From assembly GCA_947469485.1 (NCBI GenBank), contig CANIPU010000010.1, positions 1 through 64,000 on the forward strand: a stretch of 64,000 nt of DNA. Reading direction: 5' to 3'. A program made the position numbers and the translations under genes. This DNA is from Chitinophagaceae bacterium (GTDB lineage Bacteria; Bacteroidota; Bacteroidia; Chitinophagales; UBA10324). Under the pieces are notes generated by a model that was not told the DNA's origin, ran no database searches, and saw only the letters and a list, made by a program, of their open reading frames with translations. The number at the start of each line of letters is the position of its first letter. Within the stretch, counting starts at the first letter, position 1. Below, piece after piece: positions 1 to 64,000 of this stretch.

Positions 1-58
1 CAGCAAGAAAAGCTAATTCCTCTTCAGGAATCATTGCCAATAGTTCTTTTACTTTCAT
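1..58 (-). CDS. N-terminus of a possible IS4-type transposase (cut by window edge)
   Basis: Reading leftward from an ATG at 58-56 gives MKVKELLAMIPEEELAFLA, running off the window. The pattern (basic start, ELL, IPEEEL, LA) resembles, from memory, the N-terminus of Bacteroidota IS4-type transposases. Only 19 residues are visible and no catalytic residue can be seen, so the family is tentative. The neighbourhood (RAYT and repeats within 2.5 kb) fits an accessory region. It could equally be another small protein. Confidence 0.35.
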   Translation of the reverse strand, partial: MKVKELLAMIPEEELAFLA

Positions 59-237
59 TGCTGCAAAAACAATATGCAACAATCATATTCATCTTGAATC
101 TTTTACCACTCCATTCTTATTGTGTGGCATGTTTCGAACAGTAGTGGCTGCAAGCCGAGACGAACGGGTAATTTAATGGGAAAAGCAAGTGGTGAAGGAG
201 GGAATTTGAAAATTAATGAATAAATTAAATTAACGAA

Positions 238-1020
238 ATGAAAAGACTTTTAATAATACTTTTATTTTCCATCATCTATTTTCATAAATCAGAAGGGCAA
301 GTTATTAATATTAAAAAAGCTGTTGAAGAGCAAGTTATTGACTATAATATCATAGGTAGTTTTGACAGGCTCCAAAAGATGGATTTTCTTGATGCTAATG
401 GGCAATACTATGGAAAATGTATGACTATGAGTATGCATAGTAATATTGATAGCAGTGTTGTTATATATATTGAAAACGGACTAATGCTTATTTGTGAGGA
501 CACACTAACACAAAATATGGTGCTATCTGAACCAGCCTATGTGAAATTGAATCCTAAAGAAATTAAAACATTTCAACTCTATGCTATGTGTGCAGAAATT
601 CATGATGGAATTCCAAATAAGCTGACTCAGTATAGACTTGGTAACATGGCAGATTCTAATCTAATTTATATTACAGAATCAATTAATGAATTATTAATGA
701 ATAACATTGCTGGACAGGGGGCAGTTTGGGCATATACAGATGGAGCTACAGAAGAAGACTTACTAAAATATGGAGCAACAAATACATCAATTGAAAAAAC
801 AATTGAAATTCTTAATAAATCCAATGTGGTAACACGATTAAATCCGATCCTTATAAATGATTCAAGTAAAGTAGATTCTAAAGTTAATCGATCTTCTGAA
901 GCGAAATATAAATACCATATTTTAGTGAACACTTATTATATCTATTTAGCGGGTGCAGTTTTCTTGATACTAATTGGTACAATAATTTTTCTTTTAACTA
1001 GAAAAAGTAATTCTGTTTAA
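238..1020 (+). CDS. Hypothetical secreted protein with C-terminal membrane anchor
   Basis: 260 residues, not recognised. A hydrophobic N-terminus (about residues 1-20, ending SEGQ) looks like a Sec signal peptide. Residues about 232-254 form one strongly hydrophobic helix followed by a short RKS-containing tail, so the bulk should be periplasmic or exposed, with a single C-terminal anchor. The middle has no motif I can name. The ATG at 238 directly precedes the signal sequence. It stands alone, with a transposase fragment on one side and a truncated gene plus RAYT on the other, so it is probably accessory. A minus-strand reading frame at 666-932 is a shadow. Confidence 0.7.
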   Translation: MKRLLIILLFSIIYFHKSEGQVINIKKAVEEQVIDYNIIGSFDRLQKMDFLDANGQYYGKCMTMSMHSNIDSSVVIYIENGLMLICEDTLTQNMVLSEPAYVKLNPKEIKTFQLYAMCAEIHDGIPNKLTQYRLGNMADSNLIYITESINELLMNNIAGQGAVWAYTDGATEEDLLKYGATNTSIEKTIEILNKSNVVTRLNPILINDSSKVDSKVNRSSEAKYKYHILVNTYYIYLAGAVFLILIGTIIFLLTRKSNSV

Positions 1021-1088
1021 GAAAAATTGTAAGTAAAAAATTGGTTCTGTAAGTACCCCATTCTCGAACATATCAAAAGTAGAGTTAT

Positions 1089-1508
1089 CTAATTTTCATT
1101 TTGAATTAAGTCATTAATATGTTGTTCAAAAAAGAAACGATTCTTATTTGAAACTGAATCCATTTTTTCTCCTACATAAAACATTTCAACAAAACGCTTT
1201 TTTTCCTTTCCATTTATGTTTTTGTAAAAAGTTATTATCCTATCAAAAAAAACATATTTCTTTTTAGAATTATCATGGAAACTCGAAGTAGTCAAAGTAT
1301 CATATGATCCTTTGTCATTTTGAATAAAAAATCTGTCATCCTCTTTACCTGATTTAAAGGATGCCTTAGTTAATAATATCCCAGAATCAGGAATTGTGAA
1401 TTGTAACCTGCCATTACTATAAGATGCATCATTCCCCAATTTTGAATCAAAAATAATTGCAACTTCCCCAGAAAAATTTCCGCCGTTGTTGGTGTTCCAA
1501 ATTTTCAT
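1089..1508 (-). CDS. Truncated hypothetical protein (DUF6843-like) whose start lies in a REP copy
   Basis: About 139 residues from the ATG at 1508. The body (GEVAIIF, GRLQFTIPDSGIL, SFHDNSKKKYVFFDR) reads like a genuine beta-rich domain and recalls DUF6843-type proteins, which is a tentative assignment from memory. There is no signal peptide or lipobox, although such proteins are normally exported. The first ten codons (MKIWNTNNGG) align with the distal part of the 109-bp REP unit seen at 2125-2342. Upstream of the ATG the sequence is entirely repeat. The native 5' end therefore appears to have been lost to the repeat/RAYT insertion. A longer frame to 1559 only translates more repeat. It may be a pseudogene. 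Confidence 0.5.
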   Translation of the reverse strand: MKIWNTNNGGNFSGEVAIIFDSKLGNDASYSNGRLQFTIPDSGILLTKASFKSGKEDDRFFIQNDKGSYDTLTTSSFHDNSKKKYVFFDRIITFYKNINGKEKKRFVEMFYVGEKMDSVSNKNRFFFEQHINDLIQNEN

Positions 1509-1560
1509 CTTCAACAAATATAAACAACCCAAGCTCTTGCATGGTGTTTTCACCAGCAAG
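1477..1560 (-). repeat. REP-like repeat copy 3 (inverted, degenerate)
   Basis: The reverse complement of this stretch aligns with the 109-bp unit at 2125-2342, from its hairpin to its end (GCGGAAA), with about a dozen mismatches and one gap. The hairpin is at 1536-1560: left arm CTTGCTGGTG, loop AAAA, right arm CACCATGCAAG (minus-strand sense). Compared with the other copies, one stem pair is changed on both sides (A-T to T-A) and pairing is kept. It lies just past the 3' end of the RAYT gene, in opposite orientation to the copies upstream of it. Confidence 0.8.
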
Positions 1561-1582
1561 CTTTTTTGATGCGACGATTGTA

Positions 1583-2110
1583 TTAATCATAGTAGTCAGC
1601 ATAGTTAGTCAGAAATCCCCAATCATCAGCACCGCTCAAATAGAATTTTGCCGATGAGTATTTATAATTTTCAGGCACATCAGCCAACTTCCATTTTTCA
1701 TGACAAGGATTGTTATGAATGTAATTTAATTTTTGCGAAACCATCTCGCGCGAATAACATTCAAAGCTTCGCGGCAATCTTTCCCAAATCTGATATTCAC
1801 GATCAACTGCTGCTACTTTAAATTTTTGCAAATACTCAGTGTCATTTTTCTGTAAATCAAATTTCATTTGTTGTGCTGTGAACTTCATGAAATTCCGCTG
1901 CACATCTTCCTGCTTCATTCCCGGTATCATTGACCATAGCAGATGAATGTGATTGGGCATTAATACAAATCCGAAAATCTTCACTCTGTTTTCTGTTACA
2001 CAAAATTTCAAACTATCAATAATGATTTGTTTATACTTATCGTTCTTCAATAGATGTTTCCATTCGAGAATAGTGGCAGTGTAAAAGGCAATCGGGTTTA
2101 TGTCTTCCAT
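1583..2110 (-). CDS. REP-associated tyrosine transposase (RAYT, Y1_Tnp)
   Basis: 175 residues, normal for the family. It carries the HUH-type motif MPNHIHLLW (His54 and His56 flanking Ile55) that binds the metal, and a conserved LNYIHNNP segment with Tyr130 as a candidate nucleophile. RAYTs are single-strand DNA endonuclease/transferases related to IS200/IS605 TnpA and act on REP hairpins. The hairpin repeats on both sides (1477-1560, 2125-2342) are the expected substrate. The ATG at 2110 gives the standard family start. No cargo or second transposase is present. The frame appears intact. Confidence 0.9.
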   Translation of the reverse strand: MEDINPIAFYTATILEWKHLLKNDKYKQIIIDSLKFCVTENRVKIFGFVLMPNHIHLLWSMIPGMKQEDVQRNFMKFTAQQMKFDLQKNDTEYLQKFKVAAVDREYQIWERLPRSFECYSREMVSQKLNYIHNNPCHEKWKLADVPENYKYSSAKFYLSGADDWGFLTNYADYYD

Positions 2111-2124
2111 ATTTCAGCGGCCGC

Positions 2125-2342
2125 AAAATAATATGCACCCACGGAAAAATACTTGCTGGAGAAAACTCCAGGCAAGGGCTTGGGTTGTTTATATTTGTTG
2201 GGTGATGGAAAAGTGGAAGACCAGCAAGAGCGGAAAATAATATGCGCCCACAGAAAAATACTTGCTGGAGAAAACTCCAGGCAAGGGCTTGGGTTGTTTA
2301 TATTTCTTGGGTGATGGAAAAGTGGAAGACCAACAAGAGCGG
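2125..2342 (+). repeat. Two tandem 109-bp REP-like units with hairpins
   Basis: Units at 2125-2233 and 2234-2342 are each exactly 109 bp and differ at four positions. Each holds an imperfect palindrome (first at 2152-2176, second at 2261-2285): left arm CTTGCTGGAG, loop AAAA, right arm CTCCAGGCAAG, with one bulged C. They lie directly upstream of the RAYT start. A third, inverted copy lies beyond its stop. The second unit ends 14 bp before the stop of the PorP-like gene, so the hairpins could also act at that transcript's 3' end. Confidence 0.9.
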
Positions 2343-2356
2343 AAAGGTTTCACAAT

Positions 2357-3373
2357 TTAAAACCTCGGACAAGGCATATCAATAATACCCTTTGGTGGCT
2401 TGCCAAAATTACCGATGTATTGAATAGATAGTTCCAACGCACCGCGACCGCGGCTGGCTGGTTGCAATTCAGAATAATTTATATCGTAGTTTAATAATAT
2501 TCTGATATTGGAGAACTCATATCCTGCAACAGGGTACCAGGCATCTTTCAAGCGTATATAGGTTCCAAAATAAAACTTATTGCTTTCATCTTCATCGGGT
2601 GCAACCTTAAAACTTGCCATTGCCCCAACTAAAAATTCAGACGCATTTTTTTGGTTCTGGTAATAGAAACTTGGATACAGTGTAAGCGCCTTTGTTGCAT
2701 TTACATTTAATCCTGCACTTATCTGGGGTCTTCCTCCAAGCTTAAAATCATCGCCATAAAACGAATCGACCGGACGCAGCGCATGCGACAATGAAACAGA
2801 TGCATATCCCCCTATAATATTATTAGCAATAAAGGAATACAAAGCACCCAACTGAAAATCAAAATAATGAAACGAAGGTGAGTACCCGCTTTCAAGATTT
2901 GGCAATCCCTGATTGAAATCAATATCAGACCACTGGCTGTGAAAATAGAGTTTATTCCAATCAACCTTCTTTTGAATGTATGATGCCTGCAGGCCAACAG
3001 ATAAAAAATATTTTTTCGCTCCATCCAACGCATAATGAAAAGATCCATTGCCTGTAAGTTTTGTCACAGATAGATTTCCATCACCTGCAACATCATTAAC
3101 CATTGAAAAACCTGTTCCGATAAAATACTTATTAAACGGTCGATGCAGTAAACCAATATCAGCATAACCCGCAAATGTTTTATAAGGTACAGTAACACTT
3201 GCCCATTGATTGCGATAGTTAGCTCCAACCCTGTAAGTTCCATTGAACATACCCGTATAAGCAGGATTCACCGTCATAGGCGATGCATAGTATTGAGAGA
3301 AATGAATGTCTTGCGCATTCAAAATACTATTGAATAAAATCAGAAAGAATGCAATGGTTATTTTTCTTTTCAT
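2357..3373 (-). CDS. PorP/SprF-family type IX secretion system membrane protein
   Basis: 338 residues with a clear signal peptide (about 1-21, ending NAQ) followed by the family hallmark DIHFSQYYASPMTVNPAYTG. The rest is alternating aromatic/polar strand-like sequence, as expected for an outer-membrane beta-barrel. The family partners type B sorting-domain cargo of the T9SS; SprF with SprB is the studied case. Here the gene lies 11 bp downstream of a type B cargo (3385-6921), the usual arrangement, which suggests it is that cargo's dedicated partner. I infer attachment or export function from this pairing. Confidence 0.92.
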   Translation of the reverse strand: MKRKITIAFFLILFNSILNAQDIHFSQYYASPMTVNPAYTGMFNGTYRVGANYRNQWASVTVPYKTFAGYADIGLLHRPFNKYFIGTGFSMVNDVAGDGNLSVTKLTGNGSFHYALDGAKKYFLSVGLQASYIQKKVDWNKLYFHSQWSDIDFNQGLPNLESGYSPSFHYFDFQLGALYSFIANNIIGGYASVSLSHALRPVDSFYGDDFKLGGRPQISAGLNVNATKALTLYPSFYYQNQKNASEFLVGAMASFKVAPDEDESNKFYFGTYIRLKDAWYPVAGYEFSNIRILLNYDINYSELQPASRGRGALELSIQYIGNFGKPPKGIIDMPCPRF

Positions 3374-3384
3374 ACTTTATTCAT

Positions 3385-6300
3385 TTATCTGAGCAAGGTG
3401 ACATTTCCACTTGTAATTACACTGTTACCATCTTCCATAAGCGCATCCAGCTCCCAAACATAAACATCCATATCCTGCGGTTTGCCTTTATAAACTCCAT
3501 CCCAACCAATGGTTCGGTCAGTTGTTTCAAAAACTTTTTCACCCCAGCGGTTAAATACTTTTAATTTAAAACTGATAATACCCTGCCCTTCCACATTAAA
3601 GAATCCGTTGTTGCATGTTGTACCCGGATCACATGGATGAAAAGCATTTGGAACTCCTATTGCCTGTGGCAGTAACACCGTTACCTTTTTGCAAACAGAA
3701 TCCGGACAAGGGGTGCTTGTATTTACCAATAAGCAAACGGTATAATCACCTCCATGCTGATAAATATGCGTAGGACTGTAATCTGTTGAATGTTCCAGAT
3801 CACCGAAAATCCAGTAATACTCCAAACCACCAATAGTGGTGTTTGTAAAAACAATTGGTTCAAACAACATTACAGTTGTTGGCGAAGCAGAAAATGAAGG
3901 AATTGGTGGTGGTGGAAAAACAGTAACTGTGCTTATAGCAGTATCAGCAAGATTGCAGGCTACCGGATTAAATCCGATAACAGTTACAGTATAGGTACCA
4001 GGAGCAGTGTAAGTATGTGTGGGATCCTGAAGAGAAGATGTTCCTGACCCATCACCAAAATCCCAGACTACTGAGGTTTGCGATTGACCTACATAAAAGA
4101 AATTACAATCCAATGGTGCGCAACCCGTGAAATCCGGATTACCAATACCTGCTTCTACTTTCGGATAAACTGTAATTGTTTGCGAAACAGTATCGAGTGG
4201 ATTGCAGGCAGTTGAATCATATATAATAAGTGTGATTGTGTAAGTGGCAACAGTTGTGCTGTCATTAAAGTAAACATGCGTTGGATTCTGACCTACACCT
4301 ATTGTACCGTCACCAAAAGTCCAGTTAAATTGAGTTGATGATCCGGTACTTGAACCTGAAAATGCAACAACAACCGAATCACAAAAATCCTGAACATTCA
4401 TATTAAAGTTGGCAGTTACATTGGTATTTAAAACCACTACCGAAGTGTAAGCAGTATCAGGACCAAAACAACTGGTAGGATTATCGGCAATTAACATTAC
4501 AATATAAGTTCCCGGAATGGTATAAGTATGAGTTGGCTGAAACAATGAAGAAGGCAAACTTGCATCACCAAAATCCCAGAAATACACAGTTGCATTCACA
4601 CTGTTATTTACAAAATTCACCGTTAAAGGAGCGCAACCTGTTGCAGCAGGATCAGCAATTGCCTGAGCTGTTACTTCAAACAAATTGATTTCCATTTTAA
4701 AACCAAGCTCATTGCAATTAGGGCTGTTATTGGTTGTACTCCATACTCCGGCGGTAGTAGGTGTTAAATCATTACCTCCACATCCCGCACAAATAGCCTC
4801 GTATATAATTCCTCGTTTATCAAATCGGCTGGTTCCACCATCCACATGTTCAATGCCGCCGTTACCTCCAAAATAAGTTCCGTACAAAAGTTGTTGTGCG
4901 TTACTGCTTAAAGCAATTATGTAAAAATCAGTTCCATCAGTAGTACTTTGAAAAGCATCTGCTGTCAATGGCATATTCGTCATATCAGTAGTATGACCAA
5001 ATGTTGCTGAGTTTGTTCCCCAACCACATACATAAATGTTACCGCAGGTGTCAACCAGAAAAGCTGTAGGGGAAATATTCGAGGCTCCGTTTCCGTTACC
5101 AAAAACAGTTGAAAAATTTATTGATGAAAGATTAGGAGCAAGCTTTGCAATAAACTGACCGCTGTTTGGATTTGAATAAACTCCGGCTGATACCGGAAAC
5201 CCTCCTCCTTCTGATAGCCCAACAACAAACACATCTTCCAACTCATCCAATTTCACATTGTATGACTGGTCGGCATTTGCGGTTCCTAAAAAAGTTGAAG
5301 CAAGCATTGTTGTTCCGGTTGCATTAAGATGGCACAAAAAGCCATCAAACAAACCACCCAGGTAAGCCGGATTTAAAACTCCTGCTGTAGTTGGGAAATT
5401 GACACTCTGTGTTCCGCCACAAACAAAAACACTGTTGTCGTTTTTAATATCAATGGAGTAACACGCATCATCCTGATTGCCTCCCAGGTAAGTGGAATAA
5501 CTCAATGCCGTACAATTCGGATTCAGTTTAAAAACACAACCATCCTGCGACCCACCCCATGCTGTTTGAAATGCACCTGCCGAAGCCGGAAAGTCAGATG
5601 ACGAGGTACAGGAGCTCACATAGATATTATTCGATGCATCACAAATAATTTCGCCCCGTGCATCATCACCATAATTATATTTCAGATTGCCCAATAAAAA
5701 TTCAGTTGGATCAAAATTCACACCATCAGGCCCACTGCCTCCAATGTAAGTCGAACCAATTAATGCTGTACCACCCAGATTAAATACGCTAACCGACATA
5801 TCAGCATCGCCGTTATAAGTAGGGTCATAAGCTCCTGCCGTTACCGGAAAATTCGGAGAATAAGTTCTTCCATAAACACAAAGCTGATTATTTGTATTTA
5901 CAAATAAGCTATGCGGAGTTTCATTGTCATTTCCGCCCAAATAAGTAGAGTAAATTAACAACGAACCCGTGCTGTTAAATTTCGATATTCCCATATCGCA
6001 CGGAAACTGAATTCCGCTGGTGCTCGTGCCTCCGCCAAATGTTAATTGAAATGCGCCGGCTGTTGTTGGATAAGCTCCACCGAACTGAACCGTATTAACA
6101 TAACCACCCATGTATAAATTTCCTGCATCATCATAAGTTGCCGTATAGCCAAAATTATCGGCAGTAGAACCTGTGTAAGTCGAAAAAATAAGAGTAGGGT
6201 CAATAATTAAATCCTTTTCAATATTAAAATTCTCCTGCAGTTTAAATTGCAAAACATTATTCTGCAATTCATACCTGCATTTTACCGGCACTATATCCCA

Positions 6301-6921
6301 GTTTATTTTCTGATACGAAAAAGGTGGTGCTTCAATAATTTCTCCAACCGATGTTTTAATGTGCAGGGTGCTGTTACTTACATCCATGGCATCAGTTCCT
6401 TCATACGAAATTTTAATGTCATTCACATTTCCTCCAGGGTGAACAATAAAATCATACTTCATGGTCAGCCCGCTTCCATAAACCTTAAAGTCAATGTTTG
6501 GATATAAATTCAAATAAGATATTGCCTGAAAAGCTTTCACCTCGCTTGCCCATTTCAACGGATCGTTGCCAATAAAATAATTATAATACTCCGGTGATGG
6601 CGACTCTTTTACAATTACCGGATTCGGGTTCGCCCCTTCAAAATGCATTTTATAAATATGACCGTGAAGGGTAACCACTGGCTCCTTTCTCGGATGCAGC
6701 TTACGCAAATCATTTCCATCCAGCAATTTAAAAGTTATGGTATTGTTCTCCAGATAAATACACCCACCGTTTAAAAACCCAATAAAATTTATACGCTCGT
6801 CCCACTGATTTTTGTTTTCACGAAAATGCAACTCTTGTGCAGGGCCGCCGCCATCATGAGCAAATGCAAGCGCACCATTCAAAATATAAATAATACTTAA
6901 TAATGCTATCCTTAACTTCAT
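3385..6921 (-). CDS. T9SS type B sorting-domain protein with SBBP propeller and PKD domains
   Basis: 1178 residues. A signal peptide (about 1-21) is followed by a domain starting HFRENKNQWDERINF (DUF7948-like, about 30-230), then a long run of SBBP-type beta-propeller repeats with recurring STYLGG and FPTTAG motifs (about 240-740). Four PKD domains follow, with WDFGD, WTFGDG, WDFGDG and WIFGD cores (about 755-1085). The C-terminal about 90 residues (FNRWGEKVFETTDR, GWDGVYKG, VYVWELDA) are the gliding-motility-associated CHU_C/type B sorting domain. It is probably a surface adhesin exported by the T9SS and co-transcribed with the PorP-like gene next to it. Confidence 0.93.
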   Translation of the reverse strand: MKLRIALLSIIYILNGALAFAHDGGGPAQELHFRENKNQWDERINFIGFLNGGCIYLENNTITFKLLDGNDLRKLHPRKEPVVTLHGHIYKMHFEGANPNPVIVKESPSPEYYNYFIGNDPLKWASEVKAFQAISYLNLYPNIDFKVYGSGLTMKYDFIVHPGGNVNDIKISYEGTDAMDVSNSTLHIKTSVGEIIEAPPFSYQKINWDIVPVKCRYELQNNVLQFKLQENFNIEKDLIIDPTLIFSTYTGSTADNFGYTATYDDAGNLYMGGYVNTVQFGGAYPTTAGAFQLTFGGGTSTSGIQFPCDMGISKFNSTGSLLIYSTYLGGNDNETPHSLFVNTNNQLCVYGRTYSPNFPVTAGAYDPTYNGDADMSVSVFNLGGTALIGSTYIGGSGPDGVNFDPTEFLLGNLKYNYGDDARGEIICDASNNIYVSSCTSSSDFPASAGAFQTAWGGSQDGCVFKLNPNCTALSYSTYLGGNQDDACYSIDIKNDNSVFVCGGTQSVNFPTTAGVLNPAYLGGLFDGFLCHLNATGTTMLASTFLGTANADQSYNVKLDELEDVFVVGLSEGGGFPVSAGVYSNPNSGQFIAKLAPNLSSINFSTVFGNGNGASNISPTAFLVDTCGNIYVCGWGTNSATFGHTTDMTNMPLTADAFQSTTDGTDFYIIALSSNAQQLLYGTYFGGNGGIEHVDGGTSRFDKRGIIYEAICAGCGGNDLTPTTAGVWSTTNNSPNCNELGFKMEINLFEVTAQAIADPAATGCAPLTVNFVNNSVNATVYFWDFGDASLPSSLFQPTHTYTIPGTYIVMLIADNPTSCFGPDTAYTSVVVLNTNVTANFNMNVQDFCDSVVVAFSGSSTGSSTQFNWTFGDGTIGVGQNPTHVYFNDSTTVATYTITLIIYDSTACNPLDTVSQTITVYPKVEAGIGNPDFTGCAPLDCNFFYVGQSQTSVVWDFGDGSGTSSLQDPTHTYTAPGTYTVTVIGFNPVACNLADTAISTVTVFPPPPIPSFSASPTTVMLFEPIVFTNTTIGGLEYYWIFGDLEHSTDYSPTHIYQHGGDYTVCLLVNTSTPCPDSVCKKVTVLLPQAIGVPNAFHPCDPGTTCNNGFFNVEGQGIISFKLKVFNRWGEKVFETTDRTIGWDGVYKGKPQDMDVYVWELDALMEDGNSVITSGNVTLLR

Positions 6922-7240
6922 GTGGTTAAATCTTCCATAAAGTTATCATTATTTATCTCACAACTAAAAATTGTTTAGAAAGAAAACATTACCCGTTCAA
7001 ATTTTTTGTGTTATAAATGCCACAGCATTAATAATTAATTAAATATTTAACCTCATTTTGAATGCGCTTTTTAAAAAGACTGAATTGGTAAATTTTATTT
7101 GATAATCTAAATGCCAGAATAGTAAGGTTGAAATAAGAAATTACTATTCACACAATATATGAAAAGTTTGTTTTGTTGTGAGATTACAATGCATCACTTT
7201 GCTTTCTCCTGCTTATTTTCACATCACAAATATTCCTCTC
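6922..7240. other. Divergent intergenic region, no gene seen
   Basis: 319 bp of AT-rich DNA between the type B cargo (leftward) and a type A cargo (rightward). It should hold both promoters, but I could not identify a convincing TTTG/TAnnTTTG pair on either strand. A reading frame from 7178 extends the right-hand gene, but the residues before 7241 do not look like protein. Confidence 0.5.
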
Positions 7241-8728
7241 ATGAAAAATTTTTGCCTCACACTCCTCTGCACTCTTATTTTTTCAGTTGCTCATGCGCAG
7301 GGCACTGTATGTAATCCATCGGGCAATCTTGTTATATTTTCTAACTACGATGGTGGCGTGCTCAACATCAATGTTGACATGAACATTCCGAATCTGAAAA
7401 TCGGAATTGTGAGTTATGAAGCCGACTCCATTAATCTCAGCGGCGCTTATCTGAACAATGTAACCGGCGTGGTGTGGGCGGGTTACAACGGCACTAATCA
7501 TCACTGTGCTTTTCCTGTTATCACTAATACCACTATTGTTGGTGCACCCGGCACTGCCAACACTGCCATCAACATCCTTCCACTTTCACCCATCAATAAT
7601 CCGAACGGCTATCAATACATTGTTTGCAACTACTCGTGCAGCAACAACACCAGTCAAGGTGGGTGCAATACATCTGACCAGATTGAAGCATATTTTCTTC
7701 AGCAGTTTCCGGGCAGTGTGATTTATTCTGACTTCACGCAATATGGTTGCTGGTCTGGCACCAAAAACATTTCCGCCGGTGGAAATTGCTGCGGCACTGT
7801 TGTTCCTTTTTCTGCCACGGCCAATGCACAAAACGAAACCTGCTTTGGCAGTTGCAATGGTTCAGCCACTGCCAGTGCCAACGGAGGTCAAACTCCTTAC
7901 ACTTATTTGTGGAACACCGGCGCAACTACCGCCACCATCAATAATCTATGCAATGGAAATTATTCCGTAACGGTATATGATGCAGGCGCGGGTTCTTCCA
8001 CGCAAACCGTAACAGTGAATGCAGCGCCTGATATTTCATCTTCTCAAAACTTATCGGGTTGCGAAGGATATTCTGTAACTGTTGGAACAAACAGTTACAC
8101 GCAAAGCGGCACTTACAGCGACACGCTCACCGCGGCAAACAGTTGTGACAGTGTAGTAACCACAGTGCTCAATATTATTTCGTATCCGGTGATTACAACG
8201 GCACCTGCTTCAGTAACAGTTAACAACGGTGCCGATGCATTATTTTTTGTTAGCACCACGACTGTTGGCGCCACCTTTCAATGGCAGGTGAACGATGGAA
8301 GCGGTTTTGCAGATGTGATAAATGGCAATCCTTATTCCGGTGCCACGAATGATTCATTAATCATAAGCCCTGCTGATACATCAATGGATAACTACAGTTA
8401 CCGATGTATCATTTCCAGCGGCGCGTGTGCTGATACCACTGCGCTTGTGAAACTCACAGTGCTTGTTCCTTCTTTCGTTTCTGAAATAAATGAAAACGCG
8501 ATTTTAATTTACCCGAACCCGGCAAACGAGCAATTAATAATTGACAATGGTCAATTTAAAATCATCTCTATTGACATAATTGATATGTTGGGACGAACAA
8601 TTCATGCAGAGCAAACAAATTCTCAATTATCCATTATCAATTGTCAAATGTTTTCTCCGGGCATTTATTTTGTGAATGTAAAATTGCAGAGCGGAGAAAT
8701 AGTGGTTAAGAAATTTGTTAAGGAGTAA
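7241..8728 (+). CDS. T9SS type A sorting-domain protein with SprB-type repeat
   Basis: About 495 residues from the ATG at 7241, chosen because it starts an ideal signal peptide (MKNFCLTLLCTLIFSVAHAQ); an upstream start at 7178 would bury it. The N-terminal domain (about 20-185) is unassigned. About 190-265 is a SprB-type repeat (NETCFGSCNGSATASANGG, LWNTGATT). An Ig-like part follows, with ATFQWQVNDGSGF and YRCIISSG. The tail has the type A signature IYPNPANEQL and SPGIYFVNV, ending VKKFVKE. It is probably surface-bound or secreted. An inverted repeat lies inside the tail-coding DNA (8531-8649). Confidence 0.9.
   Translation: MKNFCLTLLCTLIFSVAHAQGTVCNPSGNLVIFSNYDGGVLNINVDMNIPNLKIGIVSYEADSINLSGAYLNNVTGVVWAGYNGTNHHCAFPVITNTTIVGAPGTANTAINILPLSPINNPNGYQYIVCNYSCSNNTSQGGCNTSDQIEAYFLQQFPGSVIYSDFTQYGCWSGTKNISAGGNCCGTVVPFSATANAQNETCFGSCNGSATASANGGQTPYTYLWNTGATTATINNLCNGNYSVTVYDAGAGSSTQTVTVNAAPDISSSQNLSGCEGYSVTVGTNSYTQSGTYSDTLTAANSCDSVVTTVLNIISYPVITTAPASVTVNNGADALFFVSTTTVGATFQWQVNDGSGFADVINGNPYSGATNDSLIISPADTSMDNYSYRCIISSGACADTTALVKLTVLVPSFVSEINENAILIYPNPANEQLIIDNGQFKIISIDIIDMLGRTIHAEQTNSQLSIINCQMFSPGIYFVNVKLQSGEIVVKKFVKE
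8531..8649. repeat. AT-rich inverted repeat inside the sorting-domain coding region
   Basis: The stretch near 8531-8556 (core AATTGACAATGGTCAATT) and the stretch near 8627-8649 (core ATTATCCATTATCAATTG) match as inverted repeats at about 18 of 23 positions. They encode IIDNGQFKI and NSQLSIINCQ. Similar NGQL/INCQL-coding repeats occur inside T9SS tails of many Bacteroidota, which I recall from general knowledge. The reading frame is kept. Confidence 0.5.
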
Positions 8729-8792
8729 TGTAATTTCTGCTTTAATTCAACAACCCGCCAATTTTTGTGAAGCATTTAACTACTTCAAATAA

Positions 8793-8824
8793 AAAGTGCC
8801 GTCAGTTTTCACTGGCAGCACTTT
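8793..8824. terminator. Bidirectional hairpin terminator between convergent genes
   Basis: Arms AAAGTGCCGTCAGT and ACTGGCAGCACTTT pair over about 14 bp with one mismatch and one G-T pair, around a TTTC loop. It lies between the stop of the type A cargo at 8728 and the stop of the leftward gene at 8853, and so can serve both. Confidence 0.7.
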
Positions 8825-8852
8825 GCATTTTCAATTTGTTATAATAAAACAA

Positions 8853-10064
8853 TTACAACTTTATCAGCTTCATGGTTTGCTTCATTCCGTTTAAATCAAC
8901 ATTTACAAAATATACCCCCTTGGCAATTCCCTCTGCATTCAAACCAATTTTGTTGGTTCCGGTATTTATAGCGGCAATTGTTTGAAACACATTTTTTCCT
9001 GCTAAATCAAAAATCCGTATAGCAGCATTTCCATTCACTGCACTTTGAACTTGCAACAACGAATTTTCACCCTCAGTCACCACCGATGGAAAAAGATTAA
9101 TGCTGAAATCAGAAATTTGTTTTTCATTAATCCCAACTTCATTGCTCGTTAATTTAAAAGCCATATCAAGGTGATAATATCCTGAGGAATAAGCATTGCC
9201 TGCAATGTATTGTCCGTTCCACCCATTGGTACTCATGTTGTACCTGATATCACTAGTGGCGGTCATTCCGTTATTATAAAAATATTTATTCTGTGTTTTG
9301 TCAAGGTCCTTGTAATCATAAATGGCAAAAGCATTTATTTTATTTACAACGGATGCAGTAGTAACCGGGTCAATGGTATCGCCCGGCATTACAGGGTTTC
9401 CCGGAAAATAAGTAACTGTTGCCGCTGCCTTTTTTCCTGCGGCTATATTTATTCCCACCGGAATTAATATTCCGTTCTGCGACGCGGTTGCAGTATCATT
9501 ATCACCTAACAGAATCGTGTATTCAAAACTCGGAGTTTTTCCTTTTCTTGTTAAAGTATCATAATCAACATTTCCGTAACTGCGGTCATCAGTCCATGGG
9601 TCTTCAGAAAAGTTTATTTTATTGTCTTCATACACCTGAATAATAACCGTATCAGGATTCTGATTTTGAAAACGATAATACCTGTACCACAATAAAATAG
9701 AATCCATTGAGTAAGCTGCATTCTCATCAATCAAAGTATTGTTTGCAAGGTTAGGTGACGATGGGTCGCACATCTGCCCGTATGAATGTTTCCATATTGA
9801 ACTGAATCCCGTAGAAAACTCAGTTACAACTGTTGAATCTGGAAATAAATAATTCCGGTAATAATCAACATTGCCCCCAAGCAAACTGATTGATTCGCCA
9901 TAGTTGTACCATTCCGATACAAATTGGCGGTTACCGGTTTGGCCGAAACTAACAGTCCGCGAAAAAATTTCGCTCTGTTCCTTTGTTTGAACATTTAATG
10001 GCGCCTGCGAATAGGCAATAGAAAAAACTAACAGGGAAATTGAAAGTGTAAAAAGGAATTTCAT
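8853..10064 (-). CDS. T9SS type A sorting-domain protein, otherwise unassigned
   Basis: 403 residues. There is a signal peptide (about 1-19, SIAYSQ). The N-terminal 300 residues include FPDSTVVTEFSTGFSSIWKH, a region rich in Tyr, Asn and Asp, and belong to no family I can name. The C-terminal about 80 residues (INLFPSVVTEGENSLLQV, IRIFDLAGKNVF, GVYFVNVDLNG, MKLIKL) are a type A sorting domain. Export by the T9SS follows from this. It is transcribed leftward from a 54-bp gap after the M1 peptidase gene and may be co-transcribed with it. Confidence 0.85.
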   Translation of the reverse strand: MKFLFTLSISLLVFSIAYSQAPLNVQTKEQSEIFSRTVSFGQTGNRQFVSEWYNYGESISLLGGNVDYYRNYLFPDSTVVTEFSTGFSSIWKHSYGQMCDPSSPNLANNTLIDENAAYSMDSILLWYRYYRFQNQNPDTVIIQVYEDNKINFSEDPWTDDRSYGNVDYDTLTRKGKTPSFEYTILLGDNDTATASQNGILIPVGINIAAGKKAAATVTYFPGNPVMPGDTIDPVTTASVVNKINAFAIYDYKDLDKTQNKYFYNNGMTATSDIRYNMSTNGWNGQYIAGNAYSSGYYHLDMAFKLTSNEVGINEKQISDFSINLFPSVVTEGENSLLQVQSAVNGNAAIRIFDLAGKNVFQTIAAINTGTNKIGLNAEGIAKGVYFVNVDLNGMKQTMKLIKL

Positions 10065-10118
10065 TTTAAAATTTGTTTGGTTAAAAGTAATTTGAAATAA
10101 AATTAATTGTGTTTAAAA

Positions 10119-13100
10119 TTAAAAACTCTTGCCAATACCAATCATCCACCTGAAGTCAAAGTAGTTTGATTCTTCGTATGGTAAAGCTGTAACAAGTAAT
10201 GGAAAATCAGCTCGAATAGTGAATGCTTTCACTTCCTCAAGTTTAAAAAATCTTTTTACAGTCAGCAAACAACCAAGCCCTCCATCAGCCCGCACCGGTT
10301 GAAATTGCTGATCACCGCTTTTTCTTTTCACGCTTATACTTCCGGCATCAGCAAAAAAGTAAGGTTCTAACTTAAATGTGTTCCGTAAAAACGACGGCGA
10401 AAAATTCCACAACCTGTCAAACTGAATTTCAATATTTATTGCAGCGCCGCTGTTACCTTTATAAGAAGTATACACTTCATTGGTAGCCTCGTCTTTTTCA
10501 GGTGCAAGATACCCAGCATACCCCCGAAGATTTAATCCTCCACCATCCTGAAAATGATTGATTGAAGAGCCAAGCTGAGTCCATTCCGATGGAAAAAAAC
10601 CAACGCTACGGGTAAATTTATCATCCATTAATTCTTCAGGATTATTCCCACTCAGCCACAACGAACTTTCTGATGGAAGTTTACCGGTTGCATACTGAGC
10701 AAAAATCCTCGTATCAATATCAAACTTCCAGAATTTGTTTCGGTTAACAAGTGCAGCATTAAGCCAAGAATAATTTGTGCTGTTATACAACGATGCATTT
10801 CGCAGGTTAGTTTTCAAAACACTGCTGCCACCTCTGTAAGTAAAAGTATGTTTCCAGTCAAAGTTTAAAGTATTATTCCATTCATCCAGCAACCATTCAT
10901 TAAGATATAACGGATAAGCAGCTTTATCTTTCAGCTCAGTAGTTTTAACCATAAATGTTGTTGGTCGGTCAAGTGCCTGAAAATAAACCGTGAAAACATC
11001 CTTGGTTCCTGTAATCATTTCTAAACCAATAGTGCCTTTCAACAAACCATCCAGATATCTTGCATTCAAATTCCAGTTTACATATTTCGGAAATGCCCGA
11101 ATATTATCCTTGTAACTGAATGTAAAGGAAACCGGAACTGCTGCTTCATAAGCAACTTCTTCAAATCCATAATTGAAAGTCTTATTCTGAAGTAAGCGCG
11201 TGTTTGCCCACACATTCAAATCAAAAACATGCCGCCACTTCATGAAATCACCTTCCAGATGAATACCGGCTTTAATTCCATCTACAGCATTAAACCATAC
11301 ATCAGGTCTCCATTTTACAACATAATGTTTCCAGTCAGTATTAGAAATCTGCGAATCAAATCTCCACTTGGTGGAACACTTCCAGGTGTTATCAGGCATG
11401 TAAATATCAGCAAGCCTGTTGCTTGGGTCTATTGTAACATTTTTAATTTTCGAATCGGCAGTAACTGTTGCAGTATATGTTTCATTCAGCTTATCCCATC
11501 CATACCACTTAGGCAAAACGGATGCATCTGTTGATTTTGCAAACCAGGTATTTGGCAAAGTATATTGTTGTGTTTTACCATCCTTGGTTTCAACTGAAAA
11601 ATCAACCGGCATTTGCATTCTTGCTTTCCGCTTAAATGTAATTTCATACATGGCCGGAACACCCTTTGCTTTTTTCACACTGCATACTTTGTAATCAATA
11701 TTCTTTGTGGTTTCCATCCACTGATCAAAAAACCAGTTTAAATCAACATGAGTGAATTGAATAAAACTGTTTCTGAAATCTTCAAAATACGGATGTGCAA
11801 ATTTCCACTGATTAAAATAATGTTTCATGGCAGCATTAAATAACGAATCACCTAAAACATACTGTAGATTCCAGAGCATGGTAGCTGTTTTGTAATAAAC
11901 ATGCCTGTAACCGCCACCATGACCAAGTGCGCTGTTAAACATATCGCTATGCTGATTAATAGATTCATCGGCATTCTTAATGGCATCATTCATATAACCC
12001 AGGTAAACCTCTCCATCACGCACCAGCAACGAATCTTTAAAATGGTTGTAATATCCTTTCGTCTGAAATCCTTCCGGCATATACTTTCCGGTTAATTTCT
12101 CCAGACACCATGATTCAATAAACTGAGTAAATCCTTCGTCTAATGATGCACGATAAGTTTCATTATTCGCAACCATTCCATAAAACCATTCATGACCAGC
12201 TTCATGTGCTATCAGGTCATAATTGTTCGGTTCCCAACCTCCGTCAAGATTAAGCATGTTGTATTCCATACCATCCTCAGCATCGCACATTACTAGCTTA
12301 GGCCAGCCATACATACCAAAATCTTCAGAATAAGTTTTTACTACGGCTGCACCAAATTGCGATACAGTTCTCCATCCTGCACAATGTGGTTCGCGGCACA
12401 TTGCAATTACCCGAATGCCGTTCCAAACGGTTTCACCGATGCGGTAAGTAGGGTCGGCAGTAAAAGAAAAATCATGCACATTCTCTGCATAATACTTCCA
12501 AACTTTGCGTTCGCCTTTTACATATTTAATAATCACCGATGGCTCAGAGTTCCATGGCTTATTCGCAAAATTTTTAATGTCCAGTTTTTTTCTAAGCGAG
12601 TCAGGCATCACTTCTTTTTCATTTTGCAAAGTTCCTGTTGCTTCCACAATAAAATCATTGGCAAAATTCAAACTCACATCATAAGTACCAAAGTTACCAT
12701 AAAATTCTTTTCCCAAATGTTGATTGGTGTCCCAGCCAAACTTCCTGTCATACACACAAATTCGTGGATACCAGTGCACTCCGTCATACTGCACATAGCC
12801 CCATGAATTCAGTTTTTTAAACCGTCTTCTTTCACTTCCATTATCCCAGTATGTTTTAAATCCAATTTCAAATTCAGCGCTGTCGTTAGGCAACAATGCT
12901 TTTGGTAAATAAACTTTTACCAATGTATAATCCCATTCTGTTTTTAATTCAACACCGCCTGATTTTATACTGTTCACCTTACACCCTAAACCCTGTTCTT
13001 CATATTTACCGAATTTTTGTTTCACATGATTGCTCTTTACCAGATTGGCTTGCGGTCCGCCCTTTAAAGTCATGTTCTGATACAGATGAAAATAAACATA

Positions 13101-13385
13101 AGCAAGAGTGTCGGGCGAGTTATTCCAGTACTTTAAAGTTTCACGACCTGTTATTATGCTTGAGTCCTCATCAATGGTTGCATCAATTTTATAATAAACA
13201 TCCTGTTGCCAATAGCCTGCAACCGGCATTTTATTCTTCCAATACAAAGGATTGCCCTTACTTCTGTATTCATTTGGTGGACGGTTGGCATCAAATGCCT
13301 GAGCAAATAAATCAGATGCACATAAACTGAAAACCAAAATCGCAAAAATTACAAGGGAGACTGAATTCGAAAATATTTTATTCAT
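10119..13385 (-). CDS. M1-family metallopeptidase with C-terminal barrel-like region
   Basis: 1088 residues with a signal peptide (about 1-29). The zinc site is complete: HEAGH at 394-398 and, exactly 18 residues later, Glu417 in DEGFTQF. The substrate-binding GAMEN motif is replaced by the related GMEYNML. Aminopeptidase-like sequence covers about 30-640. The last 400 or so residues (PYFFADAGSI, aromatic alternation, ending in Phe: GIGKSF) resemble an outer-membrane beta-barrel with a BAM-type end. I infer an envelope-anchored peptidase digesting external peptides. There is no T9SS tail. Bacteroidota M1 homologues of about 600 residues usually lack this extension. Confidence 0.9.
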   Translation of the reverse strand: MNKIFSNSVSLVIFAILVFSLCASDLFAQAFDANRPPNEYRSKGNPLYWKNKMPVAGYWQQDVYYKIDATIDEDSSIITGRETLKYWNNSPDTLAYVYFHLYQNMTLKGGPQANLVKSNHVKQKFGKYEEQGLGCKVNSIKSGGVELKTEWDYTLVKVYLPKALLPNDSAEFEIGFKTYWDNGSERRRFKKLNSWGYVQYDGVHWYPRICVYDRKFGWDTNQHLGKEFYGNFGTYDVSLNFANDFIVEATGTLQNEKEVMPDSLRKKLDIKNFANKPWNSEPSVIIKYVKGERKVWKYYAENVHDFSFTADPTYRIGETVWNGIRVIAMCREPHCAGWRTVSQFGAAVVKTYSEDFGMYGWPKLVMCDAEDGMEYNMLNLDGGWEPNNYDLIAHEAGHEWFYGMVANNETYRASLDEGFTQFIESWCLEKLTGKYMPEGFQTKGYYNHFKDSLLVRDGEVYLGYMNDAIKNADESINQHSDMFNSALGHGGGYRHVYYKTATMLWNLQYVLGDSLFNAAMKHYFNQWKFAHPYFEDFRNSFIQFTHVDLNWFFDQWMETTKNIDYKVCSVKKAKGVPAMYEITFKRKARMQMPVDFSVETKDGKTQQYTLPNTWFAKSTDASVLPKWYGWDKLNETYTATVTADSKIKNVTIDPSNRLADIYMPDNTWKCSTKWRFDSQISNTDWKHYVVKWRPDVWFNAVDGIKAGIHLEGDFMKWRHVFDLNVWANTRLLQNKTFNYGFEEVAYEAAVPVSFTFSYKDNIRAFPKYVNWNLNARYLDGLLKGTIGLEMITGTKDVFTVYFQALDRPTTFMVKTTELKDKAAYPLYLNEWLLDEWNNTLNFDWKHTFTYRGGSSVLKTNLRNASLYNSTNYSWLNAALVNRNKFWKFDIDTRIFAQYATGKLPSESSLWLSGNNPEELMDDKFTRSVGFFPSEWTQLGSSINHFQDGGGLNLRGYAGYLAPEKDEATNEVYTSYKGNSGAAINIEIQFDRLWNFSPSFLRNTFKLEPYFFADAGSISVKRKSGDQQFQPVRADGGLGCLLTVKRFFKLEEVKAFTIRADFPLLVTALPYEESNYFDFRWMIGIGKSF

Positions 13386-13475
13386 GAACTAAAATTGTTG
13401 CGCTGTGAAAATAATCATCTAAGGGTTGCAAAAAAGTATTTTGAATCAACTTCTTTTTCATTTCTTAAATGAAAT

Positions 13476-13483
13476 TATTTTTG
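13476..13483 (+). promoter_or_regulatory. Probable -7 promoter element of dprA
   Basis: TATTTTTG matches the Bacteroidota -7 consensus TAnnTTTG. A T-rich TTTT lies 19 bp upstream in place of TTTG. It would start transcription near 13488, about 13 bases before the ATG at 13501, which supports that start over the upstream one at 13426. Confidence 0.5.
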
Positions 13484-13500
13484 TCGCACTATTCAATACA

Positions 13501-14607
13501 ATGACCAATGAAAAATTAAAATATGCAATTGCACTTTCCCGTGTTGCAGGGGTTGGTGATGTGCTAGCAAAAAATTTAATAAGTTATTGCAGCGGAGTCG
13601 AAAATGTTTTCGCCAAAAACAAATCGCAACTGTTAAAAGTACCTGGTATAGGTCCCATTATTGCTGATGCAATAGTTAATTACAAGGATTTTACTTCTGA
13701 TGAAAAAGAAGTGGAGTTCATTAATAAAAATAAAATTCAACATGTTTTTTATACCAATGAAAATTATCCGGTTGGTTTAAAACAAGTACCCGACTCTCCT
13801 GTTCTGTTATTTCAAAAAGGCGAACTCAATTTAAATGAAGGTCGGTTTATTTCCATAGTCGGCACCCGCAATGCAACTGACTATGGAAAAGAATGGACAG
13901 CAAAATTCATTGAAGAAATAGCACCTTATCATCCAATCATAGTTAGCGGATTAGCTTATGGAATTGATATTGCTGCACATCGCGCCGCCCTTAAACATGG
14001 TTTAAAAACAATTGCAGTTCTTGCTCATGGTCTTGATACTATTTATCCGGGAACACACCGCAGTAATGCTGAAAAAATTGTTGATCAGGGTTGTTTACTA
14101 ACAGAATTTTCAACCGCCGATGAATTCAGGAAAGATAATTTCCCTGAGCGTAATCGTATTGTTGCCGGTTTATGTGAAGCAACTATTGTTGTGGAATCAG
14201 CTATAAAAGGAGGAGCACTCATAACAGCTGAAATTGCAAGTAGTTATAATAAAGATGTCTTTGCAGTGCCCGGAAGAACTGGCGACCAGTATTCAGCAGG
14301 TTGTAATTTTCTGATAAAACAAAACAAGGCCGCGTTAATTGAGAGCGCTGCGGAGTTTGTTGAAATTATGAACTGGCAAAACGATGAAAAAAAACTCGCT
14401 CCTATAAAACAAAGACAGTTGTTTCCTGACCTTGACCCGAACGAACAATTAGCTGTAAATCTTATTCAACAGCGAGAAACCATACATGTTGATGAACTTA
14501 TGCTTCAATTAAAATTAAGCAGCAGTCAGTTTGCAGCAGCAGTGCTTGGGCTTGAATTAAAAGGAGTGATAAAAGTTATGCCAGGAAAAATGTATAAGCT
14601 GAACTAA
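13501..14607 (+). CDS. dprA: DNA-processing protein DprA/Smf
   Basis: 368 residues from the ATG at 13501; the longer frame from 13426 adds residues lying upstream of the promoter. DprA binds incoming single-stranded DNA and loads RecA during transformation. An N-terminal helix-hairpin-helix region (VAGVGDVLAKNL, VPGIGPIIADAI) precedes the Rossmann-type DprA domain with SIVGTRNATDYG, SGLAYGIDIAAHRAAL and HGLDTIYPGTH. ESAIKGGALITAE follows, and a C-terminal winged helix (about 310-368) ends the protein. All conserved segments are intact. Its stop overlaps the stop of the convergent CotH gene by two bases. Confidence 0.96.
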   Translation: MTNEKLKYAIALSRVAGVGDVLAKNLISYCSGVENVFAKNKSQLLKVPGIGPIIADAIVNYKDFTSDEKEVEFINKNKIQHVFYTNENYPVGLKQVPDSPVLLFQKGELNLNEGRFISIVGTRNATDYGKEWTAKFIEEIAPYHPIIVSGLAYGIDIAAHRAALKHGLKTIAVLAHGLDTIYPGTHRSNAEKIVDQGCLLTEFSTADEFRKDNFPERNRIVAGLCEATIVVESAIKGGALITAEIASSYNKDVFAVPGRTGDQYSAGCNFLIKQNKAALIESAAEFVEIMNWQNDEKKLAPIKQRQLFPDLDPNEQLAVNLIQQRETIHVDELMLQLKLSSSQFAAAVLGLELKGVIKVMPGKMYKLN

Positions 14608-17600
14608 TCGCTGATTTTAACAAACCTGAATTGCTTAATGATTCCGCCTGCATTAACAATGCGGAACAGGTAAGCTGAGGCTGAAATTGATTTTATATCA
14701 ATTGAAGTTTGATTATTTAATGAGGAAATGTTTTGCTCTAAAACAATACGACCATTTAAATCAATAATCTGGCAAACTGAATTTGAATAATTAACGCTGT
14801 TATTATTTACGAGATACAAATTATCTTTTGCAGGATTCGGATACAACGAAAAATCTACTGCATCAGTTGTAACAGTTGGGGCGGAGTTAATGTTTTCAGC
14901 AAAGTAAGCCATAAAATAAATCTGGTTGGCTGCAAGAGTGTCATTAAAAACAATGTTCATAGTATCCGATAACAAGCTGTTATTTCCCCAATGAAGAAAG
15001 TGATATCCGGGGTTTGGAATAGCTTCAATTTTTACAGGCAGCCCATCGAAATAAACACCATCCCAGGGGTAAGTTTCAGGAGTAATGGTGCTGATGTGAA
15101 TTTTTCCGGAACCAACAGGAAACACATTCAAAGTTAAATCAACCTGCCGAGGTAAATCAAAACCATTTTCAATATTATCTCTAACTACATCTGTTCGTTG
15201 TGAAAGCTGGTCGCGAAATAATAAATGGTTATTATTAAAATCTGTCATTTGTGCCGGCACATTTCCATTTCCCCATCGCGCGAATTCATTCTGCATTTCA
15301 AATACAGTTTGATTATACATATCGTTTTCAATGGCAAGCAGTCGGTCGGTTTTATAAGATGTATTCATTACATCAGCAAATCGATTAATGAAATAATCTC
15401 TGAACCGATTATTTTGAATTCCCTGAAGCCAGATATTTATATATGGGTTGTTAGGGTCTTGAGTTAACATGTAATCGATGTGGTCATAATAACAATCGGT
15501 CCAGCTGTTACCTCCACCCATTGCAAGTTCTTGATCAATTAACGCAAAGCGCCATCTGAAATTTGTTTTATCAGAACGATATAGTTTAATGTTATTGCCA
15601 GGCCAGTCAACATTCCCCATCCATGATTCACCAATTATATAATCGGTATAATAAGTCTGATCAATGTATTGATCTGCCTGATCCCAATAATTATTAGAGG
15701 CCGGATTTAAACCATTAAATGAATTGTACGAAGACCAAAATGAGTCTACTGAACCAACCAAAGAACGAAGCACTAATTGATACCAATAGCTCATTGATAA
15801 AATATCCAATGAATCTTTATCAGCATTGTCTTTATCCTTAAAATATTCATCATCAAATTTTTCACGCAACTCATATAAACCAAAGTAACCTCCGTTGATA
15901 TAAACTGAAATTGGTCGCCATGCTGAATAATAATTATTTGTTTCTTCACACATTAGCCGAACCTGACAGGCATCTTTATAAGGAAGTGTTAAATACTGAT
16001 TACTACCATTGCGCAGGTAAAACTGACTATACTTTGTTCTGTTAGGTCGGTTAGGTATTATAGCATAATTAACTGGCCCGGAACCAAGCACATCGTTGTC
16101 CAATTCTAATCGAAAAGAGTGTTGTGGATTGGAACGGCTTCCACCTGCTCCCCCATCAATTTGCATCCCGCTGTTTTGCGAAAACACAAGTTGTTGCATA
16201 GTATCAAAATATTCAACATAAGCTGGCTTCTGCCAATCAGAACCCCAGTTATCAAAAATTCCAGTTCCTCCATAAAGATTTACATTATCAGTTACTACCG
16301 ATAAAACTGGAGTAACATGGTTAACTCCAAAAAAGTATGACGCAACAGTTACAGGACTTGGTAATACTCCGTTGGTAAAAGCACTTGCCCTTAACACCTG
16401 TGTGAATGAAATATTTATGGCACTTCCGGTATAAAGAGTTGATGAAGTTGTTGGATCACTACCATCAAGAGTATAACGAATAGCTGATGAGCCGCCATTT
16501 GGATTGCTAATTACCACACCAATTGGTGCTCCATAAAATCCTGAAGGAAGTGAAAATGTGGGAGACAGCAGGTATCCAGCATATGCAACTGATAAATTAT
16601 TTGTAGAATTTGGAGTTGCTGTTCCAAATAAGGCAACATTGGTTGATGCATCAGGAGATGAACCGGTGCTGTTATCAAGATTAATGCAATTGACTAACAA
16701 ACTGTTTTGCAAAACCTGAGAAGGTGAATAGAGGTATACACTTTCCAATCCATTGCCATCGATTTTAAAATTAGTATGCAGATAATTATTTGGATTAACA
16801 GGTTCAAATGCGGATGTAACAGAGTTTGTTGAAACCATTTTCATATTAATATCAATATAATCATAGGTAACAGGATCTGTACTAACTACATCAAATGCAA
16901 GGGAAGTAATATTTCCTGCTGATAAACCAGATGCAATAAGTTCTGATCCGAGTATTAGCATCTGGTGCCTTGAACTCCAGTACCAGTTTCCATAAGGCGC
17001 AGGATAATCTGTCGGGGAATTATTTATAGTACCTGTTCCAACAGTCATTCCATTTAATTTCATGTTTGGGCGTTGATTAACCGGTGTACCAAAGCTGGCC
17101 ATGCATGAAGCCGTGCTGCCATCGTTAAATGCAAGTGCAGTTGATGGAAACGAAGTTGCACTTTGATTGAAAACAGAATTAGTGATGTATCCTGCTGAAC
17201 TCCATGAACATGTATTTACCAAAATATTTGAAATACCATCCCAGTAAAAAGGTGTCGTAAAATTGTGCGTATTCCAGCCTATAGAAGGAACAAATGTTCC
17301 GGTATTAATTACATTCGTAAACCCTGAAATGGGTTTCCTATTTTTTCCGCTGCAGAAAACTACTTTGTATTCACCGGCTAAAATATTTACATGCGGAAAA
17401 GTCCACATGGAAGGAATAGCATTGTTATCAGTTAATGAATAATTATATAAATCAACTGTATCAGTTCCTGCATTGTACAATTCAATCCAATCAGGATATT
17501 CTCCATCCTCATCACTTATAGTAGAAAAATTTCTGTTGCTCCCTTCATTAATTAAAACCTGGGCATTGGAATTATTAAAAAGAAACACAAAAACCATTAA

Positions 17601-17627
17601 GCTGCTAATTACCTTTTTTAAAGTCAT
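14604..17627 (-). CDS. CotH-kinase/lamin-tail T9SS type A protein
   Basis: 1007 residues. A signal peptide (about 1-22) is followed by a lamin-tail domain (INEGSNRNFSTISDEDGEY, PDWIELYNAG; about 25-125). An unassigned segment comes next, then a chitobiase-type C-terminal module (AIRYTLDGSDPTTSSTLY; about 372-430) and a CotH-kinase domain (YGLYELREKFDDEYFKD with LDILSM, and FRWRFALIDQELAMGGGN; about 455-815). The tail has SLYPNPAKDNLY and a C-terminal type A sorting domain (about 922-1007). CotH folds can phosphorylate proteins; activity here is inferred only. The combination is common in Bacteroidota secreted proteins. Confidence 0.92.
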   Translation of the reverse strand: MTLKKVISSLMVFVFLFNNSNAQVLINEGSNRNFSTISDEDGEYPDWIELYNAGTDTVDLYNYSLTDNNAIPSMWTFPHVNILAGEYKVVFCSGKNRKPISGFTNVINTGTFVPSIGWNTHNFTTPFYWDGISNILVNTCSWSSAGYITNSVFNQSATSFPSTALAFNDGSTASCMASFGTPVNQRPNMKLNGMTVGTGTINNSPTDYPAPYGNWYWSSRHQMLILGSELIASGLSAGNITSLAFDVVSTDPVTYDYIDINMKMVSTNSVTSAFEPVNPNNYLHTNFKIDGNGLESVYLYSPSQVLQNSLLVNCINLDNSTGSSPDASTNVALFGTATPNSTNNLSVAYAGYLLSPTFSLPSGFYGAPIGVVISNPNGGSSAIRYTLDGSDPTTSSTLYTGSAINISFTQVLRASAFTNGVLPSPVTVASYFFGVNHVTPVLSVVTDNVNLYGGTGIFDNWGSDWQKPAYVEYFDTMQQLVFSQNSGMQIDGGAGGSRSNPQHSFRLELDNDVLGSGPVNYAIIPNRPNRTKYSQFYLRNGSNQYLTLPYKDACQVRLMCEETNNYYSAWRPISVYINGGYFGLYELREKFDDEYFKDKDNADKDSLDILSMSYWYQLVLRSLVGSVDSFWSSYNSFNGLNPASNNYWDQADQYIDQTYYTDYIIGESWMGNVDWPGNNIKLYRSDKTNFRWRFALIDQELAMGGGNSWTDCYYDHIDYMLTQDPNNPYINIWLQGIQNNRFRDYFINRFADVMNTSYKTDRLLAIENDMYNQTVFEMQNEFARWGNGNVPAQMTDFNNNHLLFRDQLSQRTDVVRDNIENGFDLPRQVDLTLNVFPVGSGKIHISTITPETYPWDGVYFDGLPVKIEAIPNPGYHFLHWGNNSLLSDTMNIVFNDTLAANQIYFMAYFAENINSAPTVTTDAVDFSLYPNPAKDNLYLVNNNSVNYSNSVCQIIDLNGRIVLEQNISSLNNQTSIDIKSISASAYLFRIVNAGGIIKQFRFVKISD

Positions 17628-17668
17628 GGAATCTTGATTTATTTTGAATTGATTTCTTTTAAAAAAAT

Positions 17669-17676
17669 CAAATATA
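17669..17676 (-). promoter_or_regulatory. Possible -7 element of the CotH gene
   Basis: Minus-strand TATATTTG fits TAnnTTTG, 42 bp before the ATG at 17627. No clear TTTG box lies about 19 bp upstream, so support is partial. Confidence 0.35.
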
Positions 17677-17777
17677 TATTATGAAATGCTACCTTTTATT
17701 AACGGCAACAATATTTACAAGGCGATTATTGTTTTTACAATATAAAAAAAGGAATTACCAGAAAGGAACTCAGAATA

Positions 17778-18527
17778 TTACCAATTTGTATTACTAAAAA
17801 TGTTATGCGAAAGTGTAATACCGAAAACCGAACCAATAATTACATCAGTTGGCCAATGCTTAAAATCATGAACTCTTGAAAAAGCCACCGCTGTTGCCAA
17901 AGTATAAACTGCAACATCCACCCATTTTTTTTTAGAATATTGTGCAATCATTGACGCAGCACAAAATGCGTAAGTGGCGTGACCGGAAAAAAAAGAATGA
18001 TAATCATTTTCTTTCAATGGGTTCCAATAATAAGGACCTAGATTCTGGTTTGGCCTGGCTCTTTGCGAAACAAATTTTGTTGCGCCAACAATCACTGAAC
18101 CAATGGCTTCAACTTTTAAAGCTTGTAAAGAAGCGCGTTGTATTTTTTTATTTTTTGAAATTAAGCCCGCAACATACAATGCGCCGGTTCCACCCATTAT
18201 TGTATATCCTCGACCAAGAGGTTCTACAATTGAAGAAATCTTTTTTGAAGCAACTGATTTCATTTGTTGTATTCCAGAAGAAATGGCTTCATCACCTGAA
18301 TAAATCAAAAGAGTAGAGCCAACGATAAATGTGGCAATAGCTACATTATCGCCTTTCCATTTTAATGGAGCTTTGAGATAATTGTAAGTATCAGTTCCAA
18401 AAGATTTAAAATACTCTAAACCAGGTTTGTACTTAAAGGAAGTTTCGTTTTGCGCAAATAAAGTTTGAAATGACAAAACGCTGGCAAGAACAATAACACT
18501 CAAAAAAATTCGATTCAAGTAACTCAT
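17778..18527 (-). CDS. PAP2-family membrane-associated phosphatase
   Basis: 249 residues with a hydrophobic signal-like N-terminus (ending TLFAQ). All three PAP2 motifs are present: KFVSQRARP (K-x6-RP), FFSGH (PSGH variant with Phe in place of Pro) and SRVHDFKHWPTD (SR-x5-H-x3-D), with the two catalytic histidines in place. The family dephosphorylates lipid phosphates such as undecaprenyl diphosphate or phosphatidic acid; the substrate cannot be told from sequence. Several hydrophobic helices place it in a membrane. It is divergent from the Nudix gene, with only 28 bp between their starts. Confidence 0.9.
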   Translation of the reverse strand: MSYLNRIFLSVIVLASVLSFQTLFAQNETSFKYKPGLEYFKSFGTDTYNYLKAPLKWKGDNVAIATFIVGSTLLIYSGDEAISSGIQQMKSVASKKISSIVEPLGRGYTIMGGTGALYVAGLISKNKKIQRASLQALKVEAIGSVIVGATKFVSQRARPNQNLGPYYWNPLKENDYHSFFSGHATYAFCAASMIAQYSKKKWVDVAVYTLATAVAFSRVHDFKHWPTDVIIGSVFGITLSHNIFSNTNW

Positions 18528-18555
18528 CTTTACAACAAGAATAACACCCTAAATT

Positions 18556-18993
18556 TTGATAGAGAAATTTAACATTAGAGTATATGGTTTATTACTGAAC
18601 GATAATTCAGAAATATTAGTAGCAGATGAATTTGAATTCGGAATGAAGTTCACTAAATTTCCTGGTGGCGGATTGGAATTGGGAGAGGGCTTAATAGATG
18701 GATTGAAACGAGAATGGATGGAAGAACTTGGTCAAGAAATAGAAGTGATTGACCATTTTTATACAACAGATTTTTTTCAACTTTCCGGATTTCATTCCAA
18801 TCAACAACTCATCAGTATTTATTATCTGGTAAAACCAGTTTCTGACTTTAAAATTACGATTGCAAAAAAACCATTTGATTTTAAAAACACTAGCGGAGAA
18901 ATGCTTTCATTCAGATGGCTTGAATTAAACAACGACTCAAAAGAGCAATTAACTTTTCCGATAGATAAAATTGTTATTAATAAACTTATTTAA
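18556..18993 (+). CDS. Nudix hydrolase (TTG start)
   Basis: 145 residues. It has a full Nudix box GGGLELGEGLIDGLKREW followed by MEELGQE, which fits G-x5-E-x7-REUxEExGU. The family hydrolyses nucleoside diphosphates linked to another moiety; the substrate is unknown. The only workable starts are TTG at 18556 or ATT at 18553, because a TAA sits at 18550-18552 and the first in-frame ATG (18643) would delete the N-terminal strand. TTG is therefore the likely start codon. It is a single-gene unit between divergent and convergent neighbours. Confidence 0.9.
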   Translation: MIEKFNIRVYGLLLNDNSEILVADEFEFGMKFTKFPGGGLELGEGLIDGLKREWMEELGQEIEVIDHFYTTDFFQLSGFHSNQQLISIYYLVKPVSDFKITIAKKPFDFKNTSGEMLSFRWLELNNDSKEQLTFPIDKIVINKLI

Positions 18994-19035
18994 AAACCCA
19001 TTATATAAAATTCTATTATTCAACCAATTCTTAAC

Positions 19036-20664
19036 TTATTTATTTTTCTTATTTATATAAGTTGTTTTTAAATCAAGTAAGTTAAGTGGATTATTTAAAA
19101 ATCCTTTTACATCCGGCTGTAAAATTCTTAATACTACATCATAATACAATGGAATAACCGGCGCTTCATTAATCACAATTTGATCCATTTGCATATAAAT
19201 TTTATTTCGCTCTGCATTGTCAGCAGTTGAAATTGCTTTCTCATATAATGTATCAAAAGTGTTGTTGTTAAATCGAGTGTAGTTAGGCGGAGCACCATAC
19301 TTGCTGTAAAACACCGCTAAAAAAGTTTCAGCGTCAGGATAATCAGCAGTCCAGCTTCCCCTGAAAAAATCTGCCGTTCCCTTAACTTTCATTTCTGCAA
19401 TGGCTCTACCTTCCATACTTTCCACTTTAATTTTTATGCCAATGTCTTTTAACTGATTGACAACAAAATTGCAAATTCCTTCAGTTGATGGTGAACACAA
19501 TAAACTTATTTCAGGAAAATCTTTTCCATTTGGAAAACCGGCTTCATCCAATAATTTTCTGGCAAGTTCAGGTTGATATGAATATCCTTTAATACTATCA
19601 GCATTAAAATTATCGAGACCGGGTGTAACAAATCCATGTTCAGCGGGCAGTCCAATATTATTCCGCATATAAGTAATTAATTTTTTACGGTCGATTCCAT
19701 AAGCAATGGCTTGCCGTACTTTCAAATTTGTTAATGGATTATTTTTTGAATCATGAATTAAATTGCAACCTATGTATTCGCTGTTCAGATAAACCGATTT
19801 ATCTAACACCATTAATCCACGATATCGAGGTTGTAATTCTCCTTTCTTTGTAAGTACATCATCTTTAAAGGATGGGTCAACATCAGAAATAAAATCCAAC
19901 TCACCTTGCCTGAATTTTAAAAACTCTGTACTCTTATTTTCAATAAAGGTGATATACACAGCATCTAGGTATGGCAATTGTTTTCCCGATGAATCTTGCT
20001 CAAAATAATTTTCGTTTTTCAACAATAACAAAGCATCATTCTCTCGCCAGTATTTAAGTTTAAAAGGGCCCGTTCCAACGGGATGTGCGCGAAAATCTTT
20101 TCCGTAATGTTCAACAACTTCTTTGGGAACAACCTTACAATAAGGCATGGTGAGTATTCCCATAATTGGTGCATAAGGATTATTTAAATGAATCTCAAAA
20201 GTTGAATCATTTATAGCGTTAAATGGTTTTTCCGCCGTTACCTTTCCATTAAAAATCCATGATCCTTTTGATGCAACATTTGGATCAATAATTCGCTGAA
20301 ATGTGAAAACAAAATCAGTTGCATTTACTTTCCTCCCCTTGCCATTTGAAAACAATTCATCATCATGAAAGAAGACATCATTTCGAAGATGAAAAGTATA
20401 AGTTTTTAAATCCTCTGAAATTTCCCATGTCTTTGCAATACAAGGAAGAATTTCTAGCTTTTCATTAAGCTGAACTAATCCATTGAACAATAAATTATCT
20501 AACCAAAGATTTGATTGCACAGCACCGAATGCCGGATCGAGTGATGAAAGTCCATTGTATATATTAAAACGAAAAACCATTAACCCACCATTCGGGTCGG
20601 CTCTGTTGCAATTAACAAATAGAATTATTATAAATAATAAAAAAAGTAATTTTAGTTTTTTCAC
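19036..20664 (-). CDS. ABC transporter peptide-binding lipoprotein (SBP_bac_5)
   Basis: About 542 residues from a GTG at 20664, chosen because VKKLKLLFLLFIIILFVNC is then a compact lipoprotein signal with lipobox LFVNC; a TTG at 20712 would add 16 residues in front. The body matches family 5 solute-binding proteins: SSLDPAFGAVQSNLWLDNLL, LAKTWEISEDLKTYTFHL-like region, HPVGTGPFKL, VRQAIAYGIDRKKLI and LLDEAGFPNGKDFPE. It binds oligopeptides or related ligands for import. No permease or ATPase gene is adjacent, so its transporter must be elsewhere. Confidence 0.9.
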   Translation of the reverse strand: MKKLKLLFLLFIIILFVNCNRADPNGGLMVFRFNIYNGLSSLDPAFGAVQSNLWLDNLLFNGLVQLNEKLEILPCIAKTWEISEDLKTYTFHLRNDVFFHDDELFSNGKGRKVNATDFVFTFQRIIDPNVASKGSWIFNGKVTAEKPFNAINDSTFEIHLNNPYAPIMGILTMPYCKVVPKEVVEHYGKDFRAHPVGTGPFKLKYWRENDALLLLKNENYFEQDSSGKQLPYLDAVYITFIENKSTEFLKFRQGELDFISDVDPSFKDDVLTKKGELQPRYRGLMVLDKSVYLNSEYIGCNLIHDSKNNPLTNLKVRQAIAYGIDRKKLITYMRNNIGLPAEHGFVTPGLDNFNADSIKGYSYQPELARKLLDEAGFPNGKDFPEISLLCSPSTEGICNFVVNQLKDIGIKIKVESMEGRAIAEMKVKGTADFFRGSWTADYPDAETFLAVFYSKYGAPPNYTRFNNNTFDTLYEKAISTADNAERNKIYMQMDQIVINEAPVIPLYYDVVLRILQPDVKGFLNNPLNLLDLKTTYINKKNK

Positions 20665-20876
20665 GGTGAAAAAGTCAATCAAATTTATTTGTTCCTGACA
20701 AAAGATAATCAACAGAAATTATTCAAGTGTTCAGCAGCTTAATTTTTCAATTATATTTATTAAAATTACTTTTGAAAAAACACTGCCGAAAATAAAATTG
20801 TAATTTCACTGCTGTAACTAAAACACAATTTCGCGTTGTTTAACCGTACAGATTTCGAATCTGTTAAAAACTGAAA

Positions 20877-21524
20877 ATGAAATTCGCTTTTATCTTTTTG
20901 ATTCTTTTCTCATCCAATTCCTATTCACCCAGCGATGTATATAATTGGCGATTAGAGAAGAATGAAAATGGAATTAAAGTTTATTCACGACCCATGAAGG
21001 GATTTGATTTCAGAGAAGTTCGGGTAGTTAATAAAGTTAAGTCAACACTGGCTGCAATAGTTGCTGTAATATTTGATACAAAAAATTATCCGAAATGGGT
21101 ATATGGATGCAGTGGAACTTCCACTTTAAAAACACTTAATGATCAGGAGATTTATAATTATCAGGTTACAGATTTACCATGGCCATTAAGCGACCGAGAT
21201 GTGGTTTCGCATTTTAAAGTTTTTCAGGATCCTTCCACTTTGATAGTAACCTTTTCTAAAACAGGGATGTCGGATTATATTCCTGATAAAGAAGGAATGG
21301 TTCGTGTTCAACATTTTCAATCTATTACCGTTCTTACTCCACTACCTGGTGACAGCGTACAGATTGAATTGGAAATGCACTTAGATGCAAGCGGAAACAT
21401 TCCTGATTGGGTAGTTAATGATAATATGGTAGCAGCTCCATATAATTCCACCATGTCAATGTTGAAGCGAATTCCATTATATCAATCCGCGTATTATTAT
21501 TTTATTAAGGAGGATTCTAATTAA
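20877..21524 (+). CDS. START-domain lipid-binding-like protein
   Basis: 215 residues. A short signal-like N-terminus (about 1-18) precedes a START domain over nearly the whole length: WRLEKNENGIKVYSRP at the front, FDTKNYPKWVYGC, the diagnostic LPWPLSDRDVV, and a C-terminal amphipathic helix (MLKRIPLYQSAYYYF). START proteins bind lipids in a deep pocket; the bacterial ligand is unknown. An ACAGATT/AATCTGT hairpin 13 bp before the ATG may sit in the leader. Confidence 0.88.
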   Translation: MKFAFIFLILFSSNSYSPSDVYNWRLEKNENGIKVYSRPMKGFDFREVRVVNKVKSTLAAIVAVIFDTKNYPKWVYGCSGTSTLKTLNDQEIYNYQVTDLPWPLSDRDVVSHFKVFQDPSTLIVTFSKTGMSDYIPDKEGMVRVQHFQSITVLTPLPGDSVQIELEMHLDASGNIPDWVVNDNMVAAPYNSTMSMLKRIPLYQSAYYYFIKEDSN

Positions 21525-21617
21525 TTTCTCTTATTAGGAATTAATTGATTCAATTTCAAGAATAATAGTTTTATTTTCGTTTGGAGTTTTACAATTTTTT
21601 ATTTAAAGAGATAATTT

Positions 21618-21998
21618 ATGCATTTGAAAAAGAAGATATTGATTGTTGATGATGACAAGTTTCTTAGAGAATTATTAATCGAAAAACTTAATAGCCTTAA
21701 TTATGAAGTCACTTCCGTTTCAGAAAGTATTCTTGCCTTCAATACAATAAAAACAAATAAACCTGATTTAATTTTATTGGATGTTTTATTGCCTGGCTTA
21801 TCAGGACTCGAAACATTGAATGTTTTAAGAGCTGATGATGAGAACATGCACATTCCAGTAATATTAATTTCAAGATTAGATGAACCTGAACTTATAAGAA
21901 CTGCAAAAAGATTAGGAGCAGATGATTATCTAGTAAAACCATTTACAGCCGAAATATTAATTAAAAAAATTAAGGATATCGCTGGTTTTGGCAATTAG
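21618..21998 (+). CDS. Single-domain response regulator (CheY-like receiver)
   Basis: 126 residues, a receiver domain alone. The acidic pocket is Asp11-13 (IVDDDKF), the phospho-acceptor is Asp55 (LILLDVLLPG), the switch residue is Ser85, and the conserved lysine is Lys107 (LVKPF). With no output domain, it presumably acts by protein contact or in a phosphorelay. No histidine kinase is adjacent. It lies about 60 bp before a type B cargo gene, and any link to gliding is speculative. Confidence 0.93.
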   Translation: MHLKKKILIVDDDKFLRELLIEKLNSLNYEVTSVSESILAFNTIKTNKPDLILLDVLLPGLSGLETLNVLRADDENMHIPVILISRLDEPELIRTAKRLGADDYLVKPFTAEILIKKIKDIAGFGN

Positions 21999-22056
21999 AA
22001 TTACCTTTCAGTAAGTAATATGGAATTATATTAATTAACATAATTTTCCTTAGAGC

Positions 22057-24900
22057 ATGTATTTTCGTGCCATGAAAAAATCTGACAGATTTTTATTTTG
22101 TCCTTTTGGTATTAAGAAGTTAATGTTCTTAATGTTTGTCCTGTTTTCATCCTTTATATTCCCTTTAAAAACTTTTTCTCAATGCACAATTCTTGCAAAT
22201 GCTATCCAAGGAATTTCGTTAACATATGTGCAGGGAGGTGGAACTAATGCTTCAGGTGTAGCTTATAATCCAAACCTTAATTTGTATTATGCAATTATTG
22301 CCGGTAATCCAGGTTTCCCTTATGAAACATTTGATGCAGCTGGCACTCCCTTGTATCAGACAAATGGTGGATTTGATTTTCGTGGACTTTGGTGGAACCC
22401 AAATACAAATCAGGTAGAAGGCACTGGTTATTCAAATTTAGGTTTATGGACTTCTGATTTGGATGGTAGTGGAAATGCCTTAAATACAGGAACCTCAATT
22501 TACACTGGGCAAAACCAACCTGATGCGCAATCCTGTGGTGATTATGATTGTGAAGCCGATGAAATGATATTTTATTTTAATGGATCAATATCAAGATACT
22601 CAAGGGTCTCAGGTGCATTTCTTGGTTCGTATCCTTTAACCGGAATACCTGTTCCGGTAGGCAATATTAACTGGACAAGTGTAATTTATACAGGTTGTTT
22701 GGGAAATGAGATTGGCATAGAAGATTGGTCAGCAAAAAGTATATTATTATTTAACAAAGCTACAGGCGCGTATACAGGAACTTCTTATCTACCTGCAACA
22801 GCTGTTACAAATAATGGATTTCGGTTTTCCTATGCAAATAATCTTGCATGGTTATACGATGTTGGCACTAGAACCTGGACGAGTTATTCCATTTTCTCTG
22901 GACAACCTTCAGGTGGGGGTGGAACAGTAAATCTTGGTACTGATACTACACTTTGCAGTGGAAACACTTTGCTATTGGATGCAGGAAATGCCGGCGCCAG
23001 TTTTTTATGGCAGGATGGTTCTACAAATCAAACATTTAATGTTACACAAAGCGGAACTTACACTGTTGCAGTTTCAAATGGAGGCTGTTATGTCACACAT
23101 GATACAATTGTTGTAAGTATTATTGGAGGTGGATCTTCATTTAGTATAGGGAATGATACTACATTATGTACAGGTGCCAGTCTTGTCCTTGATGCTACAA
23201 CTGCAGGTGCGACTTATTTGTGGCAGGACGGCTCAACAAATTCCACTTTTAACTCAGCTTCAACAGGATTATATTTTGTTACTATTAATATCAATGGATG
23301 CACAGCTACTGATTCAATTAATATAAACTTTGCAAATCTTAATTCAATAAACCTAGGAAACGATACTGCTTTATGTCCTGGTCAATCGTTATTGCTCAAT
23401 GCCTCAATTACAGGAGCAACTTATATATGGCAGGATGGCTCAATAAACCCAACATATAATGTAAACGCAGCGGGTAATTATTCTGTAAGTGTTACAATTG
23501 GAAACTGCTCTCCTATCAGCGATAATATAATTGTTACATTTAATTCCGCTCCATTAATTAATTTAGGAGATGATACTATTGTTTGTGCAGGTCAACTTGT
23601 TTTGTTGGATGCAACATTCGCAGGAGCTACATATAGTTGGCAGAATTCAAGCAACAATGCAACTTTCAATGTTTTAACTACCGGCAATTATTCAGTAACA
23701 GTAACTAATCTCAACGGCTGCACGGCAAGTGATAATATTTCTGTCACTTTTAACAATCCACCTCAGGTAAACCTCGGCAATGATTCAGTTCTTTGTGTTG
23801 GTCAATCTTTAAATCTCAATTTGACAACACCTGGTGCAACTTATTTATGGCAGGACGCTTCAACAAATTCTTCTTTCACAATTTCAGTTTCTGGCACCTA
23901 TTCGGTTGAGGTAACAGTTGGGCCATGTTCCAATTCCGATACTATTATTGTTTCATATGTAAACCCACCAATTATTTATATAGGAAATGATACAACGCTT
24001 TGTCCAGGCCAAACTCTTTTACTTGATGCAACTAATACAACCTCAAATTATAGTTGGCAAAACAATTCAACCAATTCAACATTTTTAGTTTCATCATCAG
24101 GAACATATTGGGTTGATGTAACAACAGGTTCTTGTGCAGCAGTACGGGATAGCATTGTTGTAAGTTATGTGAATGCTTCAAGCGTATTTATTGGAAACGA
24201 TACTATTCTTTGTCCCGGCCAATCCATTTTGCTAAATGCAACACAACCTGGTGCTTCTTATTTATGGCAAGACGGTTCTATTGATTCTGTTTTTAGTGTC
24301 AATTCTTCCGGGGATTATTTTGTCTCTGTCACCATTAGCATCTGCAACGCAGCTGATACCATATCAGTTTTATATTATTCAATTCCTTTTGTCAATCTTG
24401 GAGGGGACACAATAAAATGTCCGGATGATGTTTTGGTTTTAAATGCACAAAACACTTCTGCTTCTTACTTGTGGCACAACAGTTCTTTAACATCAGGTTA
24501 TCAATACACAACACCGTCAATTTCGATAACTGATTCTGCAACTTATTGGGTTGATGTTACAAATGTTTGCGCTACCTCAAGTGATACCATTCATGTTTCT
24601 TTTAAAATATGTGATTGCACAATTTTTGTTCCAACTGCTTTCACTCCAAATGGAGATGAAATGAATGATGTATTTCAACCAAAATTTGTTTGTGATTTTA
24701 TTTCCTACGATTTCAGAATATTTAATAGATGGGGCGAATTAATTTTTGCTTCCACTGATCAAAATGCATTTTGGGATGGCACATATCATGGACTGAAAGA
24801 AAACACAGGTGTTTATGTTTGGGTTCTTAATTATAAATATAATGATGGCGATGTAGGTACATTAGGGCAATTGAAAGGTGATGTAACCTTATTGAAATAA
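22057..24900 (+). CDS. T9SS type B sorting-domain protein with eight Ig-like repeats
   Basis: 947 residues from the ATG at 22057, or 942 from 22072 (MKKSDRFLF); TATTTTCG just before 22072 could be promoter sequence favouring the latter. A signal peptide ends FSQ near residue 42. About 45-285 is a one-off N-terminal domain. About 292-850 holds eight repeats of about 70 residues, each with LGNDTTLCPGQ, GATYLWQDGS and GTYSV motifs. The end (VPTAFTPNGDEMNDVF, FRIFNRWGELIF, FWDGTYHG) is the CHU_C/type B sorting domain. It is probably a long, stalk-like surface protein. No PorP gene is adjacent here. Confidence 0.93.
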   Translation: MYFRAMKKSDRFLFCPFGIKKLMFLMFVLFSSFIFPLKTFSQCTILANAIQGISLTYVQGGGTNASGVAYNPNLNLYYAIIAGNPGFPYETFDAAGTPLYQTNGGFDFRGLWWNPNTNQVEGTGYSNLGLWTSDLDGSGNALNTGTSIYTGQNQPDAQSCGDYDCEADEMIFYFNGSISRYSRVSGAFLGSYPLTGIPVPVGNINWTSVIYTGCLGNEIGIEDWSAKSILLFNKATGAYTGTSYLPATAVTNNGFRFSYANNLAWLYDVGTRTWTSYSIFSGQPSGGGGTVNLGTDTTLCSGNTLLLDAGNAGASFLWQDGSTNQTFNVTQSGTYTVAVSNGGCYVTHDTIVVSIIGGGSSFSIGNDTTLCTGASLVLDATTAGATYLWQDGSTNSTFNSASTGLYFVTININGCTATDSININFANLNSINLGNDTALCPGQSLLLNASITGATYIWQDGSINPTYNVNAAGNYSVSVTIGNCSPISDNIIVTFNSAPLINLGDDTIVCAGQLVLLDATFAGATYSWQNSSNNATFNVLTTGNYSVTVTNLNGCTASDNISVTFNNPPQVNLGNDSVLCVGQSLNLNLTTPGATYLWQDASTNSSFTISVSGTYSVEVTVGPCSNSDTIIVSYVNPPIIYIGNDTTLCPGQTLLLDATNTTSNYSWQNNSTNSTFLVSSSGTYWVDVTTGSCAAVRDSIVVSYVNASSVFIGNDTILCPGQSILLNATQPGASYLWQDGSIDSVFSVNSSGDYFVSVTISICNAADTISVLYYSIPFVNLGGDTIKCPDDVLVLNAQNTSASYLWHNSSLTSGYQYTTPSISITDSATYWVDVTNVCATSSDTIHVSFKICDCTIFVPTAFTPNGDEMNDVFQPKFVCDFISYDFRIFNRWGELIFASTDQNAFWDGTYHGLKENTGVYVWVLNYKYNDGDVGTLGQLKGDVTLLK
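22930..24605 (+). repeat. Eight tandem protein-coding repeats of about 210 bp
   Basis: Each unit encodes a cysteine-bearing Ig-like module. Units begin near NLGTDTTLC, SIGNDTTLC, NLGNDTALC, NLGDDTIVC, NLGNDSVLC, YIGNDTTLC, FIGNDTILC and NLGGDTIKC. They are similar in protein but divergent in DNA, so the expansion is not very recent. Confidence 0.85.
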
Positions 24901-25159
24901 AATTATATTATTTCTGATTAATTCTTTTTATAGCAATCATTATTGACTTGAATTCAAAATAGTTTGTTCAAATTGTAAAGGATATAAAGAATTCGATATA
25001 GAAATTTTTTAGATATAAAAATTGCAGAAAAATTTTTTATTAAATTTTTGCGTTGTGTATAATTTGTGAATAAAAAGAATCTATCTACCGATGCATGGTG
25101 TCCATTGCGCATATCTTTGACCGAAGTTGAAAACACAAATAAAATTTTCAATTTACTGA

Positions 25160-25975
25160 ATGAGAAAAGTAATCTGTATAGCAAATCAAAAAGGCGGAGT
25201 AGGAAAAACTACTACTGCAATAAACCTTGCTGCAAGTCTTGCAGTGCTTGAATACAAAACTCTTTTAATAGATGCTGACCCTCAGGCAAACTCAACTTCC
25301 GGATTAGGAACAGATCCAAAAAAAGTGAAGAAGAGTATTTACGAATGCTTAATCGGTGAAGCAAAAATTAAAGATTGCATTATTGAAACCGATACCCCGA
25401 ATTTATATATTCTGCCATCACATCTTGATTTGGTTGGTGCTGAAATAGAACTTATCAATCATCCTGATAGAGAAAAAATCATGAAAGGTGTTCTTGATGA
25501 AATCAAAAAAGAATTTCGTTTCATCATTATTGATTGCTCACCTTCATTGGGCTTAATAACAGTAAATGCTCTGAGTGCAGCAGATTCTGTTTTGATTCCG
25601 GTGCAATGCGAATTTTTTGCATTGGAAGGATTAGGAAAATTATTAAACACAATTAAGATTGTTCAGAATCGTTTGAATCCTGTATTGAATATAGAAGGAA
25701 TATTATTGACTATGTACGACCAGCGATTGAATTTGTGTAACGAAATCGTTGAACAGGTACAGATGCATTTTCAGGAATTGGTATTTGAAACCATCATTCA
25801 CCGTAATACAAAATTAGGTGAAGCACCAAGTGTTGGAAAATCAGTTGTCATGTATGACGCAGATAGTAAGGGTGCAGTTAATTATCTGAACCTTGCAAGA
25901 GAGATTCTGCAAAAAAATGATTTGACAAAAATCAGAACAAAAGATAAAATACTAGATCTGGAACCAAATGAGTAA
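25160..25975 (+). CDS. parA: Chromosome partitioning ATPase ParA (Soj)
   Basis: 271 residues. A deviant Walker A motif KGGVGKTT (11-18) is followed by LIDADPQANSTSGLG and IIDCSPSLG. Its 3' end overlaps parB by 8 bp, so the two are translated together. ParA forms DNA-bound ATP dimers that move ParB-parS complexes. About 260 bp of featureless AT-rich DNA precedes it. I saw no parS-like palindrome (GTTTCAC/GTGAAAC) in the window. Confidence 0.96.
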   Translation: MRKVICIANQKGGVGKTTTAINLAASLAVLEYKTLLIDADPQANSTSGLGTDPKKVKKSIYECLIGEAKIKDCIIETDTPNLYILPSHLDLVGAEIELINHPDREKIMKGVLDEIKKEFRFIIIDCSPSLGLITVNALSAADSVLIPVQCEFFALEGLGKLLNTIKIVQNRLNPVLNIEGILLTMYDQRLNLCNEIVEQVQMHFQELVFETIIHRNTKLGEAPSVGKSVVMYDADSKGAVNYLNLAREILQKNDLTKIRTKDKILDLEPNE

Positions 25976-26870
25976 GGGAAAAGAAGCATTAGGCAAAGGC
26001 ATTCGCGCATTGCTTGACGATATTGATTTATCACTTCAAACCCCGAAAAATCAATCTGAAAAAATTTCAGTTCCTCAGGGGCAGAGTTTTGTTTTGCCTT
26101 TGGAGGCAATTGAAGTAAATCCTTTTCAACCGCGTGTTGATTTTGATCAGCTTAAATTAACTGAACTTGCTGACAGCATTCGTATACATGGAGTCATTCA
26201 ACCGATTACTGTTAGAAAAATTTCAGGAAATAAATATCAGCTAATTGCCGGTGAGCGACGCTTGAAAGCATCTCACATGGCTGGTATTAAAGAAATTCCT
26301 GCATTCGTTCGTATTGCAAATGATCAGGAAATGCTTGAAATGGCATTGATTGAAAATACTCATCGAGAAGATTTAAATAGTATTGAAGTTGCAATCAATT
26401 ATAAAAGGCTTATTGATGAGTGTGATTTAAAGCAAGAACAATTAGCCGAGCGTGTTGGTAAAGACAGAACCACAGTCACAAATTATTTGCGTTTGTTAAA
26501 ATTGCCTCCGGATATCCAGGTGGCAATTAAAAACAAATCCATTAGTATGGCTCATGCGCGTGCATTGATTACCATTGAAAATCCATTAGTTCAGCTTCAT
26601 ATTTTTAAAGAAGCAATTAAAAATGGATTGAGCGTTCGCCAGGTAGAACAAATGGTTCGTGAAAATTCAGCGCCAAACAAAAAGAAAACAGTCGCCCCTA
26701 AAGAACCCTCTCTGCCTTATGAATACAAGCGCATACAGGAAAAGCTTCAGTCACATTTAGGAACCAGAGTTCATTTAAAAAGATTAAGAGGAGGAAAAGG
26801 CGAAATATATATTTCTTATTTCAGCGATGAAGATCTTGAACGCATAACAGAAATTATTGAAGGGCGTTAA
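25968..26870 (+). CDS. parB: Chromosome partitioning protein ParB
   Basis: 300 residues. The N-terminal ParB/Srx CTPase domain has NPFQPRVDF and the GERRLKASHMAG box. ALIENTHREDLNSIE follows, then the helix-turn-helix LAERVGKDRTTVTNYLRLLKL and a C-terminal dimerisation part (GKGEIYISYFSDEDLERI). It binds parS sites and spreads as a CTP-dependent clamp. It starts inside the end of parA and is followed 9 bp later by the DUF5683 gene, an order common in Bacteroidota. Confidence 0.96.
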   Translation: MSKGKEALGKGIRALLDDIDLSLQTPKNQSEKISVPQGQSFVLPLEAIEVNPFQPRVDFDQLKLTELADSIRIHGVIQPITVRKISGNKYQLIAGERRLKASHMAGIKEIPAFVRIANDQEMLEMALIENTHREDLNSIEVAINYKRLIDECDLKQEQLAERVGKDRTTVTNYLRLLKLPPDIQVAIKNKSISMAHARALITIENPLVQLHIFKEAIKNGLSVRQVEQMVRENSAPNKKKTVAPKEPSLPYEYKRIQEKLQSHLGTRVHLKRLRGGKGEIYISYFSDEDLERITEIIEGR

Positions 26871-26879
26871 TTAATCAGA

Positions 26880-27503
26880 ATGAATTTTCTGAAAAAAATT
26901 TTTTTCATTTTTTTTCTCCTGGGTTGTTCAAATTGTTTCGCCCAAAAGGACTCGACTGGCTTTATACAATCTGCAGACACAGGTTTTAGAAAGCCATTTC
27001 ATTTAACCCCGAAAGAACATTCACCCAAATTCGCCGGAATTTTATCAGCAGTTCTTCCAGGCACTGGTCAGGCATACAATAAAAAATTCTGGAAGATGCC
27101 CATCGTTTATGCTTCAGGTGCCACAGTTGGATATTTTATTTACAGAAACTATACCATCTATAAAAATTTTAAAGATGCCTACTTACTTGCCGCTGATACA
27201 AATCAATTGAACAACCTTCTTGTTTTCACTGTGTGGGGTCCGATTAAAAAGGAAATTTTCTATCCTGAATTATATGACCAGGAACGAAAAGCTGAAATAC
27301 AAGATATTTTCCGAAAGTATTTAGACTACACAATTGTTGCAGGTGTAGCTGTTTACGGATTAAATATAATTGATGCAGTTGTTGATGCACACTTATATAA
27401 CTTCAATATCAGTGATGATTTAAGCATGAATATTCATCCAACTTTATTCAATACCCCTAATTACAAAACTGTTTCTGGTTTCACATTTCAATTAAACTTC
27501 TGA
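26880..27503 (+). CDS. DUF5683 family membrane protein
   Basis: 207 residues. A signal peptide ends CFAQ (about residue 22). The conserved DUF5683 core is AGILSAVLPGTGQAYNKKFWKMPIVYA, followed by a hydrophobic segment (GATVGYFIYRN) and a second one near AGVAVYGLNIIDAVVDAHL. The function is unknown. It sits between parB and dapB as in many Bacteroidota, and its stop is directly followed by the dapB ATG at 27504, so translational coupling is likely. Confidence 0.9.
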   Translation: MNFLKKIFFIFFLLGCSNCFAQKDSTGFIQSADTGFRKPFHLTPKEHSPKFAGILSAVLPGTGQAYNKKFWKMPIVYASGATVGYFIYRNYTIYKNFKDAYLLAADTNQLNNLLVFTVWGPIKKEIFYPELYDQERKAEIQDIFRKYLDYTIVAGVAVYGLNIIDAVVDAHLYNFNISDDLSMNIHPTLFNTPNYKTVSGFTFQLNF

Positions 27504-28259
27504 ATGAAAATTGCATTGATAGGATATGGCAAGATGGGCAAGATGATTGAAAATATTGTTAAGGAAAAAGCCACCCATGAAATTGCATTTATTGCGAATA
27601 GCACGAACATTCAAAATCTTACAAACAAAAATTTTATTGAATGTGATGTTGTTATTGATTTTTCAATTCCGTCAGCCGTAATTAAAAATGCAAAAACTGT
27701 TTTGTCAGCCGGCAAACCATTAATTATCGGAACTACAGGATGGTATGAGAAGATGGATGAATTAAAAGATTTGTGTATTCAAAACAAAGGTTGCATTATT
27801 TATGGCAGCAATTTCAGCTCGGGCGTTAATTTATTTTTTTTATTGAATGACTTTTTAGCTAAAATGATGAAGTCACAAAAAAAATATCATGTCTTTATTG
27901 AAGAAACTCATCATACTCAAAAAAAAGATTCCCCAAGCGGAACAGCAATTACCCTGGCAAATGGGGTTTTAGAAAACAGAAGCTGGTTAAAGGAATGGAC
28001 TAATTCCAACCAAATGACAGATTACGATACTTATGAATCAAAACTGACAATTATTTCAAACCGGGAAGAAGATGCAATTGGCGAACACACTGTAACTTAT
28101 TACTCAGAAAATGATTCAATTCAAATTGTGCACGAAGCTTTTGACAGAAAAGGATTTGCTGAAGGCTCAATACTTGCTTCAGAATGGGCTTTTAATAAGA
28201 AAGGATTTTATTCTTTCAGGGAAGTTATAAACGAAATGCTAAACAAAGCTGAGTCATAA
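27504..28259 (+). CDS. dapB: 4-hydroxy-tetrahydrodipicolinate reductase
   Basis: 251 residues. An N-terminal dinucleotide-binding motif IGYGKMGKMIE precedes the catalytic segment EETHHTQKKDSPSGTA (His136, His137, then the substrate-binding SGTA). It reduces hydroxy-tetrahydrodipicolinate in the lysine and diaminopimelate pathway, feeding peptidoglycan synthesis. The protein is slightly shorter than proteobacterial DapB, as usual for this phylum. It is the last gene before a 147-bp gap with a possible promoter for lepB. Confidence 0.95.
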   Translation: MKIALIGYGKMGKMIENIVKEKATHEIAFIANSTNIQNLTNKNFIECDVVIDFSIPSAVIKNAKTVLSAGKPLIIGTTGWYEKMDELKDLCIQNKGCIIYGSNFSSGVNLFFLLNDFLAKMMKSQKKYHVFIEETHHTQKKDSPSGTAITLANGVLENRSWLKEWTNSNQMTDYDTYESKLTIISNREEDAIGEHTVTYYSENDSIQIVHEAFDRKGFAEGSILASEWAFNKKGFYSFREVINEMLNKAES

Positions 28260-28323
28260 GAAGTACAATAACCTGAAAACTGGGGAAATCAGAAAATGAA
28301 ACCGTGAATAAAGGTTATAATTT

Positions 28324-28331
28324 TACTTTCG
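28324..28331 (+). promoter_or_regulatory. Possible -7 promoter element upstream of lepB
   Basis: TACTTTCG (one mismatch from TAnnTTTG) lies 76 bp before the lepB ATG. No good TTTG box was found upstream. It would let lepB be expressed apart from the par-dapB transcript. Confidence 0.3.
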
Positions 28332-28406
28332 CACACAATAAAAAAGACAAATAAGCATTATATCGACCAACATTTATTAAACTGTTAAATAGAAAAAATA
28401 CTAAGT

Positions 28407-29504
28407 ATGAATTGGAAATTCTGGAGAAGAAGTACAACACGAAAATCAAAGTCAAGAGAATGGATTGAAGCGCTTGTATTTGCAGTAATTGCTGCAACCA
28501 TAATTAGAACTTTTGCTATTGAAGCGTACACAATTCCAACCCCTTCGATGGAAAAATCATTGCTGGTTGGTGATTTCCTGTTTGTCAGCAAAATGCATTA
28601 TGGTGCCCGCACACCAATGACTGTTTTGAGTTTTCCATTTGCGCACAATACTATGCCTTTGTTTGGAGGCAAATCTTATCTTGAATGGATTCAGTTAGGT
28701 TATCATCGATTACCAGGATTCAGTGATATAAAAAACAATGATGTAGTGGTATTTAATTACCCGATGGAAGATTTCCGACCGGTTGATAAAAGAGAGAATT
28801 ACATTAAGCGGTGCATTGCAATACCCGGAGATACTTTGCAGGTAATTAATGCTGAAGTTTTCATCAACGGGAAAAAGAACTGGAAAGCACCATTTCGACA
28901 GGAAGATTATCTGGTTTATACCGATGGAAGCGCTATTAACGATAAAGTACTTAAGGAACTTCATATTGATGAAGGAGGTCCTACCAATTCAACGGGCACT
29001 TACAATTTTCATTTAACCGATGATGGAGTTGAGGCATTAAAGAAATTACCTAATGTTAAAAAAGTTGAACCATTGATTTTACAGCAAGGATTTAATCCGG
29101 AGACCCTTTTTCCCGGTGATCCGAAAAACTTTGCTTACAACTTAGATAATTATGGTCCAGTTGTTTTACCGAAAAAAGGAGTAACAGTTGCCCTAACACC
29201 AGAGAACATTGCTCTTTATACTCGTGTAATAACTGTTTATGAAGGTCACAAACTTCAAATGAACGGTGATAAATTTGTTATTGACGGCAAAGAAGTTTCT
29301 TCATATACTTTTGAAATGAACTATTACTGGATGATGGGTGACAACCGCCACAATAGCGCCGATTCTCGCTTCTGGGGATTCGTTCCTGAAGACCATATTG
29401 TAGGAAAGGCCTGGTTTATATGGATGAGTTGGGATAAAGATGGAAGTTTCTTCAGTAAAATCCGTTGGGGAAGAATATTTAACGGAATTAACGGAGGAGA
29501 ATAA
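28407..29504 (+). CDS. lepB: Signal peptidase I
   Basis: 365 residues. One N-terminal transmembrane helix (about 20-38) precedes the catalytic Ser47 in IPTPSMEKSLL, and the general-base Lys134 lies in ENYIKRCIAIPGDTL. MMGDNRHNSADSRFWG closes the conserved core near the C-terminus. The length exceeds E. coli-like forms by an insertion between the PGDTL and GDNR boxes (about 150-300), usual for Bacteroidota LepB. It removes Sec signal peptides at the outer face of the inner membrane, which the many secreted proteins in this window require. Confidence 0.95.
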   Translation: MNWKFWRRSTTRKSKSREWIEALVFAVIAATIIRTFAIEAYTIPTPSMEKSLLVGDFLFVSKMHYGARTPMTVLSFPFAHNTMPLFGGKSYLEWIQLGYHRLPGFSDIKNNDVVVFNYPMEDFRPVDKRENYIKRCIAIPGDTLQVINAEVFINGKKNWKAPFRQEDYLVYTDGSAINDKVLKELHIDEGGPTNSTGTYNFHLTDDGVEALKKLPNVKKVEPLILQQGFNPETLFPGDPKNFAYNLDNYGPVVLPKKGVTVALTPENIALYTRVITVYEGHKLQMNGDKFVIDGKEVSSYTFEMNYYWMMGDNRHNSADSRFWGFVPEDHIVGKAWFIWMSWDKDGSFFSKIRWGRIFNGINGGE

Positions 29505-29525
29505 CAACATTCTTTTTTAATAAAT

Positions 29526-29565
29526 AAAAAAAAGTCGTATCGAAATTTCGGTACGACTTTTTTAT
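29526..29565. terminator. Strong bidirectional terminator after lepB
   Basis: Arms GTCGTATCGAAA and TTTCGGTACGAC (29534-29557) pair fully apart from one T-G, with an A-run before and a T-run after. It separates lepB from the convergent delta-60 gene. Confidence 0.9.
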
Positions 29566-29591
29566 TTCAGGGATTACTAAATCAGAATAAT

Positions 29592-31709
29592 TTATTCTTT
29601 TATAATTTTAAAAGTCAACCTAATCAATTCACCAATCTGAAAAAAATAAGTGCCCGCTGCAAGCTGTTTCAACGGAACAATAGTTTCTATATTAACTAAT
29701 TTTCCAGATAAAATTTCTTTTCCGGTAACATCCGTAATTTGATAATGCTTTCCAATAAAATTATTTTCCACTTCTAATTGAATAAAATCACTTGCTGGGT
29801 TAGGGTAAATCTTTATTTCATCTGCAGCAATTTTATCAGCAATGGAAGTTGCATTTCCTGTTGTGAATTTCCAGGTATTACTCCATTGTCCAAAACTATT
29901 GCCATCAGTTGCTCGAACATGCCAGTAATAATCTGTTAATGGCTGAAGGCTATTTTGTGAATAGGAAGAAGTAGCTGAATTAAATGTTTGTGGTGAATTA
30001 GTAAATGTTTGATTCAAATCAATTTCAATTTCGTAAGATAAAGCTCCGACTGCATCAGACCAATCGTAATTTAGAGTTGCAGTATTTTGGTTGGTGGCAT
30101 TATTTGACGGAAGAATTAAATTGAAATTTTCCAATGTGTTTGTTGTAAAACTCCATGCGGCTGTTTGTTGACCCCAGTTGGTTCCGTCAGTTGATCTTAC
30201 TCGCCAGAAATATTGTGTGTTGGAAAACAGATTGTTTAATGTTTTCGTAGATGTAACAGTATTGTAAGTCTGCGGGGTTCCGGTAAAAGTTGTAGTGGTA
30301 TCAATTTCCAGTTCATAACCTGTTGCGCCAAAAGCATCGGTCCAGTTAAAAACCAGATTGGAATAATTTTGATTGACTGCTGCATTTGCCGGCGACTGCA
30401 ATTGGAAATTATTCAAGTCAGGTACCGCATCACCTAAATACCTTGCAATTGCAAAATCATTTCCAGTGTATCCAACTGCAATAATTTTATTATCTGATTG
30501 AATGGCAATTTCAAAACATTCATTCATTGCATTTGCTCCGAATGTTGTTGTGGTTTTTCCGTCTGAGTCAAAAGAATTATCAATTGATCCGCCTGATGAA
30601 ACTCTTGTGATTGCAAAACTTCTTGCAGTTGAACTTCCTGCCGAACCACCAGAAACAAATTTTCCATTTATGTCTTCAGCTAATCCATAAGCAATGTCTT
30701 CAGACAAAGCTCCAAAATCAGTGGCGTTGGAAACGCTGCCTGATGTTCCATCGGAGTTTAATTCAAATAAAGTGAAATCGGTATATATACTATTAATTGC
30801 ACCTCCTCCAACTCCAATAAAATTATTATTAGGTTTAAGTAACATGGAATAACCATTATCACTTCCATTGAAACTTCCGTTGTAAGTATTCACCCCATCA
30901 GTAGAAAAAGTATTATCCATAGTGCCATCACTGTTAATTCTGCATGCCCAGTAATCATCATCATAAGCCAGTGTTGGGAAATCTCTCCATCCAATTGCAG
31001 AAATTTTTCCGTTCGATTGTACCACTAAATCTTCCAGTGAAAAAAGGTATTGATAATCGAGAGATGTAATCCAGAGCAAGCGAATTCCGGTTATGTTAAA
31101 TGTAGAATCAATTGTTCCATCACTCAAGTATCGAGCTACAACAGGTTTTGCATGAGTTGTATTAATCAGCGTTGAGCCTCCAACAATTATTTTACCTGTG
31201 AGGTTATGAATTTTTACCACACGAATTTCATCTGACTGTGAATTATCGAAATCGGTTATCATAATTCCATTGGCCCCGAAGGTGCTGTCTAATGTGCCAT
31301 CTGTTTTATAACGAACAATAGCTGCATCTTTATCACTTCCATTATCAGTATATCCGGCTAAAACAATTTTACCATCCGGTTGAATGGCTATATTGTTTGC
31401 CACATCATCGCTTCCCAATTGAATATCTGTAGTTGAAATTCCTGCATTACCGAAGGTGTTATCGAGTGTTCCATCATTGTTGTAACGAACACAAACAAAA
31501 TCTTTTCCAGTAATTGAACTACCTGAGTTTCCGGCAACTAAAATTTTTCCATCTGTTTGAATTGCTACTCCGTTCGCTTTATCAGAACCGTTGGTTATGG
31601 AAGTAATAACTTTCCCTGTTGTTCCAAAAGTTGGGTCCAAACTTCCCGCAGGTTGCGCAATGGCTTTTATTGCAAAAAGAAAAAGTGAAAGGGTAAATAC
31701 TATTCTCAT
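29592..31709 (-). CDS. T9SS type A protein with delta-60 repeats
   Basis: 705 residues with a signal peptide (about 1-18). About 20-415 holds delta-60 repeats (LDPTFGTTGKV, GVAIQTDGKILVAG, DGTLDNTFGNAG and further copies), predicted to form a beta-propeller-like fold. Two FN3-like modules (about 425-620) share the pattern YFWRVRSTDGTNWGQ / YYWHVRATDGNSFGQ. The tail (IKIYPNPASDFIQLEV, AAGTYFFQIGELIRL) is a type A sorting domain. Secretion by the T9SS is well supported; the biochemical role is not. Confidence 0.92.
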   Translation of the reverse strand: MRIVFTLSLFLFAIKAIAQPAGSLDPTFGTTGKVITSITNGSDKANGVAIQTDGKILVAGNSGSSITGKDFVCVRYNNDGTLDNTFGNAGISTTDIQLGSDDVANNIAIQPDGKIVLAGYTDNGSDKDAAIVRYKTDGTLDSTFGANGIMITDFDNSQSDEIRVVKIHNLTGKIIVGGSTLINTTHAKPVVARYLSDGTIDSTFNITGIRLLWITSLDYQYLFSLEDLVVQSNGKISAIGWRDFPTLAYDDDYWACRINSDGTMDNTFSTDGVNTYNGSFNGSDNGYSMLLKPNNNFIGVGGGAINSIYTDFTLFELNSDGTSGSVSNATDFGALSEDIAYGLAEDINGKFVSGGSAGSSTARSFAITRVSSGGSIDNSFDSDGKTTTTFGANAMNECFEIAIQSDNKIIAVGYTGNDFAIARYLGDAVPDLNNFQLQSPANAAVNQNYSNLVFNWTDAFGATGYELEIDTTTTFTGTPQTYNTVTSTKTLNNLFSNTQYFWRVRSTDGTNWGQQTAAWSFTTNTLENFNLILPSNNATNQNTATLNYDWSDAVGALSYEIEIDLNQTFTNSPQTFNSATSSYSQNSLQPLTDYYWHVRATDGNSFGQWSNTWKFTTGNATSIADKIAADEIKIYPNPASDFIQLEVENNFIGKHYQITDVTGKEILSGKLVNIETIVPLKQLAAGTYFFQIGELIRLTFKIIKE

Positions 31710-31751
31710 ATTAAAATTTTAAGTACGCTAAAATAACTTTCCTGCTCAAAC

Positions 31752-31789
31752 ACAAAAAAAAAGAGAAGCATGAGAGCTTCTCCTTTTTT
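31752..31789 (-). terminator. Terminator of the marR-CDGSH-yceI operon
   Basis: Arms GAGAAGC and GCTTCTC (31763-31769, 31776-31782) enclose an ATGAGA loop. On the minus strand the hairpin is followed by a run of nine T. It lies 21 bp past the YceI stop. Confidence 0.8.
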
Positions 31790-31809
31790 AAATTTTTGTA
31801 CCTGGTATT

Positions 31810-32460
31810 TTAAATTTTCTTCAATTCAATATTGCATTTGATTCCAACATCAGAACCCACAACAGAAATACCTTCAGTTAATGAATTCCATTTCAAATTA
31901 TAATCGAAACGATTAATTTTTGTTGAAGCAATAAAAGCTGATTTTGTGTTTCCGTAACCGTCTGGCATTGTTCCACCATAAGTAACATCAAATGTTACAG
32001 GTTTAGTTACATCCCGTATTGTAAGGTTACCGGTTAATTTATAGTTCTTTCCGGAAACAAGTTGCATTGAAGAGCTTTTAAAGGTCATTTTCGGAAACTT
32101 CTCTGCATTAAAAAAATCATCACTCTTTAAGTGTCCATCCCGCATATCTGAATCAGTATTGATAGAAGCTACATCTACTGAAAATTCAATTTGAGCATCG
32201 CTCATGTCTTCTTTTGCATAACTCATTTTACCATCAAAAACTTTAAACTTTCCTTCTGCCTCTGCAATACCCAAGTGAGTAACTGTGAATTTTACATTGG
32301 AATGAGAAGCATCGCAAACCAAGTTGGTAGCTTCTGATGGAAGTTTGTTCCAGTTAATTTGTGTTGCCGGAATTGAAATTTTGGTCTTGCTATAAGAACC
32401 AATTACGATAGCGCTGCCAAAAACCAGGGCAACTACTACTAATGCTAAAACTTTTTTCAT
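31810..32460 (-). CDS. YceI-family periplasmic protein
   Basis: 216 residues. An N-terminal hydrophobic segment (about 5-22) acts as signal or anchor. The YceI domain shows the usual order: DASHSNVKFTVTHLGI, then SINTDSDMRDGHLKSDDFF, FPKMTFKS, LTGNLTIRDVTKPVTFDV and a C-terminal SDVGIKCNIEL. YceI proteins are lipocalin-like and bind isoprenoid-type lipids. It is the last gene of an operon with a MarR regulator and a CDGSH protein (36-bp gap). Confidence 0.93.
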   Translation of the reverse strand: MKKVLALVVVALVFGSAIVIGSYSKTKISIPATQINWNKLPSEATNLVCDASHSNVKFTVTHLGIAEAEGKFKVFDGKMSYAKEDMSDAQIEFSVDVASINTDSDMRDGHLKSDDFFNAEKFPKMTFKSSSMQLVSGKNYKLTGNLTIRDVTKPVTFDVTYGGTMPDGYGNTKSAFIASTKINRFDYNLKWNSLTEGISVVGSDVGIKCNIELKKI

Positions 32461-32496
32461 TGATTTTAATTTATGTTTGATTGTTATTTAATTTTA

Positions 32497-32922
32497 TTAT
32501 GCTTTCCATTCATTACGACGGTGAGTTCCGTCACAAAAAGGTTTATTGCCGGAATTACCACAACGACAAAGAGCAACCTTCCCTTCTTTAATTGTTTCGA
32601 TTCCTTCGTGATTTACAAATACAAATTTTCCTTCTAAAAGGTATGGTCCGTTTTCTGCCATAACTATTTTTTGCATTTCATTTGTTGGTTTGTTTTCCAT
32701 TTTATCTTCTGTTTTTTGATTTTGCTTAATTGATAACGCTCCTGAGAAACATTTGTTCACGGCTGAAATAATTTCATCAGTTTTAGCAACATTCATATTG
32801 ACCCACGGAACTCTTTTGCTATTAAAAACCGATTGCAGATTTCGAACGCAATTACCAGAATGCTGACAAATTTTTGGCTGCCACACAACAGATATTTCTC
32901 CATTTGTATATTCCTTTTTCAT
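32497..32922 (-). CDS. Fer4_19-CDGSH fused iron-sulfur protein
   Basis: 141 residues in two parts. Residues about 1-65 look like a Fer4_19-type domain (WQPKICQHSGNCVRNLQSVF, with Cys19, Cys25 and Cys58). Residues about 85-141 end in a CDGSH finger CRCGNSGNKPFCDGTH with ligands Cys119, Cys121, Cys130 and His134, which binds a 2Fe-2S cluster. The linker (about 66-80) is polar. CDGSH proteins are redox or cluster-transfer proteins. It lies between a MarR regulator and YceI, which suggests a redox- or lipid-stress role (inference). Confidence 0.9.
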   Translation of the reverse strand: MKKEYTNGEISVVWQPKICQHSGNCVRNLQSVFNSKRVPWVNMNVAKTDEIISAVNKCFSGALSIKQNQKTEDKMENKPTNEMQKIVMAENGPYLLEGKFVFVNHEGIETIKEGKVALCRCGNSGNKPFCDGTHRRNEWKA

Positions 32923-32959
32923 ATTATCTCGCTTTCTTCATTTTTAAAACACATTACAA

Positions 32960-33409
32960 CTAACCCCTTAGTTTATCCAACAAGTCACTGAGTTGTTTTG
33001 CTTCCTTTTGAGTCAGCGTTTTCATGCTTTCTTCCATTTCTTCAACTTCTGCATCGAGTTTGCTCAGGAGTTTTAATCCTTTGGAGGTAATTAAAACATT
33101 TACTGCGCGACGATCTTCGGGACAAACTGTGCGCTCCACCAATCCTTTTACTATTAATTTATCTACGATGCGCGATGCATTACTCATTTTATCAATCATG
33201 CGGTCAATCAGCAAATTAACGGTGGCAGGTTTCGGATGCTGACCGCGAAGGATTCGCAGGATATTGAATTGCTGCAAGGAGATGCTGTGCTTCTTCAGCA
33301 GGCTGTTGTGATTGGAGTTTAACCAGTTTGCCGTGTAAATGATGTTCACTGCCAGTCGGTGAAACTCACTTTTGAATTTCTTCTGCTTTATCGCTTCTTC
33401 GATTTTCAT
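32960..33409 (-). CDS. MarR-family transcriptional regulator
   Basis: 149 residues. The winged helix-turn-helix includes ISLQQFNILRILRG, the recognition region LIDRMIDKMSNASRIVDKL and the wing VCPEDRRAVNVLITSKG. The N- and C-terminal helices form the dimer interface. It is first in an operon with the CDGSH and YceI genes (37-bp gap). The ATG at 33409 lies at the predicted transcription start of a promoter covered by two 15-bp direct repeats, which points to autoregulation. The ligand is unknown. Confidence 0.93.
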   Translation of the reverse strand: MKIEEAIKQKKFKSEFHRLAVNIIYTANWLNSNHNSLLKKHSISLQQFNILRILRGQHPKPATVNLLIDRMIDKMSNASRIVDKLIVKGLVERTVCPEDRRAVNVLITSKGLKLLSKLDAEVEEMEESMKTLTQKEAKQLSDLLDKLRG

Positions 33410-33413
33410 GTTG

Positions 33414-33451
33414 CAAATATATGTACATACATCTAATGTTCATACATATAA
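33414..33451 (-). promoter_or_regulatory. MarR operon promoter overlapping a tandem operator
   Basis: On the minus strand, TTATATGTATGAACA (33451-33437) and TTAGATGTATGTACA (33436-33422) are back-to-back 15-bp repeats with 13 matches. They run directly into TATATTTG (33421-33414), a perfect TAnnTTTG -7 element. ATGTACAT within the second repeat is palindromic. The start codon begins 5 bp after the -7 element, so the transcript should be leaderless or nearly so. Confidence 0.6.
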
Positions 33452-33523
33452 ATGAATATTTTTTTCTATGCGGGATAAAACGCATTTTTCATAAATTGAA
33501 ATACCGGATTTTTTTCTGTCGAC

Positions 33524-35134
33524 TTACTGCAAACTGATAACAATAAATTTCTTTTCAAAAGGATTAAATGCCTCATGAATGATATTGAAGAACTCCACTC
33601 CGTGAGAAAGATAAAAGGCGATGAAACTTTCGTGACGCTCCTGCAATGAATTATCAGGGAATAATTTTTCTTTCAGTTTGCGAATTTGTTGAATACTGTC
33701 TTCGTGTTTTTTCTTTTCAGTTTTTAAGAGTCTTTCTTCCAACGACTGAATAAATTTTAACACGCGGGTTTGTTCTGCGGCAATTTGGTTCTCTAATGTT
33801 TTATCTAATGCAGATATTTTTGATTTCAGTTGCTGAAATAATTTTTCCAGTTCAATGCGCTCTTCATTCATTTCAAAAGAATCTCCGGTCTGTTGCAGTG
33901 TGAATGATTTAATTATCTCTTCAATATCTGCGAATAAAGAAGTTTCGGTGAGACCGAATTTATTCATTCGTGCGGCTGATGATTTGTCAATCACCAATGC
34001 GCAGTTGCGTAAAAACAAAATGGGGAAAGCGATTTTATAATGCTCAAATGAGTTTTTGAATTCCATAAAGTACGAAACCTCAGCACCACCGCCAATGAAT
34101 GCAATGTTTGGTAAAATCATTTCCTGGTACAATGGTCGCAGCACCACATTCGGACTGAACCGCTCCGGATGATTTTCCAATTCACTCAGTATCGCTTGCT
34201 CGCTGAAAGTGATTTCGGTGTTCAACACTTTGTACTCCCCTCCTTCTCTTACAATCCGTTCCCGAAGATTTTCTTTCAGATAAAACAAGTTGATATTTCT
34301 TGGCTTTACCTGCACCGGATACTTCTCTTCCTGTTTAACAATGGTCGCATTCACCAGTTTTTCTGAAGTGCTGTTCAGCAATTCACCCTTCATCACCGGA
34401 GCAAATATTTTCTTCAATGCACTATCATCTCCATCCACAATCACTAAGCCCTGCTTGCCAAAGAAATGGTGTAACAGTTTTCGTGTTGCTTGTGTTATTG
34501 TTTTGCTCTCGAGGTATGATGCTTTTAATAATTGTATTAACTCATCAGTATAGGGCGAGTTGCCCGCAACTTCTTTCAGTCCATCTATTAATCCGCCTAA
34601 ACTTTCGGTGTTGTAATTGCCGAAGCTTCCCTTTTGCTTCAGGTTCCATTCTATTTTCTTCCCGAATAATAAAATATGATTCAATTCATCCACATCATGG
34701 TCTTCGCTTCCCATCCAGTACACCGGAATAAATTTTTCCGCCGGATATTTTTCGTTCAGTAACTCCGCCATCTTAATTGCTGAAGTGATTTTATAAATCA
34801 GGTACAGCGGACCGAGAAATAAATTCGGCTGATGTGCAGTTACTACCGTGAATGTATTTTCATTTTTCAGCGACAGAATATTTTTAAGCGCAGCATCCTC
34901 TTCTTTCAACAAATCATCATATTGTTTAAGCAATGCTTCTGCTAATTCATTTCGGTAAAGTTTCTGATTTCGCTTGGTAAGAATGGCTTCTTCCACCGAC
35001 AGCATCGTTGGTTCGTGCACATAAAATTGTTTCAGCCACTCATCCCCTTTCAGGTAATCAGTAATCAGTTTTGTAAAATATCCTGTTGCGGAATAATCGA
35101 GTGGTGTTACCGTATATGGAGGTGTACTGCTCAT
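33524..35134 (-). CDS. bshC: Bacillithiol biosynthesis cysteine-adding enzyme BshC
   Basis: 536 residues, typical length. Diagnostic segments are VVTAHQPNLFLGPLYLIYKI near the N-terminus (about 95-115), PVYWMGSEDHDVDELNH (about 138-155) and PNIAFIGGGAEVSYFMEFK (about 343-362). A coiled-coil region (about 430-500, EELFQQLKSKISALDKTLE-like) is followed by the C-terminal domain. It adds cysteine to GlcN-malate in bacillithiol synthesis, so this organism probably uses bacillithiol as a thiol buffer. It lies 10 bp after rimO on the same strand and is likely co-transcribed. Confidence 0.94.
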   Translation of the reverse strand: MSSTPPYTVTPLDYSATGYFTKLITDYLKGDEWLKQFYVHEPTMLSVEEAILTKRNQKLYRNELAEALLKQYDDLLKEEDAALKNILSLKNENTFTVVTAHQPNLFLGPLYLIYKITSAIKMAELLNEKYPAEKFIPVYWMGSEDHDVDELNHILLFGKKIEWNLKQKGSFGNYNTESLGGLIDGLKEVAGNSPYTDELIQLLKASYLESKTITQATRKLLHHFFGKQGLVIVDGDDSALKKIFAPVMKGELLNSTSEKLVNATIVKQEEKYPVQVKPRNINLFYLKENLRERIVREGGEYKVLNTEITFSEQAILSELENHPERFSPNVVLRPLYQEMILPNIAFIGGGAEVSYFMEFKNSFEHYKIAFPILFLRNCALVIDKSSAARMNKFGLTETSLFADIEEIIKSFTLQQTGDSFEMNEERIELEKLFQQLKSKISALDKTLENQIAAEQTRVLKFIQSLEERLLKTEKKKHEDSIQQIRKLKEKLFPDNSLQERHESFIAFYLSHGVEFFNIIHEAFNPFEKKFIVISLQ

Positions 35135-35144
35135 ACCTTATTAT

Positions 35145-36458
35145 TTAGTCAGCCTTTTCACCATACAAATCAAAATCTTCGGCGGCGGTAATTTTAATAT
35201 TAGCAAAATCTCCCACTCGCAGGTAGGTGTCAGTTGCTTTCACCAGCACCTCGTTATCAATTTCAGGAGAATCATGTTCTGTTCGACCGATGAAATATTC
35301 ACCTTCCTTACGGTCAAACAACACTCTGAAAGTGCGACCAATCTTTTCTTCATTCTGCGTGCGTGAAATTTCCTGCTGCACATCCATTAACTGTTGCGCG
35401 CGCTTCTTCTTAGTGGCTACTGCTACATCATCCTTCAATTCAAAACCACTTGTGCCTTCCTCGTGCGAGTAAGTGAATACACCGAGGCGATCAAATTTAA
35501 TTTCCTTCACAAACTCCACCAGTTCATCAAAGTGTTCCTTGCGCTCACCGGGAAAACCAACCAGCATCGTTGTCCGCAGCGCAATGCCCGGAACCTTTTC
35601 GCGAATGGTATTTATCAATGCAGCGATTTCCGCTTTGTCGGTTTGTCGCTTCATGTCTTTCAACACGGGGTCACTGATGTGCTGAAACGGAATATCAAGG
35701 TATTTGCAAATGTTCGACCGCTCGCGCACTACATCAAGAATCTCCACAGGAAATTTATTCGGGTATGCATAATGCAAGCGAATCCATTCCACTCCATCAA
35801 TGTCGGCAATGTGGTGTAACAGTTCCGGCAGTTTCCGCTCCTTGTACAAATCCAGACCATAGTAAGTGAGCTCCTGCGCAATCAACAAAAATTCTTTCAC
35901 GCCCTGCTTCACTAATTTTTTTATCTCCGCCTCAATTTCTTCTATTGGTTTCGATATGTGCTTGCCGCGCATAAGTGGAATTGCACAAAAGGAACATGTG
36001 CGATTGCAACCTTCAGAGATTTTTATATATGCATAATGCGATGGAGTAGTCAGCAATCTTTCTCCGACTAATTCATGCTTATAATCTGCTTTCAGTGTTT
36101 TTAAAAGCCGGGGCATTTCTGATGTGCCGAACCAATTATCCACTTCTTTCATTTCATCCTTCAACTCATCACGATAGCGCTGACTTAAACATCCGGTTAC
36201 AATTAGTTTATCAATTCGACCTTCGCGTTTTTGATTGCTGTATTCAAGAATGGTATTAATGCTTTCCTGTTTTGCATTATCAATAAAACCACAGGTATTG
36301 ATGATAACAACAGAACTGTTCTCATCATCTGAATCATGCACCACTTCATGATTGTTTGCACGCAACTGCCCCATCAATACTTCGGAGTCAACTGTGTTTT
36401 TCGAACAGCCGAGTGTTACAACATGTACTTTTGGTTTGCGGAGGGTTTTGGTTTTCAT
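35145..36458 (-). CDS. rimO: Ribosomal protein S12 methylthiotransferase RimO
   Basis: About 437 residues from the ATG at 36458; the frame extends to 36569, but those 37 residues lack similarity and precede the canonical start of the UPF0004 domain (VHVVTLGCSKNTVDSEVLMG). The radical-SAM cluster motif is CNRTCSFC. A C-terminal TRAM-like domain (GRTFRVLFDRKEGEYFIGR) follows. GCSKNTVDSE separates RimO from MiaB. It methylthiolates Asp of ribosomal protein S12. The divergent FAD oxidoreductase starts at 36587. Confidence 0.94.
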   Translation of the reverse strand: MKTKTLRKPKVHVVTLGCSKNTVDSEVLMGQLRANNHEVVHDSDDENSSVVIINTCGFIDNAKQESINTILEYSNQKREGRIDKLIVTGCLSQRYRDELKDEMKEVDNWFGTSEMPRLLKTLKADYKHELVGERLLTTPSHYAYIKISEGCNRTCSFCAIPLMRGKHISKPIEEIEAEIKKLVKQGVKEFLLIAQELTYYGLDLYKERKLPELLHHIADIDGVEWIRLHYAYPNKFPVEILDVVRERSNICKYLDIPFQHISDPVLKDMKRQTDKAEIAALINTIREKVPGIALRTTMLVGFPGERKEHFDELVEFVKEIKFDRLGVFTYSHEEGTSGFELKDDVAVATKKKRAQQLMDVQQEISRTQNEEKIGRTFRVLFDRKEGEYFIGRTEHDSPEIDNEVLVKATDTYLRVGDFANIKITAAEDFDLYGEKAD

Positions 36459-36586
36459 TCGAAGCGGCAAAGAAATACTATTTGAATTGATGATTCGATA
36501 TTTTTTGATTGTGAAAATGAGCAATATGATTTCATCATCGGTTTTTTCTTTCAATGAAAATATTTTCACCTATGTTGGCTTAAAGT

Positions 36587-37594
36587 ATGATTAAAATAAA
36601 CAGCCTTATTATTGGTCAAGGAATTGCAGGAACAATGGTTGCTTATATGTTGCAACAGAAAGGTATTTCATTTATGGTTCTTGATTCAGGAAAAACAAAC
36701 TCAGCCAGCAGGGTTGCAGCCGGAATGTTTTCAGCCATTAGCGGGAAGAGAAAAAGCTTTGATGAAGAAATTTTCAGAAAACAAAAATTTGCCGTTGAAA
36801 CCTTCAAACAACTGGAAAAATTATTGGGTGTGAATTTTTTATACGAAGAAACCATCTACAACATTATTCATACTGTACAAGAAAAGTCGGAAACCCTTAA
36901 TCGAACAAAGGATGAAAAATTTAATTTACAAATTGAACTAAATCCGTTGCCCATTGAAAACATAAAAGCAGAGTTTGGAGCTATAGCAATTAAAAATTCC
37001 GGGTGGGTTAATTGTGAATTAATGCTTGATACCTACCGGAGTTACTTAACAAGTAAAAACTCCTTTTCCATTGTTGATTTTAAATATGATGAACTCGAAA
37101 TCAGGAATGGCTCGTTTTACTACAAAGATTTTGAAGCAATGAATATTATTTTCTGTGAAGGATATCAATTACAAAAAAATCCTTTCTTTGAAAATGAAAA
37201 TATAATTCCATGTAAAGGGGATATTATAGAATTAAAACATTTGAACCACGGAAATAAAAAAATACTGAAACGAAATGGTTGCTTCGTTATTCCAACGAAT
37301 GATAAAACAGTAAAAACAGGTTCAACTTATTTATGGAATAATAGTGACGAGCTACCGAACTCTTCCGATGTCGAAGAATTAAAGAATAAAGTCAATGACA
37401 TTTTATCCAACGATTTTAAAATCATTGCTCATCAATCAGCCATCAGGCCAACAACCAAAACCCGGGAAGTAATTGCAAAACAACATTCTGTTTTCAAAAA
37501 TATGTTTATGCTGAATGGCCTGGGAACAAAAGGAATTATTCAGGCCCCCTATTATGCCAATTACATTTCGGAGTTAATTTCAAATAAAAACTAA
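36587..37594 (+). CDS. FAD-dependent oxidoreductase (DAO-type)
   Basis: 335 residues. The N-terminal dinucleotide-binding motif is LIIGQGIAGTMVAYMLQ, with the acidic end LDSG at the second strand. AASRVAAGMFSAISGKR and the C-terminal RPTTKTREVI with LNGLGTKGIIQAP match the glycine/D-amino-acid oxidase fold (DAO). The substrate is unknown. Most DAO members oxidise amines, and a tRNA-modifying MnmC-like role is also possible. It is a single gene, convergent with ftsY (40 bp between stops). Confidence 0.85.
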   Translation: MIKINSLIIGQGIAGTMVAYMLQQKGISFMVLDSGKTNSASRVAAGMFSAISGKRKSFDEEIFRKQKFAVETFKQLEKLLGVNFLYEETIYNIIHTVQEKSETLNRTKDEKFNLQIELNPLPIENIKAEFGAIAIKNSGWVNCELMLDTYRSYLTSKNSFSIVDFKYDELEIRNGSFYYKDFEAMNIIFCEGYQLQKNPFFENENIIPCKGDIIELKHLNHGNKKILKRNGCFVIPTNDKTVKTGSTYLWNNSDELPNSSDVEELKNKVNDILSNDFKIIAHQSAIRPTTKTREVIAKQHSVFKNMFMLNGLGTKGIIQAPYYANYISELISNKN

Positions 37595-37634
37595 GAAAAA
37601 TTATTTGCTAGGTTCTAGAAATGCCCGATTCAAA

Positions 37635-38591
37635 TTATTTATTCGCAAATAAGGAATCAACAAATTCTTCCTTATTAAATACCTGAAGTTGGTCCATCTT
37701 CTCTCCTACTCCAATATATTTTACCGGTATTTTAAATTGATCAGCGATACCTATAACAACTCCACCTTTTGCAGTTCCGTCTAATTTAGTGAGAGCAATG
37801 GCAGTAACATCAGTTGCCTGCATAAATTGTTTAGCCTGCTCAATTGCATTTTGTCCGGTTGAAGCATCGAGCACTAACAAAACTTCGTGAGGCGCATCAG
37901 GAATTACCTTTTGCATTACCCGCTTGATTTTAGTGAGCTCATTCATCAGGTTAACCTTATTATGCAACCGGCCCGCAGTATCAATTATTATAACATCGTT
38001 ATTGTTTGCCGCACCAGACTGCACAGTATCAAATGCAACTGCCGCAGGGTCAGAACCTTGCAGTTGCTTAACAATCGGCACTTGTACCCTATCTGCCCAA
38101 ATTCCCAACTGCTCAATTGCTGCTGCTCTGAATGTATCAGCTGCACCTAACAGAACTGATTTTCCAGACTGCTTGAACTGATGTGCAAGTTTTCCAATTG
38201 TGGTTGTTTTTCCAACACCATTAACACCAACTACCATAATTACATATGGTTTTTGGGTAATTCCATCGGTAAAACTTTTCAGTTCGTTATTGTTGTTTTC
38301 TGAAAGTATTGCCCTGATTTCTTCTTTCAGCATATTATTCAAAGAATCAGAACCAAGATATTTATCTTTTGCAACACGCGCTTCGAGCCGGTCAATAATT
38401 TTCACTGTTGTAGCGACTCCAACATCCGATGAAATGAGTGCTTCTTCTATATTATCAAGAGTTTCGTCGTCAACTTTTGATTTGCCCGCAACTGCTTTGG
38501 TAATTTTTGTAAAAAAATTCTCACGGGTTTTTTGCAACCCATCATTGAGGTCCTGCTTTTTTTCCTTTGTAAAAAATGAAAACAATCCCAT
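37635..38591 (-). CDS. ftsY: Signal recognition particle receptor FtsY
   Basis: 318 residues, the short form without a long acidic A domain. The N-domain (about 15-100) precedes the GTPase with G1 VVGVNGVGKTTTIGKL, AADTFRAAAIEQL, QGSDPAAVAFD, G3 DTAGRLHNK and G4 TKLDGTAKGG. It docks SRP-ribosome complexes at the inner membrane for co-translational insertion. It follows the rpmB-rpmG-DUF4295 cluster, as in many Bacteroidota, but a terminator lies between them. Confidence 0.96.
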   Translation of the reverse strand: MGLFSFFTKEKKQDLNDGLQKTRENFFTKITKAVAGKSKVDDETLDNIEEALISSDVGVATTVKIIDRLEARVAKDKYLGSDSLNNMLKEEIRAILSENNNNELKSFTDGITQKPYVIMVVGVNGVGKTTTIGKLAHQFKQSGKSVLLGAADTFRAAAIEQLGIWADRVQVPIVKQLQGSDPAAVAFDTVQSGAANNNDVIIIDTAGRLHNKVNLMNELTKIKRVMQKVIPDAPHEVLLVLDASTGQNAIEQAKQFMQATDVTAIALTKLDGTAKGGVVIGIADQFKIPVKYIGVGEKMDQLQVFNKEEFVDSLFANK

Positions 38592-38600
38592 ATTCAGTAA

Positions 38601-38640
38601 AACAAAAAAAGCTTCTCCATCCGAAGAAAGAGAAGCTTTG
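38601..38640 (-). terminator. Terminator after the rpmB-rpmG-DUF4295 operon
   Basis: Arms AAAGCTTCTC (38608-38617) and GAGAAGCTTT (38630-38639) are perfect, with a 12-base loop. On the minus strand a T-run follows. ftsY starts 10 bp further on, so it may need its own promoter or read-through. Confidence 0.85.
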
Positions 38641-38662
38641 TGATTATTAAAACTTCTTTAGC

Positions 38663-38848
38663 TTATTTACCAGCTAAGTATTCTTTCACTTTGTCTTTGT
38701 GTACCATTCTTTCTTTATACACATAAGCACCAGTTTTTTCGGAGCGTTCAGAAACGATTACGCGCACATATGCTTTAGAAGCAGCAGATTGTGCAGCATC
38801 TTTCTGTGTCTTCGCATTCTTGGAGGTTTTACCTGCGTCTTTTGCCAT
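38663..38848 (-). CDS. DUF4295 family small ribosome-associated protein
   Basis: 61 residues, basic. The conserved block is SEKTGAYVYKERMVHKDKVKEYL, shown here in part (KTGAYVYKERMVHKDKVKEY). DUF4295 genes follow rpmG in Bacteroidota, and the protein has been found on Bacteroidota ribosomes as I recall. The N-terminus is a Lys/Ala/Ser-rich extension (about 1-25) longer than in most members. It ends the operon before a terminator. Confidence 0.9.
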   Translation of the reverse strand: MAKDAGKTSKNAKTQKDAAQSAASKAYVRVIVSERSEKTGAYVYKERMVHKDKVKEYLAGK

Positions 38849-38858
38849 GACTATTTAA

Positions 38859-39041
38859 TTATTTAATTTCTTTATGTAATGTGTAGCGCTTTAATGTTGC
38901 GTTGAATTTTTTCAACTCAAGTCTTTCGGGCGTGGTTTTTTTATTTTTGGTTGTAATGTAGCGTGATGTTCCGGCCTGACCACTGGTTTTATGCTCGGTA
39001 CATTCCAAAATCACCTGAACTCTTACTTCTTTCTTTGCCAT
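38859..39041 (-). CDS. rpmG: 50S ribosomal protein L33
   Basis: 60 residues. Conserved segments are [11 protein letters not shown] at the front, [22 protein letters not shown] in the middle (in part [19 protein letters not shown]) and [11 protein letters not shown] at the end. Only one cysteine (ECTE) is present, so this is the zinc-free type. It lies between rpmB and DUF4295 with gaps of 32 and 10 bp. Confidence 0.97.
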
Positions 39042-39073
39042 TGTTGAGCAATTTTATTGCTGAATTAATTTAT

Positions 39074-39313
39074 TTAAATACTTGCTTTTTTATTCGCTCT
39101 CATTTCTTTCAACACTGCTGAAATTCCGTTTTTGGTTATTGTACGAATCGCTGAAGTTGTGATTTTAAGAGTAATCCACTTGCCTTCTTCAGGAATGAAG
39201 AATCGCTTTTTCTGCAGATTCGGTTCGAATCTACGGTTGGTTTTTATATTGGAATGCGAAACTTTGTGTCCCGACAATGCTTTCTTTCCTGTTACTTGAC
39301 AAACGCGCGCCAT
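39074..39313 (-). CDS. rpmB: 50S ribosomal protein L28
   Basis: 79 residues from the ATG at 39313 ([20 protein letters not shown]), the canonical start; a frame from 39340 adds nine unrelated residues that lie over the leader. [18 protein letters not shown] and [14 protein letters not shown] follow as expected. It is first in the rpmB-rpmG-DUF4295 operon and is preceded by a well-formed promoter. Confidence 0.97.
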
Positions 39314-39337
39314 GATTTGGTTTTTCTTTAAGGGGCA

Positions 39338-39369
39338 CAAAAGTCAGAAAATAATTTCTCTTATGCAAA
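39338..39369 (-). promoter_or_regulatory. Promoter of rpmB operon
   Basis: On the minus strand, TTTG (39369-39366), a 20-base spacer and GACTTTTG (39345-39338, one mismatch to TAnnTTTG) form a Bacteroidota-type promoter. It predicts a leader of about 20 bases before the ATG at 39313. Confidence 0.6.
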
Positions 39370-39474
39370 CATTATATTGAAATAAATGAAATGGGGAAAT
39401 TTGAACTGTTTATTCCCTTGAAATTTTTTGAATAAAACAGTAATTACACGCAGTTTTCTTCCTAATAAACCTAA

Positions 39475-39654
39475 TTAATCAAGGAAATTATGCGTAAAAA
39501 TAAGAACTGCTATTGTAACAAATAATATAAAAAATATAGTTAGTTCAACTCTTCCATACGCATTCATTACTCTGTTAATGTAACTTTTCTTTTTATTTAC
39601 CAGAACATGATGTTCTGTTGAGGTTTCAGTTGAATTAAATAATGTATGCGGCAT
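39475..39654 (-). CDS. Small single-pass membrane protein, unknown
   Basis: 59 residues from an ATG at 39654 to a TAA at 39475, too short for a 60-residue cutoff. The N-terminal half is polar and basic (MPHTLFNSTETSTEHHVLVN, then KKKSYINRVMNAYGRVE). The second half is a clear transmembrane helix (LTIFFILFVTIAVLIF), ending THNFLD. The charge layout suggests N-in orientation by the positive-inside rule. Composition is protein-like rather than random AT-rich translation. I recognise no family. It follows another tiny gene on the same strand (39688-39861) with a 33-bp gap. Confidence 0.6.
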   Translation of the reverse strand: MPHTLFNSTETSTEHHVLVNKKKSYINRVMNAYGRVELTIFFILFVTIAVLIFTHNFLD

Positions 39655-39687
39655 TAGGATATCATTAATTCAGTATTAACGAAAAAA

Positions 39688-39861
39688 TCAATTACTCATT
39701 ATAAGTTTATATAATTCAAAATCCATATTTGGTGCATGATTAATACTGTATGAATAATCATCGGCTTCGGCTTCTACCTGAAAAACACGGTATGGATGAA
39801 GAGAAACTGCGAAAGTGCTTTCGGCTGCTTTGTTGCATTCGAGGTAGGAGAAGTAGAACAT
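39688..39861 (-). CDS. Small hypothetical protein of 57 residues
   Basis: An open frame runs from an ATG at 39861 to a TGA at 39688. It reads MFYFSYLECNKAAESTFAVS, continues LHPYRVFQVEAEADDYSYSI and ends NMDFELYKLIMSN. It is acidic and aromatic, without a membrane helix. Codon use is protein-like. No family is recognised. It lies just upstream of the small membrane protein on the same strand, so the two may form a small operon. A perfect TACCTA/TAGGTA inverted repeat lies 54 bp upstream of its start. Confidence 0.5.
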   Translation of the reverse strand: MFYFSYLECNKAAESTFAVSLHPYRVFQVEAEADDYSYSINHAPNMDFELYKLIMSN

Positions 39862-39914
39862 ATTAGTATCTGTTTTCGAAAAAATTATTAAGAATGTAGT
39901 AAAACAGACACTAT

Positions 39915-39930
39915 TACCTACTAATAGGTA
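39915..39930. promoter_or_regulatory. Short perfect inverted repeat upstream of the small genes
   Basis: TACCTA, a CTAA spacer, and TAGGTA. It could be a regulator-binding site or a small hairpin. Position suggests control of the small genes to its left; the MFS stop lies 74 bp to its right. Confidence 0.35.
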
Positions 39931-40003
39931 TTATGTTGCATTTAACATAAAAAACAAACAATAAAACTGATTTAAGGGTAGTCTAAATATATAATTTACC
40001 CTA

Positions 40004-41263
40004 TTATTTTAATTCGCGAAGGTTTAAATTCCTTAATTCAGGGAATTTAACCGAAGAATATAAAACTACAATTAAAGACATGCTTCCTCCAAAAATTATA
40101 GATGGAATTAACCCCATAAGTTTAGCTGCAGCTCCGGATTCAAAAGCGCCTAATTCATTACTTGATCCAATAAAAATGTTATTTAAAGCTGAAATCCTTC
40201 CGCGCATTTCATCCGGAGTTAGGAGTTGCTGTAAAGTTCCTCTTATAATAACACTAACGCAATCAAACATACCGGCAATTAATAAAAGTATAAAAGCAAC
40301 TAAAAAATTGGTGGTAAAGGCAAATAAAATGGTTGAAATTCCAAACCCGGCTACGCAATAAAGCAGCCATTTTCCGGCTTCTTTTAGAGGTGGAATGTAT
40401 GCCAATGCAATTCCCATTATTACAGAACCAAGAAATGGTGCTGCGTTTAAAAAGCCTAACCCTTCAGGTCCCACTTTCAATACATCGTTAGAAAACATTG
40501 GTAAAATAGCAATTGCCCCACCAAATAATACTGCAAATAAATCCAGGGTTATTGCAGCTAAGAGTGATTTTGTTTTAAAAAGGAATTTTACTCCAGTTGC
40601 AAGACTTTCCATTAAAGGCTCATTCTTAAATCTTTCAGGCAATGGATGTCGTCTTATTTTAAAGGTCATAAAATAAGATAATACAATTAAACTCACAACA
40701 CAGAAATAAGCAGTTGTAACTCCTGAAAATCCATAAATAACACCTCCTATTGCAGGACCTGCCACTGCTGCCGTTTGCCATGTATTACTACTCCAGGCAG
40801 TGGCATTTGCATAATGTGACCGTGGCACTATTTGACCAAATAACGCTGAAACAGCAGGTGCAAGAAACCCTCTTGCTATACCAGAAATGAATATGACAGA
40901 ATAAACCGGAAGAACACCATAGGTTGCAAGAAACAAGCTGTTGTCGAAGGTGAAATAAGTAAGAGCAATCGCACACAAAAGAAAAACCAGCGTAAACGAG
41001 ACCATTAAAACTTTGCGGTTAAATACATCAGCAGTGTGTCCGGCAAAAAAAGAAGATATAATATATGGAATTGCCTCTGCAAGCCCAATTAAACCTAAAG
41101 AAAGCGGATCTCGAGTATGTTCGAAAATCTGCCAGCCAACTATTACCCCCTGCATTCTTATTGCAACTGTAAATAAAAACCGATACAGCAAAAAATACCT
41201 GAACTCAACAAAGTTCAGCGACGAAAATGGATTATGTTTTTCAGGAATATCTGGAAGACTCAT
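40004..41263 (-). CDS. MFS transporter (EntS-like exporter group)
   Basis: 419 residues with about 11-12 hydrophobic segments. The loop 2-3 signature appears as AGHTADVFNRKVLM (G-x3-D-x2-RRK type). RDPLSLGLIGLAEAIPYI and TAWSSNTWQTAAVAGPAIGG match the MFS_3 group that includes enterobactin exporter EntS. It probably exports a small compound by proton antiport; the substrate is unknown. No siderophore genes are nearby. The start is the ATG at 41263, just after the ferredoxin terminator. Confidence 0.9.
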   Translation of the reverse strand: MSLPDIPEKHNPFSSLNFVEFRYFLLYRFLFTVAIRMQGVIVGWQIFEHTRDPLSLGLIGLAEAIPYIISSFFAGHTADVFNRKVLMVSFTLVFLLCAIALTYFTFDNSLFLATYGVLPVYSVIFISGIARGFLAPAVSALFGQIVPRSHYANATAWSSNTWQTAAVAGPAIGGVIYGFSGVTTAYFCVVSLIVLSYFMTFKIRRHPLPERFKNEPLMESLATGVKFLFKTKSLLAAITLDLFAVLFGGAIAILPMFSNDVLKVGPEGLGFLNAAPFLGSVIMGIALAYIPPLKEAGKWLLYCVAGFGISTILFAFTTNFLVAFILLLIAGMFDCVSVIIRGTLQQLLTPDEMRGRISALNNIFIGSSNELGAFESGAAAKLMGLIPSIIFGGSMSLIVVLYSSVKFPELRNLNLRELK

Positions 41264-41284
41264 AAAAGCTGATCAACAAAAATG

Positions 41285-41320
41285 AAAAAGCCGCTCCGAA
41301 AGTTTTCAAAGCGGCTTTTA
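41285..41320 (-). terminator. Terminator after the ferredoxin gene
   Basis: Arms AAAAGCCGCT and AGCGGCTTTT (41286-41295, 41310-41319) form a perfect 10-bp stem. It lies 21 bp past the ferredoxin stop and just before the MFS gene start, insulating the two. Confidence 0.85.
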
Positions 41321-41340
41321 TTCTTATACACCTTAAAAAA

Positions 41341-41688
41341 TCAGATGTGCATTTTATCTTTCTTTTCAGTTAACTGTTCCTTTGTTTCTACATGATCAGG
41401 ATCAGGAACGCAACAGTCAACCGGGCAAACTGCGGCACATTGTGGTTCTTCGTGAAAACCAGTACATTCTGTACACTTCTCAGGAACAATAAAATACAAG
41501 TCTGATGATATCGGCGCATTCCGCTGATCTGAATCAATTTGTGAGCCATCCAACATTGTTATCATTCCTTTAACCGTAGTTCCATCAGCAAAAGCCCATT
41601 CAGCTCCTCCCTCATAAATTGCATTGTTTGGACATTCAGGTTCGCATGCACCACAATTGATACATTCTTCAGTGATTTTTATCGCCAT
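41341..41688 (-). CDS. 4Fe-4S dicluster ferredoxin
   Basis: 115 residues. The first cluster motif is [12 protein letters not shown] (Cys9, 12, 15, 19). The second is spread over [18 protein letters not shown], with an eight-residue gap as in the Allochromatium-type 2[4Fe-4S] ferredoxins. [11 protein letters not shown] lies between the clusters. It is a soluble low-potential electron carrier; its partners are unknown. It is divergent from the acyl-CoA reductase, a neighbourhood shared by other Bacteroidota. Confidence 0.95.
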
Positions 41689-41719
41689 GATTTTTTCTTT
41701 GAATTAGTTTTGAGCGCTG

Positions 41720-41727
41720 CAAAAATA
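41720..41727 (-). promoter_or_regulatory. -7 promoter element of the ferredoxin gene
   Basis: Minus-strand TATTTTTG is a perfect TAnnTTTG match, 31 bp before the ATG at 41688. The -33 box is only T-rich. Confidence 0.5.
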
Positions 41728-41753
41728 GACACTAATAAAAATTATCATAGACA

Positions 41754-42770
41754 TTGATTAAAAATATTAAAAATAAAAATGCTCCGCCGATTATCGGGTT
41801 AAGCAAACTTGGTGATTTCATTCTGAATTTTCCATCAGATTTGAATGATAAAATGAATGAAGCATATGTAAAAAATAATTGGTTCACAATTGAGAATCAG
41901 AAAATAATGCTCTGTTCCATCGCCAATAATTTTCTAAATGAAGAAAAACTGTTTAATTGGATTAATAATTATAATTATTCCGACACTCACCCCAAAAAAA
42001 TCGGGTTAGTTATGGCAGGTAATATTCCTCTTGTAGGGTTTCACGATTTGTTATGTGTGTGGTTGAGTGGAAATACAGCGCTTGTTAAATTATCATCGAA
42101 AGATGAAGTACTACTGCCTTTTCTGGTTCAGGAGCTTGAAAGAATATCCCCTGTTTTTAAAGACAGAACAATTTTTGCAGAGCGATTAAATGATGCCGAT
42201 GCAATCATTGCAACAGGAAGCAACAATTCTGCTCGATATTTTGAATATTATTTTAAAGATAAACCACACATCATCCGATCAAGCAGGAATTCGGTTGCAG
42301 TGCTTAATGGAAATGAAACAAACGAAGAAATTCTTTCGCTTGGCAAGGATATTTTCAGATACTTTGGATTGGGTTGCAGAAATGTTTCAAAACTATATTT
42401 ACCTGAAGGATACGATCCAACAGAAATTTATAAGACCTTGTCTATATATTCAGATATTTCTTACCATAATAAATACAAAAACAATTTCGATTATAACTGC
42501 ACTATATTATTAATGAATAAAACCCCTCATTTTGCAAATGAATTTTTAATTCTTCAGGAAAGTGAGGCAATTGCATCCAGAATTGCTACTGTTCACTACG
42601 AATTTTATAAATCAGAAAGTGATTTGACCGAAAAATTATCTGCCAGAAAAAACGATATCCAATGCATTATCGGAAAAAAATATATCCCATTTGGCCAATC
42701 ACAAGAACCTTCATTAGTTGATTATGCAGACAATATTGACACATTGAAATTTTTATCGGAGCTGAATTAA
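41754..42770 (+). CDS. LuxC-like acyl-CoA reductase (TTG start)
   Basis: 338 residues resembling the LuxC/acyl-CoA reductase family (aldehyde dehydrogenase fold). Segments include GLVMAGNIPLVGFHDLLCVW, LVKLSSKDEVLLPFL, AIIATGSNNSARYFEYYF and the candidate catalytic Cys208 in FGLGCRNVSKLYLP. It would reduce an acyl-CoA or acyl-enzyme to an aldehyde with NADPH. A TAG at 41748-41750 blocks any upstream extension and the next ATG is 33 codons in, so a TTG (or ATT) start is implied. The protein is slightly shorter than Vibrio LuxC. Confidence 0.88.
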   Translation: MIKNIKNKNAPPIIGLSKLGDFILNFPSDLNDKMNEAYVKNNWFTIENQKIMLCSIANNFLNEEKLFNWINNYNYSDTHPKKIGLVMAGNIPLVGFHDLLCVWLSGNTALVKLSSKDEVLLPFLVQELERISPVFKDRTIFAERLNDADAIIATGSNNSARYFEYYFKDKPHIIRSSRNSVAVLNGNETNEEILSLGKDIFRYFGLGCRNVSKLYLPEGYDPTEIYKTLSIYSDISYHNKYKNNFDYNCTILLMNKTPHFANEFLILQESEAIASRIATVHYEFYKSESDLTEKLSARKNDIQCIIGKKYIPFGQSQEPSLVDYADNIDTLKFLSELN

Positions 42771-42781
42771 TTTACACCAAC

Positions 42782-45700
42782 TTACCTGGAATACTTTTCA
42801 AATTTATAATGTGCTTCCAATTTTCCTTGCAGAAAGATATTTATGAAATAAATTCCTTCCGGCAGACTTTCTACATCTACTCTAAGTTTATTAATTCCAT
42901 CCTTTAATTTCATTTGATCGTGCATCATTTCCTGCCCTAACAGATTTGTTATTGAAATTTTTACATCGTTTACTCCTGATGAAATTAATTCGTAATTGAT
43001 GTGCTTGTTAGTTGGATTCGGATAAAGTGAGGATACAACAACTGCTTCAGATCCAAACACAAGCGAAACAATCTGCGAATAAAAAGCATCGCCATTGTCA
43101 TCAACTTCTTTTAATCTGTAATACCTGATACCATTCTTATTTAATTCTCTGTCAACGAAACTATAATCACGAACAACAAATGAAGTTCCACATCCGGCCA
43201 CCTCACCTATTTTTCTAAAAATAAGTTTACCGTCTGCTCCAAGCTCATTGGATACTTCCAAATCAAAATGATTACAGTTCAATTCAGATGCAGTTGTCCA
43301 TTTCAAAATTGCGTTAATATTATTATCAATATAATCTGCAGTAAAACCTGTTAATTGTATTGGCAGCGAACTTCCGCCAAACCCAATTCCAAAATCAGAA
43401 AATGAAGTCAAATTTGTTCGAACAGCCGTAACGGTTCCACCGCTGATATTTTGTGTTGCATTAGTATGAACTCCCAACGATTGCCAAAGTGAAAAACAAT
43501 CATCGCGTTTAATAACTGCACAATAATTTGCAGCCAATGGCGGATTGGTATACCCGCGTTCATTTAACTGAATATTATAAGTTCCGGATACTGGCTGATC
43601 ATCAGGTGTAATTGTCCAGTAACCTGCATCTAACAATTCAGTTATTGGTGAGCCATTTAAAAATGGTCCGCCGCCGCTATTTGGAACCGGGGAGCAAAAA
43701 GAATTATCTGGAAAATATTCGCCTAATAAATAAATAGTAGGTATTAAATTATTTACTGTAACAGTAGCTAATTCGTATCGGGTTGCATCGCCAATCGGAA
43801 AGTCAAATGCACCTGTATTATTTATATATCGAATTAATCTTCCATTAATATAATTAGTGTTGTTAAAACCAAACACGGCGGCCGGATCTGGATTTATCAC
43901 ATTTAATATGCTTCCGCCAGTACTTACAATTCCACTAAACAAATTTAAATAATTTGTAACTGTAACACCCCCGGTAATTATTATTCCTGCAGAATTATTA
44001 ATTTTAAGATCATAGCAAGTAACACTTGGAATGGTTTGAATTGAAGTACCGCTTAATTCCAATAACCCTCCTGAATGATCGTAAATACCTGAAGGTTCAA
44101 CAATTAAATCACCCTTCATATCTAAAATATTTGAAGATATTGACAGAATAGCCCCATTTTTTATCGTTAAACTTTTACACTTTGCAATTCCGCCAAGATC
44201 AATTAATGGATCAAAGAGTGTAAGAGCACTTGAAGGAATTGTAACATCGGTAGTGTAAGTAGGAACGCCATCACACCAATTCGCAGGATTATTCCAATCA
44301 GTACTAATTCCACCTACCCAATGACCAGCTAAAACTACTGGTCCAGCAATTATTGTTACGCTATTTGAAGGCGCTGAAATACAGCCCGCGGAATTTGTAA
44401 CTGTATAACTATATGGGCCTCCAATAGCCACTGAACTAATTAAATTTGTAGTACCTGATCCTGATATTGAATTTGGATTTATGGTCCAGCTTCCTATTGA
44501 TGGCAAACTGGATAATAAAATACTTCCAGTAAGAATGGTTGAACAGGTAGGTTGTGTTGCAGTTGCAACCGGAGCTGATGGAGGCGGTGCAATATTTACA
44601 ATTACTGCAATTTGTGTTCTTGGTCCTTCGCATACCGGCAAACCACTTGAATTTGTCTGAGAAACATAATATGCAGTAGTTCCCGGAACAATGGTAGAAG
44701 GGATTGGTGCTGTTGAAGACCCAACACCTCCTGTGGCTGAAGTATACCAGAGTAAATTAGTACCAGTTGCGGTTAATTGACTTGGCGCAGCATTAAGAGC
44801 ATAAGTAATAGGAGTTGAAACAGTGGGCGCTAATGTAGCACATGAAACTGGTCCACTGCCACCTACAATTACTCCGGTTGCATTTGGAACAGAAACTGAT
44901 ACATCAGCTATATATCCTAAAGAAGTAGAAAAAATTCCACAGGTTGTTCTATAAGGACAATCATTTGGATACAAATCTGACTGTATCCAAAGGCGCATTT
45001 TTATTCCGCTTGTTGCCACATTTGTCGGAACTGTTATGCTTTGGGCAGCTCCAAGTGCATTGGTTATTGTTCCTGATGGATATCGTTCACCCGAATCTCT
45101 GAAATCACCATTCCCATTCCAATCAATCCATACTGCCCATCTAAAATCAAGACCAATCCAATCATCAAAATTGAAAGAAAGTGAATAAGTTGAGCCTTCA
45201 TTTACAGTAAAAACATAGGTTGCTGTAAGATCATTATAACCATTTCCATTATTTGCAGCATTACACGGGAAGTTAGCTAAAGTATTTCCGAAGGTTGCAT
45301 TAAGAATCGTCATTCCCTGGCAACAAGCAGTAATGCAACCAGTAAATGCACATGCTGCTGCAACAGGTGTGGTAATTGCACATGTTCCTCCAGGTAAAGG
45401 TCTATTTCCTGCAGGTGCAATAACTGAAGGTGTTTTATCCGATGACACACCATTTTCTGAAATATTAAAGGAGGTAATTGTAGCATCTAATACATGACCT
45501 CCAACCGCAGTGGATTTAACATCATATGCAATCCAGAAATAATTATTACCTGTTAACAGCGCAAAATTCCCGGTTGCAATAAGAGACGCCGGATTTGTTG
45601 TAAAAGTGCTACCGAATTGGGTAGCGTTTGAAAAGGCATTGCTGTTGCCGGTGAAAAATATTTTTGCGTTAGTAACATCAGTAGCAACATTTGTTGATCC

Positions 45701-47758
45701 GGTAGTTGTAAAAGTTATAGAGTTTAAAAAAACTGCCTGCGTTAAATTTCCTCCGGTAACAATTGTAAGTTTGACTATATCCTGCGCCAGTGCTCCTGCC
45801 GAAGTATTTGCAGTGTTTTGAGTTGTAGTACTTGATAAATAAAATCCTCCAAGGGTTGCGGAGCTTATTGTTGCAGGTGCAATAATATTATAGCAATTAG
45901 GAGAAATATTGTATTCATAAATTTGAAAATAATAAGTGGTTCCGGCAACCAAACCTGTTAATGGAACTGTAACTGTTCCCGATGCATTTCCGTCATAAAC
46001 AACATAATTACCTGTTCCGATTTGAGAACCACTACCAAAAACAGCATTTGCAGAATAACTTGTGTTATAAACCGGATCGGCATTTACAGCAGATCCTGCA
46101 CGCGCTAATACTATTACTCTGCTTCCATTTCCCCTGACAAATGACAAATTCATTGTTGTATTTGTCACACATAAAATAGTAGGAATAGTTGGCTGTATTG
46201 TAGGTGAGCATGATGCTGTTGTAAAACTGCCTATAGCAGGAGAAGAAAGATTATAACAATGTGAGGCTGAGAAATAGGAATAAACTGCATAATGATAAAC
46301 TGAGCCCGGAAACAACCCGGTAATAGTGGCGGCTGAAGCATTATCGACACAGGCATCACCAAACATTACATTACCGGATCCCAGCGAACTTCCGGTAGGA
46401 GAACCAAAATTAAAATTTAAATTATCGGTATATGTAGTTGTTAAAACCGGAGCCCCACTTACTGCTGACCCTTGTCTTAAAATAATGAGTGTTTTATTAC
46501 CGTTTCCAGGAATCCAGTTTAATGTAGCAGTTGTAGTGTTAATTACAGGAACTGTAACTGCCGATACCTGCAAAGTTGGCTGAACACAACCTCCGGCTAT
46601 TGAAACCCTGTAATCTTCTGTTTCGCCAGCCCCACCTGCACCAGCGGTACCTGTAAAATTGGTACAAGCATCAGTAGAGGTTACAGCCCCTCCATAGCGA
46701 TGCCTGACCCGCATTGCAGTGTTTCCAATTAATGCTGTGCCCGGAACTGTAAAACTAATATTAGTAGTTGAATTAGCGGCTGAGTTAGCAAACGAACCCA
46801 GAAACTCAGCTGTTTCAAAAAAACCGTTTTGATTATAGTCAATCCATGCTCCAGCATTGTTACTTGCTGTGGCCTGAGTAGAAACTTTTACGGCAAGAAC
46901 ATAAGCTGTATTAATAATTAAACCGGCATTAGAAACCGGACTTGCACCAGTATAAAGTGTATAACTTGTAGCTCCTGCGCCTCCATTAAGAACGGCAGAA
47001 GTATTTAGAATAATTGGGCTAGCCGGGGCAGCAATACCAACACTAACAATTCCCCGTGTTCCTCCATTTGAGGCAGCATAAGTTCCTGTACAATAACAAT
47101 TCAGAAAAGAATTCAAACTTATATTACCAGCTATTGAAGGTGTCATTAAACCGGAATTGGTGCAGGTTACTTCACATACATAATAAGTAGGGTTAAAGGG
47201 AAGTGAAGCAGGTGTTGTGTAAGTAGCTCCATTGTTTGTTCCGGATGCATTAGAAAAAGATCCGGGATAAGAGGAAGTACTTGATTGCTTCCATAGATAA
47301 GTATACCCGGCAGCTCCTGCAAGGCCTGATAAACTAACTACTGATGATGAACCTGAACAAACAGTAGAAGAAGACGCAGTAGCTACTGCAGGGGCTCCGC
47401 TACATGGAGTTGCCGCAGTTACTGTAAGACGAACATTACACAATCGATTGGTTTGAGATCCAGTTCCGGGATAAGCAGTAGCACAAGATGCAGAAGCACC
47501 TCCGGCAAAACCCATGTGGTTATTGCCACCTACGGCAGTATATTGGCATCCGCCATAAGTTGAAATTAACCCGACACCGGTATAATTATAACAAACTTCT
47601 ATACAAAGATTACTGGTACCATCCCAAAGAAACGGGGTACCAATATTTAAACTGAACCAACCGGTTGCTGCGAAGGTTGTGTTTGCAGCTCCATATACAG
47701 TCGTCATTGCACCGGTATAATAACCACCGGATAAGTCAGCTTGAACCACATTGGCCAT
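42782..47758 (-). CDS. Giant T9SS type A surface protein, main part of a nonsense-split gene
   Basis: 1658 residues from an ATG at 47758, lacking a signal peptide. The same frame continues upstream through nine sense codons to a single TGA at 47786-47788, and then into the 128-residue piece that does carry the signal. Domains: a front domain (LSGGYYTGAMTTVYGA), GEVED-type modules (WIDYNQNGFF with GETEDYRV; WIDWNGNGDFRDSGE), FN3-like and Ig-like parts, a low-complexity Ala/Ser/Thr/Gly region, and a type A tail (SSLYPNPTNKHINYEL, LPEGIYFINIFLQG). Without the upstream signal it could not be exported unless the stop is read through or is a sequencing error. Confidence 0.88.
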   Translation of the reverse strand: MANVVQADLSGGYYTGAMTTVYGAANTTFAATGWFSLNIGTPFLWDGTSNLCIEVCYNYTGVGLISTYGGCQYTAVGGNNHMGFAGGASASCATAYPGTGSQTNRLCNVRLTVTAATPCSGAPAVATASSSTVCSGSSSVVSLSGLAGAAGYTYLWKQSSTSSYPGSFSNASGTNNGATYTTPASLPFNPTYYVCEVTCTNSGLMTPSIAGNISLNSFLNCYCTGTYAASNGGTRGIVSVGIAAPASPIILNTSAVLNGGAGATSYTLYTGASPVSNAGLIINTAYVLAVKVSTQATASNNAGAWIDYNQNGFFETAEFLGSFANSAANSTTNISFTVPGTALIGNTAMRVRHRYGGAVTSTDACTNFTGTAGAGGAGETEDYRVSIAGGCVQPTLQVSAVTVPVINTTTATLNWIPGNGNKTLIILRQGSAVSGAPVLTTTYTDNLNFNFGSPTGSSLGSGNVMFGDACVDNASAATITGLFPGSVYHYAVYSYFSASHCYNLSSPAIGSFTTASCSPTIQPTIPTILCVTNTTMNLSFVRGNGSRVIVLARAGSAVNADPVYNTSYSANAVFGSGSQIGTGNYVVYDGNASGTVTVPLTGLVAGTTYYFQIYEYNISPNCYNIIAPATISSATLGGFYLSSTTTQNTANTSAGALAQDIVKLTIVTGGNLTQAVFLNSITFTTTGSTNVATDVTNAKIFFTGNSNAFSNATQFGSTFTTNPASLIATGNFALLTGNNYFWIAYDVKSTAVGGHVLDATITSFNISENGVSSDKTPSVIAPAGNRPLPGGTCAITTPVAAACAFTGCITACCQGMTILNATFGNTLANFPCNAANNGNGYNDLTATYVFTVNEGSTYSLSFNFDDWIGLDFRWAVWIDWNGNGDFRDSGERYPSGTITNALGAAQSITVPTNVATSGIKMRLWIQSDLYPNDCPYRTTCGIFSTSLGYIADVSVSVPNATGVIVGGSGPVSCATLAPTVSTPITYALNAAPSQLTATGTNLLWYTSATGGVGSSTAPIPSTIVPGTTAYYVSQTNSSGLPVCEGPRTQIAVIVNIAPPPSAPVATATQPTCSTILTGSILLSSLPSIGSWTINPNSISGSGTTNLISSVAIGGPYSYTVTNSAGCISAPSNSVTIIAGPVVLAGHWVGGISTDWNNPANWCDGVPTYTTDVTIPSSALTLFDPLIDLGGIAKCKSLTIKNGAILSISSNILDMKGDLIVEPSGIYDHSGGLLELSGTSIQTIPSVTCYDLKINNSAGIIITGGVTVTNYLNLFSGIVSTGGSILNVINPDPAAVFGFNNTNYINGRLIRYINNTGAFDFPIGDATRYELATVTVNNLIPTIYLLGEYFPDNSFCSPVPNSGGGPFLNGSPITELLDAGYWTITPDDQPVSGTYNIQLNERGYTNPPLAANYCAVIKRDDCFSLWQSLGVHTNATQNISGGTVTAVRTNLTSFSDFGIGFGGSSLPIQLTGFTADYIDNNINAILKWTTASELNCNHFDLEVSNELGADGKLIFRKIGEVAGCGTSFVVRDYSFVDRELNKNGIRYYRLKEVDDNGDAFYSQIVSLVFGSEAVVVSSLYPNPTNKHINYELISSGVNDVKISITNLLGQEMMHDQMKLKDGINKLRVDVESLPEGIYFINIFLQGKLEAHYKFEKYSR

Positions 47759-47785
47759 TTTAACTGTATAGTTTTGATTAACGAA

Positions 47786-48172
47786 TCATGCAGTTACAAT
47801 ACCTGTTATATTAAATCCAACGGTTGAAATAAAAGAAGCACCTGGCGTATAACCTGCATTGGTCATTGCGGTATTAATCATTGCAGCAGTATAAATCATC
47901 TGCACTTTTTTACCTCCACTGCCTGAACCAACATTAACACCATAAGGGGAGCACGCTTCTGCGGTTGTAGTGGGGTTAGTACCTACACTTGGAACTCCTG
48001 TACCGGTTCCAACTGTAATTAATGTCTGACTATAAGTTTGGTTCGTTTCAAACAGTAACAGCGACAGCAATAAAAAACAACAAAATCTTACTGCAAAAAC
48101 CGATTGGGTTGTATTAAAACTAAACTGAAACAAACCTTTGATTTCAGAAAATTCATTGTAACGCTTTATCAT
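47786..48172 (-). pseudogene. Signal-peptide-bearing 5' part of the split giant T9SS gene
   Basis: 128 residues ending at an in-frame TGA. The N-terminus has a long export signal (about 28-49, CCFLLLSLLLF, then TYSQ). It is followed by the start of the adhesin's first domain (TTTAEACSPYGVNVGSG, VQMIYTAAMI, ISTVGFNITGIVTA). The next codons in the same frame (FVNQNYTVK) lead straight into the 1658-residue reading frame at 47758. The natural gene is therefore 42782-48172, encoding about 1796 residues. Confidence 0.75.
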
Positions 48173-48565
48173 AACTAACAGAATTGTAAATTAAAAATTC
48201 TTTACTCTTAAATTACTAATCACCTAATAAGCAATTTCATTAAGTTAAATTAATGCTTTTTTGTATTCCATTATAAATTATTTTTTAACGGCATAAACCC
48301 GACATAACTAAATTGCCAGTTACTTGGTGTACTTATTTTTAAACAAGTAATCTTAATCAAATAACAAATCAACCTATAAGTACTGACTACTAAATTCTTT
48401 CATTCAGTTACAAACTGAAACAGGTGACGAAAATTACATTTTGCAGCGGAGGTAATAATTAATTATCCAATTCGGAATATGTATTTCATTTCTGACCAAT
48501 ATAAAATAAAACTCCCCCCGACACAAGTGCCGGGGGGAGTTTTATTACTGTTTTAAAAGACTTAA
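48173..48565. other. Intergenic region between the two giant genes
   Basis: 393 bp, AT-rich. Apart from the terminator at 48508-48544 I see no gene or repeat. It should hold the promoter for the split adhesin; a TAATTTTC (one mismatch from TAnnTTTG) occurs on the minus strand, but without a matching TTTG box at the right distance. Confidence 0.5.
48508..48544 (-). terminator. Strong GC-rich terminator of the 2373-residue gene
   Basis: Arms AACTCCCCCCG and CGGGGGGAGTT pair perfectly (13 bp counting the flanking A/T pairs) around a ten-base loop that itself can pair CAC with GTG. A T-rich run follows on the minus strand. It lies just past the stop at 48566. Confidence 0.92.
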
Positions 48566-51500
48566 CTACTTACTGATGTTAACTTTAGTATTAAATACAG
48601 CTGTAGTTCCTGCATATACTCGAATTATGTAATTACCACTTGAGGTGCCTTCTGGCAACATTACATTATCGTTAAAGTGTCCATCGCTCATATTACTGAT
48701 TTGTGTTAAAACTGTTTGTCCTAACATGTTCATCACTTCAATACGAACTTCTAGTGTAGTCATGTCACTAATTTGCAAATCAAGTTGGAAATTTCCCTGA
48801 TTTGGATTTGGGTAAACACCAATTGTTCCATCTTCAGTTGTAATTCCATTTTGGAACATACTTTCTTCAGGTTGCAACTCATCACCCTCTTCTAAACGGC
48901 AAGCTGTTGTAATTGTATCAATATCAGAATTCAAACCAAATGCACCATTACATGCATTTGCTCTAACATAAGCCGCAATAGGTGAACCAGTGGGCCAAAT
49001 GCTCAAAGTTTTAACAAGACCTGTAGTCTGATAACTATTCCAATTGCCGCTAGGCAATTGTTTTGTAAACAACTGATAGCTTGTTGGAGCACTACCACCA
49101 CATAAAACAGCGTTCCATGTTGCAGTCATTCCATAACAAGTTGGATGACTTAAAACCAAATTCTGAACTTGGCCACATATTCCTTTTACCTCTACCTGAT
49201 ACATTTGTGTAGGAGGTGAATATGAATATGAAGGTCCTGCTCCGCATCTGCTTCTAACATAAACTTCCCAAAATTGATTCAAAGGAGATCCACCAACATT
49301 ATAAGAGAAGGTAGTACCATTAACAGTATAAGATGTTACAGAACTTGGATTTGGACTTAATCTGCGCATAGAAACAATATATGGACCAGCTCCATTACCT
49401 GCTAAACCACTAATTAAAATCTGGTTTGGACATGGGTTTGTTATACCAGTATAAGTAGGTATTGGGCAAGTTGGTACTGTATTAAAGGTATAAACAACAG
49501 GGGCTCCCGGCTCAGCAAATTGATTTGAAATAGAAGGACAATTACAGGCCTGTAAATAAAATGCTAGTGCAGGAGTATTTGCATAAGCAGTTGTGTAAGA
49601 AGTTACACTTGTAGCACTACCAATACATGCACCCACTAAAGTATAGTTTGGCCCGCTTGTAACAACTCTTTGATATAAATTCCATAAACCAATAGGAATT
49701 GAAAGAGTCATTGTATTTGCTGTTGCACTAGTTAAAGCAGGTTGACCAGATGCAGGTTTTGCACACATGGTTGCTTGCGTTGCTAATGCAGAGTTAACTC
49801 CACCACAGGCTGGCGTAGTAGGAGGTATCATTGGTGCAATTGTAACATTATAGGATGAATTTGGTGTTAATCCAGTAATGGTTTTTGGAGAGGTACAATT
49901 GAGAAACGGACTTCCTGGTGCTCCTGGAATGGTAATCTGGTAATTTCCTGAACCTCCCGGTAACCAATTAACATCAAACTTCGTTGAAGTTACATTTGAA
50001 AATGTAATGTTAAACGGAGTCTGGCTAATTTCAACTGTAACAGTATTTGATGCAACCCAATAACAAGCTGATTTGCTCATCATTCTGTAATATCGCTTTC
50101 CTGCTGGATTACTGGTTGCAGACAAAGGTCCAATTGTGAAACCTGCAGTATTATATACCGTGGTGGAATTACCAACAATTGTATCCCATGTAAAACCATT
50201 ATTAGAATACTCCCATCTATAAGTACCAGCTGCACCTGTTGCTGTCAGTAGTTTTGAACCATTACTACAAACAATTGAAGCAAGCGGTAGAACTGAACCA
50301 CCAATAGGTACGGTAGAAACAGGAACTACAGCGCTTGAAGTACATGTATTTGCTAAAGAACCGGTTACAGTAAAGAAAGTAAGATTAGGAGCTGACACAG
50401 TAATCGTTCCGGCATTTCCTGCTGGTGGATTCATGGTCATTCCATTTGTTCCGTTTGCAGGCGACCATTGAAAATTGGCCCCACCAGAAGCAACTAATAC
50501 ACCGGTTGTACTCGTGCAAACAAGGGATGATGGATTAACTGTTAATGCAGGAAGCGGATTAATTGTTATCGCATATTCTTCTATTTCTCCGTAATAGTAG
50601 AAAAGAGCAGCACATGGGTCTCCGTTCATGAATTGGTAAGGTGTAACTCCAAGTGGATTATCATAACAAATAGCAACACGCATAATTACATCACCTACAA
50701 ATTGATTATCGCAAGGAATTGTAAATGAACCTGTTTTTGTTCCAGACTGAGTACCTACTGTCTGCGGAGAAGAATAAATTACTTCACCGGATTGGAAAAC
50801 ATTATCGCCATTATAATCCAACCAAACAATTCTGCTTTCAGAGAATACAGCACCAGTACCATTACAAGTAATACTGATATTGTATGATTGCTGTCTGTTT
50901 ACACTGGTGGTAGGTACACTGGTGAAATCCTGGTAACCATCATTATCAAATGTTGAATTATTATTTAAAACCCCGGTAATAGTTACATTGGTAATATAAT
51001 CCTGAGAAGTAGTCCAGAATGCAGAACTGCTTGCACATCTTGTTTTAACCAATATGGTTGGCGAATTACTAACCGCGCAACCTTCATTTTGTATTACTGC
51101 TCTCACATAAACCTGTGAAGCGTTTACATTATCAACAAACGATGGAGTAGCAGAATTTGTAAATCCATACTCTACAAACTGCCCATCAACGGGTGTAAAT
51201 GTAGCATTCGATGAATATTCAAACTTCTTAAACCCACCAGTTGTTGGAGGCGCTGCAAAAGTTGCTGTTATACGATCATTTGTAGTAGTTGTTGTTGGTG
51301 CATAACTTATAAGTGGTGCTGCAGCCGATGGCGACAGACATGGATTTGAAACCAAATCAATTGAATAATCTTCTGTTTCGCCATACTGATAAAGCGCACT
51401 GCATGCATCCTGCGGAAAGGCCGTAGAAAGATAAAGTCCATCGTTTAGTGCATCGAAATACCTCAACCTCAACCGTTTTGTTCCAGGCTGAATGGCTCCG

Positions 51501-54500
51501 CCAATGGCAGGTGATTCAACATAAATACTTCCAGTAACTGCTGCACCTCCGTTAAAGGTGACACCCCAATTTGTTAATAATGGTCCATTAGTCCAGTTAA
51601 TCGCTTCACTTGCATCACTGAAATCACCGTCATTGTTCCAATCAACCCATGCTTCAATGGTAATGTAATTGGTCCATGTTCCCGGATTTACTCTCAGCCA
51701 GAAAAATGAATTCGCATCAATTGCAGGCGCGGCAACTGTATAAGCAAAATTTTGTAACCACGGCGCTGAAGTAGCACCAGTACTTGAATTATCTAAAACA
51801 TTATTTCCATGAGTATCTTCAATTCGAACTCTTGAAATATAATCGCCAAAACCTGGTCCAGATGTATAAGCTGCAGCGCAATATGGATTATTATTTACTA
51901 AAAGCGGATTTGAAGTGGCGGTGTTAAATGGTGTAAATGAACAAGCCACCACGCAATGATAGTAAGTAGAGCTAGTTTGCCCTGTAACAAAAGTATAAGG
52001 CATAGTAGTGGCCCCTGAAATTGGAGTATATGGCCCTGCAAGCGCAGCAGAACTTTCCCACTGATAAGTATATCCTGCAGAGGGAGACAACCCTGTTAAT
52101 GATAAGGTGAACGGACTGTTTGTCAATGTTGGATTTGCAGTGGAAACAACTGTTGAAACCGCTACAGCCGCACAATTCGCCAAAGTATTGATGGTAATGT
52201 TGTAATCTTCGGTTTCGCCCCATGCACTATTTGATGCACCACATGCCTGACTTTGCGATGTGAAATCATAATCATCCCCACCTCTAACTCTCATTCGTGT
52301 AATACCTGATGTTGCAGTAATAGGAACAGTGAAACCAAAGGAAGTTGGAACACCTTGTGGTGAATTGAAACTACCGATCCACTCGCCTGCATCCAGTAAA
52401 TCTCCATCGAGGTTATAATCAATCCAAACAGAAGAATATTGATCAAACACAAAACCTACACCTGAAGTAGTGGTAATGTTGTAAGTACTACCCGGATCTA
52501 AAACTGCTGTGGTTAAACCAAAATTGGTATAATACGCAGGACCTGCAGACATACCGCTTACCTGATTCCAGGCAGGCAATGTATTTAAAGCAACTTCTGT
52601 TAAACCATCATTGTCAAATGATGTTCCTTGAGTATAAGTTGGAACACAGTAACAATTCAACGCGGTATTCTCGGTAACTGGTACAGCTGTAGTTGAAACA
52701 TCGGTTTGATTACCTGATGGAACACAGGTAACAACCAAACGATACCATGAATTTTGCAATTGACCCGTTACAGTATAAGGAATTGTGGTTGCACCGGAAA
52801 TATTAGCGAAACCTGAAGTAGCATTGGTTGTACTCACCTGCCACTGGTAGTTAATACCTGCACCGCCGCTCACACAACCTGTAGTATTCAACGAGAAAGA
52901 ATTGAAGGAACATACAGATGCCATGCTACTGGTAGCAGCACCACCTGCAGTTGGAGCTCCTGTACAATTGGAACCGGAGGCAATGGTTACAATATAATCT
53001 TCTGTTTCACCATAGCCATAAGTACCACAACCGAGTTGAACCCCTGCATTATAAGGAATGAAGGCATTTTCTGACATAATTAACCGCAAACCGGTATTTC
53101 CAACCGAAGCAGTATTTGGAATTGTAACTGAACCAAAATGCGTAGGACCACTTGCAGGTGCCCCAGGACCGGCAGGGCCAACAATTGAGGTCAATAACTC
53201 ACCGGCATCAGCAAAATCTCCATCCTGGTTCAAATCGCAATAAACATAAAGTGTGGTAATGTACCATGTACCCCCATCATCAATTTGTGTGATGTTAACC
53301 GAATAGGTGCTGCCTTTTTCAAGTACAGCAGGCGTAACTCCGGTAAAATTGGTATAAAGATTAACTGAACTTGCATTTGGAGATGTAACAGGTGTTGCTC
53401 CGGTTGGATTTGAGAATGCAGGACAGGTACCTATTACAAACTGCCCAATATCATCATCAACTGTGCTGGTAGCATTACTGGTACAATAACAATTGATAGG
53501 CGTGTTCATTCCAACATTTACTACAGCACCAGCAGTACCAACACCCGAACCATTATAATTACTTGCAGGGCCTGCAGTACATGTTACAAATAATCTGTAA
53601 CAGGTAGCTGCTGTTTGTGAGGTTGTTAAGCCGGCATAAGTCGAAGTAGCTGCACCTGTATTAGACCAGGTATTTAAGCAACCTGGATCTTTTTGCCATT
53701 GAAAAGACAAAGATGATCCGGTAGAATACCCTGTTGCTGAAACTGAAAAATTTACACCTGAACAAGCTGATGCAGGTGCACTTAATGTACCAGGGGTTGG
53801 TGTACCTAAGCAAGTTAAATCGTTAATTACATTGATATCATCAATCGCAAGATTATTTCCATAACCGCTATATGCCAAAAATCCAATTTTAACACTTGAT
53901 TGTCCGGCATAAGCAGTAAGGGCAGCGGTTACCGCACCCCATCCAGGTGTAGTATAGGTTGCATCGTAACGCCTAATAGGAGATGCAGGATTTGTAGCAA
54001 CAAGGTTAAAAATTACTCCTCCATCAGTTGAAACATATACACCCATTAACTGATCATTATCTGTTAGTAATGGGTATCCATTATCATGTGACATCCAGAA
54101 CGATAATTTAGGATTAGTTAAAGTAGACCAATCCATACAAGGTGAAATTAACAAACTCTGTGTGCCATCGTTAAAGTTATAACTAGCAAACCGTGCCATA
54201 TTTATTCCGGTGTGAGCAGCTAAAGTTGGGTTTGTCAATGGCAATAATTCAATATTCCAGTTTCCGGTTCCGGCCACTTGTGCAACAAGCCATGGAGTTG
54301 CAACACCTGGCCAAGGATCAAAACTCTCAGTAAACGGATAAGTTGTTTGAGAATAAATATTTCTCACAGCTGCTGTCATAGCATTATTCGTGGATATCAT
54401 ATCACCTGTGCAGGTAGCTGAAGCAGTAAAGGTGTACGCCCCTGATACTGTCATGTTATAAGCCGCTTGAACTACAAGGTCCACAAATGTACCGGGGTTA

Positions 54501-55687
54501 ACTGTAGTGGCTGAGTTATTAGTATATGTATTCGGGCCACTTGGATTTGGGCCTGTAACCGACCAGGTAATAGTTAATGGGTTAGCACTGAAAGTGATAG
54601 GGCTTGAACCATAATTATTAACTCTGACTGTTACGGCATAGGTTCCGGCACAACTGTTATTTAAGTTAGGAGATGCGAGTAAAGTAGCTCCTAAATCTGT
54701 TGGAACTGGTGGAGTCCATACCCAGGTTAATCCACTGGTAGGAATACATGTTGATGATAATGCCAATGCAGCACTATTTAAAGCTCCTAAAATAGTAGAT
54801 GACCAATTTACAGCCCCAGTTAAAGTATTTCTTTGATTAAAATCAGCATTTGTGGCTCCTCTTAATCCTCCTTGACATACAACAGCTACTGGATCGTTAA
54901 AAGCACCATAGCTTAAAGTAATAGTTTGACTAGTAGCTACACCATTTGCTTCAGCTAAGCGAATTTGATGATTATGAAATGAGCCATTCCCACCAAGATA
55001 ACTTCTGAATCCTTTCCATTGAATAACAAAGGTATGGTTAGTTCCGGCACCTTGATTTTCTGTTTTGATTTGACCCCCGTAAATTATAACTGCGTTGGCA
55101 CTGTTGGCTGTTGCATTTGCTGACATGGTTATGGTAGTTGCCGTATGGCTTACAACTGTAGTTCCAGCCGGAATACCTGTTCCGGTTATTTGTGATCCAT
55201 CAATAACTCCATTTAATGCCTGACTTGCAGCAGGTATGAGAGTTATTATCGGACTACCTATGGCTCTTGTACCAGTGGTTGTATAAGTTCCAAAATTATC
55301 ACGGGAACAAACCCCAATAGCCCCTGCATATGCCGTGGCTGTATTCACGCAAAAATAATCAGTGGTGGCAGGCGGGGTGGCTCCAAATGTTATAAATCCA
55401 TTAGTACTGATATAAATTGTTGAGCCCGATGGATAAAGAACACCGGAATAAGTAAAGGCAAAAGGAAGAGTTGTAGTATAAATTGCATCGTCATTAGTAA
55501 TGAAAGGTACTGCACTTGATTGTGTAATAACTGTACCTCCAACAATTGGTGTATAAGCCCCGAATGATTGCGCCCAGGAATAAGAGGCAACCTGTGCAGT
55601 GGTTACCTGTGCACAAAACAGAAAAATCAGTACAGCCAAAACACCCGGTAATGGCATGTATTTATAAAGAGTAGATTTATTTTTCAT
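48566..55687 (-). CDS. Giant T9SS type A protein with GEVED and FN3/Ig-like modules
   Basis: 2373 residues. There is a signal peptide (about 1-32, ending TTAQ). An N-terminal cell-surface region is followed by a carbohydrate-binding/MAM-like part (about 440-625: SFDPWPGVATPWLVAQ, WSTLTNPKLSFWMSHDNG). Four GEVED domains follow, each pairing a calcium-loop-like motif (YCDLNQDGDFADAGE, WIDYNLDGDLLDAGE, WVDWNNDGDFSDASE, WLDYNGDNVFQSGE) with GETEDY or GEIEEY. FN3-like modules precede a type A sorting tail (IGVYPNPNQGNFQLDL, MLGQTVLTQ). It is probably a cell-surface adhesin. It lies 9 bp after the small secreted protein gene, which suggests joint transcription. Confidence 0.92.
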   Translation of the reverse strand: MKNKSTLYKYMPLPGVLAVLIFLFCAQVTTAQVASYSWAQSFGAYTPIVGGTVITQSSAVPFITNDDAIYTTTLPFAFTYSGVLYPSGSTIYISTNGFITFGATPPATTDYFCVNTATAYAGAIGVCSRDNFGTYTTTGTRAIGSPIITLIPAASQALNGVIDGSQITGTGIPAGTTVVSHTATTITMSANATANSANAVIIYGGQIKTENQGAGTNHTFVIQWKGFRSYLGGNGSFHNHQIRLAEANGVATSQTITLSYGAFNDPVAVVCQGGLRGATNADFNQRNTLTGAVNWSSTILGALNSAALALSSTCIPTSGLTWVWTPPVPTDLGATLLASPNLNNSCAGTYAVTVRVNNYGSSPITFSANPLTITWSVTGPNPSGPNTYTNNSATTVNPGTFVDLVVQAAYNMTVSGAYTFTASATCTGDMISTNNAMTAAVRNIYSQTTYPFTESFDPWPGVATPWLVAQVAGTGNWNIELLPLTNPTLAAHTGINMARFASYNFNDGTQSLLISPCMDWSTLTNPKLSFWMSHDNGYPLLTDNDQLMGVYVSTDGGVIFNLVATNPASPIRRYDATYTTPGWGAVTAALTAYAGQSSVKIGFLAYSGYGNNLAIDDINVINDLTCLGTPTPGTLSAPASACSGVNFSVSATGYSTGSSLSFQWQKDPGCLNTWSNTGAATSTYAGLTTSQTAATCYRLFVTCTAGPASNYNGSGVGTAGAVVNVGMNTPINCYCTSNATSTVDDDIGQFVIGTCPAFSNPTGATPVTSPNASSVNLYTNFTGVTPAVLEKGSTYSVNITQIDDGGTWYITTLYVYCDLNQDGDFADAGELLTSIVGPAGPGAPASGPTHFGSVTIPNTASVGNTGLRLIMSENAFIPYNAGVQLGCGTYGYGETEDYIVTIASGSNCTGAPTAGGAATSSMASVCSFNSFSLNTTGCVSGGAGINYQWQVSTTNATSGFANISGATTIPYTVTGQLQNSWYRLVVTCVPSGNQTDVSTTAVPVTENTALNCYCVPTYTQGTSFDNDGLTEVALNTLPAWNQVSGMSAGPAYYTNFGLTTAVLDPGSTYNITTTSGVGFVFDQYSSVWIDYNLDGDLLDAGEWIGSFNSPQGVPTSFGFTVPITATSGITRMRVRGGDDYDFTSQSQACGASNSAWGETEDYNITINTLANCAAVAVSTVVSTANPTLTNSPFTLSLTGLSPSAGYTYQWESSAALAGPYTPISGATTMPYTFVTGQTSSTYYHCVVACSFTPFNTATSNPLLVNNNPYCAAAYTSGPGFGDYISRVRIEDTHGNNVLDNSSTGATSAPWLQNFAYTVAAPAIDANSFFWLRVNPGTWTNYITIEAWVDWNNDGDFSDASEAINWTNGPLLTNWGVTFNGGAAVTGSIYVESPAIGGAIQPGTKRLRLRYFDALNDGLYLSTAFPQDACSALYQYGETEDYSIDLVSNPCLSPSAAAPLISYAPTTTTTNDRITATFAAPPTTGGFKKFEYSSNATFTPVDGQFVEYGFTNSATPSFVDNVNASQVYVRAVIQNEGCAVSNSPTILVKTRCASSSAFWTTSQDYITNVTITGVLNNNSTFDNDGYQDFTSVPTTSVNRQQSYNISITCNGTGAVFSESRIVWLDYNGDNVFQSGEVIYSSPQTVGTQSGTKTGSFTIPCDNQFVGDVIMRVAICYDNPLGVTPYQFMNGDPCAALFYYYGEIEEYAITINPLPALTVNPSSLVCTSTTGVLVASGGANFQWSPANGTNGMTMNPPAGNAGTITVSAPNLTFFTVTGSLANTCTSSAVVPVSTVPIGGSVLPLASIVCSNGSKLLTATGAAGTYRWEYSNNGFTWDTIVGNSTTVYNTAGFTIGPLSATSNPAGKRYYRMMSKSACYWVASNTVTVEISQTPFNITFSNVTSTKFDVNWLPGGSGNYQITIPGAPGSPFLNCTSPKTITGLTPNSSYNVTIAPMIPPTTPACGGVNSALATQATMCAKPASGQPALTSATANTMTLSIPIGLWNLYQRVVTSGPNYTLVGACIGSATSVTSYTTAYANTPALAFYLQACNCPSISNQFAEPGAPVVYTFNTVPTCPIPTYTGITNPCPNQILISGLAGNGAGPYIVSMRRLSPNPSSVTSYTVNGTTFSYNVGGSPLNQFWEVYVRSRCGAGPSYSYSPPTQMYQVEVKGICGQVQNLVLSHPTCYGMTATWNAVLCGGSAPTSYQLFTKQLPSGNWNSYQTTGLVKTLSIWPTGSPIAAYVRANACNGAFGLNSDIDTITTACRLEEGDELQPEESMFQNGITTEDGTIGVYPNPNQGNFQLDLQISDMTTLEVRIEVMNMLGQTVLTQISNMSDGHFNDNVMLPEGTSSGNYIIRVYAGTTAVFNTKVNISK

Positions 55688-55696
55688 TGTGTTTTT

Positions 55697-56224
55697 TTAT
55701 TTATTTAAAGGTGTTTGGTCTTCAATTTTTTTTGAAGGGTTGTTTAACTCTTCAACAGGTATGGTAGTAGTAGCACCAACATTTTTACCGTTTGTCATAG
55801 GAATTAAATTTTCAACCGGAACGGTGATTTGTTGGGGAGCAACCGGCGCCTCATGAGAAGCGGTACTTTGTTTTTTCAATTGATACATGTACAACTCATC
55901 AAATTTTTTGTCGTTAAATAATTTCTGAGATGTAGCATCCAACTGATTCAAACGATTGCTGCCCGATTTTACCCAAAGAGTAATATCACTGGTATATGAA
56001 TCAACAGCCTCTTTAGTTACCTGCATGCTATATTGTGGAACAGGAGGTACCGGACTTGAAATAAGCATTTTCTGCCTTTGTTCCGGAGTCATTTTTTCGG
56101 TTGACTTAACAGGAAGAGATTTCCCATTAACAGTGGCACTTGATTGGGCAAGCGCCGAATGATTGCATAAAAACAGCACGAATGCTATTGCAACCATTGA
56201 CATTAGAATTTTTTTTGTTTTCAT
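55697..56224 (-). CDS. Small secreted hypothetical protein upstream of the giant adhesin
   Basis: 175 residues. A signal peptide ends SALAQ (about 1-27). A short MTPEQRQKMLISS motif and a proline-rich stretch (SPVPPVPQYSMQ) follow, then a helical, charged middle (VDSYTSDITLWVKSGSNRLN, KLFNDKKFDELYMYQLKK) and a disordered Pro/Thr/Asn tail. No known family and no sorting domain. Only 9 bp separate it from the giant adhesin on the same strand, so a role in the adhesin's export or maturation is possible, but this is only contextual. Confidence 0.75.
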   Translation of the reverse strand: MKTKKILMSMVAIAFVLFLCNHSALAQSSATVNGKSLPVKSTEKMTPEQRQKMLISSPVPPVPQYSMQVTKEAVDSYTSDITLWVKSGSNRLNQLDATSQKLFNDKKFDELYMYQLKKQSTASHEAPVAPQQITVPVENLIPMTNGKNVGATTTIPVEELNNPSKKIEDQTPLNK

Positions 56225-56729
56225 AATTAGTTTGGTTTAGATTCGGAATTGGTTTGTTTTTAAAATTTTGAACTAAAAGTTGGAGACAAGGAAACACCGA
56301 AAAAGATAATTCGGTTTTTTGTTTTTTTATTGAAGCTGCCATGTCCAATTCAGCTTCAACTATTGTTATTTGTGTGTACACCTTTTTTTCATAGGCATTT
56401 GTGGTTTGTTTTAATTTTTGGTATGATGATTGAGAATGTGCAAAATTATTTTTTTATTATCGGTCAGTTATTTGATTTTAACACAAGTATTCAGGCGTTT
56501 TATTTTTCTCTCCAATCATTTTTTCCACTAACACAATCATCATTTTTCACTCTTAAATCTGAAAAAAATAAATTTTACAAGCGCAATATAAAACTGTAAA
56601 TTGAAATTTGCAAGCCTTTTATAAAAACACTTTTGAATTATGTATTTGAGCATTTGTTAATAAAAAAAGTTTTTGCTCAATTTTTTAACTGCATTATTTA
56701 TTTTATATGAACTATAAGCATGTGGCAAC

Positions 56730-56793
56730 TGCACTTTAACAAACTCTGCAGTTGGGCAAGCTTTGCACTTTGACAAGCTCGGTGTGACAGTTG
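56730..56793 (+). repeat. Pair of degenerate GCACTTTGACAAGCTC-type repeats
   Basis: 56730-56754 and 56764-56793 share TGCACTTTRACAARCTC and CAGTTG, the first copy lacking about five bases. Each copy sits inside a small inverted repeat: AACTGC/GCAGTT for the first, AGCTTTGCA/TTGCAAAGCT around the second. The second resembles the dispersed CTTCGACAAGCTCAGTGTGAC repeat of many Bacteroidota (recalled, not searched). Confidence 0.55.
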
Positions 56794-56809
56794 CAAAGCT
56801 ATTACAAAC

Positions 56810-56844
56810 AAAGGGCTGAACTCAATGTGAATTCAGCCCTTTTT
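56810..56844. terminator. Terminator next to the 127-residue gene
   Basis: Arms AAAGGGCTGAA and TTCAGCCCTTT form a perfect 11-bp stem (56810-56820, 56832-56842) around an 11-base loop. It lies 36 bp past the stop at 56880. The longer T-run is on the plus strand, so termination leftward may be weaker. Confidence 0.7.
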
Positions 56845-56879
56845 GGCAATCGCCACCTGCCAATGGCGCCTTGTTTTAC

Positions 56880-57263
56880 CTACGGAACAGGAGGTTTGCG
56901 AACAGGGCGCTTGCGTTCCGACTTGCGGGTGCCGCCAAGTTGTTCTATTTCATTGGCATCTTCACCAAATTTTCCAACGGCGCTTTTCAGCACTGCAGTA
57001 TTCATTCCGCGAAGCTCATCAACCAGGGTATTAATGTCATTTGCTTTTGCATCGGCCTGCTCAAGCATTTGATTGTATTCACTGATTGAAGTTTCAATAG
57101 AAAAAATCTTGGCTTTCATTTCTGCTTTGGTTAATGAAACGCCAAGTATAGCATCGCCATAATCGACCACTACTGCTTTATCAAAATCAATCTGATTCAT
57201 GCCATCTAAACGCAGTTTAGCATCTTCGACCACCAAATTGATTTTTCTTTTTTTAAAAGCCAT
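56880..57263 (-). CDS. Small conserved hypothetical protein
   Basis: 127 residues. A helical middle (SLTKAEMKAKIFSIETSISE) with coiled-coil character is followed by AVGKFGEDANEIEQLGGTR and a basic tail SERKRPVRKPPVP. The FGxDxxEIE-GGTRxSERK ending is one I recall from numerous unnamed Bacteroidota proteins, where it lies at the C-terminus. No enzymatic motif and no signal peptide. It stands alone on the minus strand. A phage- or plasmid-like link is possible but not shown here. Confidence 0.75.
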   Translation of the reverse strand: MAFKKRKINLVVEDAKLRLDGMNQIDFDKAVVVDYGDAILGVSLTKAEMKAKIFSIETSISEYNQMLEQADAKANDINTLVDELRGMNTAVLKSAVGKFGEDANEIEQLGGTRKSERKRPVRKPPVP

Positions 57264-57729
57264 AACCTGTTTCCTCTTTTTTCCGTTCGCTATATGTTAA
57301 TGCTACTAAGTAGTAAAAATGCTGGCAGGTGTATGGTTTTTGTTATTCTTAAAAGCTATTGAACATTTCTGTAACGAAGCAATTGCAGAATTAGTATGTG
57401 TGAAACCTGCATAAATGCAGCAGCAATATGTTTTACCTTAAACAACATCAGCAATTGCTTGTGCTTATGAAGCTAAATGAGGTCTAATAGCCGCCATTTA
57501 AATTGGTGAAGCAGCACAGGCACATGCATTGGCTGCTATGAATTATGTAACAGCAACGATAGTAAGTATGAAATCAGCTTATGTTGGAATAATTGCAACT
57601 ACTGTTCATTAGCTATTTGCAGGCAGAAGTATGAAAACGAAAACAAAAAATTATGCCCGTGTTTCATGTACGAAGTATTGAAATAAAATGAAACTTATAT
57701 TTAGCGACTGATTCAGAAAAAATAAAACG
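57264..57729. pseudogene. Possible decayed reading frame in an otherwise empty 466-bp gap
   Basis: In the plus frame starting at 57319 the translation looks protein-like for over 300 bp (MLAGVWFLLFLKAIEHF; EAAQAHALAAMNYVTATIVS; MKSAYVGIIATTVH) but is broken by five stops (57412, 57439, 57478, 57499, 57610). It is rich in Ala and short hydrophobic residues. It could be a dead small gene or chance. No family is recognised. The last 60 bp probably hold the promoter of the TPR protein gene. Confidence 0.3.
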
Positions 57730-59592
57730 ATGAATAAAAAACGAGTGCCTGAGAAATTATTTACAACAAACCTAATGCACCAATTATGGTTATTTATTAT
57801 TCCGTTTTGCTTGTTTATACAAACTTATTGGTTTGATTTTTCATATCATGACGATGACACTATTATTTTATACAATGCAAAAACTTTAGCGCAATTCAAT
57901 TTCGAAAAAATATTTTTTACTGATGCGTGGCTGTTAAGCAAACAGATTGAATTGTATCGTCCGTTTCAAACACTCACCTATGCGATTGATTATTTTTTTT
58001 CAGGAACAAATGCATCGGGTTACCACCTGCACAATGTGTTGATTTTTTGCCTGGGCATTCAATTGTTTTACCTGCTCTTGTTGAGTTGGATGCTGAGTGA
58101 GCGTGCTGCTTTTTTTCTGTCGATGGTTTTTTCGGTGCATTTTTTATTCGCACACACGGTGAGTTGGATACCGGCGCGAGGCGATTTGTATTTGTTTGTG
58201 TTTAGTGTAGCAGCCTTGCTGCTGTTTTATTTATTTATAAAGAAACAAAAAATTATATATGCCATAGGGGCCGCCGCATTATATTTTCTTGCCTTGCTAT
58301 CAAAAGAAACCGCTGTTGTGCTTTTGCCATTAATATACCTAACTGCCTTTTTATTCTGGCAACCTGAATGGAAAAAAATAAATTTCTGGTTGCTGTTAAT
58401 TATTTCCATGCCACTGTTTGGCTTTTATTGGTGGCTGAGAGCGCAATCCATTAGCCCAATTGTAAATATTTTTTCGTTAGAAGGGTTCATTTACAACCTG
58501 CCGATTATTCCCGAATCAATATTTAAATTTTTTATTCCGGTAAATTTTTCAGTGATGCCGGCTTTCAGTTTATCGGCAACCATTGGTGGATATTTTTTAA
58601 TTGCCCTTCTCACAACTTCAATTTATTTTTTCTGGAATAAAATAAATCGCCCGTTGGTTTTAGCAGGCGCGGTGTTTTTTCTGATGCCTGTGCTACCGTC
58701 AGTTATTTACAAACCTGCTTTCACAGCTTTTGCTTATGATTATTTAGACCACCGCATGTTTTTTCCATCCATTGGTTTGTTGCTGGTTACTTATTCCATT
58801 TTTATGGTAATTTTCGAAAAACCCATTTCCGTAAATATTTTTTATGGAATGATTGCTTTGCTGTTCATTATCACTTTTGCGAATGTCACGAATTATAAAA
58901 ACTACACATCATATTATGAAAATGCCATTACTACAAATCCAAAATCGGGTCTTGCACGCTCCAACTACGGATCTTCATTAGCGAGAGAAAATAAGTATGA
59001 TCAGGCATTGATACAATTTAATGATGCTGTAACAATTTCGCCAGATAACATTGAAGTGCGAATGAAACTGGCTGATTCCTATTTGTACTTAAAAAATTAT
59101 TCGAAGATGATTGAGCAATGCAATGCAGTTATAAAAATCAATCCGAAGTTTCCTAGATCGTATTACAACATTGCCTTGTATTATGTAGAAAAGAAGAAAA
59201 TGAATGAAGCATTAATTTATGTTTCAAAAGCAGTTACTGCTGATAGTTTAAATGCAGATTCGTATTTATATCGCGGTTTAGTTCTTCAAGCGGCTGGCAA
59301 CCCAGTTTCAGCAATGCTTGATTTTAAAAAAGCAACTTTACTAAATCCGCAACTCGCACTTGCCTATTTCAGAATGGGAGTAATCAATGGAGATAAAAAT
59401 TTATTTAACGAAGCGCTTGCCGATTTTGATCGTTATGTAAAATTAAATCCAAACGATGGAAACGGATATTTTTATCGCGGTCAGGCTAATTGCATGACCG
59501 GAAATATTGGAACAGGATGTGAAGATTTGCAAATCGCAGATAAAATGGGAGTAGCTGAAGCAAAAGGGAAAATTTCTTATTGGTGTAAATAA
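57730..59592 (+). CDS. Multi-pass TMTC-like membrane protein with C-terminal TPRs
   Basis: 620 residues. The first about 385 hold around 10-11 transmembrane helices. Early segments (FDFSYHDDDTIILYNAKTL; ELYRPFQTLTYAIDYFFSG; GYHLHNVLIF; SWIPARGDLYLFVFS) resemble the GT-C glycosyltransferase/TMTC layout, with an acidic HDDD loop after helix 1. Residues about 395-600 are TPR repeats (LARSNYGSSLARENKYDQAL; SYYNIALYYVEKKKMNEALI; AYFRMGVINGDKNLFNEALA). TMTCs transfer mannose to proteins; the same activity here is inference. It could glycosylate exported proteins. Convergent with the cysteine desulfurase (5 bp between stops). Confidence 0.85.
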   Translation: MNKKRVPEKLFTTNLMHQLWLFIIPFCLFIQTYWFDFSYHDDDTIILYNAKTLAQFNFEKIFFTDAWLLSKQIELYRPFQTLTYAIDYFFSGTNASGYHLHNVLIFCLGIQLFYLLLLSWMLSERAAFFLSMVFSVHFLFAHTVSWIPARGDLYLFVFSVAALLLFYLFIKKQKIIYAIGAAALYFLALLSKETAVVLLPLIYLTAFLFWQPEWKKINFWLLLIISMPLFGFYWWLRAQSISPIVNIFSLEGFIYNLPIIPESIFKFFIPVNFSVMPAFSLSATIGGYFLIALLTTSIYFFWNKINRPLVLAGAVFFLMPVLPSVIYKPAFTAFAYDYLDHRMFFPSIGLLLVTYSIFMVIFEKPISVNIFYGMIALLFIITFANVTNYKNYTSYYENAITTNPKSGLARSNYGSSLARENKYDQALIQFNDAVTISPDNIEVRMKLADSYLYLKNYSKMIEQCNAVIKINPKFPRSYYNIALYYVEKKKMNEALIYVSKAVTADSLNADSYLYRGLVLQAAGNPVSAMLDFKKATLLNPQLALAYFRMGVINGDKNLFNEALADFDRYVKLNPNDGNGYFYRGQANCMTGNIGTGCEDLQIADKMGVAEAKGKISYWCK

Positions 59593-59597
59593 TTTTT

Positions 59598-60743
59598 TCA
59601 GGCAGTTACAACTGTTACACTTAATAATTCTTTCAACTTACTGATTGCATAATCCACTTCCTCAATGGTGTTGTAATCAGAAAAAGAAAAACGAATACAA
59701 ACTTTATCGGCTCCTACTCCAATTGCATTTAATACATGCGAACCCACATCGCTGCCGCTGCTGCATGCACTTCCACTGCTGGCTGCAATGCCTGCCACAT
59801 CTAAGTTGAACAAAAGCAACTCTGATTTATCGTTATGTGGGAACGCAACATTCAATACAGTAAATAAATACCTGCCATCATAATCGCCATTGAATGTTAC
59901 ACCTGAAAAATTTTCTTTCAGTTGATCAATGAAATATTTGCGGAGCGATTCAATCTTGTTTTTGTTTTCATCAAAATGTTCGTAGGAGAGATCCATTGCT
60001 CTTGCCAAACCAATTATCCCATAAAGGTTCTCGGTTCCGGCACGCATGTTTCTTTCTTGTCCGCCCCCGAAAAGCAACGGATGTAATTTAATCCGGCTGC
60101 TGATATAAATAAAACCAACTCCTTTAGGTCCGTGAAATTTATGACCGCTTCCCTGCAACATGCTCACCTTTGTTTTCTGCAAATCGAAACGATGGTGACA
60201 CATGCTTTGAACAGTATCGGTGTGTAACACTGCACTGTAACGGTTGCAGATTTCAGCCACGGCATCAATGTCCATCATGGTTCCTATTTCGTTATTCGCG
60301 TGCATGAGGGAAACGAAAACGGGTGCTTCCAAAGTCTTTAATAGTTCTTCGAGGTGATTCAAATCGAATCTTCCGCGTGAATCCACTTTTACATAATGCG
60401 CTTTTATTTTTCCACTCTTCTCCAATTCTTCCACAGTATGCAACACACAATGATGTTCGATGGGTGAAGTGATAATGTGCTTTGCTCCCGACGCTTCCAC
60501 GCCTCTTCTGATAGCGAAGTTGCTGCTCTCTGTTCCGCCCGAGGTAAAAAAGATTTCGCCTGGCGAACAGTTTAAATGTTTCGCAATGGTCTTGCGCGCT
60601 TTCTCAATTGCTGAGCGTGTTTCTCTTCCGAACGAATGAATGGCAGATGGATTTCCGAAATGTGTTTGCATAAACGGAAGCATGGCTTCAATCACTTCAG
60701 GTGCGAGTGGTGTGGTGGCAGCGTTGTCGAAATAAACTCTCAT
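59598..60743 (-). CDS. Cysteine desulfurase (IscS/NifS type)
   Basis: 381 residues. The fold starts VYFDNAATTPLAPEVIEAML. The PLP lysine is Lys202 in GSGHKFHGPKGVG, and the active cysteine is Cys327 in SSGSACSSGS, the class I loop. RAGTENLYGIIGLARA is typical of IscS/NifS. It is distinct from the class II SufS at 62092. Sulfur may go to Fe-S clusters or tRNA thiolation. It is separated from the SUF genes by the four-helix-bundle cassette and starts at the ATG at 60743. Confidence 0.94.
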   Translation of the reverse strand: MRVYFDNAATTPLAPEVIEAMLPFMQTHFGNPSAIHSFGRETRSAIEKARKTIAKHLNCSPGEIFFTSGGTESSNFAIRRGVEASGAKHIITSPIEHHCVLHTVEELEKSGKIKAHYVKVDSRGRFDLNHLEELLKTLEAPVFVSLMHANNEIGTMMDIDAVAEICNRYSAVLHTDTVQSMCHHRFDLQKTKVSMLQGSGHKFHGPKGVGFIYISSRIKLHPLLFGGGQERNMRAGTENLYGIIGLARAMDLSYEHFDENKNKIESLRKYFIDQLKENFSGVTFNGDYDGRYLFTVLNVAFPHNDKSELLLFNLDVAGIAASSGSACSSGSDVGSHVLNAIGVGADKVCIRFSFSDYNTIEEVDYAISKLKELLSVTVVTA

Positions 60744-60749
60744 TTAATT

Positions 60750-61285
60750 AAAATCTAAAAATGAAAAATGAAAAACTTCTTTGCAAATGAAAAGTTAAAA
60801 TCTAAAAGTGAAAAATCTTAATACAAATTAATAACTAAAATTTAAAATCTAAAATAATTTACGACTTGTTCTCTTTTAAAGTTCTTAAACTTGAAACTAA
60901 AAGACGAATCAATTCTTCACATTCAAAATTTAATTTGTCAAAATTTTCTTTTGATAAATAGTTTGAATGAAAAAGTAATTCCAACCAGTATCGTGTTTCG
61001 TTTGCTTCTTTTAATGAGATATGAAACTTGTTTATGAAATCAGGTTTGCTCACAGCAAATTCTGATTCACAAATTGAAGCACCTACTGAAGTTCCTGAGC
61101 GAAGCATTTGTTTACTCATAACAAATTCCTTTTGCTCGACCAATATTTTATAAATCTGAATAACTGACAATGAAAACTGAAATGACTTTTCCTTCAAAAT
61201 ATTTTTATTCGCCACCGAACTCAATTTTTCATGTTTAGGTTTAATTTTTATCTAACAGAAACTCGATTTTTCATTTTTAGATTTT
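60750..61285. repeat. AAAATCTAAAAATGAAAA repeats flanking the four-helix-bundle gene
   Basis: Plus-strand copies at 60750-60776 and 60797-60817 and a short one at 60844-60857 lie on the 3' side of the gene. An inverted copy lies at 61265-61285 on the 5' side. 60797-60817 and the reverse complement of 61265-61285 match at 20 of 21 bases. The whole looks like a small cassette with terminal inverted repeats. Confidence 0.6.
60859..61215 (-). CDS. Four-helix-bundle protein (S23/IVP family), GTG start
   Basis: 118 residues from a GTG at 61215; no ATG is available upstream, and a TTG at 61224 is the alternative. Conserved family segments are EKSFQFSLSVIQIYKIL, FVMSKQMLRSGTSVGASICE and FHISLKEANETRYWLELL. 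These proteins are named for genes found in 23S rRNA intervening sequences and are related to Avd of diversity-generating retroelements. Here there is neither rRNA nor reverse transcriptase nearby. It interrupts the space between the SUF genes and the second cysteine desulfurase, flanked by inverted AT-rich repeats. Confidence 0.88.
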   Translation of the reverse strand: MANKNILKEKSFQFSLSVIQIYKILVEQKEFVMSKQMLRSGTSVGASICESEFAVSKPDFINKFHISLKEANETRYWLELLFHSNYLSKENFDKLNFECEELIRLLVSSLRTLKENKS

Positions 61286-61302
61286 AGCTTTTCATTTATC
61301 CG

Positions 61303-61656
61303 TTACATAAACCCTAATTCTAATTTCGCCTCTTCACTCATCATCGAAGTTTGATAAGGCGGGTCCCACACTAACTCGACTGATACATCTTTTACTCCGG
61401 GAATATTTTTGATTTTGGTTTCAACATCTGTGGGAATAGTTCCGGCAGCTGGGCAACTTGGTGAAGTGAGTGTCATGCGTACATACACATTATTCATCAC
61501 AATTGATAGTTCGTAAATCAATCCGAGTTCCCAAACATCAACAGGTATCTCCGGGTCGTAGCAGGTTTTAATGGCTGCGATAACATCTTCTCTTTTTATT
61601 TCGGAGAAAGTGTTTGCAGTAACTGTTGGTTCGATATTTTTTTCTTCAGTCATCAC
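61303..61656 (-). CDS. DUF59/MIP18-type SUF assembly factor (SufT-like)
   Basis: 117 residues. The MIP18/DUF59 core is VIAAIKTCYDPEIPVDVWEL, then LIYELSIVMNNVYVRMTLTS, and the reactive cysteine lies in SPSCPAAGTIP. VSVELVWDPPYQTSMMSEEA ends the domain. Members help mature Fe-S proteins. Its start abuts the sufE stop (61657), so it is the last gene of the sufD-sufS-sufE unit. Confidence 0.92.
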   Translation of the reverse strand: MMTEEKNIEPTVTANTFSEIKREDVIAAIKTCYDPEIPVDVWELGLIYELSIVMNNVYVRMTLTSPSCPAAGTIPTDVETKIKNIPGVKDVSVELVWDPPYQTSMMSEEAKLELGFM

Positions 61657-62091
61657 TCAGATTTTGTTTCCTGAAAATGCAAGTGCGTAAGTTTTTATTT
61701 TACTCAACATGCTCACCAATCCATTTGCGCGGGTGGGTGTCAGGTGTTCTTTCAGGTTTATTTTGTCAATGAATTCGAGTTTCGCGTTAATGATTTCTTC
61801 TGGAGTTCTGTCGTTCAGCACGCGAAGCAAAACTGCAATCATTCCTTTTGTTATAATCGCATCGCTGTCGCATGTGAAATGAATTTTTCCATTCGCAAAA
61901 TCTCCTTTCAGCCAAACCTGGCTCTGGCAACCTTTCACGATGTAATCATCATTCTTGAATTGCGAATCAATGAGCGGCAATGATTTTCCCATATCAATCA
62001 GGTGCTGGTACTTATCCATCCAGTCATCGAACAGTTCAAACTCTTCGATGATTTGTTCTTCTACTTCTGAAATAGAATTTACCTGATTCAT
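61657..62091 (-). CDS. sufE: SufE-family sulfur acceptor
   Basis: 144 residues. The persulfide-accepting cysteine is Cys55 in IVKGCQSQVWLKG, followed by SDAIITKGMIAVLLRVLND and LTPTRANGLVSMLSKIK. It takes sulfur from SufS and stimulates it. It begins at the base after the sufS stop and ends at the base before the DUF59 gene, so translation is probably coupled through the operon. Confidence 0.95.
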   Translation of the reverse strand: MNQVNSISEVEEQIIEEFELFDDWMDKYQHLIDMGKSLPLIDSQFKNDDYIVKGCQSQVWLKGDFANGKIHFTCDSDAIITKGMIAVLLRVLNDRTPEEIINAKLEFIDKINLKEHLTPTRANGLVSMLSKIKTYALAFSGNKI

Positions 62092-63336
62092 TTAGCTTAA
62101 CATTTTTTTTGCCTGCTTCACTCCTGCTATTAGCTTGTCAACTTCTTCCATCGTATTGTAAACCGCAAACGATGCGCGAACAGTTCCGGGAATACTAAAT
62201 CGTTTCATCAGCGGTTGATTGCAATGATGACCGGTACGAACTGCTATTCCTAATTTATCCAATATCACTCCCACATCGTAAGGATGAATATTGCCGATGA
62301 GAAATGAAACCGCACTTGCATGATGTTTTGCTTCACCGATTATTCTGATTCCATCAATGGTTTTCAATTGCTGAATGGCGTAGTGAAGTAATTTATTTTC
62401 GTGAGCGGAAATATTTTTCAATCCGATATTTTTCATCCAATCAACTGCTGCACCTAAAACAATTCCGCCTTCAATGTTCGGAGTTCCTGCTTCGAATTTA
62501 TAGGGAAGTGTTGTGAAAGTTGTTTGCTCGAATGAAACTTCTTTTATCATTCCGCCACCTGACTGATAAGGAGAAAACTCATTGAAAAATTTTTCTTTGC
62601 CATACAAAATACCGATGCCGGTTGGTCCGTACATTTTGTGTCCGCTGAAGCAATAGAAATCACAATCCAAATCCTGCACATCAACTTCTGTGTGCGCGAT
62701 TGCCTGCGCACCGTCAACTAAAACCGCTGTTCCGTTTTTGTGTGCGATTGAAATAATTTCTTTCACATCATTTACTGTTCCGAGTGTGTTGGATACATGA
62801 GTGAGTGCAAGCAATTTTGTTTTTGCTGTCAGAAAATTTTTCTGTTCTGATAAAATCAATTCGCCGTTATCATCCACCGGAATCACTTTCAGTTTTGCTC
62901 CTCGCTCTTCGCACATCAATTGCCATGGAACAATGTTGCTGTGGTGCTCCATTTCAGTCACCAGAATTTCATCACCTGCATTCACCTGTTTTTTTCCGAA
63001 ACAACTTGCAACCAGATTGATGGATTCGGTTGTACCACGAGTGAAAATAATTTCGTGCGCAAGTTCTGCATTTATAAAATCGGCAATAGTTTTTCTTGAA
63101 TGTTCGTAAGCATCCGTTGCTTCCTGACTCAGTGTGTGAACACCGCGATGAATGTTTGCATTGATTTCAGAATAATATTTCTGAATGGCATCAAGAACTG
63201 ATTTTGGTTTTTGTGTGGTTGCTCCGTTATCAAAATAAACCAACGACTGATTGTTCACCTTCCGACTGAGAATCGGAAACTCCGAACGAATCTGTTCGAC
63301 ATCAATCATTGATTTTTTATTTGCGACTAACGACAT
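62092..63336 (-). CDS. sufS: Cysteine desulfurase SufS (class II)
   Basis: About 414 residues from the ATG at 63336; a frame to 63366 runs into a repeat and adds ten unlikely residues, while a start at 63312 (MIDVEQIRSEFPIL) is also possible. Conserved: YFDNGATTQKPKSVLDAI, the PLP lysine in FSGHKMYGPTGIG, and the active cysteine in RTGHHCNQP. It mobilises sulfur from cysteine for SUF assembly, working with SufE, which follows at once. An inverted-repeat element fills the gap to sufD. Confidence 0.96.
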   Translation of the reverse strand: MSLVANKKSMIDVEQIRSEFPILSRKVNNQSLVYFDNGATTQKPKSVLDAIQKYYSEINANIHRGVHTLSQEATDAYEHSRKTIADFINAELAHEIIFTRGTTESINLVASCFGKKQVNAGDEILVTEMEHHSNIVPWQLMCEERGAKLKVIPVDDNGELILSEQKNFLTAKTKLLALTHVSNTLGTVNDVKEIISIAHKNGTAVLVDGAQAIAHTEVDVQDLDCDFYCFSGHKMYGPTGIGILYGKEKFFNEFSPYQSGGGMIKEVSFEQTTFTTLPYKFEAGTPNIEGGIVLGAAVDWMKNIGLKNISAHENKLLHYAIQQLKTIDGIRIIGEAKHHASAVSFLIGNIHPYDVGVILDKLGIAVRTGHHCNQPLMKRFSIPGTVRASFAVYNTMEEVDKLIAGVKQAKKMLS

Positions 63337-63352
63337 TTTCTTTTCCTGATTT

Positions 63353-63512
63353 AACCACAGAGTCACACTGAGTTTTGCTCAGAGTTTCTCAGAGTTTTTT
63401 AATTTCTTCTCTTCCATTTTAACCTCAGTGTTACTCGGAGTTTTTCACTGAGTAACACGGAGTTTTTTTCTGTGTAACTCTGTGGTGTATTTACTCTGTG
63501 TTCTCTGTGGTT
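63353..63512. repeat. CACAGAG-type inverted-repeat element between sufD and sufS
   Basis: About 160 bp with ends AACCACAGAG (63353-63362) and CTCTGTGGTT (63503-63512), perfect inverted repeats. The interior is built of repeated CTCAGAGTTT, GAGTAACAC and ACTCTGTG words. Elements of this kind are dispersed in many bacterial genomes (recalled). It occupies almost all of the sufD-sufS spacer and would be transcribed with the operon. Confidence 0.75.
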
Positions 63513-63519
63513 ATTTGTT

Positions 63520-64000
63520 TCACACTGAAAGTTTTTCTTCAATCCATTTATCAATCTGGTTGTGCAAGCCCTCGTGCTTTGTTTGCACCAACACATCTTC
63601 GGCAAATGCGAGTGTCAGTAATTTTTTTGCTTCTGCTTCACCAATACCCCGCGCACGCAGGTAGAACATTGCATCTTCATCTAACTGCCCTGAAGTAGCA
63701 CCGTGACTGCATTTCACATCGTCAGCAAAAATTTCCAATTGCGGTTTCGCATTCAGTCCGGCATCATCGCTCAGTAAAAGGTTGCGGTTGTTCTGATAGG
63801 CATTTGTTTTCTGCGCATCTTTTCGCACCATGATTTTTCCATTGAAAACTCCTTTGCCGTTTTCGGTCATTATGCCTTTGTAAAATTCATTGCTGAAACA
63901 ATTCGGCATCGCGTGGTCAACGAGCGAATGATTATCAATCAACTCATTTTTTGCAGGGAGATACAATCCATACAGGTGCCCTTCTCCATTTTGCGCATTG
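63520..64000 (-). CDS. sufD: SufD, C-terminal part (runs off the window)
   Basis: About 160 residues are visible and the frame continues past 64000 (GEGHLYGLYLPAKNELIDNH), so the start is outside. The C-terminal beta-helix of SufB/SufD is clear: NRNLLLSDDAGLNAKPQLEI, then FADDVKCSHGATSGQLDEDA and FYLRARGIGEAEAKKLLTLA. The KCSHGATSG segment includes the conserved residue region used in cluster assembly. SufD is a scaffold partner of SufB and SufC. The next gene in transcription order is sufS, across the inverted-repeat element. Confidence 0.94.
   Translation of the reverse strand, partial: NAQNGEGHLYGLYLPAKNELIDNHSLVDHAMPNCFSNEFYKGIMTENGKGVFNGKIMVRKDAQKTNAYQNNRNLLLSDDAGLNAKPQLEIFADDVKCSHGATSGQLDEDAMFYLRARGIGEAEAKKLLTLAFAEDVLVQTKHEGLHNQIDKWIEEKLSV

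Follow-up and report, generated by a model that had tools for sequence, protein, structure and literature searches.

A single in-frame TGA interrupts a gene for a putative type IX-secreted surface protein in a Chitinophagaceae genome, probably through a recent nonsense mutation

On the minus strand of the stretch of DNA analysed here (the window: 64,000 nucleotides of contig 10 of a 3.08-Mb, 45-contig genome of a Chitinophagaceae bacterium), an open reading frame of 128 residues is followed by one of 1658 residues, with a TGA and nine sense codons between them. Substrates of the type IX secretion system (T9SS) carry a Sec signal peptide together with a C-terminal sorting domain (PMC12618676), and at this locus a stop lies between the two. 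Are these two genes, one gene that has been broken, one gene whose TGA is decoded, or an error of the assembly? An earlier note on this DNA, made from the sequence alone, had offered a recent nonsense mutation, a sequencing or assembly error and stop read-through as possibilities.

Checking of the coordinates upheld that note's reading that the pieces share one frame, separated by the TGA and the codons for FVNQNYTVK, and that there is no frameshift. The TGA at 47788-47786 is the sole stop in the minus-strand frame across 42782-48172 (1,797 codons), and no frameshift was found across these ~1,800 codons. The ATG at 47758 is merely the start chosen by the ORF finder; the frame is in fact open from the first codon past the TGA, for 1667 codons. 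At a random-codon stop rate of 6.5% the probability of such a run is given by ln P = -111, so chance would hardly ever leave a frame open for so long. Codon usage prefers the gene's frame in the 5' piece, the nine-codon spacer and the 3' piece alike. A strong terminator-like hairpin (48505..48546, 20-nt arms, 95% complementary) lies between the upstream 2373-residue T9SS gene and the broken gene, which is therefore probably its own transcription unit. Table 1 gives the features of the locus.

Table 1. Parts of the interrupted gene, in window coordinates
Feature	Position	Strand	Description
5' piece	47786..48172	-	128 codons; hydrophobic signal segment at the N-terminus, first half of a beta-sandwich, then TGA
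In-frame TGA stop, codon 129	47786..47788	-	read 47788 to 47786
Spacer FVNQNYTVK	47759..47785	-	nine sense codons after the TGA; same frame, coding-like
3' piece	42782..47758	-	1658 codons without a signal peptide; GEVED domains, BNR_assoc_N and T9SS type A sorting domain
N-terminal beta-sandwich domain, residues 47-262	47387..48034	-	straddles the stop; from alignment and AlphaFold2 model

Orthologues at the same locus in four sister species of the same genus (G001-G004) are single uninterrupted frames of 1549-1874 aa, each with an N-terminal signal segment and a C-terminal part 61-77% identical to that of the present gene. The locus is identified by shared neighbours, a LuxC-like gene (41754-42770) and a gene of 419 residues (40004-41263). 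Among the genomes compared, no other species has the present N-terminal domain at this locus, the four orthologues carrying others; the stop thus has no direct orthologous column, and a codon-by-codon comparison with them is precluded. Comparison at the stop site rests instead on homologues of the domain that contains it (residues ~63-200), at ~30% identity. None of thirty aligned relatives from across the order has a stop in this region. The stop column lies in a loop that varies among them: P, T, Q, S, A, N, L, F or a gap accounts for most rows, and none of the domain homologues has cysteine there. The earlier note had proposed looking for a conserved sense codon in homologues: all thirty lack a stop there, and the residue at the column varies. 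No interrupted orthologue or domain homologue at the stop position was found among the relatives compared, and homologues in which the two parts are naturally separate genes, which that note had named as grounds for abandoning the one-gene reading, were looked for and not found.

Between the species of the genus, N-terminal domains have been exchanged at this locus (42782-48172), while a C-terminal stretch of 500-1270 residues keeps 61-77% identity, a pattern that we read from the sequences as domain shuffling in a surface protein. In G002 and G003 the C-terminal part is present once more, next to the orthologue. A further match containing a TGA, elsewhere in the genome (C19:57391-57954), was rejected, being an unrelated nuclease-like gene whose alignment overran its own start, and a scan of contigs across genomes gave one weak, uninformative Flavobacterium match.

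The protein that would be made by reading through the stop has the composition of a T9SS cargo. Pfam finds GEVED (two stretches), BNR_assoc_N and Por_Secre_tail (1716-1779) in this frame, and the C-terminal sorting domain scores above the cut-offs for TIGR04183 and PF18962 (42.8 and 39.1 bits). By a simple hydrophobicity test, a signal-like segment lies in frame upstream of the stop and the 1658-residue piece has none. This agrees with the earlier assignment of signal peptide and sorting domain to different pieces, and a Sec signal peptide would share a polypeptide with the type A sorting domain only if the stop were read through. The label adhesin, also given earlier, is drawn from the domain make-up, and the role is a putative one.

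AlphaFold2, run on the read-through sequence with a 31-row alignment (model residue 1 being protein residue 47), predicts a beta-sandwich with a mean pLDDT of 77 and a pTM of 0.82. The model places the stop (residue 129, model 83) in the loop that joins strand 67-76 to strand 85-96; it has the ORF finder's start methionine (residue 139, model 93) within strand 85-96. If the model is correct, the 128-residue piece would therefore be half a domain, and the 1658-residue piece would begin mid-strand. A Foldseek search of the N-terminal domain against the PDB returned beta-sandwich matches that were weak, all with E values above 0.001.

Could the locus nevertheless consist of two genes by nature, one for a short secreted protein and the other for a large protein starting from ATG 47758? 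The A-rich stretch before this ATG does resemble the starts of this genome. Such an arrangement is at odds with the four same-locus orthologues, all of which are single frames, and with the placing of the ATG inside a predicted beta-strand, in a domain that lies on both sides of the stop. The large piece would also have a sorting domain but lack a signal peptide, which would set it apart from almost all the 145 sorting-domain frames that we checked. We consider it highly improbable. The single-frame orthologues, the stop-free homologues of the N-terminal domain and the predicted beta-sandwich across the stop together support our conclusion that the 128- and 1658-residue ORFs are one interrupted gene of ~1,796 residues.

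Those 145 frames come from a survey of 150 sorting-domain frames for splits by an in-frame stop, and are the ones with a readable 5' end. The signal-like segment is weak or absent in eight of them; in two of these eight, a signal-like segment lies upstream, in frame, across one stop. One is the present gene (TGA). The other (TAA) is a T9SS-sorted gene on contig 4 (C4:143076-143867) with a TlpA-like N-terminus, split by an in-frame TAA at C4:143355-143357; its relative in G001 is a 92%-identical, uninterrupted protein with a sense codon in place of the TAA. In this genome, as read from its assembly, T9SS genes thus appear to be split by nonsense codons of two kinds, TGA and TAA, and the involvement of both stops counts against a decoding specific to TGA. 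Elsewhere, at C28:20859-21071, a T9SS sorting domain stands in an 81-codon frame without the rest of the protein and is probably a gene remnant. The genome has at least 150 Por_Secre_tail domains in its 3.08 Mb, a large set of T9SS cargo, and its SprA translocon is intact (2583 bits, frame of 2465 aa).

That the TGA is recoded, as selenocysteine, by a suppressor tRNA or as a sense codon throughout the genome, has the in-frame TGA itself as its sole support. A selenoprotein would call for SelB and tRNA-Sec in the genome. No SelB match exceeds the cut-off, the best being an EF-Tu-like frame of 405 aa, and the tRNA-Sec matches are below the gathering score. ARAGORN finds no UCA anticodon among the 33 tRNA genes over cut-off. 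RF2 is encoded, over cut-off, and TGA terminates two of the 30 long frames of the window; TGA is a normal stop in this genome. With no cysteine at the homologous column either, we reject all three forms of recoding within the sensitivity of the searches made, unless the draft lacks the genes concerned, and give the idea next to no chance of being right.

Another form of decoding would be a programmed or useful read-through, in which a few ribosomes insert an amino acid (usually Trp) at the TGA and so produce a low level of full-length protein. TGA is the leakiest stop, read through in E. coli at up to several per cent at low temperature (PMC11126739), and in-frame stops are known in bacterial genes that keep dN/dS <1 (PMC7918605). 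Against this, the base 3' of the TGA is T (TGAT context), which increases termination efficiency (PMC11126739), the nearby predicted hairpins are weak and lie off the stop, and no relative conserves the stop. Neither a conserved stop nor a leaky context or stimulatory structure, the marks of programmed read-through, was therefore found. The UGA-reading tRNA-Trp with a 4-bp anticodon stem has the top of that stem unpaired, stems having been classed from tRNAscan-SE output (PMC13092985); by hand reading, the single tRNA-Trp of this genome (anticodon CCA, A9, G24) has five pairs, with a G-U wobble on top (27-43), a reading that leans against this route. The tRNA set, the lack of a SelB match, the presence of RF2, the TGAT context and the unconserved stop leave the read-through option of the earlier note very unlikely, although a trace of full-length protein may arise through basal read-through of the TGA.

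The remaining alternative is that the stop is an error of sequencing, of assembly or of a strain consensus, and that the cells hold a sense codon and a whole gene. The source, with its 45 contigs, resembles a draft or metagenome assembly, and one wrong base would suffice, the rest of the gene being intact. On the other side, the change is a substitution rather than an indel, and homopolymers of at least 5 are absent within 40 nt; the site sits 48 kb into a contig of 104 kb; the assembly holds no second allele or copy; and another, independent gene with a nonsense split is present in this genome. None of these four points is decisive, and we regard an error as unlikely rather than negligible. 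We infer that the stop is present in cells rather than in the assembly alone, that it is recent, and that secretion has been lost.

The absence of a second lesion in 1,797 codons points to a young event: neutral divergence since inactivation is bounded, roughly and at 95%, at 0.4-1.5%, assuming that 3-4% of substitutions make stops and a range of indel rates. Against the G004 orthologue dN/dS is ~0.15 (0.156/1.03), an average over a long divergence that is silent on selection after the stop; on this comparison, the gene family is under purifying selection. The gene thus has what we would look for in a recent nonsense allele: a single stop, no other lesion and uninterrupted relatives, the last compared at the level of the gene and not codon by codon, given their different N-terminal domains. 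No simple repeat, inverted repeat or invertible element was found at the stop, and the suggestion of a phase-off adhesin, understood as a programmed switch, is left unsupported.

Our preferred explanation, which we think probably correct, is a recent nonsense point mutation at codon 129 of a gene for a T9SS-exported surface protein, with loss of that protein. With its single-frame orthologues, the domain across the stop and the lack of a decoder, the nonsense mutation proposed in the earlier note has become the likeliest account. The intact gene would have encoded a surface protein of ~1,796 residues with a two-step export, through Sec and then the T9SS. Following the mutation, ribosomes would terminate at the TGA, releasing a 128-residue product that amounts to half a beta-sandwich and lacks the sorting domain. 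Were translation to restart at the ATG 30 bases downstream, the resulting protein would begin within a beta-strand and have no signal peptide, so that it would not enter the periplasm and the T9SS would be out of its reach. With signal peptide and sorting domain on separate products, the protein should miss the cell surface, and the sequenced lineage would have lost it. The stop may be a short-lived and possibly locally adaptive polymorphism. It is a long shot that the TGA is instead being maintained as a low-expression allele and is not on the way to decay, whether because recurrent, later-reverting nonsense substitutions switch surface proteins of this T9SS-rich lineage off and on across the population or because cold-stimulated read-through of the TGA keeps them at a trace level.

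For annotation, the 128- and 1658-residue ORFs are best entered as a single gene with an interruption. Taken alone, a single interrupted gene is ordinary, and events of this kind are known. Provided that the stop is real, the locus captures a surface protein cleanly at its loss and ahead of decay, with a second case in the same genome, and transient, reversible nonsense alleles in Bacteroidota surface proteins become testable in read data.

Comparable cases are known. In Bacteroides fragilis in gut hosts, stops are enriched among de novo mutations (28/325), the cell-envelope category is enriched in stop-adjacent codons, and theory and codon usage have led to the proposal that stops revert adaptively (PMC11379459). 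The present gene resembles those cases in being a Bacteroidota gene, under long-term purifying selection and otherwise intact, with a single nonsense change; it differs in coming from another organism and one assembly, with no evidence here for selection or reversion. It likewise shares with the genes of Belinky et al. (PMC7918605) a single in-frame stop, an otherwise conserved frame and the time scale of a population polymorphism, although their set requires the stop in at least two species and ours is in one genome. Like T9SS type A proteins with GEVED and Por_Secre_tail, it has a signal segment, GEVED and a sorting domain, at a locus conserved in sister species; unlike them, its frame is broken and its N-terminal domain is species-specific at the locus. 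In Flavobacterium psychrophilum, a premature stop occurs in a gliding gene of one isolate (PMC8400371). The interrupted gene described here is a further example of the nonsense events known in Bacteroidota.
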